A stretch of 64,000 nucleotides of DNA, from NCBI RefSeq assembly GCF_003024235.1, contig NZ_KZ679091.1:62001-126000 (forward strand). Reading direction: 5' to 3'. A program made the position numbers and the translations under genes. Positions 1-64,000 of this stretch are shown piece after piece (positions within the stretch are counted from its first letter, which is position 1; each line of letters starts with the position of its first letter). The notes beneath the pieces are model-generated. The model was not told the origin of the DNA and did no database searches. It was given only the letters and a program-made list of their open reading frames with translations. The DNA is from Arenimonas caeni. GTDB lineage: Bacteria > Pseudomonadota > Gammaproteobacteria > Xanthomonadales > Xanthomonadaceae.

Positions 1-35
1 GCTTCAACAACGCCAACGCCTGCCGCAGCAACTGA
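1..35 (+). CDS. C-terminal tail of an unidentified gene (partial)
   Basis: One plus-strand frame stays open from the window edge and ends with TGA at 33-35, giving the last residues FNNANACRSN. A rho-independent terminator follows 23 bases later, which supports this being a true gene end. Eleven codons are too few to assign a family. Confidence 0.45.
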   Translation, partial: FNNANACRSN

Positions 36-58
36 GGCCAGGCCTGCAACACGTTTCG

Positions 59-87
59 ACGCCCCGGTTCGCCGGGGCGTTTTTTTT
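59..87 (+). terminator. Rho-independent terminator of the upstream gene
   Basis: A 9-bp perfect stem (ACGCCCCGG at 59-67, CCGGGGCGT at 72-80) closes on a TTCG tetraloop and runs directly into eight T residues (80-87). This is a textbook intrinsic terminator for plus-strand transcription arriving from the left. Confidence 0.93.
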
Positions 88-158
88 GGGGTCGGAGGTG
101 ATTTGGCCCGATCTTCCCCGGGGCCTGGGGTACACCGGGCCAAATCACATCCGACCCC
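88..158. repeat. REP-like inverted repeat (paired palindromic unit)
   Basis: Two 23-base arms, 88-110 (beginning GGGGTCGG) and 136-158 (ending CCGACCCC), are reverse complements at 22 of 23 positions. They flank a 25-base GC-rich centre. The GGGGTCGG...ATTTGGCCC type of arm resembles the extragenic palindromes associated with REP/RAYT transposases in Xanthomonadales, by recollection of the family and not by search. No RAYT gene is in the window. The remaining bases up to the photolyase start at 236 show no other feature. Confidence 0.6.
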
Positions 159-235
159 TGCCTTCGGCCCGCGCATTCACGGGCTCCGGACGCCGCCGTG
201 GGCTACCGTAAGCGATCCCCGCCCTCGACCTTCCC

Positions 236-1678
236 ATGTCCCACGCCCTCGTCTGGTTCCGCCGTGACCTGCGCCTGTCCGACAACCCGGCGCTGCAGGC
301 CGCGCTCGACGCCGGCCACGTGCCGGTACCGGTCTACATCCATGCCCCCGACGAGGAGGCGCCGTGGGCACCCGGCGCGGCCAGCCGGGCCTGGTTGCGG
401 CGCTCGCTGCAGGCGCTCGACGCCGACCTGCGCGCGCGTGGTTCGCGCCTGGTCATCCGCCGGGGCGACAGCCTGTCGGAAATCGAGAAGCTGATCGCCG
501 AAACCCGGGCCGAGGCCCTGCACTGGAACCGGCTGTACGAGCCGGCCAGCATCGCCCGCGACACCCGCATCAAGCAGGGCCTGAAGTCGCGCGGACTGGT
601 GGTTGAGAGCCACAACGCCGCGCTCCTGGCCGAGCCCTGGACCGTGCAGACGGGGCAGGGCGCGCCCTACCGGGTGTTCACGCCGTTCTGGAAGAACGTG
701 CGACCGCGCCTGTCGGTGTTGCCGGTGCCGGCCGCGCCGGCGCGGCTGCCGGCGCCACCCGTGGACCTGCTCTCCTTCGACGCCGACGACCTGGGCCTGG
801 CGCCGCCCGCAAACGAACCGCGCTGGGACGAGGGCTTCTGGGCGCACTGGCAGCCCGGCGAGGCCGGCGCCGCCGAACTGCTCGACGCCTTCCTCGAGGG
901 CGCCGCGCACGGCTACAAGGAACAGCGCAACTACCCCGACCGGATCGCCACCTCGAAGCTCTCGCCGCACCTGCACTTCGGCGAGGTGTCGCCGCGCGCC
1001 GTCGTCTCGGCCGTGCTGGCGCGCGACTGGCCGGCGGCGGTGAAGCCCGACATCGAGCACTTCCTCAGCGAGCTGGGCTGGCGCGAGTTCAGCCACCACC
1101 TGCTGTTCCACTTCCCGCACACCGCGCAGGACAACCTCAACCCGCGCTTCGAGGACTTCGACTGGGCCGACCCCGACCCGCGCCTGCTCGAGGCCTGGCG
1201 CCGCGGCCGCACCGGCGTGCCCATCGTCGACGCCGGCATGCGCGAGCTCTGGGCCACCGGCTGGATGCACAACCGCGTGCGCATGGTGGTGGCCAGCTTC
1301 CTGACCAAGAACCTGCGCTGCCACTGGCGCCATGGCGCCGACTGGTTCTGGGACACGCTGGTGGACGCCGACCTGGCCAACAACACCCAGGGCTGGCAGT
1401 GGACTGCCGGCACCGGCGCCGACGCGGCGCCGTACTTCCGCATCTTCAGCCCGGTGGCGCAGGCGGAGAAGTTCGACCCGGCCGGCAAGTACGTGCGGCG
1501 CTGGGTGCCCGAACTGGCGAAGCTGCCGGACTCGGCGCTGTCCGCGCCCTGGGAGCACGCCGACCTGCTGGCCCGGCTTGCGCCGGCGTATCCGCGTCGC
1601 CCCGTGGTCGACCTTCGCGCCAGCCGCGAGGCCGCGCTCGCGGCGTACTCGGGACCCAAGACCAGGCCGCCGGCCTGA
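236..1678 (+). CDS. phrB: Deoxyribodipyrimidine photolyase (class I CPD photolyase / cryptochrome family)
   Basis: The 480-residue protein should use FAD and a light-harvesting cofactor to split cyclobutane pyrimidine dimers in DNA. The N-terminus LVWFRRDLRLSDNPAL is the alpha/beta photolyase domain signature. The C-terminal helical FAD domain shows the family stretches LSPHLHFGEVSPR, FLSELGWREFSHH, PIVDAGMRELWATGWMHNR and DLANNTQGWQW. The last two line the FAD pocket and carry the Trp residues used in photoreduction. Length is typical (about 470-480 residues). The ATG at 236 lies just before the conserved N-terminus. The gene stands alone, 73 bases before an acyltransferase on the same strand. 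Confidence 0.95.
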   Translation: MSHALVWFRRDLRLSDNPALQAALDAGHVPVPVYIHAPDEEAPWAPGAASRAWLRRSLQALDADLRARGSRLVIRRGDSLSEIEKLIAETRAEALHWNRLYEPASIARDTRIKQGLKSRGLVVESHNAALLAEPWTVQTGQGAPYRVFTPFWKNVRPRLSVLPVPAAPARLPAPPVDLLSFDADDLGLAPPANEPRWDEGFWAHWQPGEAGAAELLDAFLEGAAHGYKEQRNYPDRIATSKLSPHLHFGEVSPRAVVSAVLARDWPAAVKPDIEHFLSELGWREFSHHLLFHFPHTAQDNLNPRFEDFDWADPDPRLLEAWRRGRTGVPIVDAGMRELWATGWMHNRVRMVVASFLTKNLRCHWRHGADWFWDTLVDADLANNTQGWQWTAGTGADAAPYFRIFSPVAQAEKFDPAGKYVRRWVPELAKLPDSALSAPWEHADLLARLAPAYPRRPVVDLRASREAALAAYSGPKTRPPA

Positions 1679-1751
1679 GCGGGGCCGCGCGCGGCGCCGA
1701 TTGACGCCTCCGCGCCCGCGCCGGCATCCTGCGGTGACGAGGGGAGGGAAC

Positions 1752-3212
1752 ATGGCCAAGGCAAGCAGCAAAGTCCGCAAGGAGCCGATGTCCCGCGTGG
1801 ACACCGCCTGGCTGCGCATGGAACGCGCGACCAACCTGATGATGATCACCGGCGTGCTGATGCTCGAGACGCCGCTGGGCATCCGCGAGCTGCGCAAGGT
1901 GATCGAGCAGAAGTTCCTCTCCTATCCGCGCTTCCGGCAGAAGGCCGTCGACGGCCCGACGGGCGCCTTCTGGCAGGACGACACGGATTTCGACCTCGAC
2001 TGGCACATCCGGCTCACCGCGCTGCCGGGCAAGGGCGGCAAGCGCGAGCTCGAGCGGCTGACCAGCCAGCTGGCGTCCACGCCGCTCGACAAGTCCAAGC
2101 CGCTCTGGCAGTTCCACCTGGTCGAGCGCTTCAACGGCGGCTCGGCCCTGATCGCCCGCATCCACCACTGCTACGCAGACGGCATCGCGCTGGTGCAGGT
2201 GCTGCTCTCGCTGACGGAGATGCAGCTCGACGACAAGCGCAAGGCGGCGCTGGCAAAGCGCTGGCTCAAGAAGGAAGAGCACGCGCCGGTGGCCAAGCGC
2301 GTGGGCGCGATCGATCGCTACATGAAGCTGGGCAACAAGGTGCTCGAGAAGGGCATGGACCTTTATCGCGACCCGACCCTGGCCGCGGTGCTGGCCAACG
2401 AGGGCGTGGAGATCGCGCGCGAGATCGGCCATGCGCTGGCGCTGCCAGACGATCCGGAGACGGTGCTCAAGGGCCGGCTGGGCGTGTCCAAGCGCGTGGC
2501 CTGGGCCGAGCCTCTGGCGCTCGACGAGGTCAAGTCGGTCAGCAAGGCGCTGCACTGCACGGTCAACGACATCCTGCTGGCCTCGGCCAGCGGCGCGCTG
2601 CGCAGCTACCTGCTCGAGCGCGGCGAGTCCATCGACGGCGTCACCATCCGCGCCACCGTGCCGGTGAACCTGCGTCCGCTCGAACATGCCAAGCAGCTGG
2701 GCAACCACTTCGGCCTGGTGTTCCTGGACCTGCCGGTGGGCGAGGCCAACCCGATGCGCCGGCTCGAGCGCGTGGCCGACTGCATGCGCGTGCTGCGCAA
2801 GTCGCGCCAGGCCGTGGCCACCTTCGGCGCGCTGGCCGCGGTGGGCATGGCACCCGAGGCGGTGCAGGCCTTCGCCCTGGAGATGTTCAGCCGCAAGGCT
2901 TCGGCGGTGGCCACCAACGTGCCCGGGCCGCAGATGCCGCTGTATTTCGGCGGCAGCAGGATCAGCGACCTGATGTTCTGGGTGCCGCAGACCGGTTCGA
3001 TCGGCCTGGGTATCTCGATCCTGAGCTACAACGGCCAGGTGCACTTCGGCCTGATCGCCGACGCGCGCCTGATGCCGGACCCGGACTCGGTGATCCGCCG
3101 CTTCCGCCCCGAGTTCGAGAAGCTGCTTTACCTCGCGCTGATGGCGCGCTGGGAAGGCGAGTTCTGCTCGGAGGCCGCCGAGGCCCTGCTCGAAGAGTCC
3201 ACCGATGTCTGA
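1752..3212 (+). CDS. Wax ester synthase / acyl-CoA:diacylglycerol acyltransferase (WS/DGAT family)
   Basis: The 486-residue enzyme likely transfers acyl groups from acyl-CoA to fatty alcohols or diacylglycerol, making storage wax esters or triacylglycerol at the membrane. The catalytic motif HHxxxDG is present as HHCYADG, followed later by the family segments NLRPLEHAKQLGNHFGLV and TNVPGPQMPLYFGG. The frame is open further upstream, but the ATG at 1752 has GAGGGAAC just before it and begins the conserved region, so it was chosen. The 3' end overlaps msrA by 8 bases, implying coupled translation. Storage-lipid synthesis is inferred from the family. Some members only remodel membrane lipids. 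Confidence 0.85.
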   Translation: MAKASSKVRKEPMSRVDTAWLRMERATNLMMITGVLMLETPLGIRELRKVIEQKFLSYPRFRQKAVDGPTGAFWQDDTDFDLDWHIRLTALPGKGGKRELERLTSQLASTPLDKSKPLWQFHLVERFNGGSALIARIHHCYADGIALVQVLLSLTEMQLDDKRKAALAKRWLKKEEHAPVAKRVGAIDRYMKLGNKVLEKGMDLYRDPTLAAVLANEGVEIAREIGHALALPDDPETVLKGRLGVSKRVAWAEPLALDEVKSVSKALHCTVNDILLASASGALRSYLLERGESIDGVTIRATVPVNLRPLEHAKQLGNHFGLVFLDLPVGEANPMRRLERVADCMRVLRKSRQAVATFGALAAVGMAPEAVQAFALEMFSRKASAVATNVPGPQMPLYFGGSRISDLMFWVPQTGSIGLGISILSYNGQVHFGLIADARLMPDPDSVIRRFRPEFEKLLYLALMARWEGEFCSEAAEALLEESTDV

Positions 3213-3831
3213 TGCGTTTTGCGAGATTCCGGGCCAGGGCCTGCGCGTGCCGCCCTCGGCGGTGCCGGACCCGGTCGACGACATCGGCGCCGCCGACGAC
3301 CGCGGCGAAGCGGTGCTGGCCGGCGGCTGCTTCTGGTGCACCGAGGCCGTGTACCGGCAGCTCGCGGGCGTGCTCGGCGTCGTGCCCGGCTATGCCGGCG
3401 GCGATGCCGCCACGGCCAACTACGAGGCCGTGTGCAGCGGCCGCACCGCGCACGCCGAGGCCATCCGCATCACCTACGACCCGGCGCGGCTGAGCTACGG
3501 CCAGTTGCTCAAGGTGTTCATGTCGGTCGCCCACGACCCCACCCAGCGCAACCGCCAGGGCAACGACATCGGCCCGCAGTACCGCTCGGCGCTGTTCCCG
3601 CTCGACCAGGCCCAGGCCCGCGTGGCCCGCGCCTACCTCGACCAGCTCACCGCCGCGGGCATCTACGCCGCCCCCATCGCCACCACGATCGAACCGCTGC
3701 CGGCCTTCTACGAAGCCGAGCGCTACCACCACGACTACGCCGCCCGGAACCCCGGCCAGCCCTACATCCGCGCGGTGTCGATGCCCAAGGTGGAGAAGCT
3801 GGCCAAGGCCTTCCCGGGCAAGCTGCGGTAA
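3205..3831 (+). CDS. msrA: Peptide-methionine (S)-S-oxide reductase MsrA
   Basis: The 208-residue protein repairs oxidised methionine (S epimer) in proteins using thioredoxin-type reductants. The catalytic motif GCFWCTE, with the nucleophilic Cys, begins about 43 residues from the N-terminus. The family segments GYAGG, NYEAVCSGRTAHAEA, FMSVAHDPTQRNRQGNDIGPQYRS and YHHDYAARNPGQPYI follow. The 5' end overlaps the acyltransferase gene by 8 bases. A separate MsrB gene lies at 28274, so the two epimer-specific reductases are encoded apart. Confidence 0.96.
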   Translation: MSDAFCEIPGQGLRVPPSAVPDPVDDIGAADDRGEAVLAGGCFWCTEAVYRQLAGVLGVVPGYAGGDAATANYEAVCSGRTAHAEAIRITYDPARLSYGQLLKVFMSVAHDPTQRNRQGNDIGPQYRSALFPLDQAQARVARAYLDQLTAAGIYAAPIATTIEPLPAFYEAERYHHDYAARNPGQPYIRAVSMPKVEKLAKAFPGKLR

Positions 3832-3909
3832 CGGTTCGTTGCGCCGCCGCCGCTTGGCCGGCGGGCGGGAAGGGCGCACCCTAGCGGCTTCCTTGCCCCG
3901 GAGTCACCC

Positions 3910-4512
3910 ATGAAGCTCTATTACATGAAGGGCGCCTGCTCGCTCTCCCCGCACATCGCCCTGCGCGAAATCGGCCAGCCCTTCGAACTGATCGCCGTGG
4001 GCCGCGACAAGAAGACCGCCGACGGCCGCGACTTCACCACCATCAATCCCTACGGCTACGTGCCGGCGCTGGAGCTCGACGACGGCCAGGTGCTGCTCGA
4101 GGGCCCCGCCATCGTGCAGTACATCGCCGACCTCAAGCCCGAGGCGGGCCTGGCCCCGGCCGCCGGCACGCTCGATCGTTACCGGCTGCAGTCGGCGCTG
4201 ACCTTCATCAACGCCGAGATCCACAAGCTCGTCGGCGCGCTCTTCAACCCGGCCTTCCGCGCCGAGGACAAGCCGGCCCAGGTCGAGAAGATCCGCCTGC
4301 GCCTGGACCAGTTCTCGGCCCAGGTGGGCGAGCGCGAGTGGCTGGTGGGCGATCGATTCGGCGTCGCCGACGCCTACCTGTTCGTGGTGCTGGGCTGGCT
4401 GCCGAAGTTCGGCGTGCCGCTGTCGGAGTGGCCGAACCTGGCCGCGCACAACGCCCGCGTCGCCGCGCGCCCGGCCGTGCAGGCGGCGCTCAAGGCCGAA
4501 GGCCTGGCCTGA
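3910..4512 (+). CDS. Glutathione S-transferase (beta-class-like)
   Basis: The 200-residue protein has the N-terminal thioredoxin-like GST domain (MKLYYMKGACSLSPHIALRE), in which the Cys of the GACSLSPH motif marks beta-class bacterial GSTs. The glutathione-binding loop YGYVPALELDDGQVLLEGPAIVQYI is also present. The all-helical C-terminal domain follows (VGDRFGVADAYLFVVLGWL). It probably conjugates or reduces electrophiles and peroxides with glutathione in the cytoplasm. Its stop codon directly abuts the stop codon of the convergent agmatinase-family gene. No substrate can be read from the sequence. Confidence 0.9.
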   Translation: MKLYYMKGACSLSPHIALREIGQPFELIAVGRDKKTADGRDFTTINPYGYVPALELDDGQVLLEGPAIVQYIADLKPEAGLAPAAGTLDRYRLQSALTFINAEIHKLVGALFNPAFRAEDKPAQVEKIRLRLDQFSAQVGEREWLVGDRFGVADAYLFVVLGWLPKFGVPLSEWPNLAAHNARVAARPAVQAALKAEGLA

Positions 4513-5406
4513 TCAGGCGGTCGGGCGGCAGGCGGCGACGGCCAGCAGTTCCTGCGCCACCGACGCCGCCGCCAGCGCGGTGATCTCGGCGTGGTCGTAG
4601 GGCGGGCTGACCTCGACCACGTCCATGCCCACCACGCGCAGGCCGGCCAGCCCGCGCACGAGGCGCAGCGCCTCGTGCGTGCTGAAGCCGCCGACCACGG
4701 GCGTGCCGGTTCCCGGCGCGAAGGCCGGGTCCAGGAAATCGACGTCGAAGGTGATGTAGCAGGGGTGGTCGCCGACGCGTTCGCGGATGGCGGCCACCGC
4801 CGCATCCACGCCGATGGCGTGCAGCTCGCGCGCGTCCACCACCCGGTAGCCGTGGGTCTCGGCGTTGTGGGTGCGCATGCCCAGCTGGATCGAACGCGCC
4901 GGGTCGACGATGCCTTCCGCGGCGGCGTGGAAGAACATGGTGCCGTGGTCGATGCGGCCGACCTCGTCGCGCCAGGTGTCGCTGTGGGCATCGAAATGCA
5001 CCAGCGCCAGCGGCCCGTGCACGGCATGCAGCGCCTGCAGGATCGGATAGCTGATGAAATGGTCGCCGCCCAGGGCCAGCGGCAGCACGCCTTGCCCGGC
5101 GAGGCCCGCGAACGCGGCGCGGATGGCCGCAGGGGCCTCGTGCGGGCGGCCCGGGTCGAAGTGCACGTCGCCGCCGTCGACCACGCGCAGGCGCTCGAGC
5201 GGGTCGAAGTCCCAAGCATAGGGCGGGCACCAGGCCAGCATCAGCGAAGCGGCGCGGATGGCGCGCGGGCCGAGCCGGGTGCCGGAGCGGTGCGTGGTGG
5301 CCAGGTCGTAGGGCACGCCGAGCACGACCACGTCGGCCTGCGAGAAATCGCTGGCCGGCGGGCGACGAAGGAAGGTGGGGAGGCCGGCGTAGGTCGGTTC
5401 GGTCAC
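4513..5406 (-). CDS. speB: Agmatinase / ureohydrolase family protein
   Basis: This 297-residue binuclear Mn hydrolase of the arginase/agmatinase family probably cleaves agmatine to putrescine and urea. Metal-ligand motifs are complete: GGDH, DAHSD and the family segment DVDFLDPAFAPGTGTP. Agmatinases share the last one, but guanidinobutyrase and guanidinopropionase do too. Translation starts at GTG (5404-5406). It is the last gene of the minus-strand run aminotransferase-ald-mmsA-speB, 16 bases after mmsA. That neighbourhood makes a guanidino-compound feeding polyamine or omega-amino-acid breakdown likely. Agmatinase is favoured, but guanidinobutyrase or guanidinopropionase is a real alternative. 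Confidence 0.82.
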   Translation of the reverse strand: MTEPTYAGLPTFLRRPPASDFSQADVVVLGVPYDLATTHRSGTRLGPRAIRAASLMLAWCPPYAWDFDPLERLRVVDGGDVHFDPGRPHEAPAAIRAAFAGLAGQGVLPLALGGDHFISYPILQALHAVHGPLALVHFDAHSDTWRDEVGRIDHGTMFFHAAAEGIVDPARSIQLGMRTHNAETHGYRVVDARELHAIGVDAAVAAIRERVGDHPCYITFDVDFLDPAFAPGTGTPVVGGFSTHEALRLVRGLAGLRVVGMDVVEVSPPYDHAEITALAAASVAQELLAVAACRPTA

Positions 5407-5422
5407 GTCGGCCTCCGGCGGC

Positions 5423-6925
5423 TCACTTCATGGTGGGCATCACGAACTCGGGGTCGCGCACGCCCGTGGGCCAGCGCGCGGTGACGGTCTTGAGCCGGGT
5501 GTAGAAGCGCACGCCGTCCGGGCCGTGCATGTGCAGCGGGCCGAACAGGCTGCGCTTCCAGCCGCCGAAGCTGTGGAAGGCCATCGGCACCGGGATCGGC
5601 ACGTTGATGCCGACCATGCCCGCCTGCACGCGGTGGGCGAACTGGCGCGCGGCGTCGCCGTCGCGGGTGAAGACCGCGGTGCCGTTGCCGTACTCGTGGT
5701 CGTTGACCAGGGCGAGTGCGGACTCGAAGTCGGGCGCGCGCACCACGCACAGCACCGGCCCGAAGATCTCCTCGCGGTAGATGCGCATGGCCGGGGTGAC
5801 GTGGTCGAACAGGCAGCCGCCGAGGAAGAATCCGTCCGGCGAGCCATCCACCCGCAGGCCGCGGCCGTCCACCACCAGGGTGGCGCCCTCGGCCACGCCG
5901 GTGTCGACGTAGCCGCGCACCTTGTCGCGGTGCGCGCCGGTGACCAGCGGACCCATGTCGGGGTCGCCCTGGCAGCCCGGGCCCACGCGCAGGGCCTCGA
6001 CCATCGGCTTGAGCTTCGCCACCAGCGCATCGGCGGTGCGCTCGCCCACGCAGACGGCCACCGAGATCGCCATGCAGCGCTCGCCGGCGGAGCCGTAGCC
6101 CGCGCCCAGCAGGGCCGAGGCGGCCTGGTCGAGGTCGGCGTCGGGCAGGATCACCATGTGGTTCTTGGCGCCGCCCAAGGCCTGCACGCGCTTGCCGTTG
6201 GCCGAGCCGCGCGCGTAGATGTATTCGGCGATCGGCGTGGAGCCGACGAAGCTGATCGCCTGCACGCGCGGGTCGTCGAGCAGGGCGTCCACGGCCAGCT
6301 TGTCGCCGTGCACGACGTTGAACACGCCGTCGGGCAGGCCGGCTTCCTTAAGCAGCCGCGCCAGGATCATCGGCGCGGTCGGGTCGCGTTCGCTGGGCTT
6401 GAGCACGAAGGTGTTGCCGCAGGCCAGGGCCACCGGGAACATCCACATCGGCACCATGCACGGGAAGTTGAACGGCGTGATGCCGGCCACCACGCCCAGC
6501 GGCGCGTATTCGGTCCAGGAGTCGACCTCGCGGCCGACGTTCATCGAGTGCTCGCCCTTGAGCAGGTGCGGCGCGCCGCAGGCGAACTCCACCACCTCGA
6601 TGCCGCGGGTCAGCTCGCCGCGGGCGTCGGCCAGCACCTTGCCGTGTTCGGCGGTGATGGCGGCGGCGATCTCGTCGACGTGCTCCTCGAGCAGCGCCTT
6701 GTAGCGGAACAGGATGCGCGAGCGCGCCAGCGGCGTGGTCGCGGCCCAGGCCGGGAAGGCGGCCTGCGCCGCCGCGACCGCGGCCGACACGTCGTCGGCC
6801 GAGGCCAGGGCCACCTGCGCCTGCACGGCGCCGGTGGCGGGGTCGAACACCTCGGCCCACCGCCCCGAACCGCCATCCGACGGTTGGCCGTGGATGAAAT
6901 GCGGGATGCGGCGGACGTTGGTCAT
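5423..6925 (-). CDS. mmsA: CoA-acylating methylmalonate/malonate-semialdehyde dehydrogenase
   Basis: The 500-residue aldehyde dehydrogenase oxidises malonate or methylmalonate semialdehyde with NAD+ and CoA, yielding acetyl-CoA or propionyl-CoA and CO2. The MmsA-type signatures are clear: [15 protein letters not shown], the NAD-binding [10 protein letters not shown] region, and the catalytic Cys in [11 protein letters not shown]. Its neighbours are an omega-amino-acid:pyruvate aminotransferase and alanine dehydrogenase. The likely job here is therefore removal of malonate semialdehyde formed from beta-alanine rather than valine breakdown. Only 4 bases separate it from ald and 16 from the agmatinase-family gene, so co-transcription is likely. 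Confidence 0.93.
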
Positions 6926-6929
6926 GGCA

Positions 6930-8045
6930 TCAGCCCCTCAGCGCCGTGGCGGCCGGCACGTAGTCGTAGCCCAGGTCGCGGGCGACCGCTTCGAAGGTGA
7001 TCTTGCCGGCGTGCACGTTCAGGCCGTTGAGCAGGTGCTCGTCCTCGAGCATCGCCTGTACGCCCTTGTTGGCCAGCTTCACCGCGTAGGGCAGGGTGGC
7101 GTTGGTGAGCGCGAAGGTCGAGGTGCGCGCCACGCCGCCGGGCATGTTCGCCACGCAGTAGTGGATGATGCCGTCGACCTCGAAGGTCGGGTTCTGGTGC
7201 GTGGTGGCCTTCGAAGTCTCGAAGCAGCCGCCCTGGTCGATGGCCACGTCGACCAGCACCGAGCCGGGCTTCATCAGCTTCAGCTGCGCGCGGCTGACCA
7301 GCTTGGGCGCGGCCGCGCCCGGGATCAGCACGGCGCCGATCACCAGGTCGGCGTGCGGCAGCAGCTCCTCGACGGTGTCGATGGTGGAGTAGAGCGTGGT
7401 GATGCGGTCGCCGTAGAGCTCGTCGATGTACTTGAGGCGGTCGAGCGAGCGGTCGAGGATGGTGACGCGGGCGTTCAGGCCCATGGCCATGCGCGCCGCG
7501 TTCAGGCCGACCACGCCGCCGCCGAGCACCAGCACGTTGGCGGGCTTGACGCCCGGCACGCCGCCGAGCAGCACGCCGGCGCCGCCCTGGGCCTTCTCAA
7601 GCGCGTGCGCGCCGGCCTGGATGGACATGCGGCCGGCCACTTCCGACATCGGCGCCAGCAGCGGCAGGCCGCCCTTGCGGTCGGTGACGGTTTCATAGGC
7701 GATGGCGGTGCAGCCGGACTTCACCAGCGCCGCGGTCTGCTCCGGATCGGGCGCCAGGTGCAGGTAGGTGTAGAGGATCTGGCCCGGGCGCAGCATGGCG
7801 CACTCGACCGGCTGCGGCTCCTTGACCTTGATGATCATGTCGGCGCGCTTGAAGATCTCCTCGGCGCTGTCGACGATCTCGGCGCCGGCCTTCTCGTACA
7901 TCTCGTCGGTCAGGCCGATGGCCTTGCCGCCGTCGCGCTGCACCAGCACCTTGTGCCCGTGCGAGGCCAGCTCGCGGGCGCCGGAGGGGGTGAGGCCGAT
8001 GCGGTATTCGTGGTTCTTGATTTCCTTGGGGACGCCGATAAGCAT
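6930..8045 (-). CDS. ald: Alanine dehydrogenase
   Basis: The 371-residue enzyme interconverts L-alanine and pyruvate plus ammonia with NAD(H). The N-terminus [20 protein letters not shown] is the classic Ald/PNT start. The Rossmann segment [19 protein letters not shown] binds NAD, and [20 protein letters not shown] is a family block. A GGGAGG ribosome site precedes the ATG at 8045. It lies between mmsA (4 bases) and the omega-amino-acid aminotransferase (51 bases). The aminotransferase turns pyruvate into alanine, and Ald would regenerate the pyruvate acceptor, closing the amino-group cycle of the operon. Confidence 0.96.
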
Positions 8046-8096
8046 GGAACTGCCCTCCCGGGGCGGTGATTTCTGTCGTTTTGGAAGGCCGCCCGG

Positions 8097-9461
<1,365 letters not shown>

Positions 9462-9572
9462 GGCGGGACTCGCGAGGGCACTTGGGCTAAGGTGGGGCAA
9501 CGCTAGCAGCGTTGAATAAACTTTACAAACGGTGTCAAATATTCAGCAACCATCCCCCGGCGAGGCCAACCA
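9462..9572. promoter_or_regulatory. Divergent promoter/operator spacer between aptA and the PuuR-like regulator
   Basis: This 111-base spacer contains the most AT-rich stretch locally (9511-9546). Within it TGAATA (9513-9518) and TATTCA (9540-9545) form a 6-of-6 inverted repeat with a 21-base centre. Nested inside is an imperfect dyad, TTTACA (9522-9527) with TGTCAA (9533-9538), centred one base away. On the minus strand an extended -10 TGCTAGCGT (complement of 9500-9508) with TTGTAA 17 bases upstream could drive aptA. The dyads are plausible operator half-sites for the adjacent regulator. Function is inferred only. Confidence 0.4.
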
Positions 9573-10118
9573 TTGGACATCGGCATCCGGCTCCAGGCCG
9601 TCCGCAAGAGCAAGGGGCTGAGCCAGCGCGAGCTGGCCAAGCGGGTGGGGGTGACCAACTCCACCATCTCCCTGATCGAGCAGAACAAGGTCAGCCCTTC
9701 GATCAGCTCCCTGAAGAAGGTGCTCGACGGCATCCCGATCTCGCTGGCCGACTTCTTCACCCAGGACCTCGAGGACAGCGGCGACAGCCCGTTCTACGAG
9801 GCCGGCGAGCAGCCCGACGTGGGCAACAACGACATCCACTATTTCCTGATCGGCCACCGGCACAACAACCGCCGCATGTGCGTGCTGCGCGAGGTGATGC
9901 CGCCGGGCAGCGACACCGGCGAGTCCATGATCACCCACGAGGGCGAGGAGGGCGGGGTGGTTCTGCAGGGGCGGGTGGAGATCACCGTCGGCAGCCAGAC
10001 CCGCGTGCTCGGCCCGGGTGAAGCCTATTACTTCGAGTGCCGGCAGCCACACCGCTTCCGCAGCGTCGGCGACGAGGACGCGATCATCGTCAGCGCCAGC
10101 ACGCCCCCCACTTTCTGA
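9573..10118 (+). CDS. puuR: PuuR-like XRE-family regulator with C-terminal cupin domain
   Basis: The 181-residue protein carries an N-terminal helix-turn-helix of the XRE type (residues about 5-60, LQAVRKSKGLSQRELAKRVG and SPSISSLKKVLDGIPISLADFF). A C-terminal cupin sensor domain follows (about 105-178, containing GEEGGVVLQGRVEITVG and LGPGEAYYFECRQPHRFRS). This layout is that of PuuR, the putrescine-responsive repressor. Translation appears to start at TTG (9573-9575), since no ATG or GTG fits the conserved N-terminus. It diverges from aptA and lies 10 bases before puuC, so control of the polyamine genes is likely. Ligand and operator are inferred. Confidence 0.85.
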   Translation: MDIGIRLQAVRKSKGLSQRELAKRVGVTNSTISLIEQNKVSPSISSLKKVLDGIPISLADFFTQDLEDSGDSPFYEAGEQPDVGNNDIHYFLIGHRHNNRRMCVLREVMPPGSDTGESMITHEGEEGGVVLQGRVEITVGSQTRVLGPGEAYYFECRQPHRFRSVGDEDAIIVSASTPPTF

Positions 10119-10128
10119 GGCCCACGCC

Positions 10129-11631
10129 ATGACCCAGCCCAAGACCCGCATAGACTGGGAGCACCTTGCCTCCCGCCTTTCCCCGCGCCACCAGGCCTTC
10201 ATCGACGGCCGCTGGGTGGATGCCGCCAGCGGCAAGACCTTCGACTGCCTGAGCCCGATCGACGGCCGCGTGCTCGCGCACGTGGCCGAGTGCGGCTCCG
10301 AGGACATCGACCGCGCCGTGCGCGCCGCGCGCCGCGCCTTCGACAAGGGCGACTGGTCGCAGGCAAGGCCGGCCGCGCGCAAGAAGGTGCTGGTGCGCTT
10401 CGCCGAGCTGATCAACCAGCACGCCGACGAACTGGCCCTGCTCGAGTCGCTGGACATGGGCAAGCCGATCTCCGACGCGCTCAACGTCGACGTCGCCGCC
10501 TCGGTGCGCTGCATGTCGTGGACCGGCGAGGCCATCGACAAGGTCTACGGCGAAGTGGCCGCCACCGGCCCGGACGAGCTGGGCCTGGTGACGCGCGAGC
10601 CGCTGGGCGTGGTGGGCGCCATCGTGCCCTGGAACTTCCCGATGCTGATGGCCTCCTGGAAGATCGCACCGGCCCTGGCCATGGGCAATTCGGTGGTGCT
10701 CAAGCCGTCCGAGAAATCGCCGCTCAGCGCCCTGCGCCTGGCCGAGCTGGCCATCGAAGCCGGCATCCCCGAGGGCGTGTTCAACGTGGTGCCCGGCTTC
10801 GGCCGCGGCGCCGGCGAGCCGCTGGCCATGCACATGGACGTCGACGGCCTGGTGTTCACCGGTTCGACCGCCGTCGGCAAGCACCTGATGGTCTGCGCCG
10901 GCATGTCGAACATGAAGCGGGCCTACATGGAATGCGGCGGCAAGAGCCCGAACATCGTCTTCGCTGACGCGCCCGACCTCGAGCAGGCGGCCAGGGCGGC
11001 GGCCGTCGGCATCTTCTACAACCAGGGCGAGGTCTGCACCGCCGCCTCGCGCCTGCTGGTGCAGCGTTCGGTCAAGGACGAGTTCGTGGCCATGGTGGCG
11101 AAGTTCGGCGCCGAGATGCAGCCGCGCCACCCGCTAGACCCCGGCGCGCCGATGGGCGCGATGGTGGACGAGGCCCAGACCCGCCGCGTTCTCGACTACA
11201 TCGCCAAGGGCCAGGCCGAGGGTGGCCGCGTGGTGATCGGCGGCGAGCGCCTGCAGACCGTGGACGGCGGCTGCTACATCGCCCCGACCATCTTCGACGA
11301 CGTGGCCCATGGCCACACCATCGCCCGCGAGGAAATTTTCGGGCCGGTGCTGAGCGTGATCGGCTTCGACGACGAAGCCGAGGCCCTGGCCATCGCCAAC
11401 GACAGCGAATACGGCCTGGCCGCCGGCGTGTTCACCTCCGACATCAGCCGCGCCCACCGCGTGGCCCGCAAGCTGCGCGCCGGCAGCGTCTGGGTGAACT
11501 ACTGGGACGGCGGCGACATGACCGCGCCCTTCGGCGGCTACAAGCAGTCGGGCAACGGCCGCGACAAGTCGCTGCACGCCTTCGACAAGTACACCGAGGT
11601 GAAGGCGACCTGGATCAACCTGGCGCCCTGA
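10129..11631 (+). CDS. puuC: Gamma-glutamyl-gamma-aminobutyraldehyde dehydrogenase (PuuC-like ALDH)
   Basis: The 500-residue NAD(P)-dependent aldehyde dehydrogenase should oxidise gamma-glutamyl-gamma-aminobutyraldehyde, or the related 4-aminobutanal/3-aminopropanal. Visible are VPWNFPMLMASWKIAPALAM, the GSTAVGKHLM cofactor loop, the general-base segment MECGGKSPNIV and the catalytic Cys in YNQGEVCTAASRL. The frame is open further upstream, but the ATG at 10129, 10 bases after the puuR stop, matches the family start. It supplies the aldehyde step of the PuuABCD route, whose other members are encoded from 15.8 to 19.4 kb. Confidence 0.9.
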   Translation: MTQPKTRIDWEHLASRLSPRHQAFIDGRWVDAASGKTFDCLSPIDGRVLAHVAECGSEDIDRAVRAARRAFDKGDWSQARPAARKKVLVRFAELINQHADELALLESLDMGKPISDALNVDVAASVRCMSWTGEAIDKVYGEVAATGPDELGLVTREPLGVVGAIVPWNFPMLMASWKIAPALAMGNSVVLKPSEKSPLSALRLAELAIEAGIPEGVFNVVPGFGRGAGEPLAMHMDVDGLVFTGSTAVGKHLMVCAGMSNMKRAYMECGGKSPNIVFADAPDLEQAARAAAVGIFYNQGEVCTAASRLLVQRSVKDEFVAMVAKFGAEMQPRHPLDPGAPMGAMVDEAQTRRVLDYIAKGQAEGGRVVIGGERLQTVDGGCYIAPTIFDDVAHGHTIAREEIFGPVLSVIGFDDEAEALAIANDSEYGLAAGVFTSDISRAHRVARKLRAGSVWVNYWDGGDMTAPFGGYKQSGNGRDKSLHAFDKYTEVKATWINLAP

Positions 11632-11634
11632 GTC

Positions 11635-13152
11635 TCAGGCGATCGGCGCCGGCCCCTCGAGGCGCCGGCGCAGGGCGATGATCACTGCCATGCCGGCCAG
11701 GCTCAGGCCGCCGCAGAGCCAGGCGGCCTGTTCCAGGGTGCGGGTGTAGACGGTCCGGGCGGCGGCCAGCATCGGCTCGCCGGCGGCGCCCAGTTCGCGC
11801 GCCGCACCAACGGCGCCACCGAGAGTATCGCGCGCGGCGTCCAGCGCCGCGGGCGGCAGGCCCGCCGGCAGGCTGGTGTCGATGCCGCCGCGGTAGAGCG
11901 CGGTGACGATGCTGCCCAGCACCGCGATGCCGAGCGCGCCGCCGAATTCGAAGCTGGTTTCCGACATGCCCGAGGCCACGCCCGCGCGTTCCGGTGCCAC
12001 GGCCGACATCACCAGCCCGGTGGTCAGCGCGCCGATCGGCGCCAGGCCCAGGCAAAAGACCGTGTAGCCGAGCATCAGCCAGCCGAAGGGCAGCGCGCCC
12101 AGCTGCGTGAGCAGGGCGAAGCCGAGCACCGACAGGCCCAGGCCGCCGGCGATCACCTGGCCCACGCCAAGCCGCCGGGCCAGCGGCGGCCCGGCCAGCG
12201 AGCCGAACACGAACACGATGCCCGAGGGCAGGGTCCAGAGCCCGGCCTCGAGCGGCGAGAGGCCGAGCACGAGCTGGAAATACTGGGCGATGAACAGGAA
12301 GAAGCCGAAGGCCACGAACATCGTGATGATGTTGCAGGCCAGGGCGGCGCCGAAGCGCGGCTCGGCGAACAGGCGCACGTCGATCATCGGGTCGGCCAGC
12401 CGGCGCTGCCGGCGCAGGAAGGCGGCCGCCAGCAGGGCGCCGAGCACCACGGCCAGCAGCGGGATGGCGGCGAGACCGCCCTCGGCCAGGCGCTTGATCC
12501 CGTAGATCACCGACAGCACGGCGGTGGTCGCCAGCACGGCGCTGGCCAGGTCGAGCCGGCCGGCGTTCTCGTCGCGGAATTCCGGCAGCAGCAGCGGCCC
12601 GAGCACCAGCAGCAGGAGCATCGCCGGCACGGCGATCAGGAACACCGAGCCCCACCAGTAATGCTCGAGCAGCAGGCCGCCGAACAGCGGCCCGAGGATG
12701 CCGCCGGCCGAGAATGCCGCCACCCACACCCCGATGGCGAAGCCACGCTGGGCCTCGTCCAGGAACATGTTGCGGATCAGCGACAGCGTCGAGGGCGAGA
12801 GCGTGGCTGCCGTGACGCCGAGCAGGGCCCGGCTGGCGATCAGCATTTCCGCGCTGGTGGAAAACGCCGCCAGCACCGAGGCCGCGCCGAACGCTGCGGC
12901 GCCGATCATCAGCAGCCTGCGCCGGCCGATGCGGTCGCCCAGCGTGCCCATCGTCACCAGGAAGCCGGCCAGCAGGAAGCCGTAGATGTCCACGATCCAC
13001 AGCAGCTGGGCGGAACTGGGCCGCAGCTGCTCGGCGATCTGCGGCAGTGCCAGGTACAGCACCGTCAGGTCCATCGAATAGATCAGGCAGGGCAGGGCCA
13101 GCACGGCCAGGCCGATCCATTCGCGGGCGGTGGCTTGGGCAGGGGCGGGCAT
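11635..13152 (-). CDS. MFS drug/cation efflux transporter, DHA2 (14-TM) family, SmvA-like
   Basis: This 505-residue integral membrane protein of the major facilitator superfamily has about 14 predicted hydrophobic segments. It carries the MFS loop 2-3 motif GTLGDRIGRRRLLMIG and the motif C-like stretch WVAAFSAGGILGPLFGG, both marks of proton-driven drug:H+ antiporters. The N-terminus LAVLALPCLIYSMDLTVLYLALP resembles SmvA-type quaternary-ammonium or methyl-viologen pumps. It is convergent with puuC, with 3 bases between stops. A role exporting amines or dyes is possible, but the substrate cannot be deduced. Confidence 0.85.
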   Translation of the reverse strand: MPAPAQATAREWIGLAVLALPCLIYSMDLTVLYLALPQIAEQLRPSSAQLLWIVDIYGFLLAGFLVTMGTLGDRIGRRRLLMIGAAAFGAASVLAAFSTSAEMLIASRALLGVTAATLSPSTLSLIRNMFLDEAQRGFAIGVWVAAFSAGGILGPLFGGLLLEHYWWGSVFLIAVPAMLLLLVLGPLLLPEFRDENAGRLDLASAVLATTAVLSVIYGIKRLAEGGLAAIPLLAVVLGALLAAAFLRRQRRLADPMIDVRLFAEPRFGAALACNIITMFVAFGFFLFIAQYFQLVLGLSPLEAGLWTLPSGIVFVFGSLAGPPLARRLGVGQVIAGGLGLSVLGFALLTQLGALPFGWLMLGYTVFCLGLAPIGALTTGLVMSAVAPERAGVASGMSETSFEFGGALGIAVLGSIVTALYRGGIDTSLPAGLPPAALDAARDTLGGAVGAARELGAAGEPMLAAARTVYTRTLEQAAWLCGGLSLAGMAVIIALRRRLEGPAPIA

Positions 13153-13283
13153 GCGTCGGGCGGGCTCTGGCTGTGCGACAGTATGCCCGCCGGGCGTCGG
13201 GCGGGGCGCGCTTGATGCGCGTCAAGCCCCGGCGGCCGCAGGAAGCACAAACTCACGGTATCCAAGCGCGGGGGCCACGAGCC

Positions 13284-14549
13284 ATGCGAGTTAAGTCGGG
13301 CGTTTTCCTTCCGTTCCTGGCGGTCGTTTCGCTGGCCGTGGTGCTGGCCGAGGTCCCGTCCGCCACCTGGGCCTCCACCGGCACCCTGAGCCTGGCCAGC
13401 GGCGTCACCGCCCTGGTGTTCATGGCCATGGCGGCGCTGCTCGGCTCGCGCTGGACCTGGCTCGAGGACGTGTTCGGCGGCCTCGACCGTGTTTACGAGG
13501 TGCATAAGTGGCTCGGCGTCTGGGCCCTGGTGCTGGCCTCGGTGCACCTGGTGTTCAAGGCGGGTGCCCCCGAATGGGAGGTGGCCTCGATCCTGGCGCT
13601 GCCGCCTTACTGGACGCGCCTGGTGCGGCAGCTGAGCTACGTGGCGCTGGTGGTGATCGTGCTGCTGGCGCTCAACCGCAAGATCCCCTACGGGCAGTGG
13701 CGCTGGTGGCACAAGCTGTCCGGCCCGCTGTTCGTGGTCGTCGTTTTGCACTGGCTGAGCTTCAAGTCGCCGATCGCGTTGGGCTCGCCGGCGGGCCTGT
13801 GGCTGGCCACCTGCGCCACATTCGGTCTGGCGGGCGCCGCCTGGAAGCTGCTGCTGTACCCCTTCCTGGCCCCGCACGCCGAATACAGGCTAACCCACGT
13901 CGAACCCGGCGTGGCCTCGGTGCGGCTCGAACTCGAGCCGGTGGGCAAGCCCGTGCCCTTCGAGGCCGGGCAGTTCGCCTTCCTGCGCTTCCTGCACGCC
14001 GGCCTGCGCGAGCCACATCCGTTCACGATCGCCAGCGGCACGGGTGCCGGCAAGCCGGTGCAGTTCGTGATCCGGGCGCTGGGTGATTACACCGACCGCC
14101 TCGTGGCCGAGGCCAAGCCGGGCATGCGCGCCGAGGTCTACGCGCCGTTCGGGCGCTTCAAGCGTCCCGCCGGCGGTGGCCATGAGGTCTGGATCGGCGG
14201 CGGCGTGGGGCTCTCGCCGTTCATCGCCTGGCTGCACGACGGTTCGCGCCAGGACCTGGCCAAGGTCACGCTGTTCAACTTCCAGACGCCGGGCCGCGGT
14301 TTCCCCGGGGTGGAGGAACTGGCGGCCGATGCCCGCATGCGCGGCGCCGACTGGGTGGAGGTGAGCGACGGGCCCGATTCGCCCGTCTTCGCCGATCGCT
14401 TCGGCTGGCTCGTCGGGCAGGTAGGCGCCGATCGCGTCTCGGTCTGCTTCTGCGGCCCCAGGGGCCTGCTCACCAAGGTGCGCGCCGAAATGGCCCGCCT
14501 CGGCGTGCCGGCTTCGAAGCTGCGCTACGAGCAGTTCGAGTTCCGCTGA
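13284..14549 (+). CDS. Ferric-reductase-like transmembrane flavoprotein (NADPH oxidase/FRE family)
   Basis: The 421-residue protein joins an N-terminal membrane domain (about six helices, residues 5-195) to a C-terminal ferredoxin-NADP reductase domain. The membrane part has the haem-ligand-type histidines in VHKWLGVWALVLASVHLVF and WWHKLSGPLFVVVVLHWLSF. The reductase part shows the FAD motif PHPFTIAS and the nucleotide motif IGGGVGLSPFIAWL. It likely passes electrons from NAD(P)H through FAD and haem b across the membrane. An earlier ATG at 13215 exists. The one at 13284 is preferred because the first helix starts there. Acceptor (Fe3+, O2 or a protein) is unknown. Confidence 0.82.
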   Translation: MRVKSGVFLPFLAVVSLAVVLAEVPSATWASTGTLSLASGVTALVFMAMAALLGSRWTWLEDVFGGLDRVYEVHKWLGVWALVLASVHLVFKAGAPEWEVASILALPPYWTRLVRQLSYVALVVIVLLALNRKIPYGQWRWWHKLSGPLFVVVVLHWLSFKSPIALGSPAGLWLATCATFGLAGAAWKLLLYPFLAPHAEYRLTHVEPGVASVRLELEPVGKPVPFEAGQFAFLRFLHAGLREPHPFTIASGTGAGKPVQFVIRALGDYTDRLVAEAKPGMRAEVYAPFGRFKRPAGGGHEVWIGGGVGLSPFIAWLHDGSRQDLAKVTLFNFQTPGRGFPGVEELAADARMRGADWVEVSDGPDSPVFADRFGWLVGQVGADRVSVCFCGPRGLLTKVRAEMARLGVPASKLRYEQFEFR

Positions 14550-14627
14550 GCCCCCTGGCGGGCCCCGCGGGCCGGAAATGGCGCCGGCGCCCGTTTGCTG
14601 CATTCAGGCAAACAAGGGGAGCCCGCC

Positions 14628-15161
14628 ATGTCCGGACGGACCATCGCCGTACCCAGCGTCGTGGTTTACCTGGTCGCCCTCGGCGTCCTGGGGCTGGTCG
14701 CCTTCCTGGTGGCGCTGATCACCGACCGCAACCCGCTGCCGTTCCCCGACAGGGACTATCACGTGTTCTCGGCCAGCTCGCCCGAGGCGCTCATCGCGCT
14801 GGAGCAGCTGATGCAGAACCAGGGCCACCGGCCGCGCTTTCGCATCGATTCGCCGGGGGTCGACCGCACCGTCTTCAGCAACGGCACGATCATCAACCAT
14901 CCGAGCCCGGAGATGTTCAATGCGCTGGGCCAGCCCGCCGGTGCGCTGGGCTTCGTGGTCGACGATCCCGAGGCCGCGGCGCGCGACGCCGTCGCGCTGC
15001 TTCAGGCTGCCGGCCTTCAGGCCGAACTGGTGCTGGATGCCGAACCCGGCCTGCCCATCGCCTTCGTCAAGACCAACGCGCTCATCAGCGGCGCGATCGT
15101 CTACCGCAAGCACGTGCTGGAGATGGGCCAGAAGCCGCCGGCCTGGACGCCGCGGAGCTAG
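14628..15161 (+). CDS. Hypothetical protein with one N-terminal membrane anchor
   Basis: The 177-residue protein has a single hydrophobic helix near its start (SVVVYLVALGVLGLVAFLVALI), then a soluble domain of about 145 residues with no motif recognised. A ribosome site AAGGGGAG lies 6 bases before the ATG at 14628. The soluble part contains an alternating alpha/beta pattern around NQGHRPRFRIDSPGVDRTVF and GALGFVVDDPEAAARDAVALLQAAG. Just upstream GTTTGC and GCAAAC form a short dyad. It follows the ferric-reductase-like gene on the same strand by 78 bases, and its stop abuts that of the convergent gene. No function is proposed. Confidence 0.7.
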   Translation: MSGRTIAVPSVVVYLVALGVLGLVAFLVALITDRNPLPFPDRDYHVFSASSPEALIALEQLMQNQGHRPRFRIDSPGVDRTVFSNGTIINHPSPEMFNALGQPAGALGFVVDDPEAAARDAVALLQAAGLQAELVLDAEPGLPIAFVKTNALISGAIVYRKHVLEMGQKPPAWTPRS

Positions 15162-15851
15162 TCAGCGCCGTATCGTCTGCTCGCCGAGCGCGAAGGCTTC
15201 GATGGCGTCGGCCAGCGGGCGAAGCAGCGGCGTGTCACCCGCCTGCTCGCAGCGCCGGATAATCCCGAAGTAGCGCCCCCTGACGCAGGACTCCAGCGTG
15301 TCCGTGTCCCCGTCGCAGAACCCAGGGTCCTGGTCCGATGCCATCTGAGGAAAATTTCCCTCGAGCAGCATGGTCCGGAAGGCCTCGGCCGATGAGGCGT
15401 CGAGGGCGTTCTTGGTTGTGGAGGTCACTTCCCAATCAAAGGGGCTTTCCATCAATTCGTGCGTGACCTCACCGCCGCGTTCCAATCGAATGGTTACCCG
15501 CGCGGCCCTCATTTGTCCCCCGATCGGGATGCTTGTGCGCGAGAGCACATAGATCTCCGGCGCGTTCGTGGATTCGAAGCCGCATACATCGCCAAGCCAT
15601 TCGCCGCGATAGCGATTGACCTGCATCTCACGGAGTGCATGGATTGCCTGGCGATGCCGGAGGTCGGCGATATCCAAGGCAGGGGTCTTGATCCGATCCG
15701 CACCTAATGGCGCCGGGGCAGCGGGGGGCGATTGGCCGAAATGGATAGCCGCGGCGACCGCTAGGGACAGGAGGAGCACAAGGAAGGCGATTCGAGGCAA
15801 GCTCGGCGATTGCCTGCGCCGCCACGGCGTGTTGTGTTTACCAGAGCGCAT
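15162..15851 (-). CDS. Hypothetical membrane-anchored or secreted protein
   Basis: The 229-residue protein begins MRSGKHNTPWRRRQSPSLPRIAFLVLLLSLAVAAA, a basic N-region followed by a hydrophobic segment. It is thus a signal anchor or signal peptide. The remainder has four Cys (in GDVCGFES, PGFCDGD, LESCVRG and RRCEQAG) that could form two disulfides outside the cytoplasm. The ATG at 15851 overlaps the end of puuB by 14 bases. The middle of the gene (about 15360-15560) is visibly less GC-rich and uses more A/T-ending codons than its neighbours, suggesting recent acquisition or relaxed selection. No family is recognised. Confidence 0.65.
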   Translation of the reverse strand: MRSGKHNTPWRRRQSPSLPRIAFLVLLLSLAVAAAIHFGQSPPAAPAPLGADRIKTPALDIADLRHRQAIHALREMQVNRYRGEWLGDVCGFESTNAPEIYVLSRTSIPIGGQMRAARVTIRLERGGEVTHELMESPFDWEVTSTTKNALDASSAEAFRTMLLEGNFPQMASDQDPGFCDGDTDTLESCVRGRYFGIIRRCEQAGDTPLLRPLADAIEAFALGEQTIRR

Positions 15852-17127
15852 CACGCAGCTTGTACCACGCCATCGCGGCGACCAGCAGGGGCGTGCGCAG
15901 GGCGCGGCCGCCGGGGAAGGGGCGGTGCGGGATGCGGGCGAAGGCGTCCAGGCGCGAGGCCTGGCCGCGGATGGCCTCGGCGATGACCCGGCCGGCCAGG
16001 CCGGTGGCGGCCACGCCGTGGCCGCTGAAACCCTGGGCGAAATAGACGTTGTCGCCCAGCCGGCCCCAGTGCGGGGCGCGGTTGAGGCTGATGTCGATCA
16101 GTCCGCCCCAGACCTGCTCGAACTTCACGTCGGCCAGCTGCGGGAAAACCCGGCGCAGGCGCCCGGTCATCACGCCCGGCAGGTTGGGCGGGGGCAGGGT
16201 GGAGTAGCTGGCGCGGCCGCCGAAAAGCAGCCGGTGGTCGGCGCTGAGCCGGAAGTAGTCCAGCGCCCAGTTGATGTCGGCCACGGCCATGTCGTTGCGG
16301 ATCAGGGCGCGGGCGCGCTCTTCGCCCAGCGGCTCGGTGGCGCCGACGTAGGTGCCCACCGGCATGATCTTGCTGTCGAGCTCCGGCGCGATGCCATGGG
16401 CGAGCGCGTTGCCGGCCAGCACGACGAAGCCGGCCTCGACCTCGCCGCTGGCGGTGCGCAGCACGGGCCGCGCGCCGCGCGTTAGCGAAAGCACCTCGCT
16501 GCGCTCGAAGATGCGTGCGCCGGCCGCCTCGGCGGCGCGGGCGACGCCCAGGGTGTAGTTGAGCGGATGCAGGTGGCCCGAGCGCGGGTCGAACAAGGCG
16601 CCGATGTAGCGCGGGCTGGGCAGCACGGCCTGCAGCTGCTCGCGCTCCCACCAGTCCACGGCGTAGCCGTAGTTGTTCGCCAGGTCGGCCTGCCAGCCCT
16701 TGAGCTCGGCGACGTGGCGCGGCTTGATCGCCACGTGGGCGTGGCCGTCGCGCCAGTGCGCGTCGATGCCGTGCCGGGCGATGCGTTGCTTCACCAGCTC
16801 GACGCCTTCGACCGACCAGTCGAACAGCCGTTTCGATTCCTCGGGGCCGAGCATTGCCGCGATCTTCGACTGGTCGCAGCCGAAACCGAAGATCACCTGG
16901 CCGCCGTTGCGGCCGCTGGCGCCCCAGCCCACGCGTTCGGCCTCGAGCACCACCACGTCCAGGCCGGCTTCGGCCAGTTCGAGCGCGGCCGAAAGGCCGG
17001 AAAGCCCGGCGCCCATCACCGCCACGTCGCAGCGGATGCGTCCCCCGAGCGCCGGCCTCGCCGGCGAAGGCGTGGCCGAACGCGAGTACCACGAGTCCAC
17101 GTGCGCCGCGGGCTTGCGCACGGCCAT
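15838..17127 (-). CDS. puuB: Gamma-glutamylputrescine oxidoreductase (PuuB-like FAD amine oxidase)
   Basis: The 429-residue DAO-type flavoenzyme should oxidise gamma-glutamylputrescine to gamma-glutamyl-gamma-aminobutyraldehyde, releasing ammonia and H2O2. The dinucleotide fold is CDVAVMGAGLSGLSAALELAE (about residues 33-53), followed by the Glu-ribose segment VVVLEAERVGWGASGRNGGQ. The C-terminal FAD segment is YFAQGFSGHGVAATGLAG. The N-terminal DSWYSRSA also fits PuuB. It lies one base after puuA on the minus strand, an operon arrangement matching the enzyme order of the pathway. Confidence 0.92.
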   Translation of the reverse strand: MAVRKPAAHVDSWYSRSATPSPARPALGGRIRCDVAVMGAGLSGLSAALELAEAGLDVVVLEAERVGWGASGRNGGQVIFGFGCDQSKIAAMLGPEESKRLFDWSVEGVELVKQRIARHGIDAHWRDGHAHVAIKPRHVAELKGWQADLANNYGYAVDWWEREQLQAVLPSPRYIGALFDPRSGHLHPLNYTLGVARAAEAAGARIFERSEVLSLTRGARPVLRTASGEVEAGFVVLAGNALAHGIAPELDSKIMPVGTYVGATEPLGEERARALIRNDMAVADINWALDYFRLSADHRLLFGGRASYSTLPPPNLPGVMTGRLRRVFPQLADVKFEQVWGGLIDISLNRAPHWGRLGDNVYFAQGFSGHGVAATGLAGRVIAEAIRGQASRLDAFARIPHRPFPGGRALRTPLLVAAMAWYKLRDALW

Positions 17128-17128
17128 G

Positions 17129-18496
17129 TCAGACCTGCCGCAGGTACCAGTCGACTTCCAGCGAGGTCACCTCGCGCTGGAAGCTGCGCAGCTCCTTGAG
17201 CTTCTGCTGGCCGTAGATGTGCCGGAAGCGCTCGCCGAAGTGCCGCACGACGAAGTCGCTGGCCAGGAAATCCTGCAGGGTGTCGCGCCAGTACAGCTCG
17301 CGCGGCTCGCCCTGCTCGTAGGCGTTGCCCACCGTCGGCGCGCCCGGGTCGCCCTTGTCGCGCAGGCCCTGCAGCATGCCGGCCAGCACCGCGGCGGTGA
17401 CCAGGTAGGGGTTGGCGTCGGCACCGGCGATGCGGTGCTCGATGCGCACGTTGTCGCGGTTGCTGTGCGGGATGCGCATGGCCACCGTGCGGTTGTTGAA
17501 GCCCCAGGCGTCGTTGAGCGGCACGAAGGCGTTGAGCACGAAGCGCCGGTAGCTGTTGGCGTGCGGCGCGAACATCAGCATGCAGTCGCGGCTGGCGGCC
17601 TGCAGGCCGGCCACGGCGTGGCGCAGCGCGTCGCTGGGCGCGGACGGCTCGCAGGCGAAGATGTTCTTGCCCTGCGCGTCGAGCACGCTGGCGTGGATGT
17701 GCGCGCCGCTTCCGGCCTGGTCGGCGAAAGGCTTGGCCATGAAGCTGGCCAGCAGCCCGCGCCGGGTGGCGACGGCCTTGATGGCGCGCTTGAGCATGAT
17801 CGCGTCGTCGCAGGCCTGCAGCGCGTCGGCGCGGTGCTTGAGGTTGATCTCGAACTGGCCGGGTGCGTATTCGGCCACGGCGGTGTCGGCCGGGATGCCC
17901 TGGGCGCGGCAGGCGGCGGCGACCTCGTCGGTGAATTCGCGGTAGTCGTCAAGGTCCTGGATGTAATAGACCTGCGTACTGAGGTTGCGCTCGCCGGTGC
18001 CCGGGTTGCGCGCCACCTGCGGGTGGCCGCGTCCGTCGAGCTGGTTGTCGAGCAGGTAGAACTCCAGTTCCACCGCCACCACCGGGGTCAGGCCCTGGGC
18101 CTGGTACTCGGTCAGCACGCGCCGCAGTACTTCTCGCGGCTGCACTTCGAACAGGCCGCCAGCGCCGTCTTCCATCTGCAGCAGCAGCTGGGCCGAGGGG
18201 CGGGGCTGCCAGGGCACGGGCCGCAGGCTGCCCGGCACCGGCCGGCAGATGCGGTCCTCGTCGCCGATGTCGTAGCCCAGGCCGGTTTCCTCGACGGTGT
18301 TGCCGGTGATGTCGGTGGCGATCAGCGACATCGGCAGGCAGACGCCGTCCTTGTAGATCTTCTCCAGCGCGTCGCGGCTGATGCGCTTGCCGCGCAGCAG
18401 GCCGTTCATGTCCGGCAGCAGCAGGTCGACCTGCTCGCAGTCCCGGAGCTGGGCCAGGGTGGCGGCGTCTTGGTCGGGCAGGGCGAGTTGGGTCAT
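17129..18496 (-). CDS. puuA: Gamma-glutamylputrescine synthetase (glutamine-synthetase family, PuuA-like)
   Basis: The 455-residue GS-fold ligase likely couples glutamate to putrescine with ATP as the first step of the gamma-glutamylated route. GS active-site segments are visible: VAVELEFYLLD (metal Glu), GSGAHIHASV (nucleotide/metal His) and RIPHSNRDNVRIEHR (ATP/phosphate Arg), plus GADANPYL. The ATG at 18496 was chosen over the longer frame because it lies about 27 bases after the extended -10 at 18523. It leads the puuA-puuB operon and diverges from puuD. Specificity for putrescine is inferred from context. Confidence 0.9.
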   Translation of the reverse strand: MTQLALPDQDAATLAQLRDCEQVDLLLPDMNGLLRGKRISRDALEKIYKDGVCLPMSLIATDITGNTVEETGLGYDIGDEDRICRPVPGSLRPVPWQPRPSAQLLLQMEDGAGGLFEVQPREVLRRVLTEYQAQGLTPVVAVELEFYLLDNQLDGRGHPQVARNPGTGERNLSTQVYYIQDLDDYREFTDEVAAACRAQGIPADTAVAEYAPGQFEINLKHRADALQACDDAIMLKRAIKAVATRRGLLASFMAKPFADQAGSGAHIHASVLDAQGKNIFACEPSAPSDALRHAVAGLQAASRDCMLMFAPHANSYRRFVLNAFVPLNDAWGFNNRTVAMRIPHSNRDNVRIEHRIAGADANPYLVTAAVLAGMLQGLRDKGDPGAPTVGNAYEQGEPRELYWRDTLQDFLASDFVVRHFGERFRHIYGQQKLKELRSFQREVTSLEVDWYLRQV

Positions 18497-18522
18497 TTCG
18501 GGGCATCCGCGGCGGTCGCCGG

Positions 18523-18550
18523 AGTCTAGCATCGGCGTCCGCAATGTAAA
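18523..18550 (-). promoter_or_regulatory. Candidate sigma-70 promoter of puuAB
   Basis: Read on the minus strand, TTTACA (complement of 18545-18550) is followed after 16 bases by TAGACT (complement of 18523-18528). The -10 is preceded by TGC, making it an extended -10. It predicts a leader of about 20 bases before the puuA ATG at 18496. Confidence 0.55.
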
Positions 18551-18576
18551 GAATCCTCATCATTTGGACCCCCGCG

Positions 18577-18589
18577 TTGATAAAATCAA
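18577..18589. promoter_or_regulatory. Candidate operator palindrome in the puuA/puuD spacer
   Basis: TTGATAAAATCAA is a perfect dyad of 5-base arms around AAA, and it overlaps the -10-like TAAAAT (18581-18586) on the puuD side. AT-rich palindromes of this sort stand out in GC-rich DNA and could bind the PuuR-like regulator. This is inferred from position only. Confidence 0.4.
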
Positions 18590-18630
18590 ACGGCCGGGGT
18601 AAGGTCGGCCATCCCCTCGCCGAGGCTCGT

Positions 18631-19401
18631 ATGCGTCCAAGCCCGCTGGTCGGCCTGCCCTGCGATCGCAAGCAGTTCGGTCACCACCCCTTCCAGGCGG
18701 TGGGCGAGAAATACGTGCGGGCGGTAGTGGACGGAGCCGGTTGCCTGCCGGTGCTGCTGCCCTCGCTGGCGCCGCCGCTCGGGCACGACGACCTGCTCGA
18801 CCAGCTCGACGGCCTGCTGCTCACCGGCGCGCCCAGCAACATCGAGCCGCACCACTACGGCAACGAATCGAGCTACGAGGGCAACCTGCACGACCCGGCC
18901 CGCGACGCGAACACGCTGGGCCTGGTGCGGCTGGCGATCGGGCGCGGCCTGCCGGTGCTGGCCATCTGCCGCGGCCTGCAGGAAGTGAACGTGGCGCTGG
19001 GTGGCACCCTGCACCAGAAGGTGCACGAGATCGTCGGCTTCAATGACCACCGCGAGGACAAGTCCGAGCCGCTGGGCGTGCAGTACGCGCCGTCGCACCC
19101 GGTCGAGCTGGCCGAGGGCGGCTGGCTGCACCGCATCGCCGGCACGCGCGAGGTGATGGTCAATTCCCTGCACGGCCAGGGCCTGCGCGACCTCGCCCCC
19201 GGCCTGGTGGTGGAGGCGACGGCGCCCGACGGCCTGGTCGAGGCCGTTCGCCTCGACCGCGGCCGCCCCGATGCCCCTGATCCATTCCTCCTGGCGGTGC
19301 AGTGGCACCCGGAGTGGAGGGTCACCGAGAATCCTTTCTACCTGGGCATCTTCCAGGCGTTCGCGGCGGCCTGCCGCCAGCGCGCAGAACAAAGGCAGTA
19401 A
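18631..19401 (+). CDS. puuD: Gamma-glutamyl-GABA hydrolase (PuuD/SpuA, class I glutamine amidotransferase-like)
   Basis: The 256-residue hydrolase should release GABA and glutamate from gamma-glutamyl-GABA, ending the PuuABCD route. It belongs to peptidase family C26: VGLPCDRKQFG at the start, the oxyanion and ligand region GLLLTGAPSNIEPHHY, the nucleophile elbow VLAICRGLQEVNVALGG (Cys), and AVQWHPEW with the catalytic His. The frame opens earlier at 18577, but that portion lies over the candidate promoter, so the ATG at 18631 was taken. It starts the plus-strand operon puuD-spuB-spuC-pot, the gene order of the Pseudomonas spu cluster. Confidence 0.93.
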   Translation: MRPSPLVGLPCDRKQFGHHPFQAVGEKYVRAVVDGAGCLPVLLPSLAPPLGHDDLLDQLDGLLLTGAPSNIEPHHYGNESSYEGNLHDPARDANTLGLVRLAIGRGLPVLAICRGLQEVNVALGGTLHQKVHEIVGFNDHREDKSEPLGVQYAPSHPVELAEGGWLHRIAGTREVMVNSLHGQGLRDLAPGLVVEATAPDGLVEAVRLDRGRPDAPDPFLLAVQWHPEWRVTENPFYLGIFQAFAAACRQRAEQRQ

Positions 19402-19407
19402 AGGCCC

Positions 19408-20793
19408 ATGGCCAAGAAGAAAATCCCCCGCCAGACCGAGCAGGAGCAGCAGGAGAGCGAGATCAAGCGCTGGCTCAAGGAGCGTCGCATCACCGAGGTC
19501 GAGTGCCTGGTGCCCGACATCACCGGCAACGCCCGCGGCAAGATCATCCCGGCCGCCAAGTTCTCGCACGACTACGGCACGCGCCTGCCCGAGGGCATCT
19601 TCGCCACCACCGTCACCGGCGACTACCCGGACGAGTACGACGACCTGGTCAGCCCCTCCGATTCGGACATGATGCTGCGCCCGGACCCGGAGACCATCCG
19701 CATGGTGCCCTGGGCCACCGACCCGACCGCCCAGGTCATCCACGACTGCTTCACCAAGGACGGCCGCCCGCACGAACTGGCGCCGCGCAACGTGCTGCGC
19801 CGCGTGCTGGCGCTCTACGATGCGATCGGCCTGGCGCCGGTGATCGCGCCGGAGCTCGAGTTCTTCCTGGTCCAGCGCAACACCGACCCGGACTTCCCGC
19901 TGCAGCCGCCGGCCGGCCGCAATGGCCGCCCCGAGACGGCGCGCCAGAGCTACTCGATCGACGCGGTCAACGAGTTCGACCCCATCCTCGACCTGATGTA
20001 CGACTACTGCGAGGCGATGGACCTGGACGTCGACACCCTGGTGCACGAGTCCGGCGCGGCCCAGCTGGAAGTGAACTTCGTGCACGCCGACCCGCTCTCG
20101 CGCGCCGACCAGGTGTTCCTGTTCAAGCGCAGCATGCGCGAGGCGGCGATGCGCCACGGCATCTACGCCACCTTCCTGGCCAAGCCGATGGAGAACGAGC
20201 CGGGCAGCTCGATGCACATCCACCAGAGCCTGATCAGCACCAAGACCGGCAAGAACGTGTTCTCGGCGGGCAAGGCCGGCCAGCACACCGACATATTCAT
20301 GCATTACCTCGGCGGCCTGCAGAAGTACGTGCCGGCGGCCATGGCCTTCTTCGGTCCGAACGTGAACTCGTACCGGCGCCTGGCCTTCGGCGAGGTGTCG
20401 CCCAAGAACGTGCAGTGGGGCTACGACAACCGCACCTGCGGCCTGCGCGTGCCGCTGGACACGCCCGAGAACGCCCGCGTCGAGAGCCGCTTCGCCGGTT
20501 CCGACGTCAACCCCTACCTGGCCCTGGCGGCGACCCTGGCCTGCGGCTACCTGGGCATCCGGGAGAAGCTCCAGCCCACCGAGCCGCTCTCGGGCAGCGC
20601 CCACGCCAAGGGTTACGACCTGCCGCGCTCGCTGGAGGAGGCGATCGCGGAGCTGCGTGCCTGCAAGCCCCTGCGCGAGCTGCTGGGCGAGCGCTTCGTG
20701 CGCGCCTACACGGCCGTCAAGGACAAGGAACACCAGACCTACCTTCGAGTCATCAGCAGCTGGGAACGCGAGTTCCTCCTGCTCAACGTCTGA
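19408..20793 (+). CDS. spuB: Second glutamine-synthetase-family gamma-glutamyl polyamine synthetase (SpuB-like)
   Basis: The 461-residue GS-like ligase is clearly distinct from the puuA product at 17129-18496. It starts with a charged extension (MAKKKIPRQTEQEQQESEIK) and has IAPELEFFLV, PGSSMHIHQSL and RVPLDTPENARVESRFAGSDVNPYL at the catalytic positions. Order and spacing (6 bases after puuD, 14 before spuC) match spuA-spuB-spuC of Pseudomonas, where SpuB-type enzymes glutamylate polyamines. Two GS-like ligases may divide putrescine from other polyamines such as spermidine or cadaverine. That split is inferred. Confidence 0.88.
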   Translation: MAKKKIPRQTEQEQQESEIKRWLKERRITEVECLVPDITGNARGKIIPAAKFSHDYGTRLPEGIFATTVTGDYPDEYDDLVSPSDSDMMLRPDPETIRMVPWATDPTAQVIHDCFTKDGRPHELAPRNVLRRVLALYDAIGLAPVIAPELEFFLVQRNTDPDFPLQPPAGRNGRPETARQSYSIDAVNEFDPILDLMYDYCEAMDLDVDTLVHESGAAQLEVNFVHADPLSRADQVFLFKRSMREAAMRHGIYATFLAKPMENEPGSSMHIHQSLISTKTGKNVFSAGKAGQHTDIFMHYLGGLQKYVPAAMAFFGPNVNSYRRLAFGEVSPKNVQWGYDNRTCGLRVPLDTPENARVESRFAGSDVNPYLALAATLACGYLGIREKLQPTEPLSGSAHAKGYDLPRSLEEAIAELRACKPLRELLGERFVRAYTAVKDKEHQTYLRVISSWEREFLLLNV

Positions 20794-20807
20794 ACCAAGG
20801 AACGAAC

Positions 20808-22181
20808 ATGCCCGGAATCGACACCACCACCCTGCAGCGCCTCGACGCCGCCCACCACCTGCACCCGTTCAACGACAACGCGGCGCTGGCCAAGCGCGGC
20901 ACGCGCATCCTCACCCGCGGCGAGGGCTGTTATGTCTGGGACGCCGAGGGCAACCAGCTGCTCGATGCCTTCGCCGGCCTGTGGTGCGTCAACGTCGGCT
21001 ACGGCCGCAAGGAGCTCGGCCGGGTCGCCGCGCACCAGATGGACGAGCTGGCCTACTACAACAGCTTCTTCCAGTGCACCACCGAGCCGACGGTGCGGCT
21101 GTCGGCCAAGCTGGCCGAGCTGACCCCGCACGACCTCAACCACGCCTTCTTCACCAACTCCGGCTCCGAGGCCAACGACACCATCCTGCGCATGGTGCGG
21201 CACTTCTGGGCGGTGCAGGGCAAGCCGGAGAAGTTCAACTTCATCAGCCGCCACGACGGTTACCACGGCTCCACCGTGGCCGGCGCCAGCCTCGGCGGCA
21301 TGAAGGGCATGCACAAGCAGGGCGGGCTGCCGATCCCGGGCATCCACCACATCGACCCGCCGTACTGGTTCGGCGACGGCGGCGAGATGGACGAGGAAGA
21401 GTATGGCCGGGTGGCGGCCAAGCGGCTGGAGGACAAGATCCTCGAGCTCGGGCCGGAGAACGTGGCCGCCTTCATCGGCGAGCCGGTGATGGGCGCGATC
21501 GGCGTGTACATCCCGCCGCGCAACTACTGGAAAGAGATCGAGCGCATCTGCCGCCAGTACGACGTGCTGCTGGTGGCCGACGAGGTCATCTGCGGCTTCG
21601 GCCGCACCGGCAACTGGTTCGCCGCCGAGACCTTCGACTTCCGTCCCGACGTGATGACCCTGGCCAAGGGCATCACCTCGGGATACATCCCGCTGGGCGC
21701 GGTGATGTTCAACGACCGCGTGGCCGAGGTGCTGGCCACCAAGGGCGGCGAGCTGGCCCATGGCTACACCTATTCGGGCCACCCGGTCTGCGCCGCCGTG
21801 GCGCTGGAGAACATCCGCATCCTGCAGGACGAGAAGATCATCGAGACCTGCCGCAACGACACCGGCCCCTACCTGGCCGAGAAGTGGAAGGCCCTGGGCG
21901 AGCACCCCCTGGTGGGCGAGGCGCGCATCCTGGGCATGGTCGGCGCGCTCGAGCTGGTGCCGCGCAAGCCGGCCCGCGAGTACTTCCCGGACCGGGGCAG
22001 GGTGGGGCAGATGTGCCGCGACTTCGCCCTGCGCAGCGGCCTGATCCTGCGCGCCACCAACGACGCCATGCTGCTCTCGCCGCCGCTGGTGATCACCAAG
22101 GCCCAGGTGGACGAACTGGCCGAGAAGACCTGGCGCGCCCTGGACCTGACGGCCCGCGAGCTGGGCATGCCGACCGCGTGA
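20808..22181 (+). CDS. spuC: Putrescine:pyruvate aminotransferase (SpuC-like, class III PLP)
   Basis: The 457-residue class III aminotransferase likely converts putrescine plus pyruvate to 4-aminobutanal plus alanine. Features are HHLHPFNDNAALAKRGTRI at the start, FTNSGSEANDTILRMVRHFW, VLLVADEVICGFGRTG (PLP Asp) and TLAKGITSGYIPLGAV (PLP Lys). The long frame is open far upstream, but the ATG at 20808 follows AAGGAACG and begins the family homology. It provides a direct, non-glutamylated route alongside PuuAB. The alanine it makes could also be recycled by alanine dehydrogenase at 6930. Confidence 0.93.
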   Translation: MPGIDTTTLQRLDAAHHLHPFNDNAALAKRGTRILTRGEGCYVWDAEGNQLLDAFAGLWCVNVGYGRKELGRVAAHQMDELAYYNSFFQCTTEPTVRLSAKLAELTPHDLNHAFFTNSGSEANDTILRMVRHFWAVQGKPEKFNFISRHDGYHGSTVAGASLGGMKGMHKQGGLPIPGIHHIDPPYWFGDGGEMDEEEYGRVAAKRLEDKILELGPENVAAFIGEPVMGAIGVYIPPRNYWKEIERICRQYDVLLVADEVICGFGRTGNWFAAETFDFRPDVMTLAKGITSGYIPLGAVMFNDRVAEVLATKGGELAHGYTYSGHPVCAAVALENIRILQDEKIIETCRNDTGPYLAEKWKALGEHPLVGEARILGMVGALELVPRKPAREYFPDRGRVGQMCRDFALRSGLILRATNDAMLLSPPLVITKAQVDELAEKTWRALDLTARELGMPTA

Positions 22182-22277
22182 AAAAAGGCCCCGGCCCGCC
22201 CCCCGTGGCGGCCGTGGCCGTGTGTATCATGGTTCCAGCAGTACGAACGCTTCATTTACCTTCAGGGGAGTGTGTCG

Positions 22278-23429
22278 ATGAAAGCCAGGATGTCTGCTAT
22301 TTGCCTTGCCTTCGTGCTCGCCGGCTGCGGCGGCGAGCAACCCGCCAGCCAGGGTGACGCAGGTACGGCCGCGCCGCCGGCCGGCTCCAAGGTCCTCAAC
22401 ATCTACAACTGGTCCGACTACATCGGCGAGGACACCATCGCCAACTTCGAGGCCGAGACCGGGATCAAGGTCACCTACGACGTCTTCGACTCCAACGAGC
22501 TGCTCGAAGCCAAGCTGATGTCCGGCAACACCGGCTACGACATCGTGGTGCCGTCGCTCACCTTCCTGTCGCGCCAGGTGCAGGCCGGCGTGTTCCAGGA
22601 GCTCGACAAGTCGCGCTTCACCAACTACGGCAACCTCGACCCGGACTTCCTCGCGCTGCTGGCGCAGAACGACCCGGGCAACGCCCACTCGCTGCCCTAC
22701 CTGTGGGGCACCACCGGCATCGGCTACAACGTCGAGAAGGTGAAGGCCGCCCTGGGCGAGGACGCCCCGGTGGACAGCTGGGCGCTGGTGTTCGAGCCGG
22801 AGAACCTCGCCAAGCTCAAGGGCTGCGGCGTGGCCTTCCTCGACACCCCGTCCGAGATCATTCCGCCGGTGCTGCGCTACCTCGGCGAGGAGCCCAACAG
22901 CTTCGACGAGGCGGTGGTGAAGAAGGCCGTCGATCGCCTGCAGGAGCTGCGTCCGCACATCACCTACTTCCACAGCTCGCAGTTCATCAACGACCTCGCC
23001 AATGGCGACATCTGCGTGGCCGTGGGCTGGTCGGGCGACATCATCCAGGCCCAGGCGCGCGCCGCCGAGGCGGCCGAGGCCAACCCGGGCAAGCCGGCCG
23101 TCGAAGTGGCGTACTCGATCCCGAAGGAGGGCGCGCCGATGTGGTTCGACATGCTGGCGATCCCGAAGGACGCCAAGAACGTCGACAACGCCTACCTGTT
23201 CCTCGACTACGTGATGCGCGCCGATGTGACGGCCGGCATCCAGAACTACGTGATGTACGCCAGCGCCAACCAGGCGGCGCTGCCGCTGGTGGACGAGGCC
23301 GTGCTCAACGACCCGGGCATCTACCCGGACGAGGAGACCAAGGCCAAGCTGTTCACGCTGGCGGTGCTGCCGCCCGAGGTGGACCGCATGTTCACCCGCC
23401 ACTGGACCACCCTCAAGACGGGGCAGTAA
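22278..23429 (+). CDS. potF: Putrescine/polyamine ABC transporter, substrate-binding lipoprotein (PotF/SpuD-like)
   Basis: The 383-residue protein is the extracytoplasmic polyamine receptor of the PotFGHI system. A lipoprotein signal with lipobox LAGC (MKARMSAICLAFVLAGCGG) anchors it to the membrane. The mature start KVLNIYNWSDYIGEDTIANFE is the spermidine/putrescine-binding signature, and SYDIVVPS- and VGWSGDI-type ligand loops follow (here YDIVVPSLTFL and VAVGWSGDIIQA). A GTG lies at 22272, but AGGGGAG at 22264-22270 spaces properly only to the ATG at 22278. Only one binding protein is present, unlike the SpuD/SpuE pair of Pseudomonas. Confidence 0.94.
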   Translation: MKARMSAICLAFVLAGCGGEQPASQGDAGTAAPPAGSKVLNIYNWSDYIGEDTIANFEAETGIKVTYDVFDSNELLEAKLMSGNTGYDIVVPSLTFLSRQVQAGVFQELDKSRFTNYGNLDPDFLALLAQNDPGNAHSLPYLWGTTGIGYNVEKVKAALGEDAPVDSWALVFEPENLAKLKGCGVAFLDTPSEIIPPVLRYLGEEPNSFDEAVVKKAVDRLQELRPHITYFHSSQFINDLANGDICVAVGWSGDIIQAQARAAEAAEANPGKPAVEVAYSIPKEGAPMWFDMLAIPKDAKNVDNAYLFLDYVMRADVTAGIQNYVMYASANQAALPLVDEAVLNDPGIYPDEETKAKLFTLAVLPPEVDRMFTRHWTTLKTGQ

Positions 23430-23435
23430 GCACCG

Positions 23436-24581
23436 ATGGCAGCGACCCCGAGCGGCGCCCTGGCGGGCGCACCCAAGAACGACATGCTGGGCGCCGAGGA
23501 CTACTTGCGCATCGAGGCGGTGCGCAAGGAGTTCGATGGCTTCGTGGCGGTCGACGACGTGAGCGTGTCGATCCGGCAGGGCGAGATCTTCGCCCTGCTG
23601 GGCGCCTCGGGTTGCGGAAAGTCCACGCTGCTGCGCTGCCTCGCCGGCTTCGAGAAGCCGACCAAGGGCCGCATCGTGCTCGACGGCCAGGACATCACGG
23701 GCCTGCCGCCCTACGAGCGGCCGATCAACATGATGTTCCAGTCCTACGCGCTGTTCCCGCACATGAGCGTGGAGCAGAACGTGGCCTTCGGCCTCAAGCA
23801 GGACGGCATGGCCAAGGCCGAGGTCGCCCGGCGCGTGCAGGAGATGCTGGCCCTGGTGCAGATGGAGAAGTACGCGCGTCGCAAGCCGCACCAGCTCTCC
23901 GGTGGCCAGCAGCAGCGCGTCGCGCTGGCGCGCTCGCTGGCCAAGGGCCCGAAGCTGCTCCTGCTCGACGAGCCGATGGGTGCGCTCGACAAGAAGCTGC
24001 GCTCGCAGATGCAGCTTGAGCTGGTGAACATCGTCGAGCGCCTGGGCGTGACCTGCGTGATGGTCACCCACGACCAGGAAGAGGCCATGACCATGGCCCA
24101 CCGCATCGCCGTCATGGACTCGGGCTGGATCCGCCAGGTCGGCACCCCCGACGAGATCTACGAGCAGCCCAGCTGCCGGTTCACCGCCGAGTTCATCGGT
24201 TCGGTGAACCTGATCGAGGGTCGCATCAAGGACGACGAGAAGGACTTCATCACCATCGCCAGCCCGGCGATGGAGCACCTGGCCTACGTCGGCCACGGCG
24301 TCACCGGCTTCGAGGGGCAGGAGGTGGCGCTGGCCATCCGCCCGGAGAAGATCCACGTCGACAAGGACGAGCCGGCGCAGCCGCACAACAAGGTGCGCGG
24401 CACCATCGAGGACATCGCCTATTTCGGCAGCCACTCGGTGTTCCACGTGCGCCTGCCCGGCGGCACCAAGCTGCTGGCCAACATGCTCAACAGCCAGCGC
24501 TGGGCCAGCGAACGCTTCACCTGGAACGACCTGGTGTGGCTGAGCTGGGACGACCAGGCCGGCGTGGTGCTGACCTCGTGA
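23436..24581 (+). CDS. potG: Polyamine ABC transporter ATP-binding protein (PotG/SpuF-like)
   Basis: The 381-residue ATPase powers putrescine import. It has Walker A GASGCGKST, the Q-loop in MMFQSYALFPHMS, the ABC signature LSGGQQQR, Walker B LLLLDEPMGALD and the switch VMVTHDQEEAM. A C-terminal TOBE domain follows (about residues 290-375, VALAIRPEKIHV onward). It begins 6 bases after potF, and its stop overlaps the potH start by 4 bases (GTGA), indicating translational coupling within the operon. Confidence 0.96.
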   Translation: MAATPSGALAGAPKNDMLGAEDYLRIEAVRKEFDGFVAVDDVSVSIRQGEIFALLGASGCGKSTLLRCLAGFEKPTKGRIVLDGQDITGLPPYERPINMMFQSYALFPHMSVEQNVAFGLKQDGMAKAEVARRVQEMLALVQMEKYARRKPHQLSGGQQQRVALARSLAKGPKLLLLDEPMGALDKKLRSQMQLELVNIVERLGVTCVMVTHDQEEAMTMAHRIAVMDSGWIRQVGTPDEIYEQPSCRFTAEFIGSVNLIEGRIKDDEKDFITIASPAMEHLAYVGHGVTGFEGQEVALAIRPEKIHVDKDEPAQPHNKVRGTIEDIAYFGSHSVFHVRLPGGTKLLANMLNSQRWASERFTWNDLVWLSWDDQAGVVLTS

Positions 24582-25495
24582 GCAAGCTGCTGAACTCGGT
24601 CCGCAAGCGCCTTCCCGGGCCGCGCTGGCTGGTGATCGGCGTGCCCTACCTGTGGATGCTGCTGTTCTTCGCCATCCCGTTCGCGATCGCGCTGCAGATC
24701 AGCTTCGCCAGCGCCGCCATCGCCATGCCGCCCTACACCGACCTGGTGTCCTGGGCCGGCGACAAGCTCGAGATCACCCTCAACACCGGCAACTACCTGT
24801 TCCTGGTGCGCGACAGCCTGTACGTGAAGGCCTACCTGAGTTCGCTCGAGATCGCGGTCGTCTCGACCTTCCTGTGCCTGCTGCTGGGCTACCCGATCGC
24901 CTACGGCATCTCGCGCATGGAGCCGTCCACGCGCAACATCGCGCTGATGCTGGTCATCCTGCCCAGCTGGACGTCCTTCCTGATCCGCATCTACGCCTGG
25001 GTCGGCATCCTCAAGAACAACGGCCTGCTCAACAACATGCTCATCGGCATGGGGCTCATCGACGAGCCGCTGGCGATCCTGCACACGCCGGTGGCGGTGT
25101 ACATCGGCATCGTCTATGCCTACCTGCCGTTCATGGTGCTGCCGCTCTACGCCAACCTGGTCAAGCACGACCACCGCCTGCTCGAGGCCGCCAACGACCT
25201 GGGTGCGCCGCCCTGGAAGGCCTTCCTGACGGTGACCCTGCCGCTGTCGAAGGCCGGCATCATCGCCGGCTCCATGCTGGTGCTGATCCCGGTGGTGGGC
25301 GAATTCGTCATCCCCGAGATGCTCGGCGGGCCGGACACGCTGATGATCGGCCGGGTCCTGTGGCAGGAATTCTTCAACAACCGCGACTGGCCGGTGGCCT
25401 CGGCGGTGGCGATCGTGATGCTGGCCCTGCTCATCATCCCCATCACCATCTTCCACCGCTCGCAGTCGAAGGAAATGGAGTCCAGGCTCACGTGA
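24578..25495 (+). CDS. potH: Polyamine ABC transporter permease (PotH/SpuG-like)
   Basis: The 305-residue inner-membrane permease has about six transmembrane segments, the first at LVIGVPYLWMLLFFAIPFAIALQ. The cytoplasmic EAA loop that contacts the ATPase is EAANDLGAPPWKAFLTVTLPLSKAGI. Start is GTG at 24578, overlapping the potG stop. The downstream potI start likewise overlaps by 4 bases, so potG-potH-potI are a tightly coupled unit. Confidence 0.95.
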   Translation: MSKLLNSVRKRLPGPRWLVIGVPYLWMLLFFAIPFAIALQISFASAAIAMPPYTDLVSWAGDKLEITLNTGNYLFLVRDSLYVKAYLSSLEIAVVSTFLCLLLGYPIAYGISRMEPSTRNIALMLVILPSWTSFLIRIYAWVGILKNNGLLNNMLIGMGLIDEPLAILHTPVAVYIGIVYAYLPFMVLPLYANLVKHDHRLLEAANDLGAPPWKAFLTVTLPLSKAGIIAGSMLVLIPVVGEFVIPEMLGGPDTLMIGRVLWQEFFNNRDWPVASAVAIVMLALLIIPITIFHRSQSKEMESRLT

Positions 25496-26334
25496 GCAGC
25501 GCACGCACCTCCGGCTTCACCAGGACCATGCTGGTGATTGGCTTCGTATTCCTGTACGCGCCCATCCTCAGCCTGATGGTCTACTCGTTCAACGAGTCGC
25601 GCCTGGTCACGGTGTGGTCGGGCTTCTCGGTGAAGTGGTACGTCGAGCTGTTCCGCGACAAGCAGATGATGGACGCGGCCTGGGTGAGCATCCAGGTGGC
25701 GTTCTGGACCGCCTGCGCGGCCGTGGTGCTGGGCACGATGGCCTCGATGGCCATGGTCCGGATGCGCCACTTTCCGGGCAAGACCGTGTTCGGCGGCCTG
25801 ATCACCGCGCCGCTGGTGATGCCCGAGGTGATCACCGGCCTGTCGATCCTGCTGCTGTTCGTGTCCTACGGGCCGACCATCGGCATCGGCGCGCAGCGCG
25901 GCATGCTCACCATCTGGATCGCCCACGTCACCTTCGCCATGGCCTTCGTCACGGTGGTGATCAGTTCGCGGCTGGCCGAGCTCGACCGCTCGCTGGAGGA
26001 GGCCGCGATGGACCTGGGCGCGAACCGCGCGAAGGTATTCTTCGTGATCACGCTGCCGATCATCGCCCCGGCACTGGTAGCCGGCTGGCTGCTGGCCTTC
26101 ACCCTCAGCCTCGACGACCTGGTGATCGCCAGCTTCGTCTCCGGCCCCTCGTCCACCACGCTGCCGATGAAGGTGTTCTCGTCGGTGCGCCTGGGCGTGA
26201 GCCCGAAGATCAACGCGCTGGCGACCTTGATGATCGTCGCCGTGTCCATTGCCGCGGTCATCGGCTGGTGGCTGATGAGCCGCGAGGAAAAGAAGCGCCG
26301 GCGCGACGCCCAGCTGGCGCTGCAGAAGGGTTGA
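25492..26334 (+). CDS. potI: Polyamine ABC transporter permease (PotI/SpuH-like)
   Basis: The 280-residue second permease pairs with PotH to form the channel. The first helix is MLVIGFVFLYAPILSLMVYSFNESR, a PotC/PotI hallmark. The EAA loop is EEAAMDLGANRAKVFFVITLPIIAPALVAG, and LDDLVIASFVSGPSSTTLPM is a conserved PotI stretch. Translation starts at GTG 25492 overlapping potH. It is followed by the succinate-semialdehyde dehydrogenase gene after 4 bases. Confidence 0.95.
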   Translation: MSSARTSGFTRTMLVIGFVFLYAPILSLMVYSFNESRLVTVWSGFSVKWYVELFRDKQMMDAAWVSIQVAFWTACAAVVLGTMASMAMVRMRHFPGKTVFGGLITAPLVMPEVITGLSILLLFVSYGPTIGIGAQRGMLTIWIAHVTFAMAFVTVVISSRLAELDRSLEEAAMDLGANRAKVFFVITLPIIAPALVAGWLLAFTLSLDDLVIASFVSGPSSTTLPMKVFSSVRLGVSPKINALATLMIVAVSIAAVIGWWLMSREEKKRRRDAQLALQKG

Positions 26335-26338
26335 AACC

Positions 26339-27697
26339 ATGATCGAAGCCAATATCGACCCCTGGACCGGGGAAGTGCGTCCGTTCCCGAAGATGGCCCC
26401 GGCCGACATCGAGGCCGCCCTGGCCGCCTCGGCGGCCGCGTTCCCGGCCTGGTCGGCGCTGTCGCTCGACGAGCGCGCCGCCCACCTGCGGCGCATCGCC
26501 GCCACGCTGCGTACGCGGCGCGAGGACCTGGCGCTGACGATGACCGCCGAGATGGGCAAGCTGCGCCGCGAGGCCCTGGCCGAGATCGAGAAGAGCGCCT
26601 CGGCCTGCGAGTACTACGCCGACAACGCGGCGCGCTACCTGCAGGAGCAGGCCATCGGCACCGAGGCGGCGCGCAGCTACGTGCGCTACGAGCCGATCGG
26701 CTGCGTGCTGGCGATCATGCCGTGGAATTTCCCGGTCTGGCAGGTCTTCCGCTTCCTGGCGCCGGGCCTGATGGCCGGCAACGTGGCCCTGCTCAAGCAC
26801 GCCACCAACGTGCCGGCCTGCGCCGACGCCATCGCCGAAGTGCTGGCCGAGGCCGGCCTGCCGGCGGGCGTTTTCGGCGTGCTGCACATCAACAACCAGC
26901 AGGCCGCCGGGGTGATCGGTGATCCGCGCGTCCAGGCGGTTACGCTGACCGGCAGCGAGCGCGCCGGCCGCTCCGTGGCCGCGACCGCGGGCAGTCATCT
27001 GAAGAAGTGCGTGCTCGAGCTCGGCGGCTCCGACCCGTTCATCGTGCTCGACGACGCCGACCTGGAAAAGACCGTGCCGGTGGCCGTCGCCTCGCGCTTC
27101 GGCAATGCCGGCCAGACCTGCATCGCCGCCAAGCGTTTCATCGTCACCCCGGGCATCGCCGATCGCTTCGTGCGCGCCTTCTGCGAGGCCGCCGGCCAGC
27201 TGCAGGTCGGCGACCCGAATGATGGCGCCACCACGCTGGCACCGATGGCCCGCGCCGACCTGCGCGACGAACTGCACCGTCAGGTGATGGCCAGTGTCGC
27301 GCAGGGCGCGCGCGTGTTGCTGGGCGGCCAGCCGGGGCAGGGCGACACAAGCTACCCGGCCACCATCCTCGATGCCGTGGCGCCGGGCATGCTGGCCTGG
27401 GACGAGGAGCTGTTCGGCCCGGTGGCCTCGATCCTGCGCGTGGCCGACGAGGCCGAGGCGGTGCGCGTGGCCAACGCCACCCGCTTCGGCCTGGGCGCCA
27501 GCGTCTGGACCACGGACGCCCACCGCGGCGAGCGCCTGGCCCGGCGCATCCAGGCCGGCGCCTGTTTCGTCAATTCGCTGGTCAAGTCCGACGTGCGCCT
27601 GCCGTTCGGCGGCACCAAGGCCTCGGGTTTCGGCCGCGAGCTGGCCGAGCACGGCATCCACGAGTTCACCAACATCAAGACCGTCTACGTGGCCTGA
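26339..27697 (+). CDS. sad: NAD(P)-dependent succinate-semialdehyde dehydrogenase (Sad/GabD-type)
   Basis: The 452-residue aldehyde dehydrogenase probably oxidises succinate semialdehyde to succinate, the exit from GABA into the TCA cycle. It lacks the longer N-terminus of GabD and starts directly at ANIDPWTGEVRPFPKM, as in the Sad (YneI) subfamily. Other marks are IMPWNFPVWQVFRF, the VLELGGSDPFIVLDD general-base region and the catalytic Cys in GNAGQTCIAAKRF. It lies 4 bases after potI, and its place at the end of the polyamine operon supports the role. No dedicated GABA transaminase is evident nearby, so SpuC or AptA may serve, or the gene is elsewhere. Confidence 0.88.
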   Translation: MIEANIDPWTGEVRPFPKMAPADIEAALAASAAAFPAWSALSLDERAAHLRRIAATLRTRREDLALTMTAEMGKLRREALAEIEKSASACEYYADNAARYLQEQAIGTEAARSYVRYEPIGCVLAIMPWNFPVWQVFRFLAPGLMAGNVALLKHATNVPACADAIAEVLAEAGLPAGVFGVLHINNQQAAGVIGDPRVQAVTLTGSERAGRSVAATAGSHLKKCVLELGGSDPFIVLDDADLEKTVPVAVASRFGNAGQTCIAAKRFIVTPGIADRFVRAFCEAAGQLQVGDPNDGATTLAPMARADLRDELHRQVMASVAQGARVLLGGQPGQGDTSYPATILDAVAPGMLAWDEELFGPVASILRVADEAEAVRVANATRFGLGASVWTTDAHRGERLARRIQAGACFVNSLVKSDVRLPFGGTKASGFGRELAEHGIHEFTNIKTVYVA

Positions 27698-27795
27698 CGC
27701 CCGAGGCGTTGTCACAGCTGCGTGAAATCGGTTTAGACTCGGGCTGTTGGCGTGGTCCGAAGGGGGCGGCCTGCCTGGTTCACAGGAGGATTCGC

Positions 27796-28272
27796 TTGGA
27801 TACGAAAGCAAACCGGCCGTTGGCCGCTACCACCATCCTTGCGCTGGCGCTGGCCGCCGGCGCCGTGCCTGCGTTCGCCCAGGAAACCGGGCTGGCCGAT
27901 GCCGAGGCCAGGCTGCGCGAGGCCGCCACGGCGGTCGAGGCGGCCATGCAGGAGGTCCAGGCCCGCCAGGCCCAGCTGCAGTCGGCCCGCGAGGCGCTGT
28001 CCGCGGCCGAGGCGGCGCGCGACCAGGCCGAGGATCGCCTGGCCCGCACCGAGGCCCAGGCGGCGCGCAGCCAGCTCACCCGCCGGCAGGTCGACGCCGA
28101 CCGGGCGCTGGCCGACAAGGCCGTGCAGGCCGTGGCGCAAGCCCGGGCGCAGATCCAGGCGCTGGAGTCGGACATGGACTCCGGCCAGGCCACGCTGATG
28201 GCCGCCAAGTCGGCCGTCGATGCCGCGCGCGAGAGCGTGGCGGCGGCCCTGGGTCCCGACACCAAGGGCTGA
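27796..28272 (+). CDS. Hypothetical periplasmic coiled-coil protein
   Basis: The 158-residue protein starts at TTG, chosen because AGGAGGA (27784-27790) sits 5 bases upstream and a cleavable signal peptide follows at once (RPLAATTILALALAAGAVPAFA, cut before QE). The mature part is nearly all Ala, Glu, Gln, Arg and Leu in heptads from about residue 30 to 150, a long coiled coil resembling Lpp/YbgF-type or BamD-adjacent helical proteins. No catalytic motif exists. It ends 1 base before the msrB ATG. TTGTCA with a TTTAGACT -10 lies upstream (27712-27737). Confidence 0.7.
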   Translation: MDTKANRPLAATTILALALAAGAVPAFAQETGLADAEARLREAATAVEAAMQEVQARQAQLQSAREALSAAEAARDQAEDRLARTEAQAARSQLTRRQVDADRALADKAVQAVAQARAQIQALESDMDSGQATLMAAKSAVDAARESVAAALGPDTKG

Positions 28273-28273
28273 G

Positions 28274-28723
28274 ATGCACCGCTGGCGGGACGTCATCGAC
28301 CGGGTGCGCGGCGGCAATCCGCCGCCGCCCCGGCGCGTGGACAAACCGGAGGCCGAGTGGCGCGCTGAGCTGGCGCCGGACGTCTTCCAGGTCACCCGCC
28401 TGGCCGGCACCGAGCGGCCCTTCAGTTCGCCCCTGTGTGGCCTGTTCGAGCCGGGCCGCTACGGCTGCGCCTGCTGCGGCACGCCCCTGTTCGACGCCGG
28501 CACCAAGTTCGAGTCGGGTACCGGCTGGCCTTCGTTCACCGCGCCGCTGGCGGATGCGGCCGTGGCCTACCACGGCGACGAGAGCCACGGCATGGTCCGC
28601 GTCGAGATCCTCTGCAACGCCTGCGATGCCCACCTGGGGCACGTGTTTCCGGACGGCCCCCCGCCGACCGGCCTGCGCTACTGCGTCAACGCGCTGTCGC
28701 TGCGCAAGCTCGCCGCCGAATAG
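28274..28723 (+). CDS. msrB: Peptide-methionine (R)-S-oxide reductase MsrB
   Basis: The 149-residue protein reduces the R epimer of methionine sulfoxide. Two CxxC pairs (CACC in GRYGCACCGTPLFD and CNAC in EILCNACDAHLGHVF) bind structural zinc. The catalytic Cys is in the C-terminal block LRYCVNALSLRK. FESGTGWPSF is the substrate pocket. The ATG at 28274 follows the coiled-coil protein stop by one base, suggesting a two-gene transcript. The protein has no signal peptide and is cytoplasmic. Confidence 0.96.
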   Translation: MHRWRDVIDRVRGGNPPPPRRVDKPEAEWRAELAPDVFQVTRLAGTERPFSSPLCGLFEPGRYGCACCGTPLFDAGTKFESGTGWPSFTAPLADAAVAYHGDESHGMVRVEILCNACDAHLGHVFPDGPPPTGLRYCVNALSLRKLAAE

Positions 28724-28732
28724 CCGCGCCGG

Positions 28733-28900
28733 TCAGGCCGCGACGGCCTTGAGGATGGTGTAGACCACCAGTCCCAGCATCGAAAGCACGCCAAGCGTGA
28801 GCAGGAAGATGCCCTGCGGGCGGGCGCGCAGCGTGAAGCCGACCGCGATCAGCGCGATGGCGATGAAGGTCACGCCGACATGCGGCCAGAAGGTGATCAT
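28733..28900 (-). CDS. Small two-helix membrane protein
   Basis: The 55-residue frame encodes two hydrophobic helices (VGVTFIAIALIAVGFTL and GIFLLTLGVLSMLGLVVYTIL) joined by a short RARPQ loop. The ATG at 28900 is preferred because the first helix begins soon after. An upstream ATG at 28939 would add 13 residues. It is convergent with msrB, with 9 bases between stops. No family is recognised. It could be a small stress or assembly protein. Confidence 0.55.
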   Translation of the reverse strand: MITFWPHVGVTFIAIALIAVGFTLRARPQGIFLLTLGVLSMLGLVVYTILKAVAA

Positions 28901-28987
28901 TCCCACGCAAAACCCCCGGTTGGCTAACGCGACCAGCATACCGCAGGGTGCTTGAAGGGCAATGCGACACGGGCGCGATGTCCCGGG

Positions 28988-29257
28988 GCGGCCATCGAGG
29001 CCGGCATCGAGCCGTCAGTGGGCAGCGTCGGCGATAGCTACGACAACGCGCTGGCCGAAACCGTGATCGGCCTGTTCAAGACCGAGGTCACGAACCGCCG
29101 CTCCTGGCGCAGCCGGGAAGAGGTGGAATGGGAGACCCTGGACTGGGTCGACTGGTATAACCACCGACGACTGCTGGGGTCGATCGGCAACATACCCCCG
29201 GCGGAAGCCGAGGCGGCGTTCTACGCCGGCAACCCGGGTCACGCCATGGCGGCGTGA
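28988..29257 (+). pseudogene. IS3-family transposase OrfB, C-terminal fragment
   Basis: The last about 90 residues of an IS3-type transposase integrase domain remain. IEPSVGSVGDSYDNALAETVIGLFKTEV holds the third catalytic acidic residue (Glu of NALAET), and WVDWYNHRRLLGSIGNIPPAEAEA follows. The first two catalytic Asp residues and all of OrfA are missing. An ATG upstream at 28952 merely opens the frame into unrelated sequence, so homology is taken from about 28988. It cannot be active. Confidence 0.88.
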
Positions 29258-29296
29258 CTCAAACGAAATGGCCTCCGGAGAAGCCGGGGCGATTCA
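28988..29296 (+). mobile_element. Truncated IS3-family insertion sequence (right end only)
   Basis: After the transposase stop, 29269-29296 (TGGCCTCCGGAGAAGCC then GGGGCGATTCA) looks like an IS3-group right inverted repeat ending in CA. No matching left end occurs upstream, so only the right end survives. The remnant lies about 40 bases beyond the tmRNA terminator, in the only longer stretch of this region without an intact gene (28901-29374). Confidence 0.75.
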
Positions 29297-29334
29297 GAAC
29301 CCCCAAGAACACGCGGGAACCGGCGCGATCAGGC

Positions 29335-29368
29335 AAGAAAAAACCCCAACCGAGAACGGTTGGGGTTT
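29335..29368 (-). terminator. Rho-independent terminator of tmRNA
   Basis: A 12-bp perfect stem (AAACCCCAACCG at 29341-29352 with CGGTTGGGGTTT at 29357-29368) closes on a 4-base loop. On the minus strand it is followed by TTTCTT (complement of 29335-29340) in continuation of the stem's T residues. It begins just after the tmRNA 3' end. Confidence 0.92.
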
Positions 29369-29374
29369 CAGTAT

Positions 29375-29727
29375 TGGTGGAGGTGGGGGGAGTTGAACCC
29401 CCGTCCGAGAGCACTCCATCTCCGGCACTACATGCTTAGCTCGTTGTTCGATCTCGGATGGCGGCAACACAACGTGCGAAGCACACCGACACCCACACCC
29501 GCTAAGTTGACCACCGGTTGGCGGGTCGCCGCCGGCAGCTGTTCCGTGATGATGACCCTACATCCACGAGCACGGACACAAGTGGGTTCGGGGCTTACGC
29601 CTTAAGCGGCGAGAGCGTAGTTGTCGTCGTTGGCAACTATGATTTTGCCGCTGGATTAACGAGGAAAGCTGCCCCCTCGGCATGCGCCAGTCGACTTCGC
29701 AACCCCCGTCGAAGCCAGGACACCCCC
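29375..29727 (-). ncRNA. ssrA: Transfer-messenger RNA (tmRNA)
   Basis: The 353-base RNA rescues stalled ribosomes with SmpB. On the minus strand it begins GGGGGTGTCCTGGCTTCGAC and ends with the T-arm GTTCAACTC and 3' CCACCA. The 5' GGGGGTG pairs with CACCTCC next to ACCA, with one G-U, forming the tRNA-like acceptor stem. The tag reading frame lies at complement 29602-29634, encoding ANDDNYALAA then TAA, preceded by TAGTT before the GCC resume codon. smpB is 90 bases upstream on the same strand. Confidence 0.97.
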
Positions 29728-29764
29728 GGATACGCGGAAATCGTTTCGTTCAACCGACACGCCC

Positions 29765-29793
29765 AGTATGGGGCTCGCCTGACCGCACCACAA
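29765..29793 (-). promoter_or_regulatory. Candidate ssrA promoter
   Basis: On the minus strand TTGTGG (complement of 29788-29793), a 17-base spacer and CATACT (complement of 29765-29770) lie between smpB and tmRNA. Transcription would start near 29757. That leaves a leader of about 30 bases to be removed, consistent with RNase P processing of precursor tmRNA. Confidence 0.5.
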
Positions 29794-29817
29794 GTTGCCC
29801 GTTCAGCCTTCGGACGG

Positions 29818-30333
29818 CTACGCGTTCTTGTTGTGCCGGCGCATGGTGCGCTCTTTTTCGCGCTGCCAGTCGCGGTCCTTGCTGGCCTGGCGCTTGTCGT
29901 GGCTCTGCTTGCCCTTGGCCAGGGCCAGCTCGAGCTTGACCTTGTTGCCCTTCCAGTAGGCGGCGGTGGGGATGAGCGTGTAGCCATCGCGCTCGACCTT
30001 GCCCACCAGCTTGTCGATCTCGTGCCGGTGCATCAGCAGCTTGCGCGTGCGGCGGTCGTCGGCCACCACGTGGGTGGAGGCCTGGCTGAGCGGGGTGATC
30101 TGGGCGCCGAACAGGAAGATCTCGCCGTTCTTCACCAGGGCGTAGGCATCGCCCATGTTCATGCGGCCGGCGCGGATGGACTTGAGCTCCCAGCCCTGCA
30201 GGGCGATGCCGGCCTCGTAGCGGGCCTCGAGGTGGTACTCGTGGCGCGCCGAGCGGTTGAGCGCGATGGTCTTGTTGCCATCCGCCGAGCCCTTGGCGCT
30301 TCCGGTATTCTTGGCGTTGTTCTTCTTAGACAT
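29818..30333 (-). CDS. smpB: SsrA-binding protein SmpB
   Basis: The 171-residue protein binds the tRNA-like end of tmRNA and positions it in the decoding centre. The beta-barrel core starts at [34 protein letters not shown], and the basic C-terminal tail ([32 protein letters not shown]) enters the mRNA channel. The ATG at 30333 follows AAGGAC. A longer open frame upstream is antisense to ratA and was excluded. The Lys/Ala-rich first 20 residues are slightly longer than in E. coli SmpB. It is encoded just before ssrA on the same strand. Confidence 0.97.
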
Positions 30334-30399
30334 GTCCTTTCCTTGGCGGCCATTGTCGCCCATCGCGGGCCGCACGGGGGAGGGGCGGGCAAGGAGCCC

Positions 30400-30825
30400 A
30401 TGACGAGCATCCACCGGCACGCCCTGGTCCGGCATTCGGCGCGGCGCATGTACGACCTGGTCAACGACGTCGCCGGCTATCCGGCGCGTTTCCCCTGGTG
30501 CGAGGGTTCGCGGGTCCTGGAGGCCTCCGACACGCACATGTTGGCCCGTCTCGACCTGCGCATGGCCGGCCTGCGCACCAGCTTCACCACCCGCAACGAA
30601 CTCGAGGCGCCCACGCGCATCCGGCTGCAGCTGGCCGAGGGCCCGTTCCGCAAGCTCTCGGGGCAGTGGCATTTCCACAGCCTGTCCGAGGACGCCTGCA
30701 AGGTCAGCCTGGACCTGGATTTCGAGGTCGCCGGGCGTTTGTTCGGCTCGGCGCTGGCGCTGGGCTTCCATGGGCTGGCCGACCGCATGGTCGACGACTT
30801 CTGCCGCGAGGCGGACCGGGCCTGA
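30400..30825 (+). CDS. ratA: RatA / PasT-like START-domain protein (COQ10 family)
   Basis: The 141-residue protein is a START-fold polyketide-cyclase/dehydrase family member (residues about 10-135; [25 protein letters not shown] is diagnostic). E. coli RatA was described as a ribosome-association toxin, and mitochondrial COQ10 relatives bind ubiquinone. A role in quinone function is equally likely. AAGGAG precedes the ATG by 3 bases. It pairs with rnfH (1-base gap), the ratA-rnfH pair seen widely beside smpB, and diverges from smpB. Confidence 0.93.
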
Positions 30826-30826
30826 G

Positions 30827-31117
30827 ATGGAGGCCGTGCTCCGGGTCGAGGTGGTCTACGCGCTGCCGGACCGCTGCTGGCGGGTACCGCTGCAGTTGCC
30901 GGCCGGCGCGACGGTGGCCGATGCGCTGGCGGCGGCCGACCTGTCCGCGCGCATCCCGGGCGTGGTCGTCGACCCCGAAGGCCTGGCCATCTACGGGCAG
31001 GCGGCGACGCCGGCCACGACGCTGCACGACGGCGACCGCGTCGAGGTGCTCAGGCCACTGCGGGTGGATCCCATGCAGGCCCGGCGGCGCCGGGCCCGCG
31101 AAGCCGGGAAGGCTTAG
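30827..31117 (+). CDS. rnfH: RnfH family ubiquitin-fold protein
   Basis: The 96-residue protein has the RnfH/YfjF beta-grasp fold: [28 protein letters not shown] and GLAIYGQ... ending at [15 protein letters not shown]. The basic tail ARRRRAREA is common in the family. Its biochemical role is not established. It follows ratA by one base, and its stop overlaps that of convergent bamE by 3 bases. Confidence 0.92.
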
Positions 31118-31512
31118 CCGCCCGACGGCGGGCGACGCGGCTTGTCCTTGTCGCGCGCGATGTTGCCGAAGCGGCGCATTTCGACAGCCAGTTCGTTGTC
31201 GGCCTCGGGGAAGTACTCGCCCTCCCAGCGGGCCAGCGCCTCACCCTCGAACCACAGGGTGAGGTTCTTGATCTCGGTGTCGCCGGTGCGGCGGCGCGCG
31301 GTGGCCACGTAGTCCCAGCGCGACTGGTGGAACGGGTCGGAGACCGCGGGCGAACCGAGCAGGCTGAAGACCTGGCCGCGGGTCATGCCCACCTGCAGTT
31401 GTTCGACGTTGCGCGACTCGAGCAGGTTGCCCTGGAAGACGGGCTGGCGATAGACGATGCCGCAGCCGGCGACGAGGAGGGTGGCGAGCAGGAGCGTGAA
31501 GGCCTTGCGCAT
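31114..31512 (-). CDS. bamE: Outer-membrane assembly lipoprotein BamE (OmlA/SmpA)
   Basis: The 132-residue lipoprotein is part of the BAM complex inserting outer-membrane beta-barrels. Signal peptide and lipobox are MRKAFTLLLATLLVAGC. The SmpA/OmlA domain follows: YRQPVFQGNLLESRNVEQLQVGMTRGQVFSLLGSPAV. The frame is open upstream, but the ATG at 31512 gives the signal peptide. It diverges from fur, the conserved omlA-fur arrangement of Xanthomonadales, and a shared 100-base spacer likely holds both promoters. Confidence 0.95.
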   Translation of the reverse strand: MRKAFTLLLATLLVAGCGIVYRQPVFQGNLLESRNVEQLQVGMTRGQVFSLLGSPAVSDPFHQSRWDYVATARRRTGDTEIKNLTLWFEGEALARWEGEYFPEADNELAVEMRRFGNIARDKDKPRRPPSGG

Positions 31513-31545
31513 TGCAGGGTGGGTCCGGGTGCGGTGACTGCCCGA

Positions 31546-31554
31546 TGATACACT
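31546..31554 (+). promoter_or_regulatory. Extended -10 element of the fur promoter
   Basis: TGATACACT gives an extended -10 (TG, one base, TACACT) 59 bases before the fur ATG. The same AT-rich patch read on the minus strand offers TATCAT (complement of 31545-31550) for bamE, so the divergent promoters may overlap. No clear -35 or Fur box is visible. Confidence 0.4.
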
Positions 31555-31612
31555 ACCCGATGAAGCCGCCAGCCCCTCGCGGCGGCCTGACGGAACGCAT
31601 TCAGGAGACGCC

Positions 31613-32020
31613 ATGGAATCCCAGGACCTGCGCAAGGCCGGCCTCAAGGTCACCCATCCGCGCATGCGCATCCTCGAGGTACTCGAGACCGCCAGCCCCA
31701 AGCACCTGACGGCCGAGGACATCTACCGGCACCTGCTCGAGAACGGCGACGACATCGGCCTGGCAACGGTCTACCGCGTGCTCACCCAGTTCGAGGGCGC
31801 CGGCCTGGTGCTCAAGCACAATTTCGAGGGTGGCCAGGCGGTCTACGAACTCGACCGCGGCCAGCACCACGACCACATGGTCGATGTCGACACCGGCAAG
31901 GTGATCGAGTTCACCAGCCCCGAGATCGAACGCCTCCAGCACGAGATCGCCGCCAAGTACGGCTTCGAAATCGAAGACCACTCGCTGGTCCTGTACGTGC
32001 GCGCCCGGAAGAAGAAATAG
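31613..32020 (+). CDS. fur: Ferric uptake regulator Fur
   Basis: The 135-residue metalloregulator represses iron-uptake genes when Fe2+ is abundant. The winged helix (about residues 1-80; THPRMRILEVLE, LATVYRVLTQFEGAGLV) is followed by the dimer domain with HHDHMVDVDTGKVIEF. Residues of the regulatory metal site are kept. The whole protein has no cysteine. The CxxC structural-zinc pair of E. coli Fur is replaced by D and T (MVDVDTG), and the Cys-rich tail is absent. The protein should therefore fold without structural zinc, as is described for some relatives. Confidence 0.96.
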   Translation: MESQDLRKAGLKVTHPRMRILEVLETASPKHLTAEDIYRHLLENGDDIGLATVYRVLTQFEGAGLVLKHNFEGGQAVYELDRGQHHDHMVDVDTGKVIEFTSPEIERLQHEIAAKYGFEIEDHSLVLYVRARKKK

Positions 32021-32044
32021 GTTTTGCCGCACCGCGGCAAAAAA

Positions 32045-33718
32045 CTACTTCCCGCTCGCGCGCGATAGCAGCTGGCGGGCGTTGGCGCGGACTTCCTTGG
32101 TGATCTCCACGCCGCCGAGCATGCGGGCGAGTTCTTCGACGCGGGCCTTGTCGTCCAGGGCTTCGACCTGGCTGTGGGTGGCGTCGGCTTCGACGGCCTT
32201 GCTGACCCGGTAGTGGTGGTGGCCCTGGGCCGCCACCTGGGGCAGGTGGGTGACGCACAGCACCTGCCGCTCGGCGCCCAGCGCGCGCAGCTTCTGGCCC
32301 ACCACCTCGGCCACCGCGCCGCCGATGCCGGTGTCGACCTCGTCGAACACCATCGTCGGCACCGCGTCCAGGCCCAGCGCGGCCACTTCGATGGCCAGGC
32401 TGATGCGCGCCAGTTCGCCGCCGGAGGCCACCTTGCGCAGCGGCCGCGGCGGCTGGCCGGGGTTGGCCGACACCAGGAACTCGCAGCGCTCGGCGCCCGA
32501 CGGGGTGGGGCGGGTGGTGTCGAGCGGCTCGAGCGCGACGGTGAACACGCCGCCGCCCATGCCCAGTTCGCCCATCAGGCCGGCCACGGCCTCGCCCAGC
32601 GCCGTGGCGGCACGGGCGCGGGCCTGGCCCAGGCGTGCCGCGGCGACCTGCCACTCGCGCGCCGCGACTTCGAGTTCGCGACCCAGGCGCGCAGCGCGTT
32701 CGCCGGCGCCGGCCAGGCCCTCGAGTTCTTCCTGTAGCGCGTCGCGCCGGGCGGCCAGTTCTTCGAGCGGCACCCGGTGCTTGCGCGCGAGCTCGTGCAG
32801 GCGCGCCATGCGTTCCTCCAGCTGCTGCAGGCGGGCCGGGTCGAGGTCGAGCTCGTCGTGCACGCGCTCGAGCCCGGCCGCGGCCTCGGCCAGCTGGATG
32901 CCGGCGGAGTCGAGCAGGGCCAGCACCTCGGCCAGGCGCGGCTCGTCGCCGGCCAGGCGCGCCAGCTCGCCCTGGGTCTGGTGCAGCAGGCGCTGCAGCG
33001 ACAGCCCGTCGTCGCCGGCCAGGCGCGCAAGCGCCGCCTGGCAGCCCTGGATCAGGCCAGCGGCATTGGCCTGGCGGCGGTGCGCCGCGGCCAGTTCCTC
33101 CAGCGCTTCCGGGCGCAGGTCTTCGTCGGCCAGTTCACCGGCCTGGTGTTCGAGCCAGGCGAGGCGTTCGCCCACGTCGCCGCTGCGGGCCAGCTCGGCC
33201 AGCTCCCGGTCGACGCCTGCCCAGCGCCGGGCGGCGTCGCGCACCTCGGCCAGCATCGGCCCGTGCTGGCCGAAGGCATCGAGCAGGGCCAGCTGCTGGC
33301 CCCGGTCGAGCAGGGCCTGGTGTTCGTGCTGGCCGTGGATCTCCACCAGCAGCCCGCCCAGGGCCGCCAGTTGCCCCAGCGTGGCCGGCCGGCCGTTGAT
33401 CCAGGCCCGCGAGCCGCCGTCGGCGCGAATGACCCGGCGCAGCTGGCAGGCCTCGTCGTCGTCGAGTTCGTTCTCGCGCAGCCACTCGCGCGCGGCCGGC
33501 GCGTCGGCGAGGCTGAACTCGGCGGCCAGCTCGGCGCGCTCGGCGCCGTGGCGGACGATGCCGGCGTCGGCGCGGGCGCCGGTGAGCCACATCAGCGCGT
33601 CCACCAGCAGCGACTTGCCGGCGCCGGTTTCGCCCGAAACCACGGTCATGCCCGGCCCGAAGGCCAGTTCGGCGCGGCTGACGACGGCGAAATCCTGGAG
33701 CGTGAGGTGGCTGAGCAT
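32045..33718 (-). CDS. recN: DNA repair ATPase RecN
   Basis: The 557-residue SMC-like protein holds broken DNA ends together during recombinational repair. The N-terminal Walker A is SGETGAGKSLLVDAL (about residue 30). Long coiled coils span about 160-370, and the C-terminal half has the signature KVASGGELARISLAIE and Walker B PTMVFDEVDTGIGG. It is convergent with fur (24 bases between stops) and divergent from hrcA. No LexA-type box is evident in the 134-base upstream spacer, so SOS control is not visible here. Confidence 0.96.
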   Translation of the reverse strand: MLSHLTLQDFAVVSRAELAFGPGMTVVSGETGAGKSLLVDALMWLTGARADAGIVRHGAERAELAAEFSLADAPAAREWLRENELDDDEACQLRRVIRADGGSRAWINGRPATLGQLAALGGLLVEIHGQHEHQALLDRGQQLALLDAFGQHGPMLAEVRDAARRWAGVDRELAELARSGDVGERLAWLEHQAGELADEDLRPEALEELAAAHRRQANAAGLIQGCQAALARLAGDDGLSLQRLLHQTQGELARLAGDEPRLAEVLALLDSAGIQLAEAAAGLERVHDELDLDPARLQQLEERMARLHELARKHRVPLEELAARRDALQEELEGLAGAGERAARLGRELEVAAREWQVAAARLGQARARAATALGEAVAGLMGELGMGGGVFTVALEPLDTTRPTPSGAERCEFLVSANPGQPPRPLRKVASGGELARISLAIEVAALGLDAVPTMVFDEVDTGIGGAVAEVVGQKLRALGAERQVLCVTHLPQVAAQGHHHYRVSKAVEADATHSQVEALDDKARVEELARMLGGVEITKEVRANARQLLSRASGK

Positions 33719-33852
33719 GGTGGCGGCGATTTTGCCTCAAAGCCGGCAGCTTCCGCTGCCCCCGTCTCAGGGATCAAGACAGGCTCGTCCGGCCGGCGGG
33801 TAGGCATTCGCCGCGTCTTGCGCGCCGGGGGCGGCGGCCTTATCTATGGGGC

Positions 33853-34902
33853 ATGGACCTGAACCTGGACCCGCGCGCCCGCCGCCTGCTGCGCACCCTG
33901 ATCGCCCAGCACATCCGGGACGGCGAGCCCGTGGGTTCGCGCACCCTGGCCAAGCGTTCGGGCCTGGACGTGAGCCCGGCGACGATCCGCAACATCATGG
34001 CCGACCTCGAGGAGGTCGGCCTGGTCTCGGCGCCGCACACGTCCGCCGGGCGCGTGCCCACGGCCCAGGGCTACCGGGTGTTCGTCGACAGCCTGCTGCA
34101 GATGAAGCCGCTGCAGGAGGCCGAGGTGCGCCAGCTGCGCGAGCAGCTGCCGGCCGGCGCCGGCACCCAGGCCCTGCTGTCGAACACCAGCGAGCTGCTG
34201 TCGGCGATGAGCCAGTTCGTGGGCGTGGTCACCGTGCCCCAGCGCAGCCAGTTCGCCTTCCGCCACATCGACTTCGTGCCGCTCGAGGCCCAGCGCGTCC
34301 TGGTGATCCTGGTCTTCACCGACAACGAGGTGCAGAACCGCATCATCAGCCCGCGCCGGGCCTACACCGGCCCGGAGCTCGAGCAGGCCGCCAACTACCT
34401 CAACGCCCACTTCGCTGGCCGGCCGCTGGCCGACATCCGGGCCCGGCTGCTGCGCGAACTGAGCGACACCCGCAGCGAGATGGAGCGCCTGCTCAGCGCC
34501 GTGGTCGAGCTGTCCGAGCAGGCCCTGGGCGACGGCGCGCCCGGCCCCGAGGACATGCTGCTGGCCGGCCAGACCCGGCTGATGGGCGTGCAGGACCTGT
34601 CCGACCTCGACCGCCTGCGCGAGCTGTTCGATGCCTTCTCCCGCAAGCGCGAGATCCTCCAGCTGCTCGAGGGCACCCTCAAGGCCCAGGGCGTGCGGGT
34701 GTTCATCGGCGAGGAAACCGGGCTGGCGCCGCTCGACGCCTGCACCGTGGTCACCGCGCCCTACCGCTCGCAGGGGCGGGTGATGGGCGTGCTGGGCGTC
34801 ATCGGTCCGACCCGCATGGCCTACGACCGGGTCATCCCGATGGTGCAGGCCACCGCCGACCTGCTCGGCGCCGCCTTGAATCCCGAGCCGCCGACCCCAT
34901 AG
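33853..34902 (+). CDS. hrcA: Heat-inducible transcription repressor HrcA
   Basis: The 349-residue repressor normally binds CIRCE dyads at chaperone genes and is kept active by GroEL. The winged-helix start is [41 protein letters not shown], followed by [14 protein letters not shown]. The C-terminal GAF-like domain ends [21 protein letters not shown] weak sigma-32-like site (CTTGCG, 15 bases, CCTTATCT at 33817-33845) lies just before the ATG, which would give almost no leader. No CIRCE (TTAGCACTC dyad) is seen before hrcA, grpE, dnaK or dnaJ, so its targets probably lie elsewhere, for example groESL. Confidence 0.95.
34875..34902 (+). promoter_or_regulatory. Sigma-32-type heat-shock promoter of grpE
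   Basis: CTTGAA (34875-34880), exactly 14 bases, then CCCCATAG (34895-34902) match the sigma-32 consensus CTTGAA-N14-CCCCATnT almost perfectly. The site lies inside the last codons of hrcA, 44 bases before the grpE ATG. Confidence 0.75.
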
Positions 34903-34945
34903 CCTGCCTGACCCCCGCCGGACGCGGGGCAGCGAACAGGATCCC

Positions 34946-35464
34946 ATGCACAGCGAAAACCCGACCCCGGACGCGAGCGCGTCCGCCGACGTCCCCGACC
35001 TCGACACCGACGACCTGGCCAACGAACTCGAGCAGCTGCGCGCCGCCCTGGCCGGAGTCCGCGAAGAGGCCCTGCGCGAGCGGGCCGACCTGGACAACCA
35101 GCGCAAGCGCCTGGCCCGCGACCTCGAGCAGGCCCGCCGCTTCGCCAACGAGAAGCTGCTGTCCCAGCTGCTGCCGGTGCTCGACAGCCTCGAGGCCGGC
35201 CTCAAGGCCGCCGGCGACAGCGCCGGCCCGCTCAGGGATGGCCTGGAGCTCACCCTGCGCCAGCTGCTGAAGGTGGGCGAGGACAACGGCCTGGCCCAGC
35301 TCGATCCCGAAGGCCAGGCCTTCGACCCCGAGTGGCACCAGGCCATCAGCCAGCTCGAGTCGCCGGACGCGAGCCCGGGCACCGTGCTGCAGGTCTTCCA
35401 GAAGGGCTACGCCCTGCACGACCGCCTGCTGCGGCCCGCCCTGGTGGTGGTCGCCGCCGGCTGA
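34946..35464 (+). CDS. grpE: Nucleotide exchange factor GrpE
   Basis: The 172-residue co-chaperone releases ADP from DnaK. An acidic, disordered N-terminus (about residues 1-30) leads into the long dimer helix [48 protein letters not shown]. The beta wing contains [18 protein letters not shown] (family motif F-P-WHQA) and ends [24 protein letters not shown]. It lies between hrcA and dnaK in the heat-shock operon with its own sigma-32-type promoter at 34875. Confidence 0.96.
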
Positions 35465-35477
35465 GCCTTTCACGGGC

Positions 35478-35505
35478 CTTGAACACTTCGCGGCGGGCCC
35501 CACAT
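35478..35505 (+). promoter_or_regulatory. Sigma-32-type heat-shock promoter of dnaK
   Basis: CTTGAA (35478-35483), 14 bases, then CCCCACAT (35498-35505) fits the sigma-32 consensus with one deviation in the -10. It lies 59 bases upstream of the dnaK ATG, in the grpE-dnaK spacer. Confidence 0.78.
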
Positions 35506-35564
35506 ACCAAGCAACCGCGGCCGCCGCCGCCAATACAGATTCGAATCGATCAGGGAGTCACACC

Positions 35565-37490
<1,926 letters not shown>

Positions 37491-37499
37491 TGCATCCTT

Positions 37500-37565
37500 C
37501 CCGCATGCCCCCGGGCATGCGGGCTGGCTGCCCGCGCCGGGCCGGTGATTCCGGTGGGCGCGGGC
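37500..37565 (+). promoter_or_regulatory. Tandem stem-loops in the dnaK-dnaJ spacer
   Basis: CCCGCATGC (37500-37508) pairs with GCATGCGGG (37515-37523). Directly after, GCCCGCGCC (37530-37538) pairs with GGCGCGGGC (37557-37565), with an inner CCGG stem. No run of T follows, so this is likelier an mRNA-processing or attenuating structure than a full terminator. It may keep DnaJ output below that of DnaK. Confidence 0.55.
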
Positions 37566-37597
37566 GCTTTGCTGTCAGGGGTTGACCAGGATTCTCA

Positions 37598-38725
37598 ATG
37601 AGCAAGCGTGACTATTACGAGGTGCTGGGCGTCTCGCGCAGCGCGACCGAGGATGAGCTGAAGAAGGCTTACCGGCGCGCGGCGCAGAAATTCCATCCCG
37701 ACCGCAATCCCGGCGACAAGGCCGCCGAGGCCAGCTTCAAGGAGGCCAAGGAGGCCTACGAAGTCCTGTCCGACGGCGGCAAGCGCCGCATGTACGACCA
37801 GCACGGCCATGCCGCCTTCGAACACGGCATGGGCGGCAACAACCCGGGTGGCCCGGGTTTCGCCGACGTCAACGACATCTTCGGCGACATTTTCGGCGAC
37901 ATCTTCGGTGGCGGCCGCCAGCGCGGCCCGCGCCGCGGCGCCGACCTGCGCTATCTGGTCGAGCTCGACCTGGAAGAAGCCGTGTTCGGCGTCGAGAAGC
38001 GCATCGAAGTGCCCACGCTCGTGGCCTGCGAGCCCTGCAAGGGCAGCGGCTCGGAGGACGGCAAGGTCGAAACCTGCGCCACCTGCCGCGGCCGCGGCCA
38101 GGTGCGCATGCAGCGCGGCATCTTCGCCGTGCAGCAGGCCTGCCCGGCCTGCGGCGGGCGCGGCCAGACCATCGCCCAGCCCTGCAAGAGCTGCCACGGC
38201 AATGGCCGGGTGCAGGACACCAAGGTGCTGCAGGTCAAGATCCCGGCGGGCGTCGACAACGGCGACCGCATCCGCCTGGCGGGCGAGGGCGAGGCCGGCC
38301 CGGCCGGCGTGCAGCCGGGCGATCTGTACGTCGAGGTCGAGGTGCGCGAGCACCCGATCTTCCAGCGCGACGGCAACGACCTGTATTGCGAGGTGCCGGT
38401 GCGCTTCTCGCAGGCGGCGCTGGGCGCCGACATCGTGGTGCCCACGCTCGAGGGCGAGGCCCTGATCAAGGTCCCGCACGAAACCCAGACCGGCAAGCTG
38501 TTCCGCCTGCGCGGCAAGGGCGTGCGCTCGGTGCGCAGCCAGGCCGTCGGCGACCTGCTGTGCCGCGTCGTGGTGGAAACCCCGGTCAACCTGACGGCGA
38601 AGCAGCGCGAGCTGCTCAGGGAATTCGAGGCCACTTTCGAGGGCGAGCAGGGAGCGCGGCATTCGCCGCGCTCCTCGGGCTTCCTGGACGGCGTGAAGGC
38701 CTTCTGGGACCGGATGACGTCCTGA
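37598..38725 (+). CDS. dnaJ: Chaperone DnaJ (Hsp40)
   Basis: The 375-residue class A J-protein delivers clients to DnaK and stimulates its ATPase. The J domain (residues 1-70) has the HPD motif in [10 protein letters not shown] Gly/Phe-rich linker follows ([20 protein letters not shown]). The four zinc repeats are [24 protein letters not shown] and CKSCHGNG. The C-terminal client-binding domain ends at 38725, and its stop abuts that of the convergent M48 protease gene. Confidence 0.98.
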
Positions 38726-39562
38726 TCAGCGCACCATGCGCCCGGGCGCCTCGACGTCGGCGTAGGCCTCCAGCCGGTCGCCGATGACCTTGTCGAGGTA
38801 ATCGATGCGGGTCACCGGGTTGGGGTGGGTCGAGAACATCAGGGCCACGCCCGCGTCGTCCGGCGCGGCGCCGTCGAGCGTGTGCAGCACCGAGACCAGG
38901 GCGTAGGGGTTGTAGCCCCCGCGGGCGGCGATGACCATGCCGTGCGCGTCGGCCTGGTACTCGTCGTTCTTGTCCAGGCCGCGCGCGAACAGCTCGATGC
39001 CCACGCCGAAGGCACGGTCGCCGAAGCGGCGCACCACCTCGTTGTCGCTGCGCGCGACGGCTTCGCCGGCCAGCTCGTTGGCGAAGTCCTTGCCCATTTC
39101 CTTCTTGATCGCGTTGACCTGGTGGCGCTCGACCACGTGCGAGATCTCGTGGGCGAGCACGGCCGCCAGTTCGGCCTCGTCGGCCAGGCGGTCGTAGAGG
39201 CCCTGGGTGATCAGCACGGTGCCGCCGGGCAGGGCGAAGGCGTTGACGTCGGTGCTGTCCATCACGCCGAAGCGCCAGGGCAGGTCGGGGCGCTCGGTCT
39301 GCAGCGCCAGCCACAGGCCGACGCGGTTGACGTAGGTCTGCAGGGCCTGGTTGCGCACCAGCGGCCGGGCGCCGAGCAGCTGCGCGGCGATGCCGCGACC
39401 AAGCTCGATCTCGTCCTCGGTGGTGATCTCGGCGCTGGCGTCGGCGGCCCTCTTGCCGAAATTCAGCAGCTTCTCGGCGCTGTCGCCGAAGCGGCCGAAA
39501 CCGGCCGCCGGGCTGGCCAGGGCGAGCGCCACGAGGGCGGCGAGCACATGACGGGTCTTCAT
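38726..39562 (-). CDS. M48-family zinc metalloprotease, secreted or periplasmic
   Basis: The 278-residue peptidase has a signal peptide (MKTRHVLAALVALALASPAAG) and an M48 domain. The zinc motif is HExxH in LAHEISHVVERH (about residues 145-156), and the third ligand Glu is in NDEYQADAHGM. The block FALPGGTVLITQGLYDRL is shared with BepA/LoiP-type envelope proteases. The C-terminal STHPNPVTRIDYL is a second M48 marker. It ends the three-gene minus-strand operon cyclase-SH3-protease (1-base gap to the SH3 gene). Envelope quality control is plausible. Confidence 0.9.
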   Translation of the reverse strand: MKTRHVLAALVALALASPAAGFGRFGDSAEKLLNFGKRAADASAEITTEDEIELGRGIAAQLLGARPLVRNQALQTYVNRVGLWLALQTERPDLPWRFGVMDSTDVNAFALPGGTVLITQGLYDRLADEAELAAVLAHEISHVVERHQVNAIKKEMGKDFANELAGEAVARSDNEVVRRFGDRAFGVGIELFARGLDKNDEYQADAHGMVIAARGGYNPYALVSVLHTLDGAAPDDAGVALMFSTHPNPVTRIDYLDKVIGDRLEAYADVEAPGRMVR

Positions 39563-39563
39563 C

Positions 39564-40100
39564 TCACTTCCTCCGGCTGCGGCGGTCGGCCTTGAGATAG
39601 GCGACCTGGTGGGCCTCGAGCTGGCCTGACATGGCGTAGAGGCGGGCGTCGTCGGCGCTGGCGGCGAAGTCGTCGAGCATCGCCACTTCCGACGGCGCCG
39701 AGCCGGCGCCACGCAGGATGTCGGGCGACAGGCCCTTCACGCCGGTGCTGACGGTGGTGCCGCTCGAGCCGGTGAGGAAGGCCTGGGCGAGCTGGTTGCC
39801 ACCGCCGGCGGCCTTGCCGTCGCTGCTGCCGGTGCGCAGGTTGAGGATGCGCACCCAGCCATTGGCGTCGGGGCCGGACTGGACCCCGGCCCAGGCGCCC
39901 TTGCGCCCGGTGATCTCGACCTGCGAGCGGGCCTTGAGCTTGCCCACCACCTCGGACGAACCCAGCGGTTCGCTGTGGAGCGGGGTGTCCCGGAGCACGG
40001 TGCCGGAGTCGGCGAATGCCGCGCCGGCGGCGAGGGTGGCGGCCAGCGCCAGCGCCAGCGCCGGCGGACGCTTCGGGGTGGATCGTTCGGGTGCCTTCAC
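39564..40100 (-). CDS. Secreted bacterial SH3-like domain protein
   Basis: The 178-residue protein has a basic N-region and hydrophobic signal sequence (ALALALAATLAAGAAFA). A bacterial SH3 domain follows (about residues 33-90: VLRDTPLHSEPLGSSEVVGKLKARSQVEITGRKGAWAGV...GWVRILNLR), a fold that often binds peptidoglycan or peptides. The remainder is small-residue rich without motifs and ends in a basic DRRSRRK. It overlaps the cyclase stop by 4 bases (ATGA type) and precedes the M48 protease by 1 base, so the three are made together. Confidence 0.75.
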   Translation of the reverse strand: MKAPERSTPKRPPALALALAATLAAGAAFADSGTVLRDTPLHSEPLGSSEVVGKLKARSQVEITGRKGAWAGVQSGPDANGWVRILNLRTGSSDGKAAGGGNQLAQAFLTGSSGTTVSTGVKGLSPDILRGAGSAPSEVAMLDDFAASADDARLYAMSGQLEAHQVAYLKADRRSRRK

Positions 40101-41947
40101 GGGTTACCTCCTGCTTGTTGCTGCAACGGCCTGCGGACGGGTTCGTAGAGCTCGACCGGCTTTTCCCGGCCCTTGACCTTGAACTGCCCGCGGTACAGGA
40201 ACTCAAAACGCGAAACGGCGCCGCACCGTGCCTTCGTGTCCTCCGACACCAGCACCCGGGCCACGCCCTTGGTGGTGCCCTCGATGCGGCTGGCCAGGTT
40301 CACGGTGTCGCCGATGGCGGTGTATTCCATGCGGCTGTCGCTGCCCAGGAACCCCACCACCGCCGGCCCGGTGTGCAGGCCGATGCCGACGTCGAAGTCG
40401 CCCAGCCCCTCGCCGTTGGCGGCGAGTTCGCGCTTGAAGTCGTCCAGGGCCAGGGTCATGTCCAGCGCCGCCTCCACCGCCTTCTCGGCATGCCCCGGGG
40501 TCTCGGTGGGGGCATTCCAGAAGGCCATGATCGCGTCGCCGATGAATTTGTCCAGCGTGCCGCCGTGCCGGAAGATCACGTCCACCTGGCGGCTGAAGTA
40601 GCGGTTGAGCAGGTCGACCACCTGCTCCGGGGTGCGGGTCTCGGACAGGGTGGTGAAACCGCGGATGTCCGAGAACAGGATGCTGATGTCGCGGGCTTCC
40701 GGCTTGCGGCCGCGGTCGAGCTCGCCGCTCTCGACCAGGCCCTCGACCACGCGCGGGTCCAGGAACCGGCCGAAGATGCCGACGGTCGCTTCGCGCTGGC
40801 GCCGCTCGATCCACTGCGCCTCCACGGTGAGCAGGCCGTAGCCCAGCCAGGCCAGCAGCAGGGCGGCGGCGACCGGGAGGTAGAGGTGGGCGCCCAGCGC
40901 CGCCCAGGCGCCGCCCAGGACCAGCAGGCTGGCCAGGCCCAGGCCCAGGCCGGCCTGCAGCGGGCTGCGGCGTCGGTGGAAGGCCAGCGCCACGCCGGCC
41001 ACCAGCAGGGCGGCCAGCGGCCAGCGCGCCGGCAGGTCGTGCAGCCAGTCGCCGCTGCGCAGGTTGGCCAGCGCCGTGGTGATCACGTGCACGCCCTGGG
41101 TGTGCTGGCCCAGGGGCGTCGGGCGCAGGTCGTGCAGGCCCGGGGCGGTGGGGGCCACGACCACGAGCTTGCCGGCCAGGGACGGCGCGATGGCGGGCTC
41201 GCGCTGGCCGAGGTCGTTGAACAGGTCGCTGTAGGCGATCGTCGGCGGCAGCCGGCCGTACCAGTTGATCCGGATCCGCGCCCGGTCGGGCAGGGTGGTG
41301 CCCGAGAAGCGTGCCAGGTTGGCGGCCATCGAATGCAGGCGCCAGCCGTCGATGTCCTCGTACAGGCGGGCATGCCGGCCCACGCCGTCGCCGTCGGCCT
41401 CGAAGTTGATCAGGCCGCCGCGCCAGCTTTCCGGGTCCAGTACGCCGGGCACCAGCAGTGTCGCGCTGGCGCCAGGGTCCGCACCGGGGCGTCGTTCGGC
41501 CCCGAAACTGGGCGGCAGCAGGGACAGGGGCGTGCGATTGCCGTCGGCCAGCCGCATGGACGCGAAGAAAAGGTTGTCCTGGCCGGCGACGATTTCCCTG
41601 AACACCTCGTCGGAGTCGAGGCGGAAACTGTCGTACTCGTTGAACATGAAGTCGAAGGCCACCGCCTTCGGGCCGTGCGCGGCCAGGCCGTCGAGCAGTT
41701 CGCCGTGCACCGAGCGCGGCCAAGGCCAGCTGCCGGCGACCTCGTTGAGTTCGTCGAGGCTCTTCTGGTCGATCGCCACCACCACGATGTCGTCCGGTGG
41801 CTGGCGCCCGGCGGCGTGGCCGGCGAGCAGCCAGTCGCCCAGGCGGTTGTCGGCGCGCTCGAGCACTCCGCCCAGTTGAAGCACGATCGCCAGTACGGTC
41901 AGGGCCAGCAGCGGCAGGCGGATCGGCACGTGCTTGGACGGTGGCAT
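40097..41947 (-). CDS. CHASE2-domain class III adenylate cyclase, membrane bound
   Basis: The 616-residue sensor cyclase starts with one membrane helix, then an extracytoplasmic CHASE2 domain (about residues 35-310; DDIVVVAIDQKSLDELNEVAGSWPWPRSVHGEL is diagnostic). Three more helices (about 310-380) and a cytoplasmic class III cyclase domain (about 420-600) follow. Both metal Asp residues are present (ILFSDIRGF and FIGDAIMAF), as are the adenine-selecting Lys in TLDKFIGD, Asp in AIGDTVN and the transition-state Arg in NLASRIE. It should make cAMP in response to an envelope signal, and leads the operon with the SH3 and M48 genes. Confidence 0.9.
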   Translation of the reverse strand: MPPSKHVPIRLPLLALTVLAIVLQLGGVLERADNRLGDWLLAGHAAGRQPPDDIVVVAIDQKSLDELNEVAGSWPWPRSVHGELLDGLAAHGPKAVAFDFMFNEYDSFRLDSDEVFREIVAGQDNLFFASMRLADGNRTPLSLLPPSFGAERRPGADPGASATLLVPGVLDPESWRGGLINFEADGDGVGRHARLYEDIDGWRLHSMAANLARFSGTTLPDRARIRINWYGRLPPTIAYSDLFNDLGQREPAIAPSLAGKLVVVAPTAPGLHDLRPTPLGQHTQGVHVITTALANLRSGDWLHDLPARWPLAALLVAGVALAFHRRRSPLQAGLGLGLASLLVLGGAWAALGAHLYLPVAAALLLAWLGYGLLTVEAQWIERRQREATVGIFGRFLDPRVVEGLVESGELDRGRKPEARDISILFSDIRGFTTLSETRTPEQVVDLLNRYFSRQVDVIFRHGGTLDKFIGDAIMAFWNAPTETPGHAEKAVEAALDMTLALDDFKRELAANGEGLGDFDVGIGLHTGPAVVGFLGSDSRMEYTAIGDTVNLASRIEGTTKGVARVLVSEDTKARCGAVSRFEFLYRGQFKVKGREKPVELYEPVRRPLQQQAGGNP

Positions 41948-42033
41948 GCGCGATGGGGCTCCGGGCGCGGCGGTGGGATGGCCCGAGTGTAGCCGTTTGC
42001 CAGCGCAGGCCGCTTTCCGCTAGCGTCGCCGGC

Positions 42034-42768
42034 ATGAATCCGGATGACCTGAAGATCCTCGTCCACGGTGCCAGCGGCCGCATGGGCCGGGCCGTGCTGC
42101 GTCTGGCCGGCGAGCGGCCCGGGCTGCGCGTGGTGGCTGCGGTGTCGCGCAGCGGCGAGATCCTGCCCGAGGCGCCCGAGGTGCCGGTGCTGCCGGTCGC
42201 GCGCCTGGCCGAGGCGCCGGCCTGCGACCTGGTCATCGACTTCAGCCTGCCCGAGGCCTTTGATGCCGCGCTCGCGGCCTGCCTGGCCCGGGGCGCGGGC
42301 CTGGTCAGCGGGACCACCGGCCTGTCGGAACGGCAGCACGCCGCGCTGGATGCGGCCGCGCTGCAGGTGCCGGTGCTGTGGGCGGCCAATTTCAGCGCCG
42401 GCGTCGCAGTGCTGCATGCGCTGGTGCGCCAGGCGGCCGCGGCGTTGCCGTCGTGGGACGCCGACATCGTCGAGTCCCACCACGTGCACAAGAAGGACGC
42501 CCCGTCGGGCACCGCGCTCACCCTCGGCGAGGCGGTAGTGGCCGGCCGGGGCAGGGCGCCGCACTACGCCAGCCTGCGTGCCGGCGACATCGTCGGCGAG
42601 CATCTGGTGCAGTTCACGGGCCAGGGTGAACGGCTGGAACTGGTGCATCGCGCCACGAACCGGGAGATTTTCGCGCGCGGCGCGCTGGAGGCCGCGTCCC
42701 GCCTCGCCCGGCGCGGTCCGGGGCGCTACGATTTCGGCCAATTGCTGCTGGCCGACGGGCGGATTTAG
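42034..42768 (+). CDS. dapB: 4-hydroxy-tetrahydrodipicolinate reductase DapB
   Basis: The 244-residue enzyme reduces the DapA product with NAD(P)H in lysine and diaminopimelate synthesis. The Rossmann motif is VHGASGRMGRAVL, VSGTTGL marks the cofactor/substrate junction, and the catalytic block is ESHHVHKKDAPSGTAL. The ATG at 42034 gives a start right before the Rossmann strand. The protein is slightly shorter than E. coli DapB (273). It diverges from the cyclase operon and precedes carA. Confidence 0.95.
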   Translation: MNPDDLKILVHGASGRMGRAVLRLAGERPGLRVVAAVSRSGEILPEAPEVPVLPVARLAEAPACDLVIDFSLPEAFDAALAACLARGAGLVSGTTGLSERQHAALDAAALQVPVLWAANFSAGVAVLHALVRQAAAALPSWDADIVESHHVHKKDAPSGTALTLGEAVVAGRGRAPHYASLRAGDIVGEHLVQFTGQGERLELVHRATNREIFARGALEAASRLARRGPGRYDFGQLLLADGRI

Positions 42769-42900
42769 ATTCCCTTTTGGGGCCGATGTCGCTAGACTTC
42801 CCGCTCGCCTGAACCCCCACCCGCACGGACCTGGTTCCACCGAGTCCGCGGGTGTTCGCACACCCGGCGAACGGGTTCCTCCAACCCAAGGCGACAGCCC
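42769..42900 (+). promoter_or_regulatory. carA promoter and structured leader
   Basis: A -10 TAGACT (42794-42799) has TTCCCT 17 bases upstream as a weak -35. Downstream come a perfect 7-bp hairpin (CGGGTGT at 42849-42855, loop TCGC, ACACCCG at 42860-42866) and a 5-bp one (GGGTT 42873-42877 with AACCC 42883-42887) before the GTG start. The leader of roughly 95 bases with stacked stems suggests attenuation or pyrimidine/arginine control, which is not demonstrated. Confidence 0.45.
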
Positions 42901-44028
<1,128 letters not shown>

Positions 44029-44049
44029 CCCGATGCCCTGGGGAGAGGG

Positions 44050-45963
44050 ATGACAATGACGATGTTCCGACGTTTCCTGCTTGTTGCCTTGCTGGCCCTC
44101 GGGCCGGCCCTCGCCACCGCCGCGCCCGAGCGCCTGCCGGTGGGTGAATTCTTCAAGGATCCGGAGTTCACCTCCGTTTCGCTGTCGCCCTCGGGCAAGT
44201 ACATCACCGTGTCGGTGCCCCAGGGCGACCGCACCGTGCTGGCCGCCTTCGAGATCGACGGCATGAAGCTGGTGGGCAAGTGGGACTACGGCGAGAAGCG
44301 TCACATCGAGCGCGTCACCTGGGTCAACGACGAGCGTTTCCTGATGTTCGTCTCGCGCAAGGTCGGTCGCTTCGACTTCCGCGTCGGCACGCCCGACGTG
44401 TATGCCTCGAACGTCGACGGCACCCAGCGCGCCGACATGCCCAACCTGGGCTACTACGACATCGTCGACCTGACCTGGGACGACCCGCGCACCATCCTGG
44501 TGCAGCGTTCGGTCGATTCGGCCTTCCTCTCCCGCTACGACGTCTACAACGGCCGCGTCAGCACGGTGGCCACGGCCCCGGTGCGCTTCGGCGGCTTCCT
44601 GCTCGACCACGAGGGCAAGGTGCGCTACGCCCTGGGCCAGCAGGAGGACCAGACCACGGTCACGCTGCGCCGCGACGGCGATCGCTGGACCACGGTGCAC
44701 ACCGCCGAGATGGGCGGCGACGTGCGCATCCCGCTGATGTTCTCCGGCGACAACAAGCGCGTCTACTTCGCCACCAGCGAGGAAGGCCGGCCGGCCGGGC
44801 TGGTGCTGGTCGACCCGGAAACGGGCGACGAGACGCCGGTCGTCTCCAACCCCAACGTGCAGCCGTACACCTACCTGACCAGCAGCGACGACCGCGAGCT
44901 GCTGGCGGTGGCGTTCATGGACGGCCTGCCGGGCTATGAGTTCATCAACCGCGACCACCCGGAGTCGAAGACCTACGCGGGCCTGATCAACGCCTTCCCG
45001 CAGCATGCCGTGAGCTTCCAGGGCATCAGCCGCGACGGCCGCCTGGTGCTGTTCCGGGCCTACAGCGACGTCGATCCGGGCGCCTACTACCTGTTCGACC
45101 GCACTACCGGCGCGGCCCAGTTCCTGCTGGCCTCGATGGAGTGGATCGACCCGGAGAAGATGGCCGAGATGCGCGCGGTGTCCTTCACGGCGCGCGACGG
45201 CACCCGGGTCCACGGCTACCTGACCCTGCCCAACGGCGCCGGCAAGGGCCCGCTGCCGCTGGTGCTCAACCCGCACGGCGGCCCGCACGGCATCCGCGAC
45301 ATGTGGGGCTTCAACCCCGAGGTGCAGTTCCTGGCCAACCGCGGCTACGCGGTGCTGCAGGTCAACTTCCGCGGTTCCGGCGGCTACGGCTCGGGCTTCG
45401 AGCGCAAGGGCTACCGCAACTGGGGCACCACCATGGTCGACGACATGACCGACGCCGTCGACTGGGCGATCGCCCAGGGCATCGCCGACAAGGACCGCAT
45501 CTGCACCTACGGCGCCTCCTACGGTGGCTACGCGGCGCTGCAGACCGTGGTGCGCGAGCCCGTCAAGTACCGCTGCACGATCGGCTACGTCGGCGTCTAC
45601 AGCCTGCCGCTGATGTTCAAGGATGGCGACATCCCGGAAACCGAGTCCGGCCGCGCCTTCCTCGAGCGCGTGATGCCCGAGACCCTGGCCGAGCAGCAGC
45701 GCCAGTCGCCGGCCTTCAACGTCGACAAGATCCGCATCCCGGTGATGCTGGTGCAGGGCGCCAAGGACCAGCGCGTGCCGATGTCGCAGTACCGGCTGCT
45801 CAAGAAGAACCTCACCGACGCGGGCCGGGCGCCCGAGGTGGACATCGTCGAGGACAAGGAAGGCCACGGCTTCTACGACTACGACAACCAGGTCGAGCTG
45901 TACACGGCGATGGAGAAGTTCCTCGACAAGTACATCGGCGCGGGCGCCGGAGGCTCGCGTTGA
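44050..45963 (+). CDS. Secreted S9-family (prolyl oligopeptidase / acyl-peptidase-like) serine peptidase
   Basis: The 637-residue protein has a signal peptide ([20 protein letters not shown]), an N-terminal beta-propeller (about residues 35-380) and a C-terminal alpha/beta-hydrolase domain (about 390-635). The triad is Ser in [10 protein letters not shown], Asp in [11 protein letters not shown] and His in [21 protein letters not shown] forms the oxyanion region. It probably trims peptides outside the cytoplasm. It lies 21 bases after carA and overlaps the next gene by 4 bases, in the middle of the carA-carB pair. Confidence 0.93.
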
Positions 45964-46595
45964 GCAGGCTCTCCCGGCTGCTCGGGGTGCTGGCGACCGG
46001 CCTGCTGCTGGCCGCCGGCCCGGCGCTGGCGGACGCCGGCAAGGCCAAGCGCTTCGAGGATGCGCTGGTCACGGCGATCCCGATGGGCCAAGTGTTCGCC
46101 ATGATCGCCGGCGGCGACCCGGACTGGCCGCGCAAGCAGATCGATCCCGACATGAGCGCGGGCCAGTCGGCCTGCCTGGCCGGCGAGCTGAGCGCCGACG
46201 GCGAGCGCCGCCGCCTCCGGCCGCTGGTGAACCGCTACCTGGCCGACAACCCGGACCGGGTGGATGCCGACCTGGCGATCCTGGAGCTCGGCGGTCCCGC
46301 GCTCGGGATGATGATGATCGCGGGCGCGCGCCAGGAGCAGACCGGCGTGCCGGTCGACGAAGCGGCGCTGCTCTCCACCCTGTCGCAGGAACAGACCGAA
46401 GCCTTCGTGGCCATGATGGCCGGCCCCGAGCACGCCTCCCTGCGCGTGCTGATGGGCATCGGGAACGCCTTCGACGCCAATGCGAGCCGGGACCACAACG
46501 AAGCCGCCGGCGAAGCGGCGGGCGAGGACCTGGCCCTGCGGATCATGCGCCGCGCCTTCGCCATTTGCGAAACCCCCTTCCCGCTGGACAACTGA
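45960..46595 (+). CDS. Hypothetical secreted protein between the S9 peptidase and carB
   Basis: The 211-residue protein starts at TTG overlapping the peptidase stop (TTGA). That start gives a clean signal peptide ([23 protein letters not shown], cut before DA). The mature part is predicted helical with two Cys (QSACLAGEL and FAICETPF) that may pair. No family is recognised. The 4-base overlap with the peptidase and 11-base gap to carB imply one transcript. It may be a partner or inhibitor of the peptidase, which is inferred from position only. Confidence 0.7.
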
Positions 46596-46606
46596 AAGAC
46601 AAGACC

Positions 46607-49845
<3,239 letters not shown>

Positions 49846-49849
<4 letters not shown>

Positions 49850-50322
49850 GAGCCCCCCTGACCACCACCGGCGCCGCGCGCCTGCGCGAGGAGCTCGAGC
49901 ACCTCAAGTCGGTCAAGCGGCCGGCGGTGATCAACGCCATCGCCGAGGCCCGCGCCCACGGCGACCTGAAGGAAAACGCCGAGTACCACGCCGCGCGCGA
50001 GCAGCAGGGTTTCATCGAAGGCCGCATCCAGGAGCTCGAGTACACGCTCTCGCATGCCCAGCTGATCGACGTGTCCACGCTCAACGCCGGCAGCCGCGTG
50101 GTGTTCGGCGCCACCGTCGACCTGGCCGACTGCGACACCGGCGACGAGGTGACCTACCAGATCGTCGGGGACCTCGAGGCCGACATCAAGCGCGGCCTGA
50201 TCTCGGTGTCCTCGCCGCTGGCGCGCGCCCTGATCGGCAAGCACGAGGGCGACACCGTCACCATCCAGGCGCCGGCCGGCGCCCGCGACTACGACATCGT
50301 CGGCGTCCGCTACGAGGCCTGA
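49846..50322 (+). CDS. greA: Transcription elongation factor GreA
   Basis: The 158-residue factor enters the RNA polymerase secondary channel and stimulates cleavage of backtracked RNA. The coiled-coil N-domain ([34 protein letters not shown]) has the acidic tip [23 protein letters not shown]. The FKBP-like C-domain includes [20 protein letters not shown]. It overlaps carB by 4 bases and precedes rpfE by 4, as in the Xanthomonas rpf neighbourhood. Confidence 0.97.
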
Positions 50323-50326
50323 TCCG

Positions 50327-51244
50327 GTGGCCGACGCGCCCGCCGGGCCCGCCATCGCCCTGCTGCTTCCCGAGCGCCGGCGCTTCGCCGGGCAAGCGCC
50401 GTCGCCTGCCGTGGCACGCCTGCTCGGGCGCGCCGACGCGCTGCCGCCGGCGCAAGCCGGTGAACGCGCGCAGCTGCAGCGCTGGTTCGAACTGTTTCCG
50501 CGTGGCTGGCCGGTGGCCGCCATCACCCGCCAGCACGATGCCGGCGACGCCGGCCTGCACGCGTGGCTGCGCGCCGACCCGGCCTATGTTCGGCCCGACA
50601 TGACCGGCGCGCGGGTGCTGGCCATCGGCGAACTGGGCCTGAGCCCGGCGGAGGCCGAGGCGCTCGTGCAGCCGCTGCGGCCGCTGTTCGGCGACGCCGG
50701 CTTCCCGATCTCGGCGCCGGTGCCGTCGCGCTGGTACCTGGCCCTGCCGGTCGACGCGCGGCTGCCGGACTTCGCGCCGCCCGAGGCGGTGCTGGGCGAC
50801 GACCTGTTCCTGCACCTGCCCGACGGCCCCGAGGGCCGGCGCTGGCGCGCGCTGCTCAACGAGGCGCAGGTGCTGCTGCACAACCACCCCGTCAACCAGA
50901 CGCGCGTGGCGGCCGGCAAGCCGCCGGTCAACAGCCTGTGTTTCTGGGGCGCGGGCCGGCTGCCCGACCACGTGCGGGCGCGGCTGCGCACGGTCGCGAC
51001 GGACGAACCCACGCTGGCGGCGCTGGCGCGGCTGGCGCAGGCGAATCCAGGCACCGGCGAAGGCCGGCTGCTGGACCTGCGGCACCTGCGCGAATGGTCC
51101 GCGGTCGAGCCCCGCCTCGTCGAGGCGCTGGCGCAGGCGGGCGAGGCGGGACTGGTGCTCGACTTCGCCGACGGCACCGGCTGGTGGCTGCGGGCTGGCC
51201 AGCGCTGGCGTTTCTGGCGGCGGCCGCTGGCGGCGCTGGCGTGA
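50327..51244 (+). CDS. rpfE: RpfE-like protein (phosphoglycerate-mutase-related, unknown function)
   Basis: The 305-residue protein matches the product encoded between greA and recJ in Xanthomonas rpf regions. It has the shared block VLLHNHPVNQTRVAAGKPPVNSLCFWGAGRLP, which also resembles cofactor-independent phosphoglycerate-mutase-like proteins. No signal peptide or membrane helix is present. Phenotypic effects on pathogenicity-factor regulation gave the name in Xanthomonas, but no biochemical role is known to me. It lies 4 bases after greA and overlaps recJ by 4 (GTGA). Confidence 0.8.
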   Translation: MADAPAGPAIALLLPERRRFAGQAPSPAVARLLGRADALPPAQAGERAQLQRWFELFPRGWPVAAITRQHDAGDAGLHAWLRADPAYVRPDMTGARVLAIGELGLSPAEAEALVQPLRPLFGDAGFPISAPVPSRWYLALPVDARLPDFAPPEAVLGDDLFLHLPDGPEGRRWRALLNEAQVLLHNHPVNQTRVAAGKPPVNSLCFWGAGRLPDHVRARLRTVATDEPTLAALARLAQANPGTGEGRLLDLRHLREWSAVEPRLVEALAQAGEAGLVLDFADGTGWWLRAGQRWRFWRRPLAALA

Positions 51245-52971
51245 GCCCGGCGCCGCGCATCGTCCGCCGCGAGGTTCCCGCGCACGGCCCCTGGCCGGAA
51301 TCGGTGCCGGCGGTGCTGCAGCGGGTCTACGCCGCCCGCGGCGTCACCTCGCCGGAGCAGGCCGAACTCAAGCTGGCACGCCTGCTGTCGCCCGACGCGC
51401 TCGGACGGGTGGGGCAGGCGGCCGAACTGCTGGCCGGGGCCATCGCCGACGACCGCCACATCGTCGTGGTCGGTGATTTCGACTGCGACGGCGCCACCGG
51501 CACCGCCGTGGCGGTGCGCGGCCTGCGCCTGCTCGGCGCGCGCCGGGTCAGCTACCAGGTGCCGCACCGCGTGACCCACGGCTACGGCCTCACGCCGGGC
51601 CTGGTGGATGACCTGGTGGCGCTGGCGCCCGACCTGGTGCTTACCGTCGACAGCGGCATCGCCTGCCACGCCGGCGTGGCCGCGGCGCGGGCGCGCGGCT
51701 GGAAGGTGCTGGTCACCGACCACCACCTGCCGGGCGAGGCGCTGCCCGACGCCGACGTCATCGTCGATCCCAACCTCGGCGACGACGCCTTTCCCAGCAA
51801 GGCCCTGGCCGGCGTCGGCGTGGTCTTCTACGTGCTGCTGGCGCTGCGCCGCCGCCTGCGCGAGGCCGGCGCCTTCGAGGGCCCCGGGCCGGATCTGTCG
51901 GTCCTGCTCGACCTGGTGGCCGTGGGCACGGTGGCCGACCTGGTGCCGCTGGACTACAACAACCGGCTGCTGGTGGCCGCCGGCCTGCGCCGCCTGCGCC
52001 AGGGCCAGGGCCAGCCGGGCCTGCGCGCCCTGGTCGAACTGGCCAAACGCGACGAGGCCAGCCTCACCGCCGCCGACATCGGTTTCGCGATCGGCCCGCG
52101 CCTGAATGCCGCGGGCCGGCTCGAGGACATGGCCCTGGGCATCGAATGCCTGCTGTGCGACGACCCGGCGCGGGCGCGCGAGCTGGCCGCCGTGCTCGAC
52201 CGCATCAACGCCGAGCGCAAGGACGTGCAGCAGCAGATGGTCGATGCCGCCGAGGCCCTGGTCGAGCGCCTCCCGATGGGGGAGGGCGCCCTGCCGCCGG
52301 TGCTGTGCCTGTACGAGCCCGACTGGCATCCGGGCGTGGTCGGCCTGGTGGCCTCGAAGCTCAAGGACCGCCTGCACCGCCCGGTGCTGGCCTTCGCCCC
52401 GGCCGAGCCGGGCAGCGCCCTGCTGAAGGGGTCGGCGCGTTCGGTGCCGGGCCTGCACCTGCGCGACGCGCTGGCCCTGGTCGATGCCCGCCACCCGGGC
52501 CTGGTGGAGCGTTTCGGCGGCCACGCGATGGCGGCGGGCCTGAGCCTGGACGCCGGCAGGCTGCCGGCCTTCCGCGCGGCGATCGAGGCGGTGGTGTCCG
52601 AGTGGCTGGGGCCGGTGCCGCCGGGCGCCGAGCTGGCCAGCGACGGCGAACTCGGCCCGGGCGACATCACCCGCGCGCTGGCCGACCAACTGCGCCTGGC
52701 CGGCCCCTGGGGCCAGGGTTTCCCCGAGCCGGTGTTCGACGGGGTGTTCAAGGTGGCCGGCTGGCGCCGCGTCGGCGAGCGCCACCTCAAGCTCGACCTG
52801 GTGCCGGAAGCGGGCGGGGCGGCCGTGCCGGCCATCCATTTCGGCGGCTGGACCGGCAGCGCGCCGCCGCCGCGCGTGCACGTCGCCTTCCAGCTCGAGC
52901 CCGATGACTGGAACGGGCGCCGGAGCGTGCAGCTGCTCGTGCGCCACCTCGCGCCCCCGACCCTCCCGTAG
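51241..52971 (+). CDS. recJ: Single-strand-specific 5'-3' exonuclease RecJ
   Basis: The 576-residue DHH-family nuclease resects DNA for recombination and mismatch or base-excision repair. The manganese motifs are VVGDFDCDGATGTA (motif I), TVDSGI (II), VTDHHLPG (III, DHH) and DLVAVGTVADLVPL (IV). The DHHA1 domain ends GGHAMAAGLSL, and a C-terminal OB-like domain follows. It starts at GTG overlapping the rpfE stop, and precedes prfB by 53 bases. Confidence 0.97.
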   Translation: MSPAPRIVRREVPAHGPWPESVPAVLQRVYAARGVTSPEQAELKLARLLSPDALGRVGQAAELLAGAIADDRHIVVVGDFDCDGATGTAVAVRGLRLLGARRVSYQVPHRVTHGYGLTPGLVDDLVALAPDLVLTVDSGIACHAGVAAARARGWKVLVTDHHLPGEALPDADVIVDPNLGDDAFPSKALAGVGVVFYVLLALRRRLREAGAFEGPGPDLSVLLDLVAVGTVADLVPLDYNNRLLVAAGLRRLRQGQGQPGLRALVELAKRDEASLTAADIGFAIGPRLNAAGRLEDMALGIECLLCDDPARARELAAVLDRINAERKDVQQQMVDAAEALVERLPMGEGALPPVLCLYEPDWHPGVVGLVASKLKDRLHRPVLAFAPAEPGSALLKGSARSVPGLHLRDALALVDARHPGLVERFGGHAMAAGLSLDAGRLPAFRAAIEAVVSEWLGPVPPGAELASDGELGPGDITRALADQLRLAGPWGQGFPEPVFDGVFKVAGWRRVGERHLKLDLVPEAGGAAVPAIHFGGWTGSAPPPRVHVAFQLEPDDWNGRRSVQLLVRHLAPPTLP

Positions 52972-53024
52972 GCGGGGCGGGTGGTATCATTCGCGGCCTT
53001 TCGTCACAGCAACCGCAGGACACC

Positions 53025-54147
53025 ATGGAACTCAATCCCGTCCGCCAGCGCATCGCCGACCTCCTGGGCCGGCTGGATTCGCTCAGGGGGTATCTTTGAC
53101 TTCGACCTGAAGGTCGAACGTCTCGAGGAAGTGAACCGGGAGCTGGAAAGCCCCGACATCTGGAACGATCCGGAACGCGCCCAGTCGCTGGGCCGCGAGC
53201 GTGCCTCGCTCGAGAAGGTGGTCGGCGGCATCCGCACGCTCACCGACGGCCTCAAGGGCGCCGAAGAGCTGCTCGAGCTCGCCGAGATGGAGAACGACGA
53301 GGACACCGCCAACGCGGTCGTCGAGGACGTCGAGAAGAACGCCCGCGACGTCGAGAAGCTGGAGTTCCAGCGCATGTTCTCCGGCAAGATGGACTCGGCC
53401 AACGCCTACGTCGACATCCAGGCCGGCGCCGGTGGCACCGAGGCGCAGGACTGGGCTGAGATCCTGCTGCGCATGTACCTGCGCTGGTGCGAGTCGCGCG
53501 GCTGGAAGACCGAACTGATGGAAGTCAGCGGCGGCGAAGTGGCGGGCATCAAGTCGGCCACCGTGCGGGTCGAGGGTGACTTCGCCTACGGCTGGCTCAA
53601 GACCGAGACCGGCGTGCACCGCCTGGTGCGTAAGTCGCCGTTCGACTCCGACAACCGCCGCCACACCAGCTTCACTTCGGTGTTCGTCTCGCCCGAGGTG
53701 GACGACAACATCGACATCCAGATCAACCCGGCCGACCTCAAGACCGACGTCTATCGTTCCTCGGGCGCCGGCGGCCAGCACGTGAACAAGACCGAGTCGG
53801 CCGTGCGCATCACCCACGTGCCCACCGGCATCGTGGTGGCCTGCCAGACCGGCCGCAGCCAGCATTCCAACCGCGACACCGCGATGAAGATGCTTGCCGC
53901 CAAGCTCTACGAGCTCGAGATCCAGAAGCGCAACGCCGAGAAGGACGCGGTGGAGGCCACCAAGTCCGACATCGGCTGGGGCAGCCAGATCCGCAACTAC
54001 GTGCTCGACCAGAGCCGCATCAAGGACCTGCGCACCGGCATCGAGCGCTCCGACACCCAGAAGGTGCTCGACGGCGACCTCGACGAGTTCATCGAAGCCA
54101 GCCTCAAGGCCGGCCTCGAAGTGGGCGCCAAGCGCACCGACGCCTGA
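53025..54147 (+). CDS. prfB: Peptide chain release factor 2 (programmed +1 frameshift)
   Basis: RF2 ends translation at UGA and UAA. Codons 1-24 ([24 protein letters not shown]) end at an in-frame TGA (53097-53099). After a +1 shift the frame continues [13 protein letters not shown]... to 54147, giving a 373-residue protein. The tripeptide anticodon SPF ([14 protein letters not shown]) and the catalytic GGQ ([14 protein letters not shown]) are present. The break is the conserved autoregulatory site of prfB, not a sequencing error. It is followed by a short repeat and lysS. Confidence 0.97.
53085..53100 (+). promoter_or_regulatory. prfB programmed +1 frameshift signal
   Basis: AGGGGGTATCTTTGAC contains an internal Shine-Dalgarno-like AGGGGG three bases before the slippery CTT, then the UGA stop with C after it. 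These are all the elements of the classical RF2 autoregulation site. Low RF2 slows termination at this UGA and promotes the +1 slip. Confidence 0.96.
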
Positions 54148-54166
54148 CCCGAAGTCCCCGACGTGT

Positions 54167-54187
54167 AGGAGCGCCTTCAGGCGCGAA
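54167..54187 (+). repeat. Short palindromic repeat, copy 1 (REP-like)
   Basis: A 21-base unit beginning AGGAGCGCCTTC and ending GGCGCGAA lies between prfB and lysS. Its inner GCGCC-TTCA-GGCGC forms a hairpin. The identical 21 bases recur in the same orientation at 62403-62423. It resembles the abundant TAGGAGCGGCTTCAGCCGCGA-type extragenic palindromes of pseudomonads and xanthomonads. Confidence 0.75.
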
Positions 54188-54205
54188 GCTTTCCAGGAAC
54201 CCGCC

Positions 54206-55720
<1,515 letters not shown>

Positions 55721-55833
55721 GCCCCCGTCGCAAGTGTGTGGGGCAAGTGCTTGCCCGCGTTGAATTCCCGGGGGTAAGCTGCCGGTGAGCCGCGACCCGC
55801 GGCAATCACGGTGTGCGCACCCGGGAGCTTTAC

Positions 55834-56883
55834 GTGAACGTATTGATCGTCGATGACCAGCCTTCGCAGCGGACCATGTTCCGCCACCTTCTCGAGGACA
55901 TCAGCCCGGAGGTGAAGGTCACCGACTTCGGCGATCCGGTCGAAGCCCTGCTGTGGTCGCAGCGCAGCTCGCCCGACCTGCTGCTGCTCGACTACCGCAT
56001 GCCCAAGCTCGACGGCCTGGAGTTCGCGCGCCGTTTCCGCCGGCCGCTGTCGCACCGCGACGTGCCGATCATCCTGATCACCGTGGTCGGCGACGAGCCG
56101 ATCCGCAATGCCGCGCTCGAGGCCGGCGTCATCGACTTCCTGGTCAAGCCGGTGCGCCCGCGCGAACTGCGCTCGCGCTGCCGCAACCTGCTGGCCCTGC
56201 GCCAGCAACAGCAGAACCTCAAGTCGCGCGCGCACGAGCTCGAGCGCCAGCTGCTGGCGCGCATGCACGAACTCGACGACCGCGAGCGCGAGCTGCTGCA
56301 GCGCCTGGCCAAGGCCACGGCGATGCACGACGGCGGCCCGATCGCCAGCCTCGACCGCCTGGGCCGTTATGCCGGCCTGATCGCCGAGGCGCTGGGCCTG
56401 TCCGAGGACGAAGTGCGCACTATCGAACTGGCCGCGCCACTGCGTGACATCGGCAAGCTGGCCATCTCCGACACCATCCTGCGCAAGCCGGGCCCGCTGG
56501 ACGCCGCCGAGCTGGCCGAGGTGCGGCGCCACCCGGAGCTGGGCCACGAACTGCTCTCCGGCAGCGGCAGCCGCTTCGTGCAGGTCGGCGCCACCATCGC
56601 CCTGGGCCACCAGGAGCGCTGGGACGGCAGCGGTTATCCGCACGGGCAGGCCGGCGAGGACATTCCGCTGCCGGCGCGCATCGCGGCGGTGGCCGACGTG
56701 CTCGACGCCATGACCTCGCCGCGCGCCTGGCGCCCCGCGCACACCTTCGCCGCGGCGATGGACTTCATCCGCTCGGCTTCCGGCACGCTGTTCGACCCGG
56801 CGGTCGTCTCGGCGGCGATGGCCCGCCGCGAGCGGCTCGAGGAAGTCTTCCGCATGGTCACCCCGGGGCAAGGCAGCGCCTGA
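55834..56883 (+). CDS. rpfG: RpfG-like response regulator with degenerate HD-GYP domain
   Basis: The 349-residue protein pairs an N-terminal receiver (residues 1-120; phospho-acceptor Asp53 in [13 protein letters not shown]) with an HD-GYP domain (about 150-340). In Xanthomonas RpfG turns over c-di-GMP when activated by RpfC. Here the HD pair reads R204-D205 (PLRDIGK) and the HHE reads H259-Q260-E261 ([12 protein letters not shown]). Two metal-ligand histidines are thus replaced, while GYP, the HPELGHELL histidine and VADVLDA Asp remain. The GTG at 55834 is chosen because GGGAG precedes it by 6 bases; a GTG at 55813 is the alternative. It is followed by rpfC after 37 bases. Confidence 0.9.
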
Positions 56884-56920
56884 GCCCCTTCCGAGGGAGC
56901 CCGCGCGCCCGCGCCACGTC

Positions 56921-59050
56921 ATGATCCGCGCCTTCGCCAACCGCCCCGACAGCGAGCACGGCCAGGCGCTGGTCCGGCTGGTCATCGCCGCGGTGCTGCT
57001 GGCCTACCTGGCCGGCCTGGCCTCGGGCGAGGTCGCCGGCGAGGAACTGCGGCTGAGCGTGCTGGTGCTGCTGGCCGAGACCCTGCTGGGCCTCGGGCTG
57101 GTCATCGCCATCGTCCTGCAGCCGGGGGTTTCGCACTTCCGGCGCGTGGTCGGCATGCTGGCCGACTACAGCACGCTCGCGGCCATGATGATCCTCAAGG
57201 GCGAGGTGCTGGCGCCGCTGTACGTGATCATCCTCTGGGTCACCGTGGGCAACGGCCTGCGCTATGGCACCGGCTACCTGTTCGCGGCCATGGGCCTGGC
57301 CGTGGCCACCTTCCTGGCGGTGATCCTCTCCACGCCCTACTGGCAGCAGAACAGCTATATCGCCTGGGGCCTGCTGGTCGGCCTGGTCGCGATCCCCGGC
57401 TACCTGATCAGCCTGCTGCGCGACCTGCGTCGCGCCGGCGAGGAGGCGCGGCGCGCGAACGCCGCCAAGAGCCGCTTCCTGGCCAACATGAGCCACGAGT
57501 TCCGTTCGCCGCTCAACGGCATCATCGGCATGGCGGAGCTGCTCTCGGGCACGCGCCTGTCGCCGGAGCAGCGCGAGGCCGCCGACGTCATCCAGACCTC
57601 GGCCCAGACCCTGCTGCTGCTGGTCGAGGACGTGCTCGACATTTCGGCCATCGAAGCCGGCAAGCTCAAGCGCCAGGACAGCGAGTTCTCGACGCGCGAG
57701 CTGGCCAGGCGCATCCGCACGATGCTCCAGCCGATGGCGGCCAACAAGAACCTGGACCTGCAGGTGGAGGTGCAGGAGGGCATCCCGGCGCGGCTGCGCG
57801 GCGACGCGCCGCACCTCGGGCAGATCCTGCTCAACCTCACGCACAACGCCATCAAGTTCACCGAGGTCGGCAGCGTGCGCCTGCTCTTCCAGCTGCGGGC
57901 GCTGCGCGACGGCAGGGCGGCGCTGCGCTTTTCCGTGCGCGACACCGGCATCGGCGTGCCCGATGCCGCCAAGGGCACGCTGTTCAAGGCCTTCGAGCAG
58001 GTCGATTCCGGGCCCACCCGGCGTTTCGGCGGCACGGGCCTGGGCACCACCATCGCCAAGACGCTCACCGAACTGCTGGGTGGCTCGATCGGCCTCGAGG
58101 ACAACCCCGGCGGCGGCACCCATTTCTGGGTCGACCTCGAACTCGAGGTGGTGCCGGGCGCCGAGGCGGGCAGCCCGGTGTCCTCCGAAGGCAAGGTCAT
58201 CAGCTTCGACGATCCCTTCGTGCGCCACCGCGCCCGGGTGCGGCCGATGCGGGTGCTCGTCGCCGACGACCAGCCGGCGAACCGGCTGGTGCTGCAGCGC
58301 CTGCTCGAACGCGCCGGCCACCAGCCGGTGTTCGCCGAGGATGGCGAGCAGGCGCTCGACCGGCTCGAGGCCGAAACCCTGGACGCGGCCATCGTCGACC
58401 TGCACATGCCGGGCGTGGACGGCCTGGAGGTGATCAAGCAGGCCCGGGTGATGCAGGCCGGCGGCGAGCGCACGCCGATCGTGGTGCTCAGCGCCGACGC
58501 CACCGTCGATGCCGTGCGCGACGCCGAGGCGGCGGGCGCGTACACCTTCCTCACCAAGCCGGTGGTGGCCTCGCGCCTGCTCGACACCCTGGCCGAGATC
58601 GCCGGTGGCGCCGGCGGCGAGGCGGCCGGCCTGCAGCGCAAGGAGCTGCTCCCGACGCTGCGCACCGACGTGCTCGAGGAACTGGCGGGCATGGGCCTGG
58701 GCAGCCAGTTCCTGCACGACTTCTCCGAACAGTGCCTGCGCGATGCCAGCCGCTGCCTGGCCGAGGCCGAACGTGCCGCGGCGCAGTCGCGCTGGGACGG
58801 CTTGCGCGAAGCCGCGCATGCGCTCAAGGGCGTGTCCGAAAACCTCGGTGCGCAGGCGCTGGTGTTGCGCAGCTCGGAGCTGATGCGCGCCAGCGATGCC
58901 GTGCTGGCCAAGGAGTGGCGGCGGCTGGTCGGCAACATCGGCACCCAGCTCGAGGGCACCGCGGCCCAGGTCCGCAGCGAAGTGGCGCGCATCTCGTCGC
59001 GCCCGGCGCAAGGCGAGACCGGCCGGCCCACGGACAACGAGTCCGGCTGA
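56921..59050 (+). CDS. rpfC: DSF sensor hybrid histidine kinase RpfC
   Basis: The 709-residue sensor perceives the fatty-acid signal DSF and phosphorylates RpfG. About five membrane helices fill residues 20-165. The kinase core has the H box [10 protein letters not shown] (His192), N box [13 protein letters not shown], and G boxes RDTGIGVP and [15 protein letters not shown] receiver domain (about 440-565; Asp493 in [11 protein letters not shown]) and an HPT domain (His633 in [13 protein letters not shown]) complete the phosphorelay. The same layout is known for Xanthomonas RpfC, whose receiver also binds RpfF to hold DSF synthesis low. No rpfH lies between it and rpfG. Confidence 0.95.
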
Positions 59051-59062
59051 GCCGCGCCGCCG

Positions 59063-59092
59063 GGATGGCCGCCCCTTGCCTGGCGGCCATCC
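59063..59092. terminator. Hairpin between convergent rpfC and rpfF
   Basis: GGATGGCCGCC (59063-59073) pairs perfectly with GGCGGCCATCC (59082-59092) around an 8-base loop. It fills the 51-base gap between the converging genes. There is no T-tract on either side, so it may act as a weak two-way terminator or an mRNA 3'-end stabiliser. Confidence 0.5.
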
Positions 59093-59101
59093 GGTCGTCG
59101 C

Positions 59102-59995
59102 TCAGATCACCTGGCGCAGCGGCGCGTCGCCGGCGACGCGGCGCTTCTGCGCCCGCACCAGCCGCTCCATGGTCTGCAGGCCGCGGTCGCCCAGGCGCAT
59201 GGCGGCGTCCACCCAGGTGGTGGTGACGCGCATCAGCTCGTCCAGGCTCACCGGGTTGCAGGTCATGCGCACGGTATTCATCGAGCGCAGCGCGTTGCCC
59301 ATGCGCTTGCGCCGGCGCACCAGCTCGCGGGCGGCCTGCAGGCCTTCGCCGCGCGGCACCAGGAAGTCCACCACGCCCATGCGGTGCAGTTCCTCGGCCG
59401 GATAGACATTGCCGTCGAGCATCATCCGCTCGGCCTGGGCCGGGGTGACGCGACGGGAGAGGAAGGTGTAGGCGCCCATGCCCGGGAACAGGTCGAACAG
59501 CACCTCCGGGAAGCCCATGCCGGTGCCTTCCTCGGCAATGATGGTGTGGCAGCACAGGGCCGCCTCGAAGCCGCCGCCCAGCGCATCGCCCTGGACCACG
59601 GCGATCGAGTGCACGCGGTCGTCGGCCAGGCGGGCGAAATGGAAGGCCACCGAGACGCAGAGCTGGGCATAGGCCAGCAGGCGGGCGCGGTCGCCGGTGC
59701 GGATCAGGCGCGAGAACAGCTCCAGGTCGCCGCCGAGGTTGAAGACGTCCGAATGCGAGGCCAGCACCAGGTGGCGGACCTCGTTGCCCGGGTCCCTGGC
59801 GTCGTTGGCGATGCGGTTGGCGACCTGGCGCTGGCACTCGCGCAGGTCGACGAGCAGTTGCTCGCTGAAGCAGGGGCGGTAGCCGGTGCCGACGTTGTGG
59901 TGCATGAAGCACCACTCGATGCCGGGCTCCGGCTCGGAGCGGTGGTCGACCAGGGTGAGGGCGGGTTCGCGGTTGATGCTCTCGACGACGGACAT
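59102..59995 (-). CDS. rpfF: DSF synthase RpfF (crotonase-fold thioesterase/dehydratase)
   Basis: The 297-residue enzyme makes the diffusible signal factor, a cis-2-unsaturated fatty acid, from 3-hydroxyacyl-ACP. Both catalytic glutamates of the family are present: E144 in GGGFEAALCCHT and E164 in GFPEVLFDLFPGMGAY (corresponding to E141 and E161 of Xanthomonas RpfF). Other shared stretches are HSDVFNLGGDLELF and RRVTPAQAERMMLDGNVYPAEEL. The ATG at 59995 has GGAG 8 bases upstream. It is convergent with rpfC, and a -10 TAGACT lies in the upstream spacer. Confidence 0.95.
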   Translation of the reverse strand: MSVVESINREPALTLVDHRSEPEPGIEWCFMHHNVGTGYRPCFSEQLLVDLRECQRQVANRIANDARDPGNEVRHLVLASHSDVFNLGGDLELFSRLIRTGDRARLLAYAQLCVSVAFHFARLADDRVHSIAVVQGDALGGGFEAALCCHTIIAEEGTGMGFPEVLFDLFPGMGAYTFLSRRVTPAQAERMMLDGNVYPAEELHRMGVVDFLVPRGEGLQAARELVRRRKRMGNALRSMNTVRMTCNPVSLDELMRVTTTWVDAAMRLGDRGLQTMERLVRAQKRRVAGDAPLRQVI

Positions 59996-60094
59996 GGCGG
60001 CTTCTCCAGGCAAGGGACGGTGTCCCTACACGTTCCGGATGCGGAGCGCAAGGGGTCCGGGGCAGTCTACACCCGGCAACACGTCCAAACGCCA

Positions 60095-60118
60095 GCGCCG
60101 CCCCGGGAGGGGCGGCGC
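60095..60118 (-). terminator. Probable terminator between rpfB and rpfF
   Basis: GCGCCGCCCC (60095-60104) pairs perfectly with GGGGCGGCGC (60109-60118) around GGGA. On the minus strand it falls 27 bases after the rpfB stop and is followed by TGGCGTTTGG, only a weak T-tract. It probably reduces read-through from rpfB into rpfF. Beyond it TAGACT (complement of 60066-60071) may be the rpfF -10. Confidence 0.6.
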
Positions 60119-60144
60119 CGGAGGGACTTGCCTGGGCGGCCCGG

Positions 60145-61827
60145 TCAGGCCGCGGTCTTGGGGGCGTCGCGCAGCTCGCGGCGCAGGATCTTGCCGACGT
60201 TGGACTTGGGCAGCTCGGCGCGGAACTCGACGAAGCGCGGCTGCTTGTAGCCGGTGAGGTTGTCCTTGCAGAAGGCCTTGACCTGTTCGGCGGTCAGCGA
60301 CGGATCCTTCTTGACGATCACCACCTTCACGGCCTCGCCGGACTTGTCGTCCGGCACGCCGACCGCGGCGACCTCGAGCACGCCGGGCATCAGCGCGATG
60401 ACGTCCTCGACTTCGTTCGGGTACACGTTGAAGCCCGAGACGAGGATCATGTCCTTCTTGCGGTCGACGATGTAGAAGAAGCCCTTCTCGTCCATCTTGG
60501 CCATGTCGCCGGTGTGCAGCCAGCCCTCGGCGTCGAGCACCTTGGCGGTCTCCTCCGGGCGCTGCCAGTAGCCGGCCATCACCTGCGGGCCGCGGATGCA
60601 CAGCTCGCCGACTTCACCCACCGGCAGCATCCGCCCCTCGTCGTCCTTGACGCAGGCGTCGGTGGACGGGATGGGCAAGCCGATCGAGCCGTTGTACTCG
60701 GCCAGGTTCATCGGGTTGATGCAGGCGGCCGGCGAGGTTTCGGTCAGGCCATAGGCCTCGACCAGGGTGATGCCGGTGGCGGCCTTCCAGCGCTCGGCCA
60801 CCGCGCGCTGCACGGCCATGCCGCCGCCGAGGGTGAGGTGCAGGTTCGAGAAGTCGACCTTCTCGAAGCCGGGGGTGTTGAGCAGGCCGTTGAACAGGGT
60901 GTTGACGCCGGTGATGGCGGTGAACGGGATCTTCCTGAGCTCGGCGACGAAGCCCTTCATGTCGCGCGGGTTGGTGATCAGGTAGTTGAGGCCGCCGAAC
61001 TTCATGAAGACCAGGCAGTTCGCCGTGAGCGCGAAGATGTGGTACAGCGGCAGCGCGGTGATGATCACTTCCTTGCCCATGCTGGCGTTGGCGCCCAGCC
61101 AGGCCGAGGCCTGCTGCATGTTCGCCACCAAGTTGCGGTGGGTGAGCATGGCGCCCTTGGCCACGCCGGTGGTGCCGCCGGTGTACTGCAGGAAGGCGAT
61201 GTCCTGCGGCCGGATGTCGATGGCAGGCAGCGTCTTGCCGGCACCGAGGGCCAAGGCCTCGTTGAAGCGCAGGTGGCCGGGCAGGTCGTAGTCGGGCACC
61301 TGCTTCTTGACGTGGCGCAGCACGAAGTTGATCAGCGATCCCTTCGGGAAGCCCAGCATGTCGCCCACGCCGGTGACGATGACCTGCTTGAGCGGGGTGT
61401 CGGCGACGACGTCGGCGACCACGTGGGCGAAGTTCTCCAGCACCACGATGGCGCTGGCGCCGGAATCGACCAGCTGGTGGCGCAGTTCGCGCGCCGTGTA
61501 CATCGGGTTGGTGTTGACCACCGTCAGGCCGGCGCGCAGCGCGCCGAAGATGGCGACGGGGTACTGGAGCAGGTTGGGCATCATCAGGGCGACGCGGTCG
61601 CCCTTCTTGAGTTTGAGTTCGTGCAGCAGGTAGTTTGCGAACTGCGTGCTGAGGCGGTCGACCTGGTCGTAGGTGAGCTGCTTGCCGAAGTTGGCGAAGG
61701 CCGGGTTGTCGCGATAGGTGCGGCAGGCTTCCTCGAGCACCGAGACGATCGACGGATACTGCTCAAGGTCGACCTCCGGGCCGATGCCCGCAGGATAATT
61801 CGCCAGCCAAGGACGTTCGAAACCCAT
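60145..61827 (-). CDS. rpfB: Long-chain acyl-CoA ligase RpfB (FadD-like)
   Basis: The 560-residue AMP-forming ligase activates long-chain fatty acids with CoA. In Xanthomonas RpfB it also promotes turnover of DSF. The P-loop motif is YTGGTTGVAKGAMLTHRN, followed by the adenylate motifs GLTETSPA and GWLHTGDMAKMDEKG and the hinge DRKKDMILVSGFNVYPNEVE. The C-terminal Lys segment is SNVGKILRREL. Its N-terminus MGFERPWLANYPAGIGPEVDLEQY is FadD-typical. GAGGGG lies before the ATG at 61827. It sits 149 bases upstream of rpfF on the same strand, with a hairpin between. Confidence 0.95.
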   Translation of the reverse strand: MGFERPWLANYPAGIGPEVDLEQYPSIVSVLEEACRTYRDNPAFANFGKQLTYDQVDRLSTQFANYLLHELKLKKGDRVALMMPNLLQYPVAIFGALRAGLTVVNTNPMYTARELRHQLVDSGASAIVVLENFAHVVADVVADTPLKQVIVTGVGDMLGFPKGSLINFVLRHVKKQVPDYDLPGHLRFNEALALGAGKTLPAIDIRPQDIAFLQYTGGTTGVAKGAMLTHRNLVANMQQASAWLGANASMGKEVIITALPLYHIFALTANCLVFMKFGGLNYLITNPRDMKGFVAELRKIPFTAITGVNTLFNGLLNTPGFEKVDFSNLHLTLGGGMAVQRAVAERWKAATGITLVEAYGLTETSPAACINPMNLAEYNGSIGLPIPSTDACVKDDEGRMLPVGEVGELCIRGPQVMAGYWQRPEETAKVLDAEGWLHTGDMAKMDEKGFFYIVDRKKDMILVSGFNVYPNEVEDVIALMPGVLEVAAVGVPDDKSGEAVKVVIVKKDPSLTAEQVKAFCKDNLTGYKQPRFVEFRAELPKSNVGKILRRELRDAPKTAA

Positions 61828-62374
61828 GCCATTCCCCTCGGTTACCAATGCCATCCGACCCGCTGCGACGCACTCTCCATGCGGCGCGCGGAATTCGAGT
61901 ATTCGCTCGATTGGAGCATACCCCCACGGGTCAGGCAAGGCGCGCCGCGCGGGCTTTCGCGCGGTTTTCACGGTGCTGCTCCTGGCCGGGCTGGCGGTGG
62001 TCACCGGATGTGCCCGGACGCCACCCGAACAGGCCCTGCGCGAGACCATCGCCAGCATGCAGGCCGCCGCCGAGGCCCGCGACACCGAGGCGCTGGTCGG
62101 GCACCTGGCCGATGACTTCGGTGGGCCGGAGGGCATGGACCGGGACAGGTTCCGCCGCTACCTGGCGCTGATCTGGCTGCGAAACCGCGACGTCGGCGTC
62201 ACCCTCGGCCCGCTGGACGTCGAACTGATGGGCGACCGGGCGCGCGTTCGCTTCACCGCCGCCGCGCGCGGCGGCGAGGGCCTGCTGCCCGATCGCGCCG
62301 AGGTATACCAGGTCGAGACCGGCTGGCGCCTGGAAGGCGGCGACTGGAAACTCATCTCCGCCGACTGGCGCTGA
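61826..62374 (+). CDS. Probable lipoprotein of unknown function
   Basis: The frame encodes a lipobox signal, GKARRAGFRAVFTVLLLAGLAVVTGC, then a 125-residue domain ending GDWKLISADWR that looks like an NTF2/SnoaL-type cone (charged helices, then a strand pattern). The only ATG in frame is at 61826, sharing its CATG with the rpfB start codon on the other strand and giving about 60 residues before the lipobox. A GTG at 61973 would drop the basic N-region. The real start is thus uncertain. Confidence 0.6.
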   Translation: MPFPSVTNAIRPAATHSPCGARNSSIRSIGAYPHGSGKARRAGFRAVFTVLLLAGLAVVTGCARTPPEQALRETIASMQAAAEARDTEALVGHLADDFGGPEGMDRDRFRRYLALIWLRNRDVGVTLGPLDVELMGDRARVRFTAAARGGEGLLPDRAEVYQVETGWRLEGGDWKLISADWR

Positions 62375-62402
62375 ATCTCGCCATCTCCCGCCCCGTCCCT
62401 GC

Positions 62403-62423
62403 AGGAGCGCCTTCAGGCGCGAA
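62403..62423 (+). repeat. Short palindromic repeat, copy 2 (REP-like)
   Basis: This is an exact copy, in the same orientation, of the 21-base unit at 54167-54187. Here it sits 28 bases after the lipoprotein gene, in a 207-base spacer that otherwise holds only the aconitase terminator. Confidence 0.75.
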
Positions 62424-62524
62424 TCTTCTGCATTTGGCTGTCAGGGCGACTCGCCACTTTCGCGGGTGGAGGCGGCGTGCATTCGCCCCGATACAAGGCC
62501 GTGGCCGGCAGGAAAGCAGGAGCC

Positions 62525-62558
62525 AAAAAGCAGAAGGCCCTCCGTGGGGAGGGCCTTC
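62525..62558 (-). terminator. Rho-independent terminator of the aconitase gene
   Basis: GAAGGCCCTCC (62533-62543) and GGAGGGCCTTC (62548-62558) form an 11-bp perfect stem with a 4-base loop. On the minus strand it is followed by TGCTTTTTGG, a T-tract. It lies 24 bases beyond the aconitase stop. Confidence 0.9.
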
Positions 62559-62581
62559 CGGCGTGACGCGATGCGGCGGGA

Positions 62582-64000
<1,419 letters not shown>

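Follow-up and report, generated by a model that had tools for sequence, protein, structure and literature searches.

A degenerate HD-GYP metal centre in the RpfG protein of Arenimonas caeni: a candidate for DSF output by binding rather than hydrolysis

The rpfG gene and its locus

In the window, the whole stretch of 64,000 nucleotides of Arenimonas caeni DNA that was analysed (from contig 8 of the genome), rpfG occupies positions 55834..56883 of the forward strand as an open frame with a GTG start, and encodes a protein of 349 amino acids. The protein comprises a receiver domain (residues ~1–120), a helical linker (121–160) and an HD-GYP domain (~161–330). The phospho-acceptor of the receiver is D53 (codon 55990..55992, forward strand), and D53, T83 and K105 are present in all 21 sequences of the Arenimonas-type group described below. 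Upstream is lysS (54242..55720, forward strand, start approximate), a conserved neighbour of rpfG, and downstream is rpfC (56921..59050, forward strand), which encodes a hybrid kinase of 709 amino acids with five hydrophobic N-terminal segments, a HisKA domain (MSHEFR), a HATPase domain, a receiver (VDLHMP) and an Hpt domain (HALKG). Further on, both on the reverse strand, are rpfF (59102..60013) and the gene for an RpfB-like long-chain acyl-CoA ligase (60145..61830, start approximate, the longest open reading frame being 60145–62136; NF006442, 1038.9 bits against a cut-off of 1023). The product of rpfF has a DSF synthase-like enoyl-CoA hydratase fold (Pfam ECH_1, 1.1e-22) and contains both GGFEAA and FPEVLFD, which we take to be the regions of the two catalytic glutamates; the position of the gene is conserved in relatives. 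With these features of RpfC, RpfF and the RpfB-like ligase present, the DSF locus looks complete, as a first-pass annotation of the sequence had already held for RpfC and RpfF.

By its position, its domains and its place in the tree, the gene in the window is a genuine rpfG ortholog belonging to the DSF locus. A receiver with a phospho-acceptor aspartate is fused to an HD-GYP domain, and the gene has lysS on one side and rpfC on the other, with rpfF and rpfB close by; both flanking neighbours, lysS and rpfC, pass the thresholds in 93 of 104 loci (~4 kb each). A search of the whole genome (2.95 Mb, given as 100% complete) gave no second full-length rpfG match. AF2 predicts a confident HD-GYP fold, and the domain fold is also backed by VIA-align, where most rows beyond rank 3 match the receiver only. 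After masking of the ligand columns, the tree was built from 116 response regulators (quick search, SH-aLRT supports only, outgroup-rooted, with some long outgroup branches), leaving out PmGH, identical proteins, and L050, L051 and L060, which are the same records as L186, L180 and L145. In this tree, 109 RpfG sequences, including the window protein, stand apart from 7 outgroup sequences with a support of 100. These 109 sequences are made up of 88 core RpfG sequences and 21 Arenimonas-type sequences. The core set is not random, as it combines 82 family-wide loci (drawn from 248 genomes, out of 296, in which a match reached E <= 1e-45) with same-genus loci and loci from pattern searches.

Two divergent types of RpfC and RpfF occur among Arenimonas (loci L034–L046, compared with window positions 56921–60013). 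In the window type, identity is ~71–97% by domain for RpfC and 81–94% for RpfF; in the other type, found in L036–L039 and L044, it is ~39–63% for RpfC and 51–54% for RpfF. LysS, RpfB and the receiver of RpfG are conserved across both types, and the two types look like the result of an exchange of the rpfC–rpfF pair; a similar exchange has been proposed for the rpf-1 and rpf-2 variants of Stenotrophomonas (PMC4517397). In L045/L024, L051/L180 and L060/L145, only distant RpfC-like and RpfF-like matches (~28–37% identity over the best stretch) are found behind rpfG, with no RpfC match in L060 and with gene order and strands changed in L051, an apparent replacement of the sensor/synthase pair. Elsewhere, an intact-core RpfG (L199, G147:C1:2680234-2684256) adjoins rpfB; the 4 kb examined contain no match to rpfC, which makes it apparently an orphan RpfG. 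In small genomes placed in the same genus (G006, G022 and G025; loci L030–L033), no match at E <= 1e-50 exceeds 35% identity, and these are only HD-intact HD-GYP response regulators near RpfC-like kinase matches of ~29–35% identity.

Metal-ligand residues and nucleotide contacts of the HD-GYP domain

Alignment to PmGH (4mcw; numbered with an offset of 6 from the chain, in agreement with the ligands named in PMC4159591) revealed that four of the eight metal ligands of PmGH are replaced in the window RpfG: E185 by G168 and H189 by S172 (G168 to S172, 56335..56349), H221 by R204, and H277 by Q260. The remaining ligands are D205 (D222 in PmGH), H233 (H250), H259 (H276) and D288 (D305), and K225 of PmGH is also retained, as K208. 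Thus, the HD dyad reads RD (R204 D205, codons CGT GAC, 56443..56448) and the HHE motif reads HQE (H259 Q260 E261, codons CAC CAG GAG, 56608..56616), so that the HD dyad and HHE motif by which an active HD-GYP phosphodiesterase is recognised are both departed from; the GYP motif (G267 Y268 P269, 56632..56640) is kept, as it is in 109 of 109 RpfG sequences, and all of these positions are on the forward strand. The first-pass annotation had given the codons and coordinates of both changes exactly, and had placed R204 and Q260 on metal-ligand columns, where the alignment to PmGH indeed has H221 and H277 and the window protein has no intact histidine. The same annotation spoke of two replaced ligands, which is right for departures from canonical RpfG but falls short of the four out of eight counted against PmGH, and of a replaced HHE, in which only the second histidine has in fact changed while H259 stays.

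The RpfG of Xanthomonas campestris is described as having G at the E185 column and F at the H189 column, with a predicted binuclear centre (PMC4159591), and the core RpfG sequences mostly have G and Y/F at these two columns. E185 and H189 were therefore rejected as new losses, and the departures of the window protein from canonical RpfG are R204 and Q260. The second of these is found in 22 of the 109 RpfG sequences (15/88 core, 7/21 Arenimonas-type); the loci that came from the pattern search for relatives lean toward HQE, one of its six patterns being GHQERWDG. All 15 core sequences with H277Q keep HD and the other core residues, 13 in a Luteimonas-like GN..Q form and 2 as GY..Q, and the same combination of HQE and an otherwise intact core is seen in two Dyella HD-GYP proteins (L063 and L064). 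Across the class, the top-scoring loci of a Pfam HD_5 sample have HHE in 27 of 29 cases and HQE in none of 29. As HQE is found with an intact core in so many RpfG sequences, H277Q alone is a weak mark of inactivity, and the change of HHE to HQE was rejected as a sign, by itself, of lost activity. The HD and HHE changes had originally been weighed alike; the loss of HD remains telling, but that of HHE is not equally so.

H221R is likely the inactivating step, because alanine at the HD histidine nearly abolishes the activity of Lysobacter RpfG: in L. enzymogenes, the phosphodiesterase is left with almost no activity by either H190A or D191A (PMC8463545), alanine and not arginine being the substitution tested at this histidine in the cited work. 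In PmGH, H221A and H277A each essentially abolish activity (PMC4159591). Counting ligands is an imperfect guide, since activity is ascribed to canonical (X. campestris) RpfG, which has six of the eight PmGH ligands (PMC4159591). Judged from these residues, the phosphodiesterase activity of the window RpfG is very probably negligible, and the earlier suggestion of little or no activity would be a fair reading in the light of the Lysobacter mutant.

The c-di-GMP contacts that could be mapped from the canonical site of DvhD are kept at six of nine positions (five identical and one aromatic for aromatic). M293, R297, W299 and R300 (56710..56733, forward strand) occupy the columns of the DvhD contacts M646, R650, Y652 and R653, with R297 and R300 corresponding to R314 and K317 of PmGH, whereas Y523, K582 and E668 are I170, L227 and A315 in the window RpfG. 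R297 and Y268 remain as nucleotide contacts. RpfG need not be the sole route of c-di-GMP turnover, as the genome also contains 16 EAL and 38 GGDEF matches, together with a single HD-GYP protein in which HD, HHE and GYP are all present. A second HD-GYP protein of the genome (L084, G000:C1:178603-179073, reverse strand; DUF3391 and HD_5) reads LLDAG at the HD position and keeps HHE and GYP, which brings to two of three the HD-GYP proteins of this genome that have no HD histidine. There are also seven matches to cNMP-binding proteins, six of them over the cut-off, which give a lead to a Clp-like regulator.

Distribution of the changes and constraint among relatives

The first-pass annotation had raised the question of whether sister genomes share the two changes, and they do. 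R204 is common to Arenimonas sp. SCN 70-307 (L013/L034, a metagenome assembly) and A. donghaensis DSM 18148 (L014/L035, an isolate), encoded by CGT in the window and by CGC in the two other genomes; its presence in three genomes, with two codons and in one isolate, makes a sequencing error unlikely. Among the 14 Arenimonas sequences, R204 occurs in 3 and Q260 in 6, the latter being the R204 trio and L015–L017, which keep HD. In the tree, the R204 trio forms a clade (support 100), which is joined by the three other Q260 sequences (99), and these nest inside the 14 Arenimonas sequences (99); the wider Arenimonas-type group of 21 sequences has a weak support of 81.

Within those 21 sequences, the HD histidine has changed three times: to R in the window clade, to RG in L021/L024 and to N in L133. 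The loss of the HD histidine is thus one of three changes in the wider group and is not peculiar to the window genome. The fewest changes required on the whole tree are 3 for H221, 4 for K225 (one of which is in L065, an outgroup sequence), 3 for H250, and one each for D222, H276 and D305. In L026–L028, L132 and L134, HD is kept and K225 of the HD-x-G-K stretch is replaced by N, M or Q, so that K225 replacements are further routes by which the catalytic centre has changed. The six residues H221, D222, K225, H250, H276 and D305 are all intact in every core RpfG sequence (88 of 88) but in only 8 of the 21 Arenimonas-type sequences (Fisher p 8.7e-12, with related sequences treated as independent), and in 7 of the 14 Arenimonas sequences. 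GYP is kept in 21 of 21, and residues 2–120 of the receiver are identical to those of the window protein in 10 of the 13 other Arenimonas sequences, in keeping with the earlier view that the gene is not a pseudogene. One rpfG relative (L029, G024:C67:293-1315) has an in-frame TAA near its start, possibly as a pseudogene or through an assembly fault, and was left out of all ligand counts, having only 8 residues before the first stop. The type of RpfC was considered as a cause of the loss of HD and rejected: the R204 genomes carry the window type of RpfC, as do the HD-intact L040–L043 and L046, and L044, of the RG type, carries the other.

The receiver and the HD-GYP domain have evolved very differently. 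Mean identity among the 14 Arenimonas sequences is 99.0% for the receiver and 71.0% for the HD-GYP domain, and the ratio of nonsynonymous differences per site (pN) in the HD-GYP domain to that in the receiver is 33.7 in Arenimonas, whereas six other clades give 4.3, 3.0, 1.1, 0.7, 1.2 and 3.0 (the partial L172 and L185, which is identical to L184, were left out of their clades). Where HD-GYP identity is 60–65%, the receivers of core pairs have a mean identity of 79.6% (range 58.8–88.3; 29 pairs from a random 700, minus those with L172), whereas those of Arenimonas pairs have a mean of 99.1% (range 96.7–100; 28 pairs). In the 13 Arenimonas-group loci L034–L046, the receiver (96.7–100%) also exceeds LysS (79.9–93.1%) and RpfB (82.4–93.9%), 3 of the 26 LysS and RpfB comparisons being partial. 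Moreover, the receiver is kept in genomes in which RpfC is only ~39–63% identical by domain; a receiver conserved next to a far more variable RpfC suggests that its surface meets something more conserved than RpfC. Third-position difference at 4-fold sites is lower for the receiver than for the HD-GYP domain in Arenimonas (0.22 versus 0.31; 0.38 and 0.39 in core pairs, again without L172), and recombination or codon constraint could therefore explain part of the sameness of the receiver.

The HD-GYP domain is under looser constraint, with dN/dS values of 0.17–0.31 within the R204 trio (3 pairs) and 0.41–0.42 between the trio and its HQE sisters (2 pairs), compared with 0.05–0.10 for HD-intact Arenimonas (5 pairs) and 0.008–0.13 for the core (6 pairs); values are 0.15 for L021/L024 and 0.35 for L027/L028 (HD kept, K225N), and all 18 pairs, which are few and of uneven divergence, lie below 0.45. 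Residues invariant in the core (>=98%) are still invariant in the 21 Arenimonas-type sequences at 10 of 11 positions in the GYP loop, 13 of 37 elsewhere (p 0.0015) and 0 of 8 in the metal centre. Each metal-centre residue is lost in some of the 21 sequences and none is lost in most, so that mean retention over the sequences is 0.82 for metal-centre residues and 0.80 for other core-invariant residues. Thus, the catalytic centre has been released along with much of the HD-GYP domain, the GYP loop has been held, and the receiver is held more tightly than usual. As 7 of the 14 Arenimonas sequences have an intact core and the HD-GYP domain is loose across all 14, this relaxation is not confined to the lineages without HD.

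Proposed output of the locus and comparison with known systems

This Arenimonas lineage has probably given up the hydrolysis of c-di-GMP by RpfG. In the mechanism proposed here, RpfC would sense DSF and phosphorylate RpfG at D53, and the phosphorylated receiver would alter the binding of the HD-GYP domain to a partner (a hybrid kinase or a GGDEF protein like WspR), to c-di-GMP or to both, the output of RpfG being binding rather than hydrolysis. The window RpfG would then be a phosphodiesterase-dead, RpfC-switched adaptor and/or c-di-GMP receptor, and the comparisons described above make this mechanism, taken as a whole, reasonably probable. As the first-pass annotation had done, we infer that the DSF output is rewired in Arenimonas. 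The broader proposal, that the DSF regulator of Arenimonas and its near kin has repeatedly given up its role as an enzyme to become purely a phospho-switched adaptor or c-di-GMP receptor, with the receiver locked near-identical genus-wide and the metal centre lost in several independent ways, has perhaps a slightly better than even chance of being correct.

A residual or altered enzyme, in which the four remaining ligands would hold one or two metals and slowly cleave c-di-GMP (or pGpG), Gln260 would be tolerated and Arg204 would assist in binding phosphate, is unlikely. The E185A and D305A variants of PmGH have some activity left, and activity is also ascribed to X. campestris RpfG, which lacks two of the PmGH ligands (PMC4159591); H277Q may be tolerated, given the 15 core sequences that have it with the six residues intact; the nucleotide contacts R297 and Y268 remain; and the conservation of GYP could serve a residual enzyme function. 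Against such an enzyme are the alanine mutants already mentioned, H221A and H277A of PmGH (PMC4159591) and H190A of Lysobacter RpfG (PMC8463545), and the three changes of the HD histidine, accompanied in kin by changes at K225, D222, H250 and D305, which point to a relaxed catalytic need. The HD-GYP domain could instead be a passive remnant in decay, with only the receiver mattering, e.g., as a phosphate sink or as a partner of RpfC at the level of the receiver. The frozen receiver beside an HD-GYP domain free to change, and the keeping of that receiver even with the divergent type of RpfC, are in favour of this, and the relaxed constraint on the domain also fits decay toward no function. Such decay is nevertheless quite unlikely, as among the same-genus matches with 49% identity or more (own genome included) 17 of 18 have no internal stop, the GYP loop is almost unchanged, dN/dS of the HD-GYP domain is below 0.45 throughout and its AF2 fold is confident. 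As for an error of sequencing or assembly, or a paralog other than RpfG, nothing was found to favour it beyond the oddity itself; with R204 in three genomes, two codons and one isolate, with the lysS–rpfG–rpfC order around the sole full-length match of the genome, and with the R204 sequences forming a fully supported clade inside Arenimonas, it is barely credible.

If this broader proposal is true, DSF quorum sensing in Arenimonas and its near kin would run without the c-di-GMP hydrolysis that carries DSF output in Xanthomonas. RpfG is cited as the paradigm for HD-GYP proteins that are active (PMC4159591). Whether DSF output proceeds via the enzyme activity of RpfG or via its protein contacts is reported differently for Xanthomonas and Lysobacter (PMC9758175). 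Arenimonas is a natural comparison, as the same gene occupies the same locus in sister species that have the HD histidine, such as A. terrae and A. daejeonensis, and in species that do not, such as A. donghaensis, and their receivers differ little or not at all; this makes the question of enzyme versus contact testable without engineered mutants.

Degenerate HD-GYP proteins and hydrolysis-independent action of RpfG are both already known, and in the open-access literature searched no report was found of a naturally degenerate RpfG, or of one in a complete DSF locus with a frozen receiver and repeated loss among its kin. PmGH (4mcw) and PA4781 (4r8z) both have HD and HHE, unlike the window RpfG, and PmGH is described as enzymatically active and as having a trinuclear centre (PMC4159591). 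Bd1817 of Bdellovibrio resembles the proposed window RpfG in being described as an HD-GYP protein without phosphodiesterase activity, but has a di-iron centre and no GYP tyrosine, whereas the window RpfG has kept GYP and lost ligands (PMC4159591). DvhD of Desulfovibrio vulgaris (9rbz), which is described as having SQ in place of HD, with M and N replacing the two histidines, and as binding c-di-GMP free of metal without hydrolysis (PMC13090378), is a membrane-bound dCache-PAS-HD-GYP receptor rather than a response regulator; its loss of ligands is deeper than that of the window RpfG, in which three of its nine mapped contacts are absent.

The RpfG of L. enzymogenes is of the same family as the window RpfG and shares its architecture of receiver and HD-GYP domain. 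Its HD-GYP motif mutants produce more HSAF than the deletion strain, and the protein binds three hybrid kinases (PMC8463545); the H190A variant, whose activity is "significantly attenuated", remains a repressor of biofilm, and WspR, to whose GGDEF domain RpfG binds, is made less active by it independently of hydrolysis (PMC9758175). Mutants of GYP differ in effect, in that Lysobacter RpfG loses activity (PMC8463545) and PmGH largely does not (PMC4159591). The spacing between the HD histidine and the GYP tyrosine is 64 in Lysobacter (H190/Y254), as it is between the corresponding positions 204 and 268 of the window RpfG, L191 and L199, and H190 is presumed from this motif spacing (an offset of 14 in numbering) to be at the column of R204. 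The wild-type Lysobacter protein is described as an active phosphodiesterase, whereas the window RpfG has arginine at the presumed H190 column and glutamine at a second ligand. Thus, the window RpfG can be seen as a natural counterpart of the Lysobacter H190A mutant.
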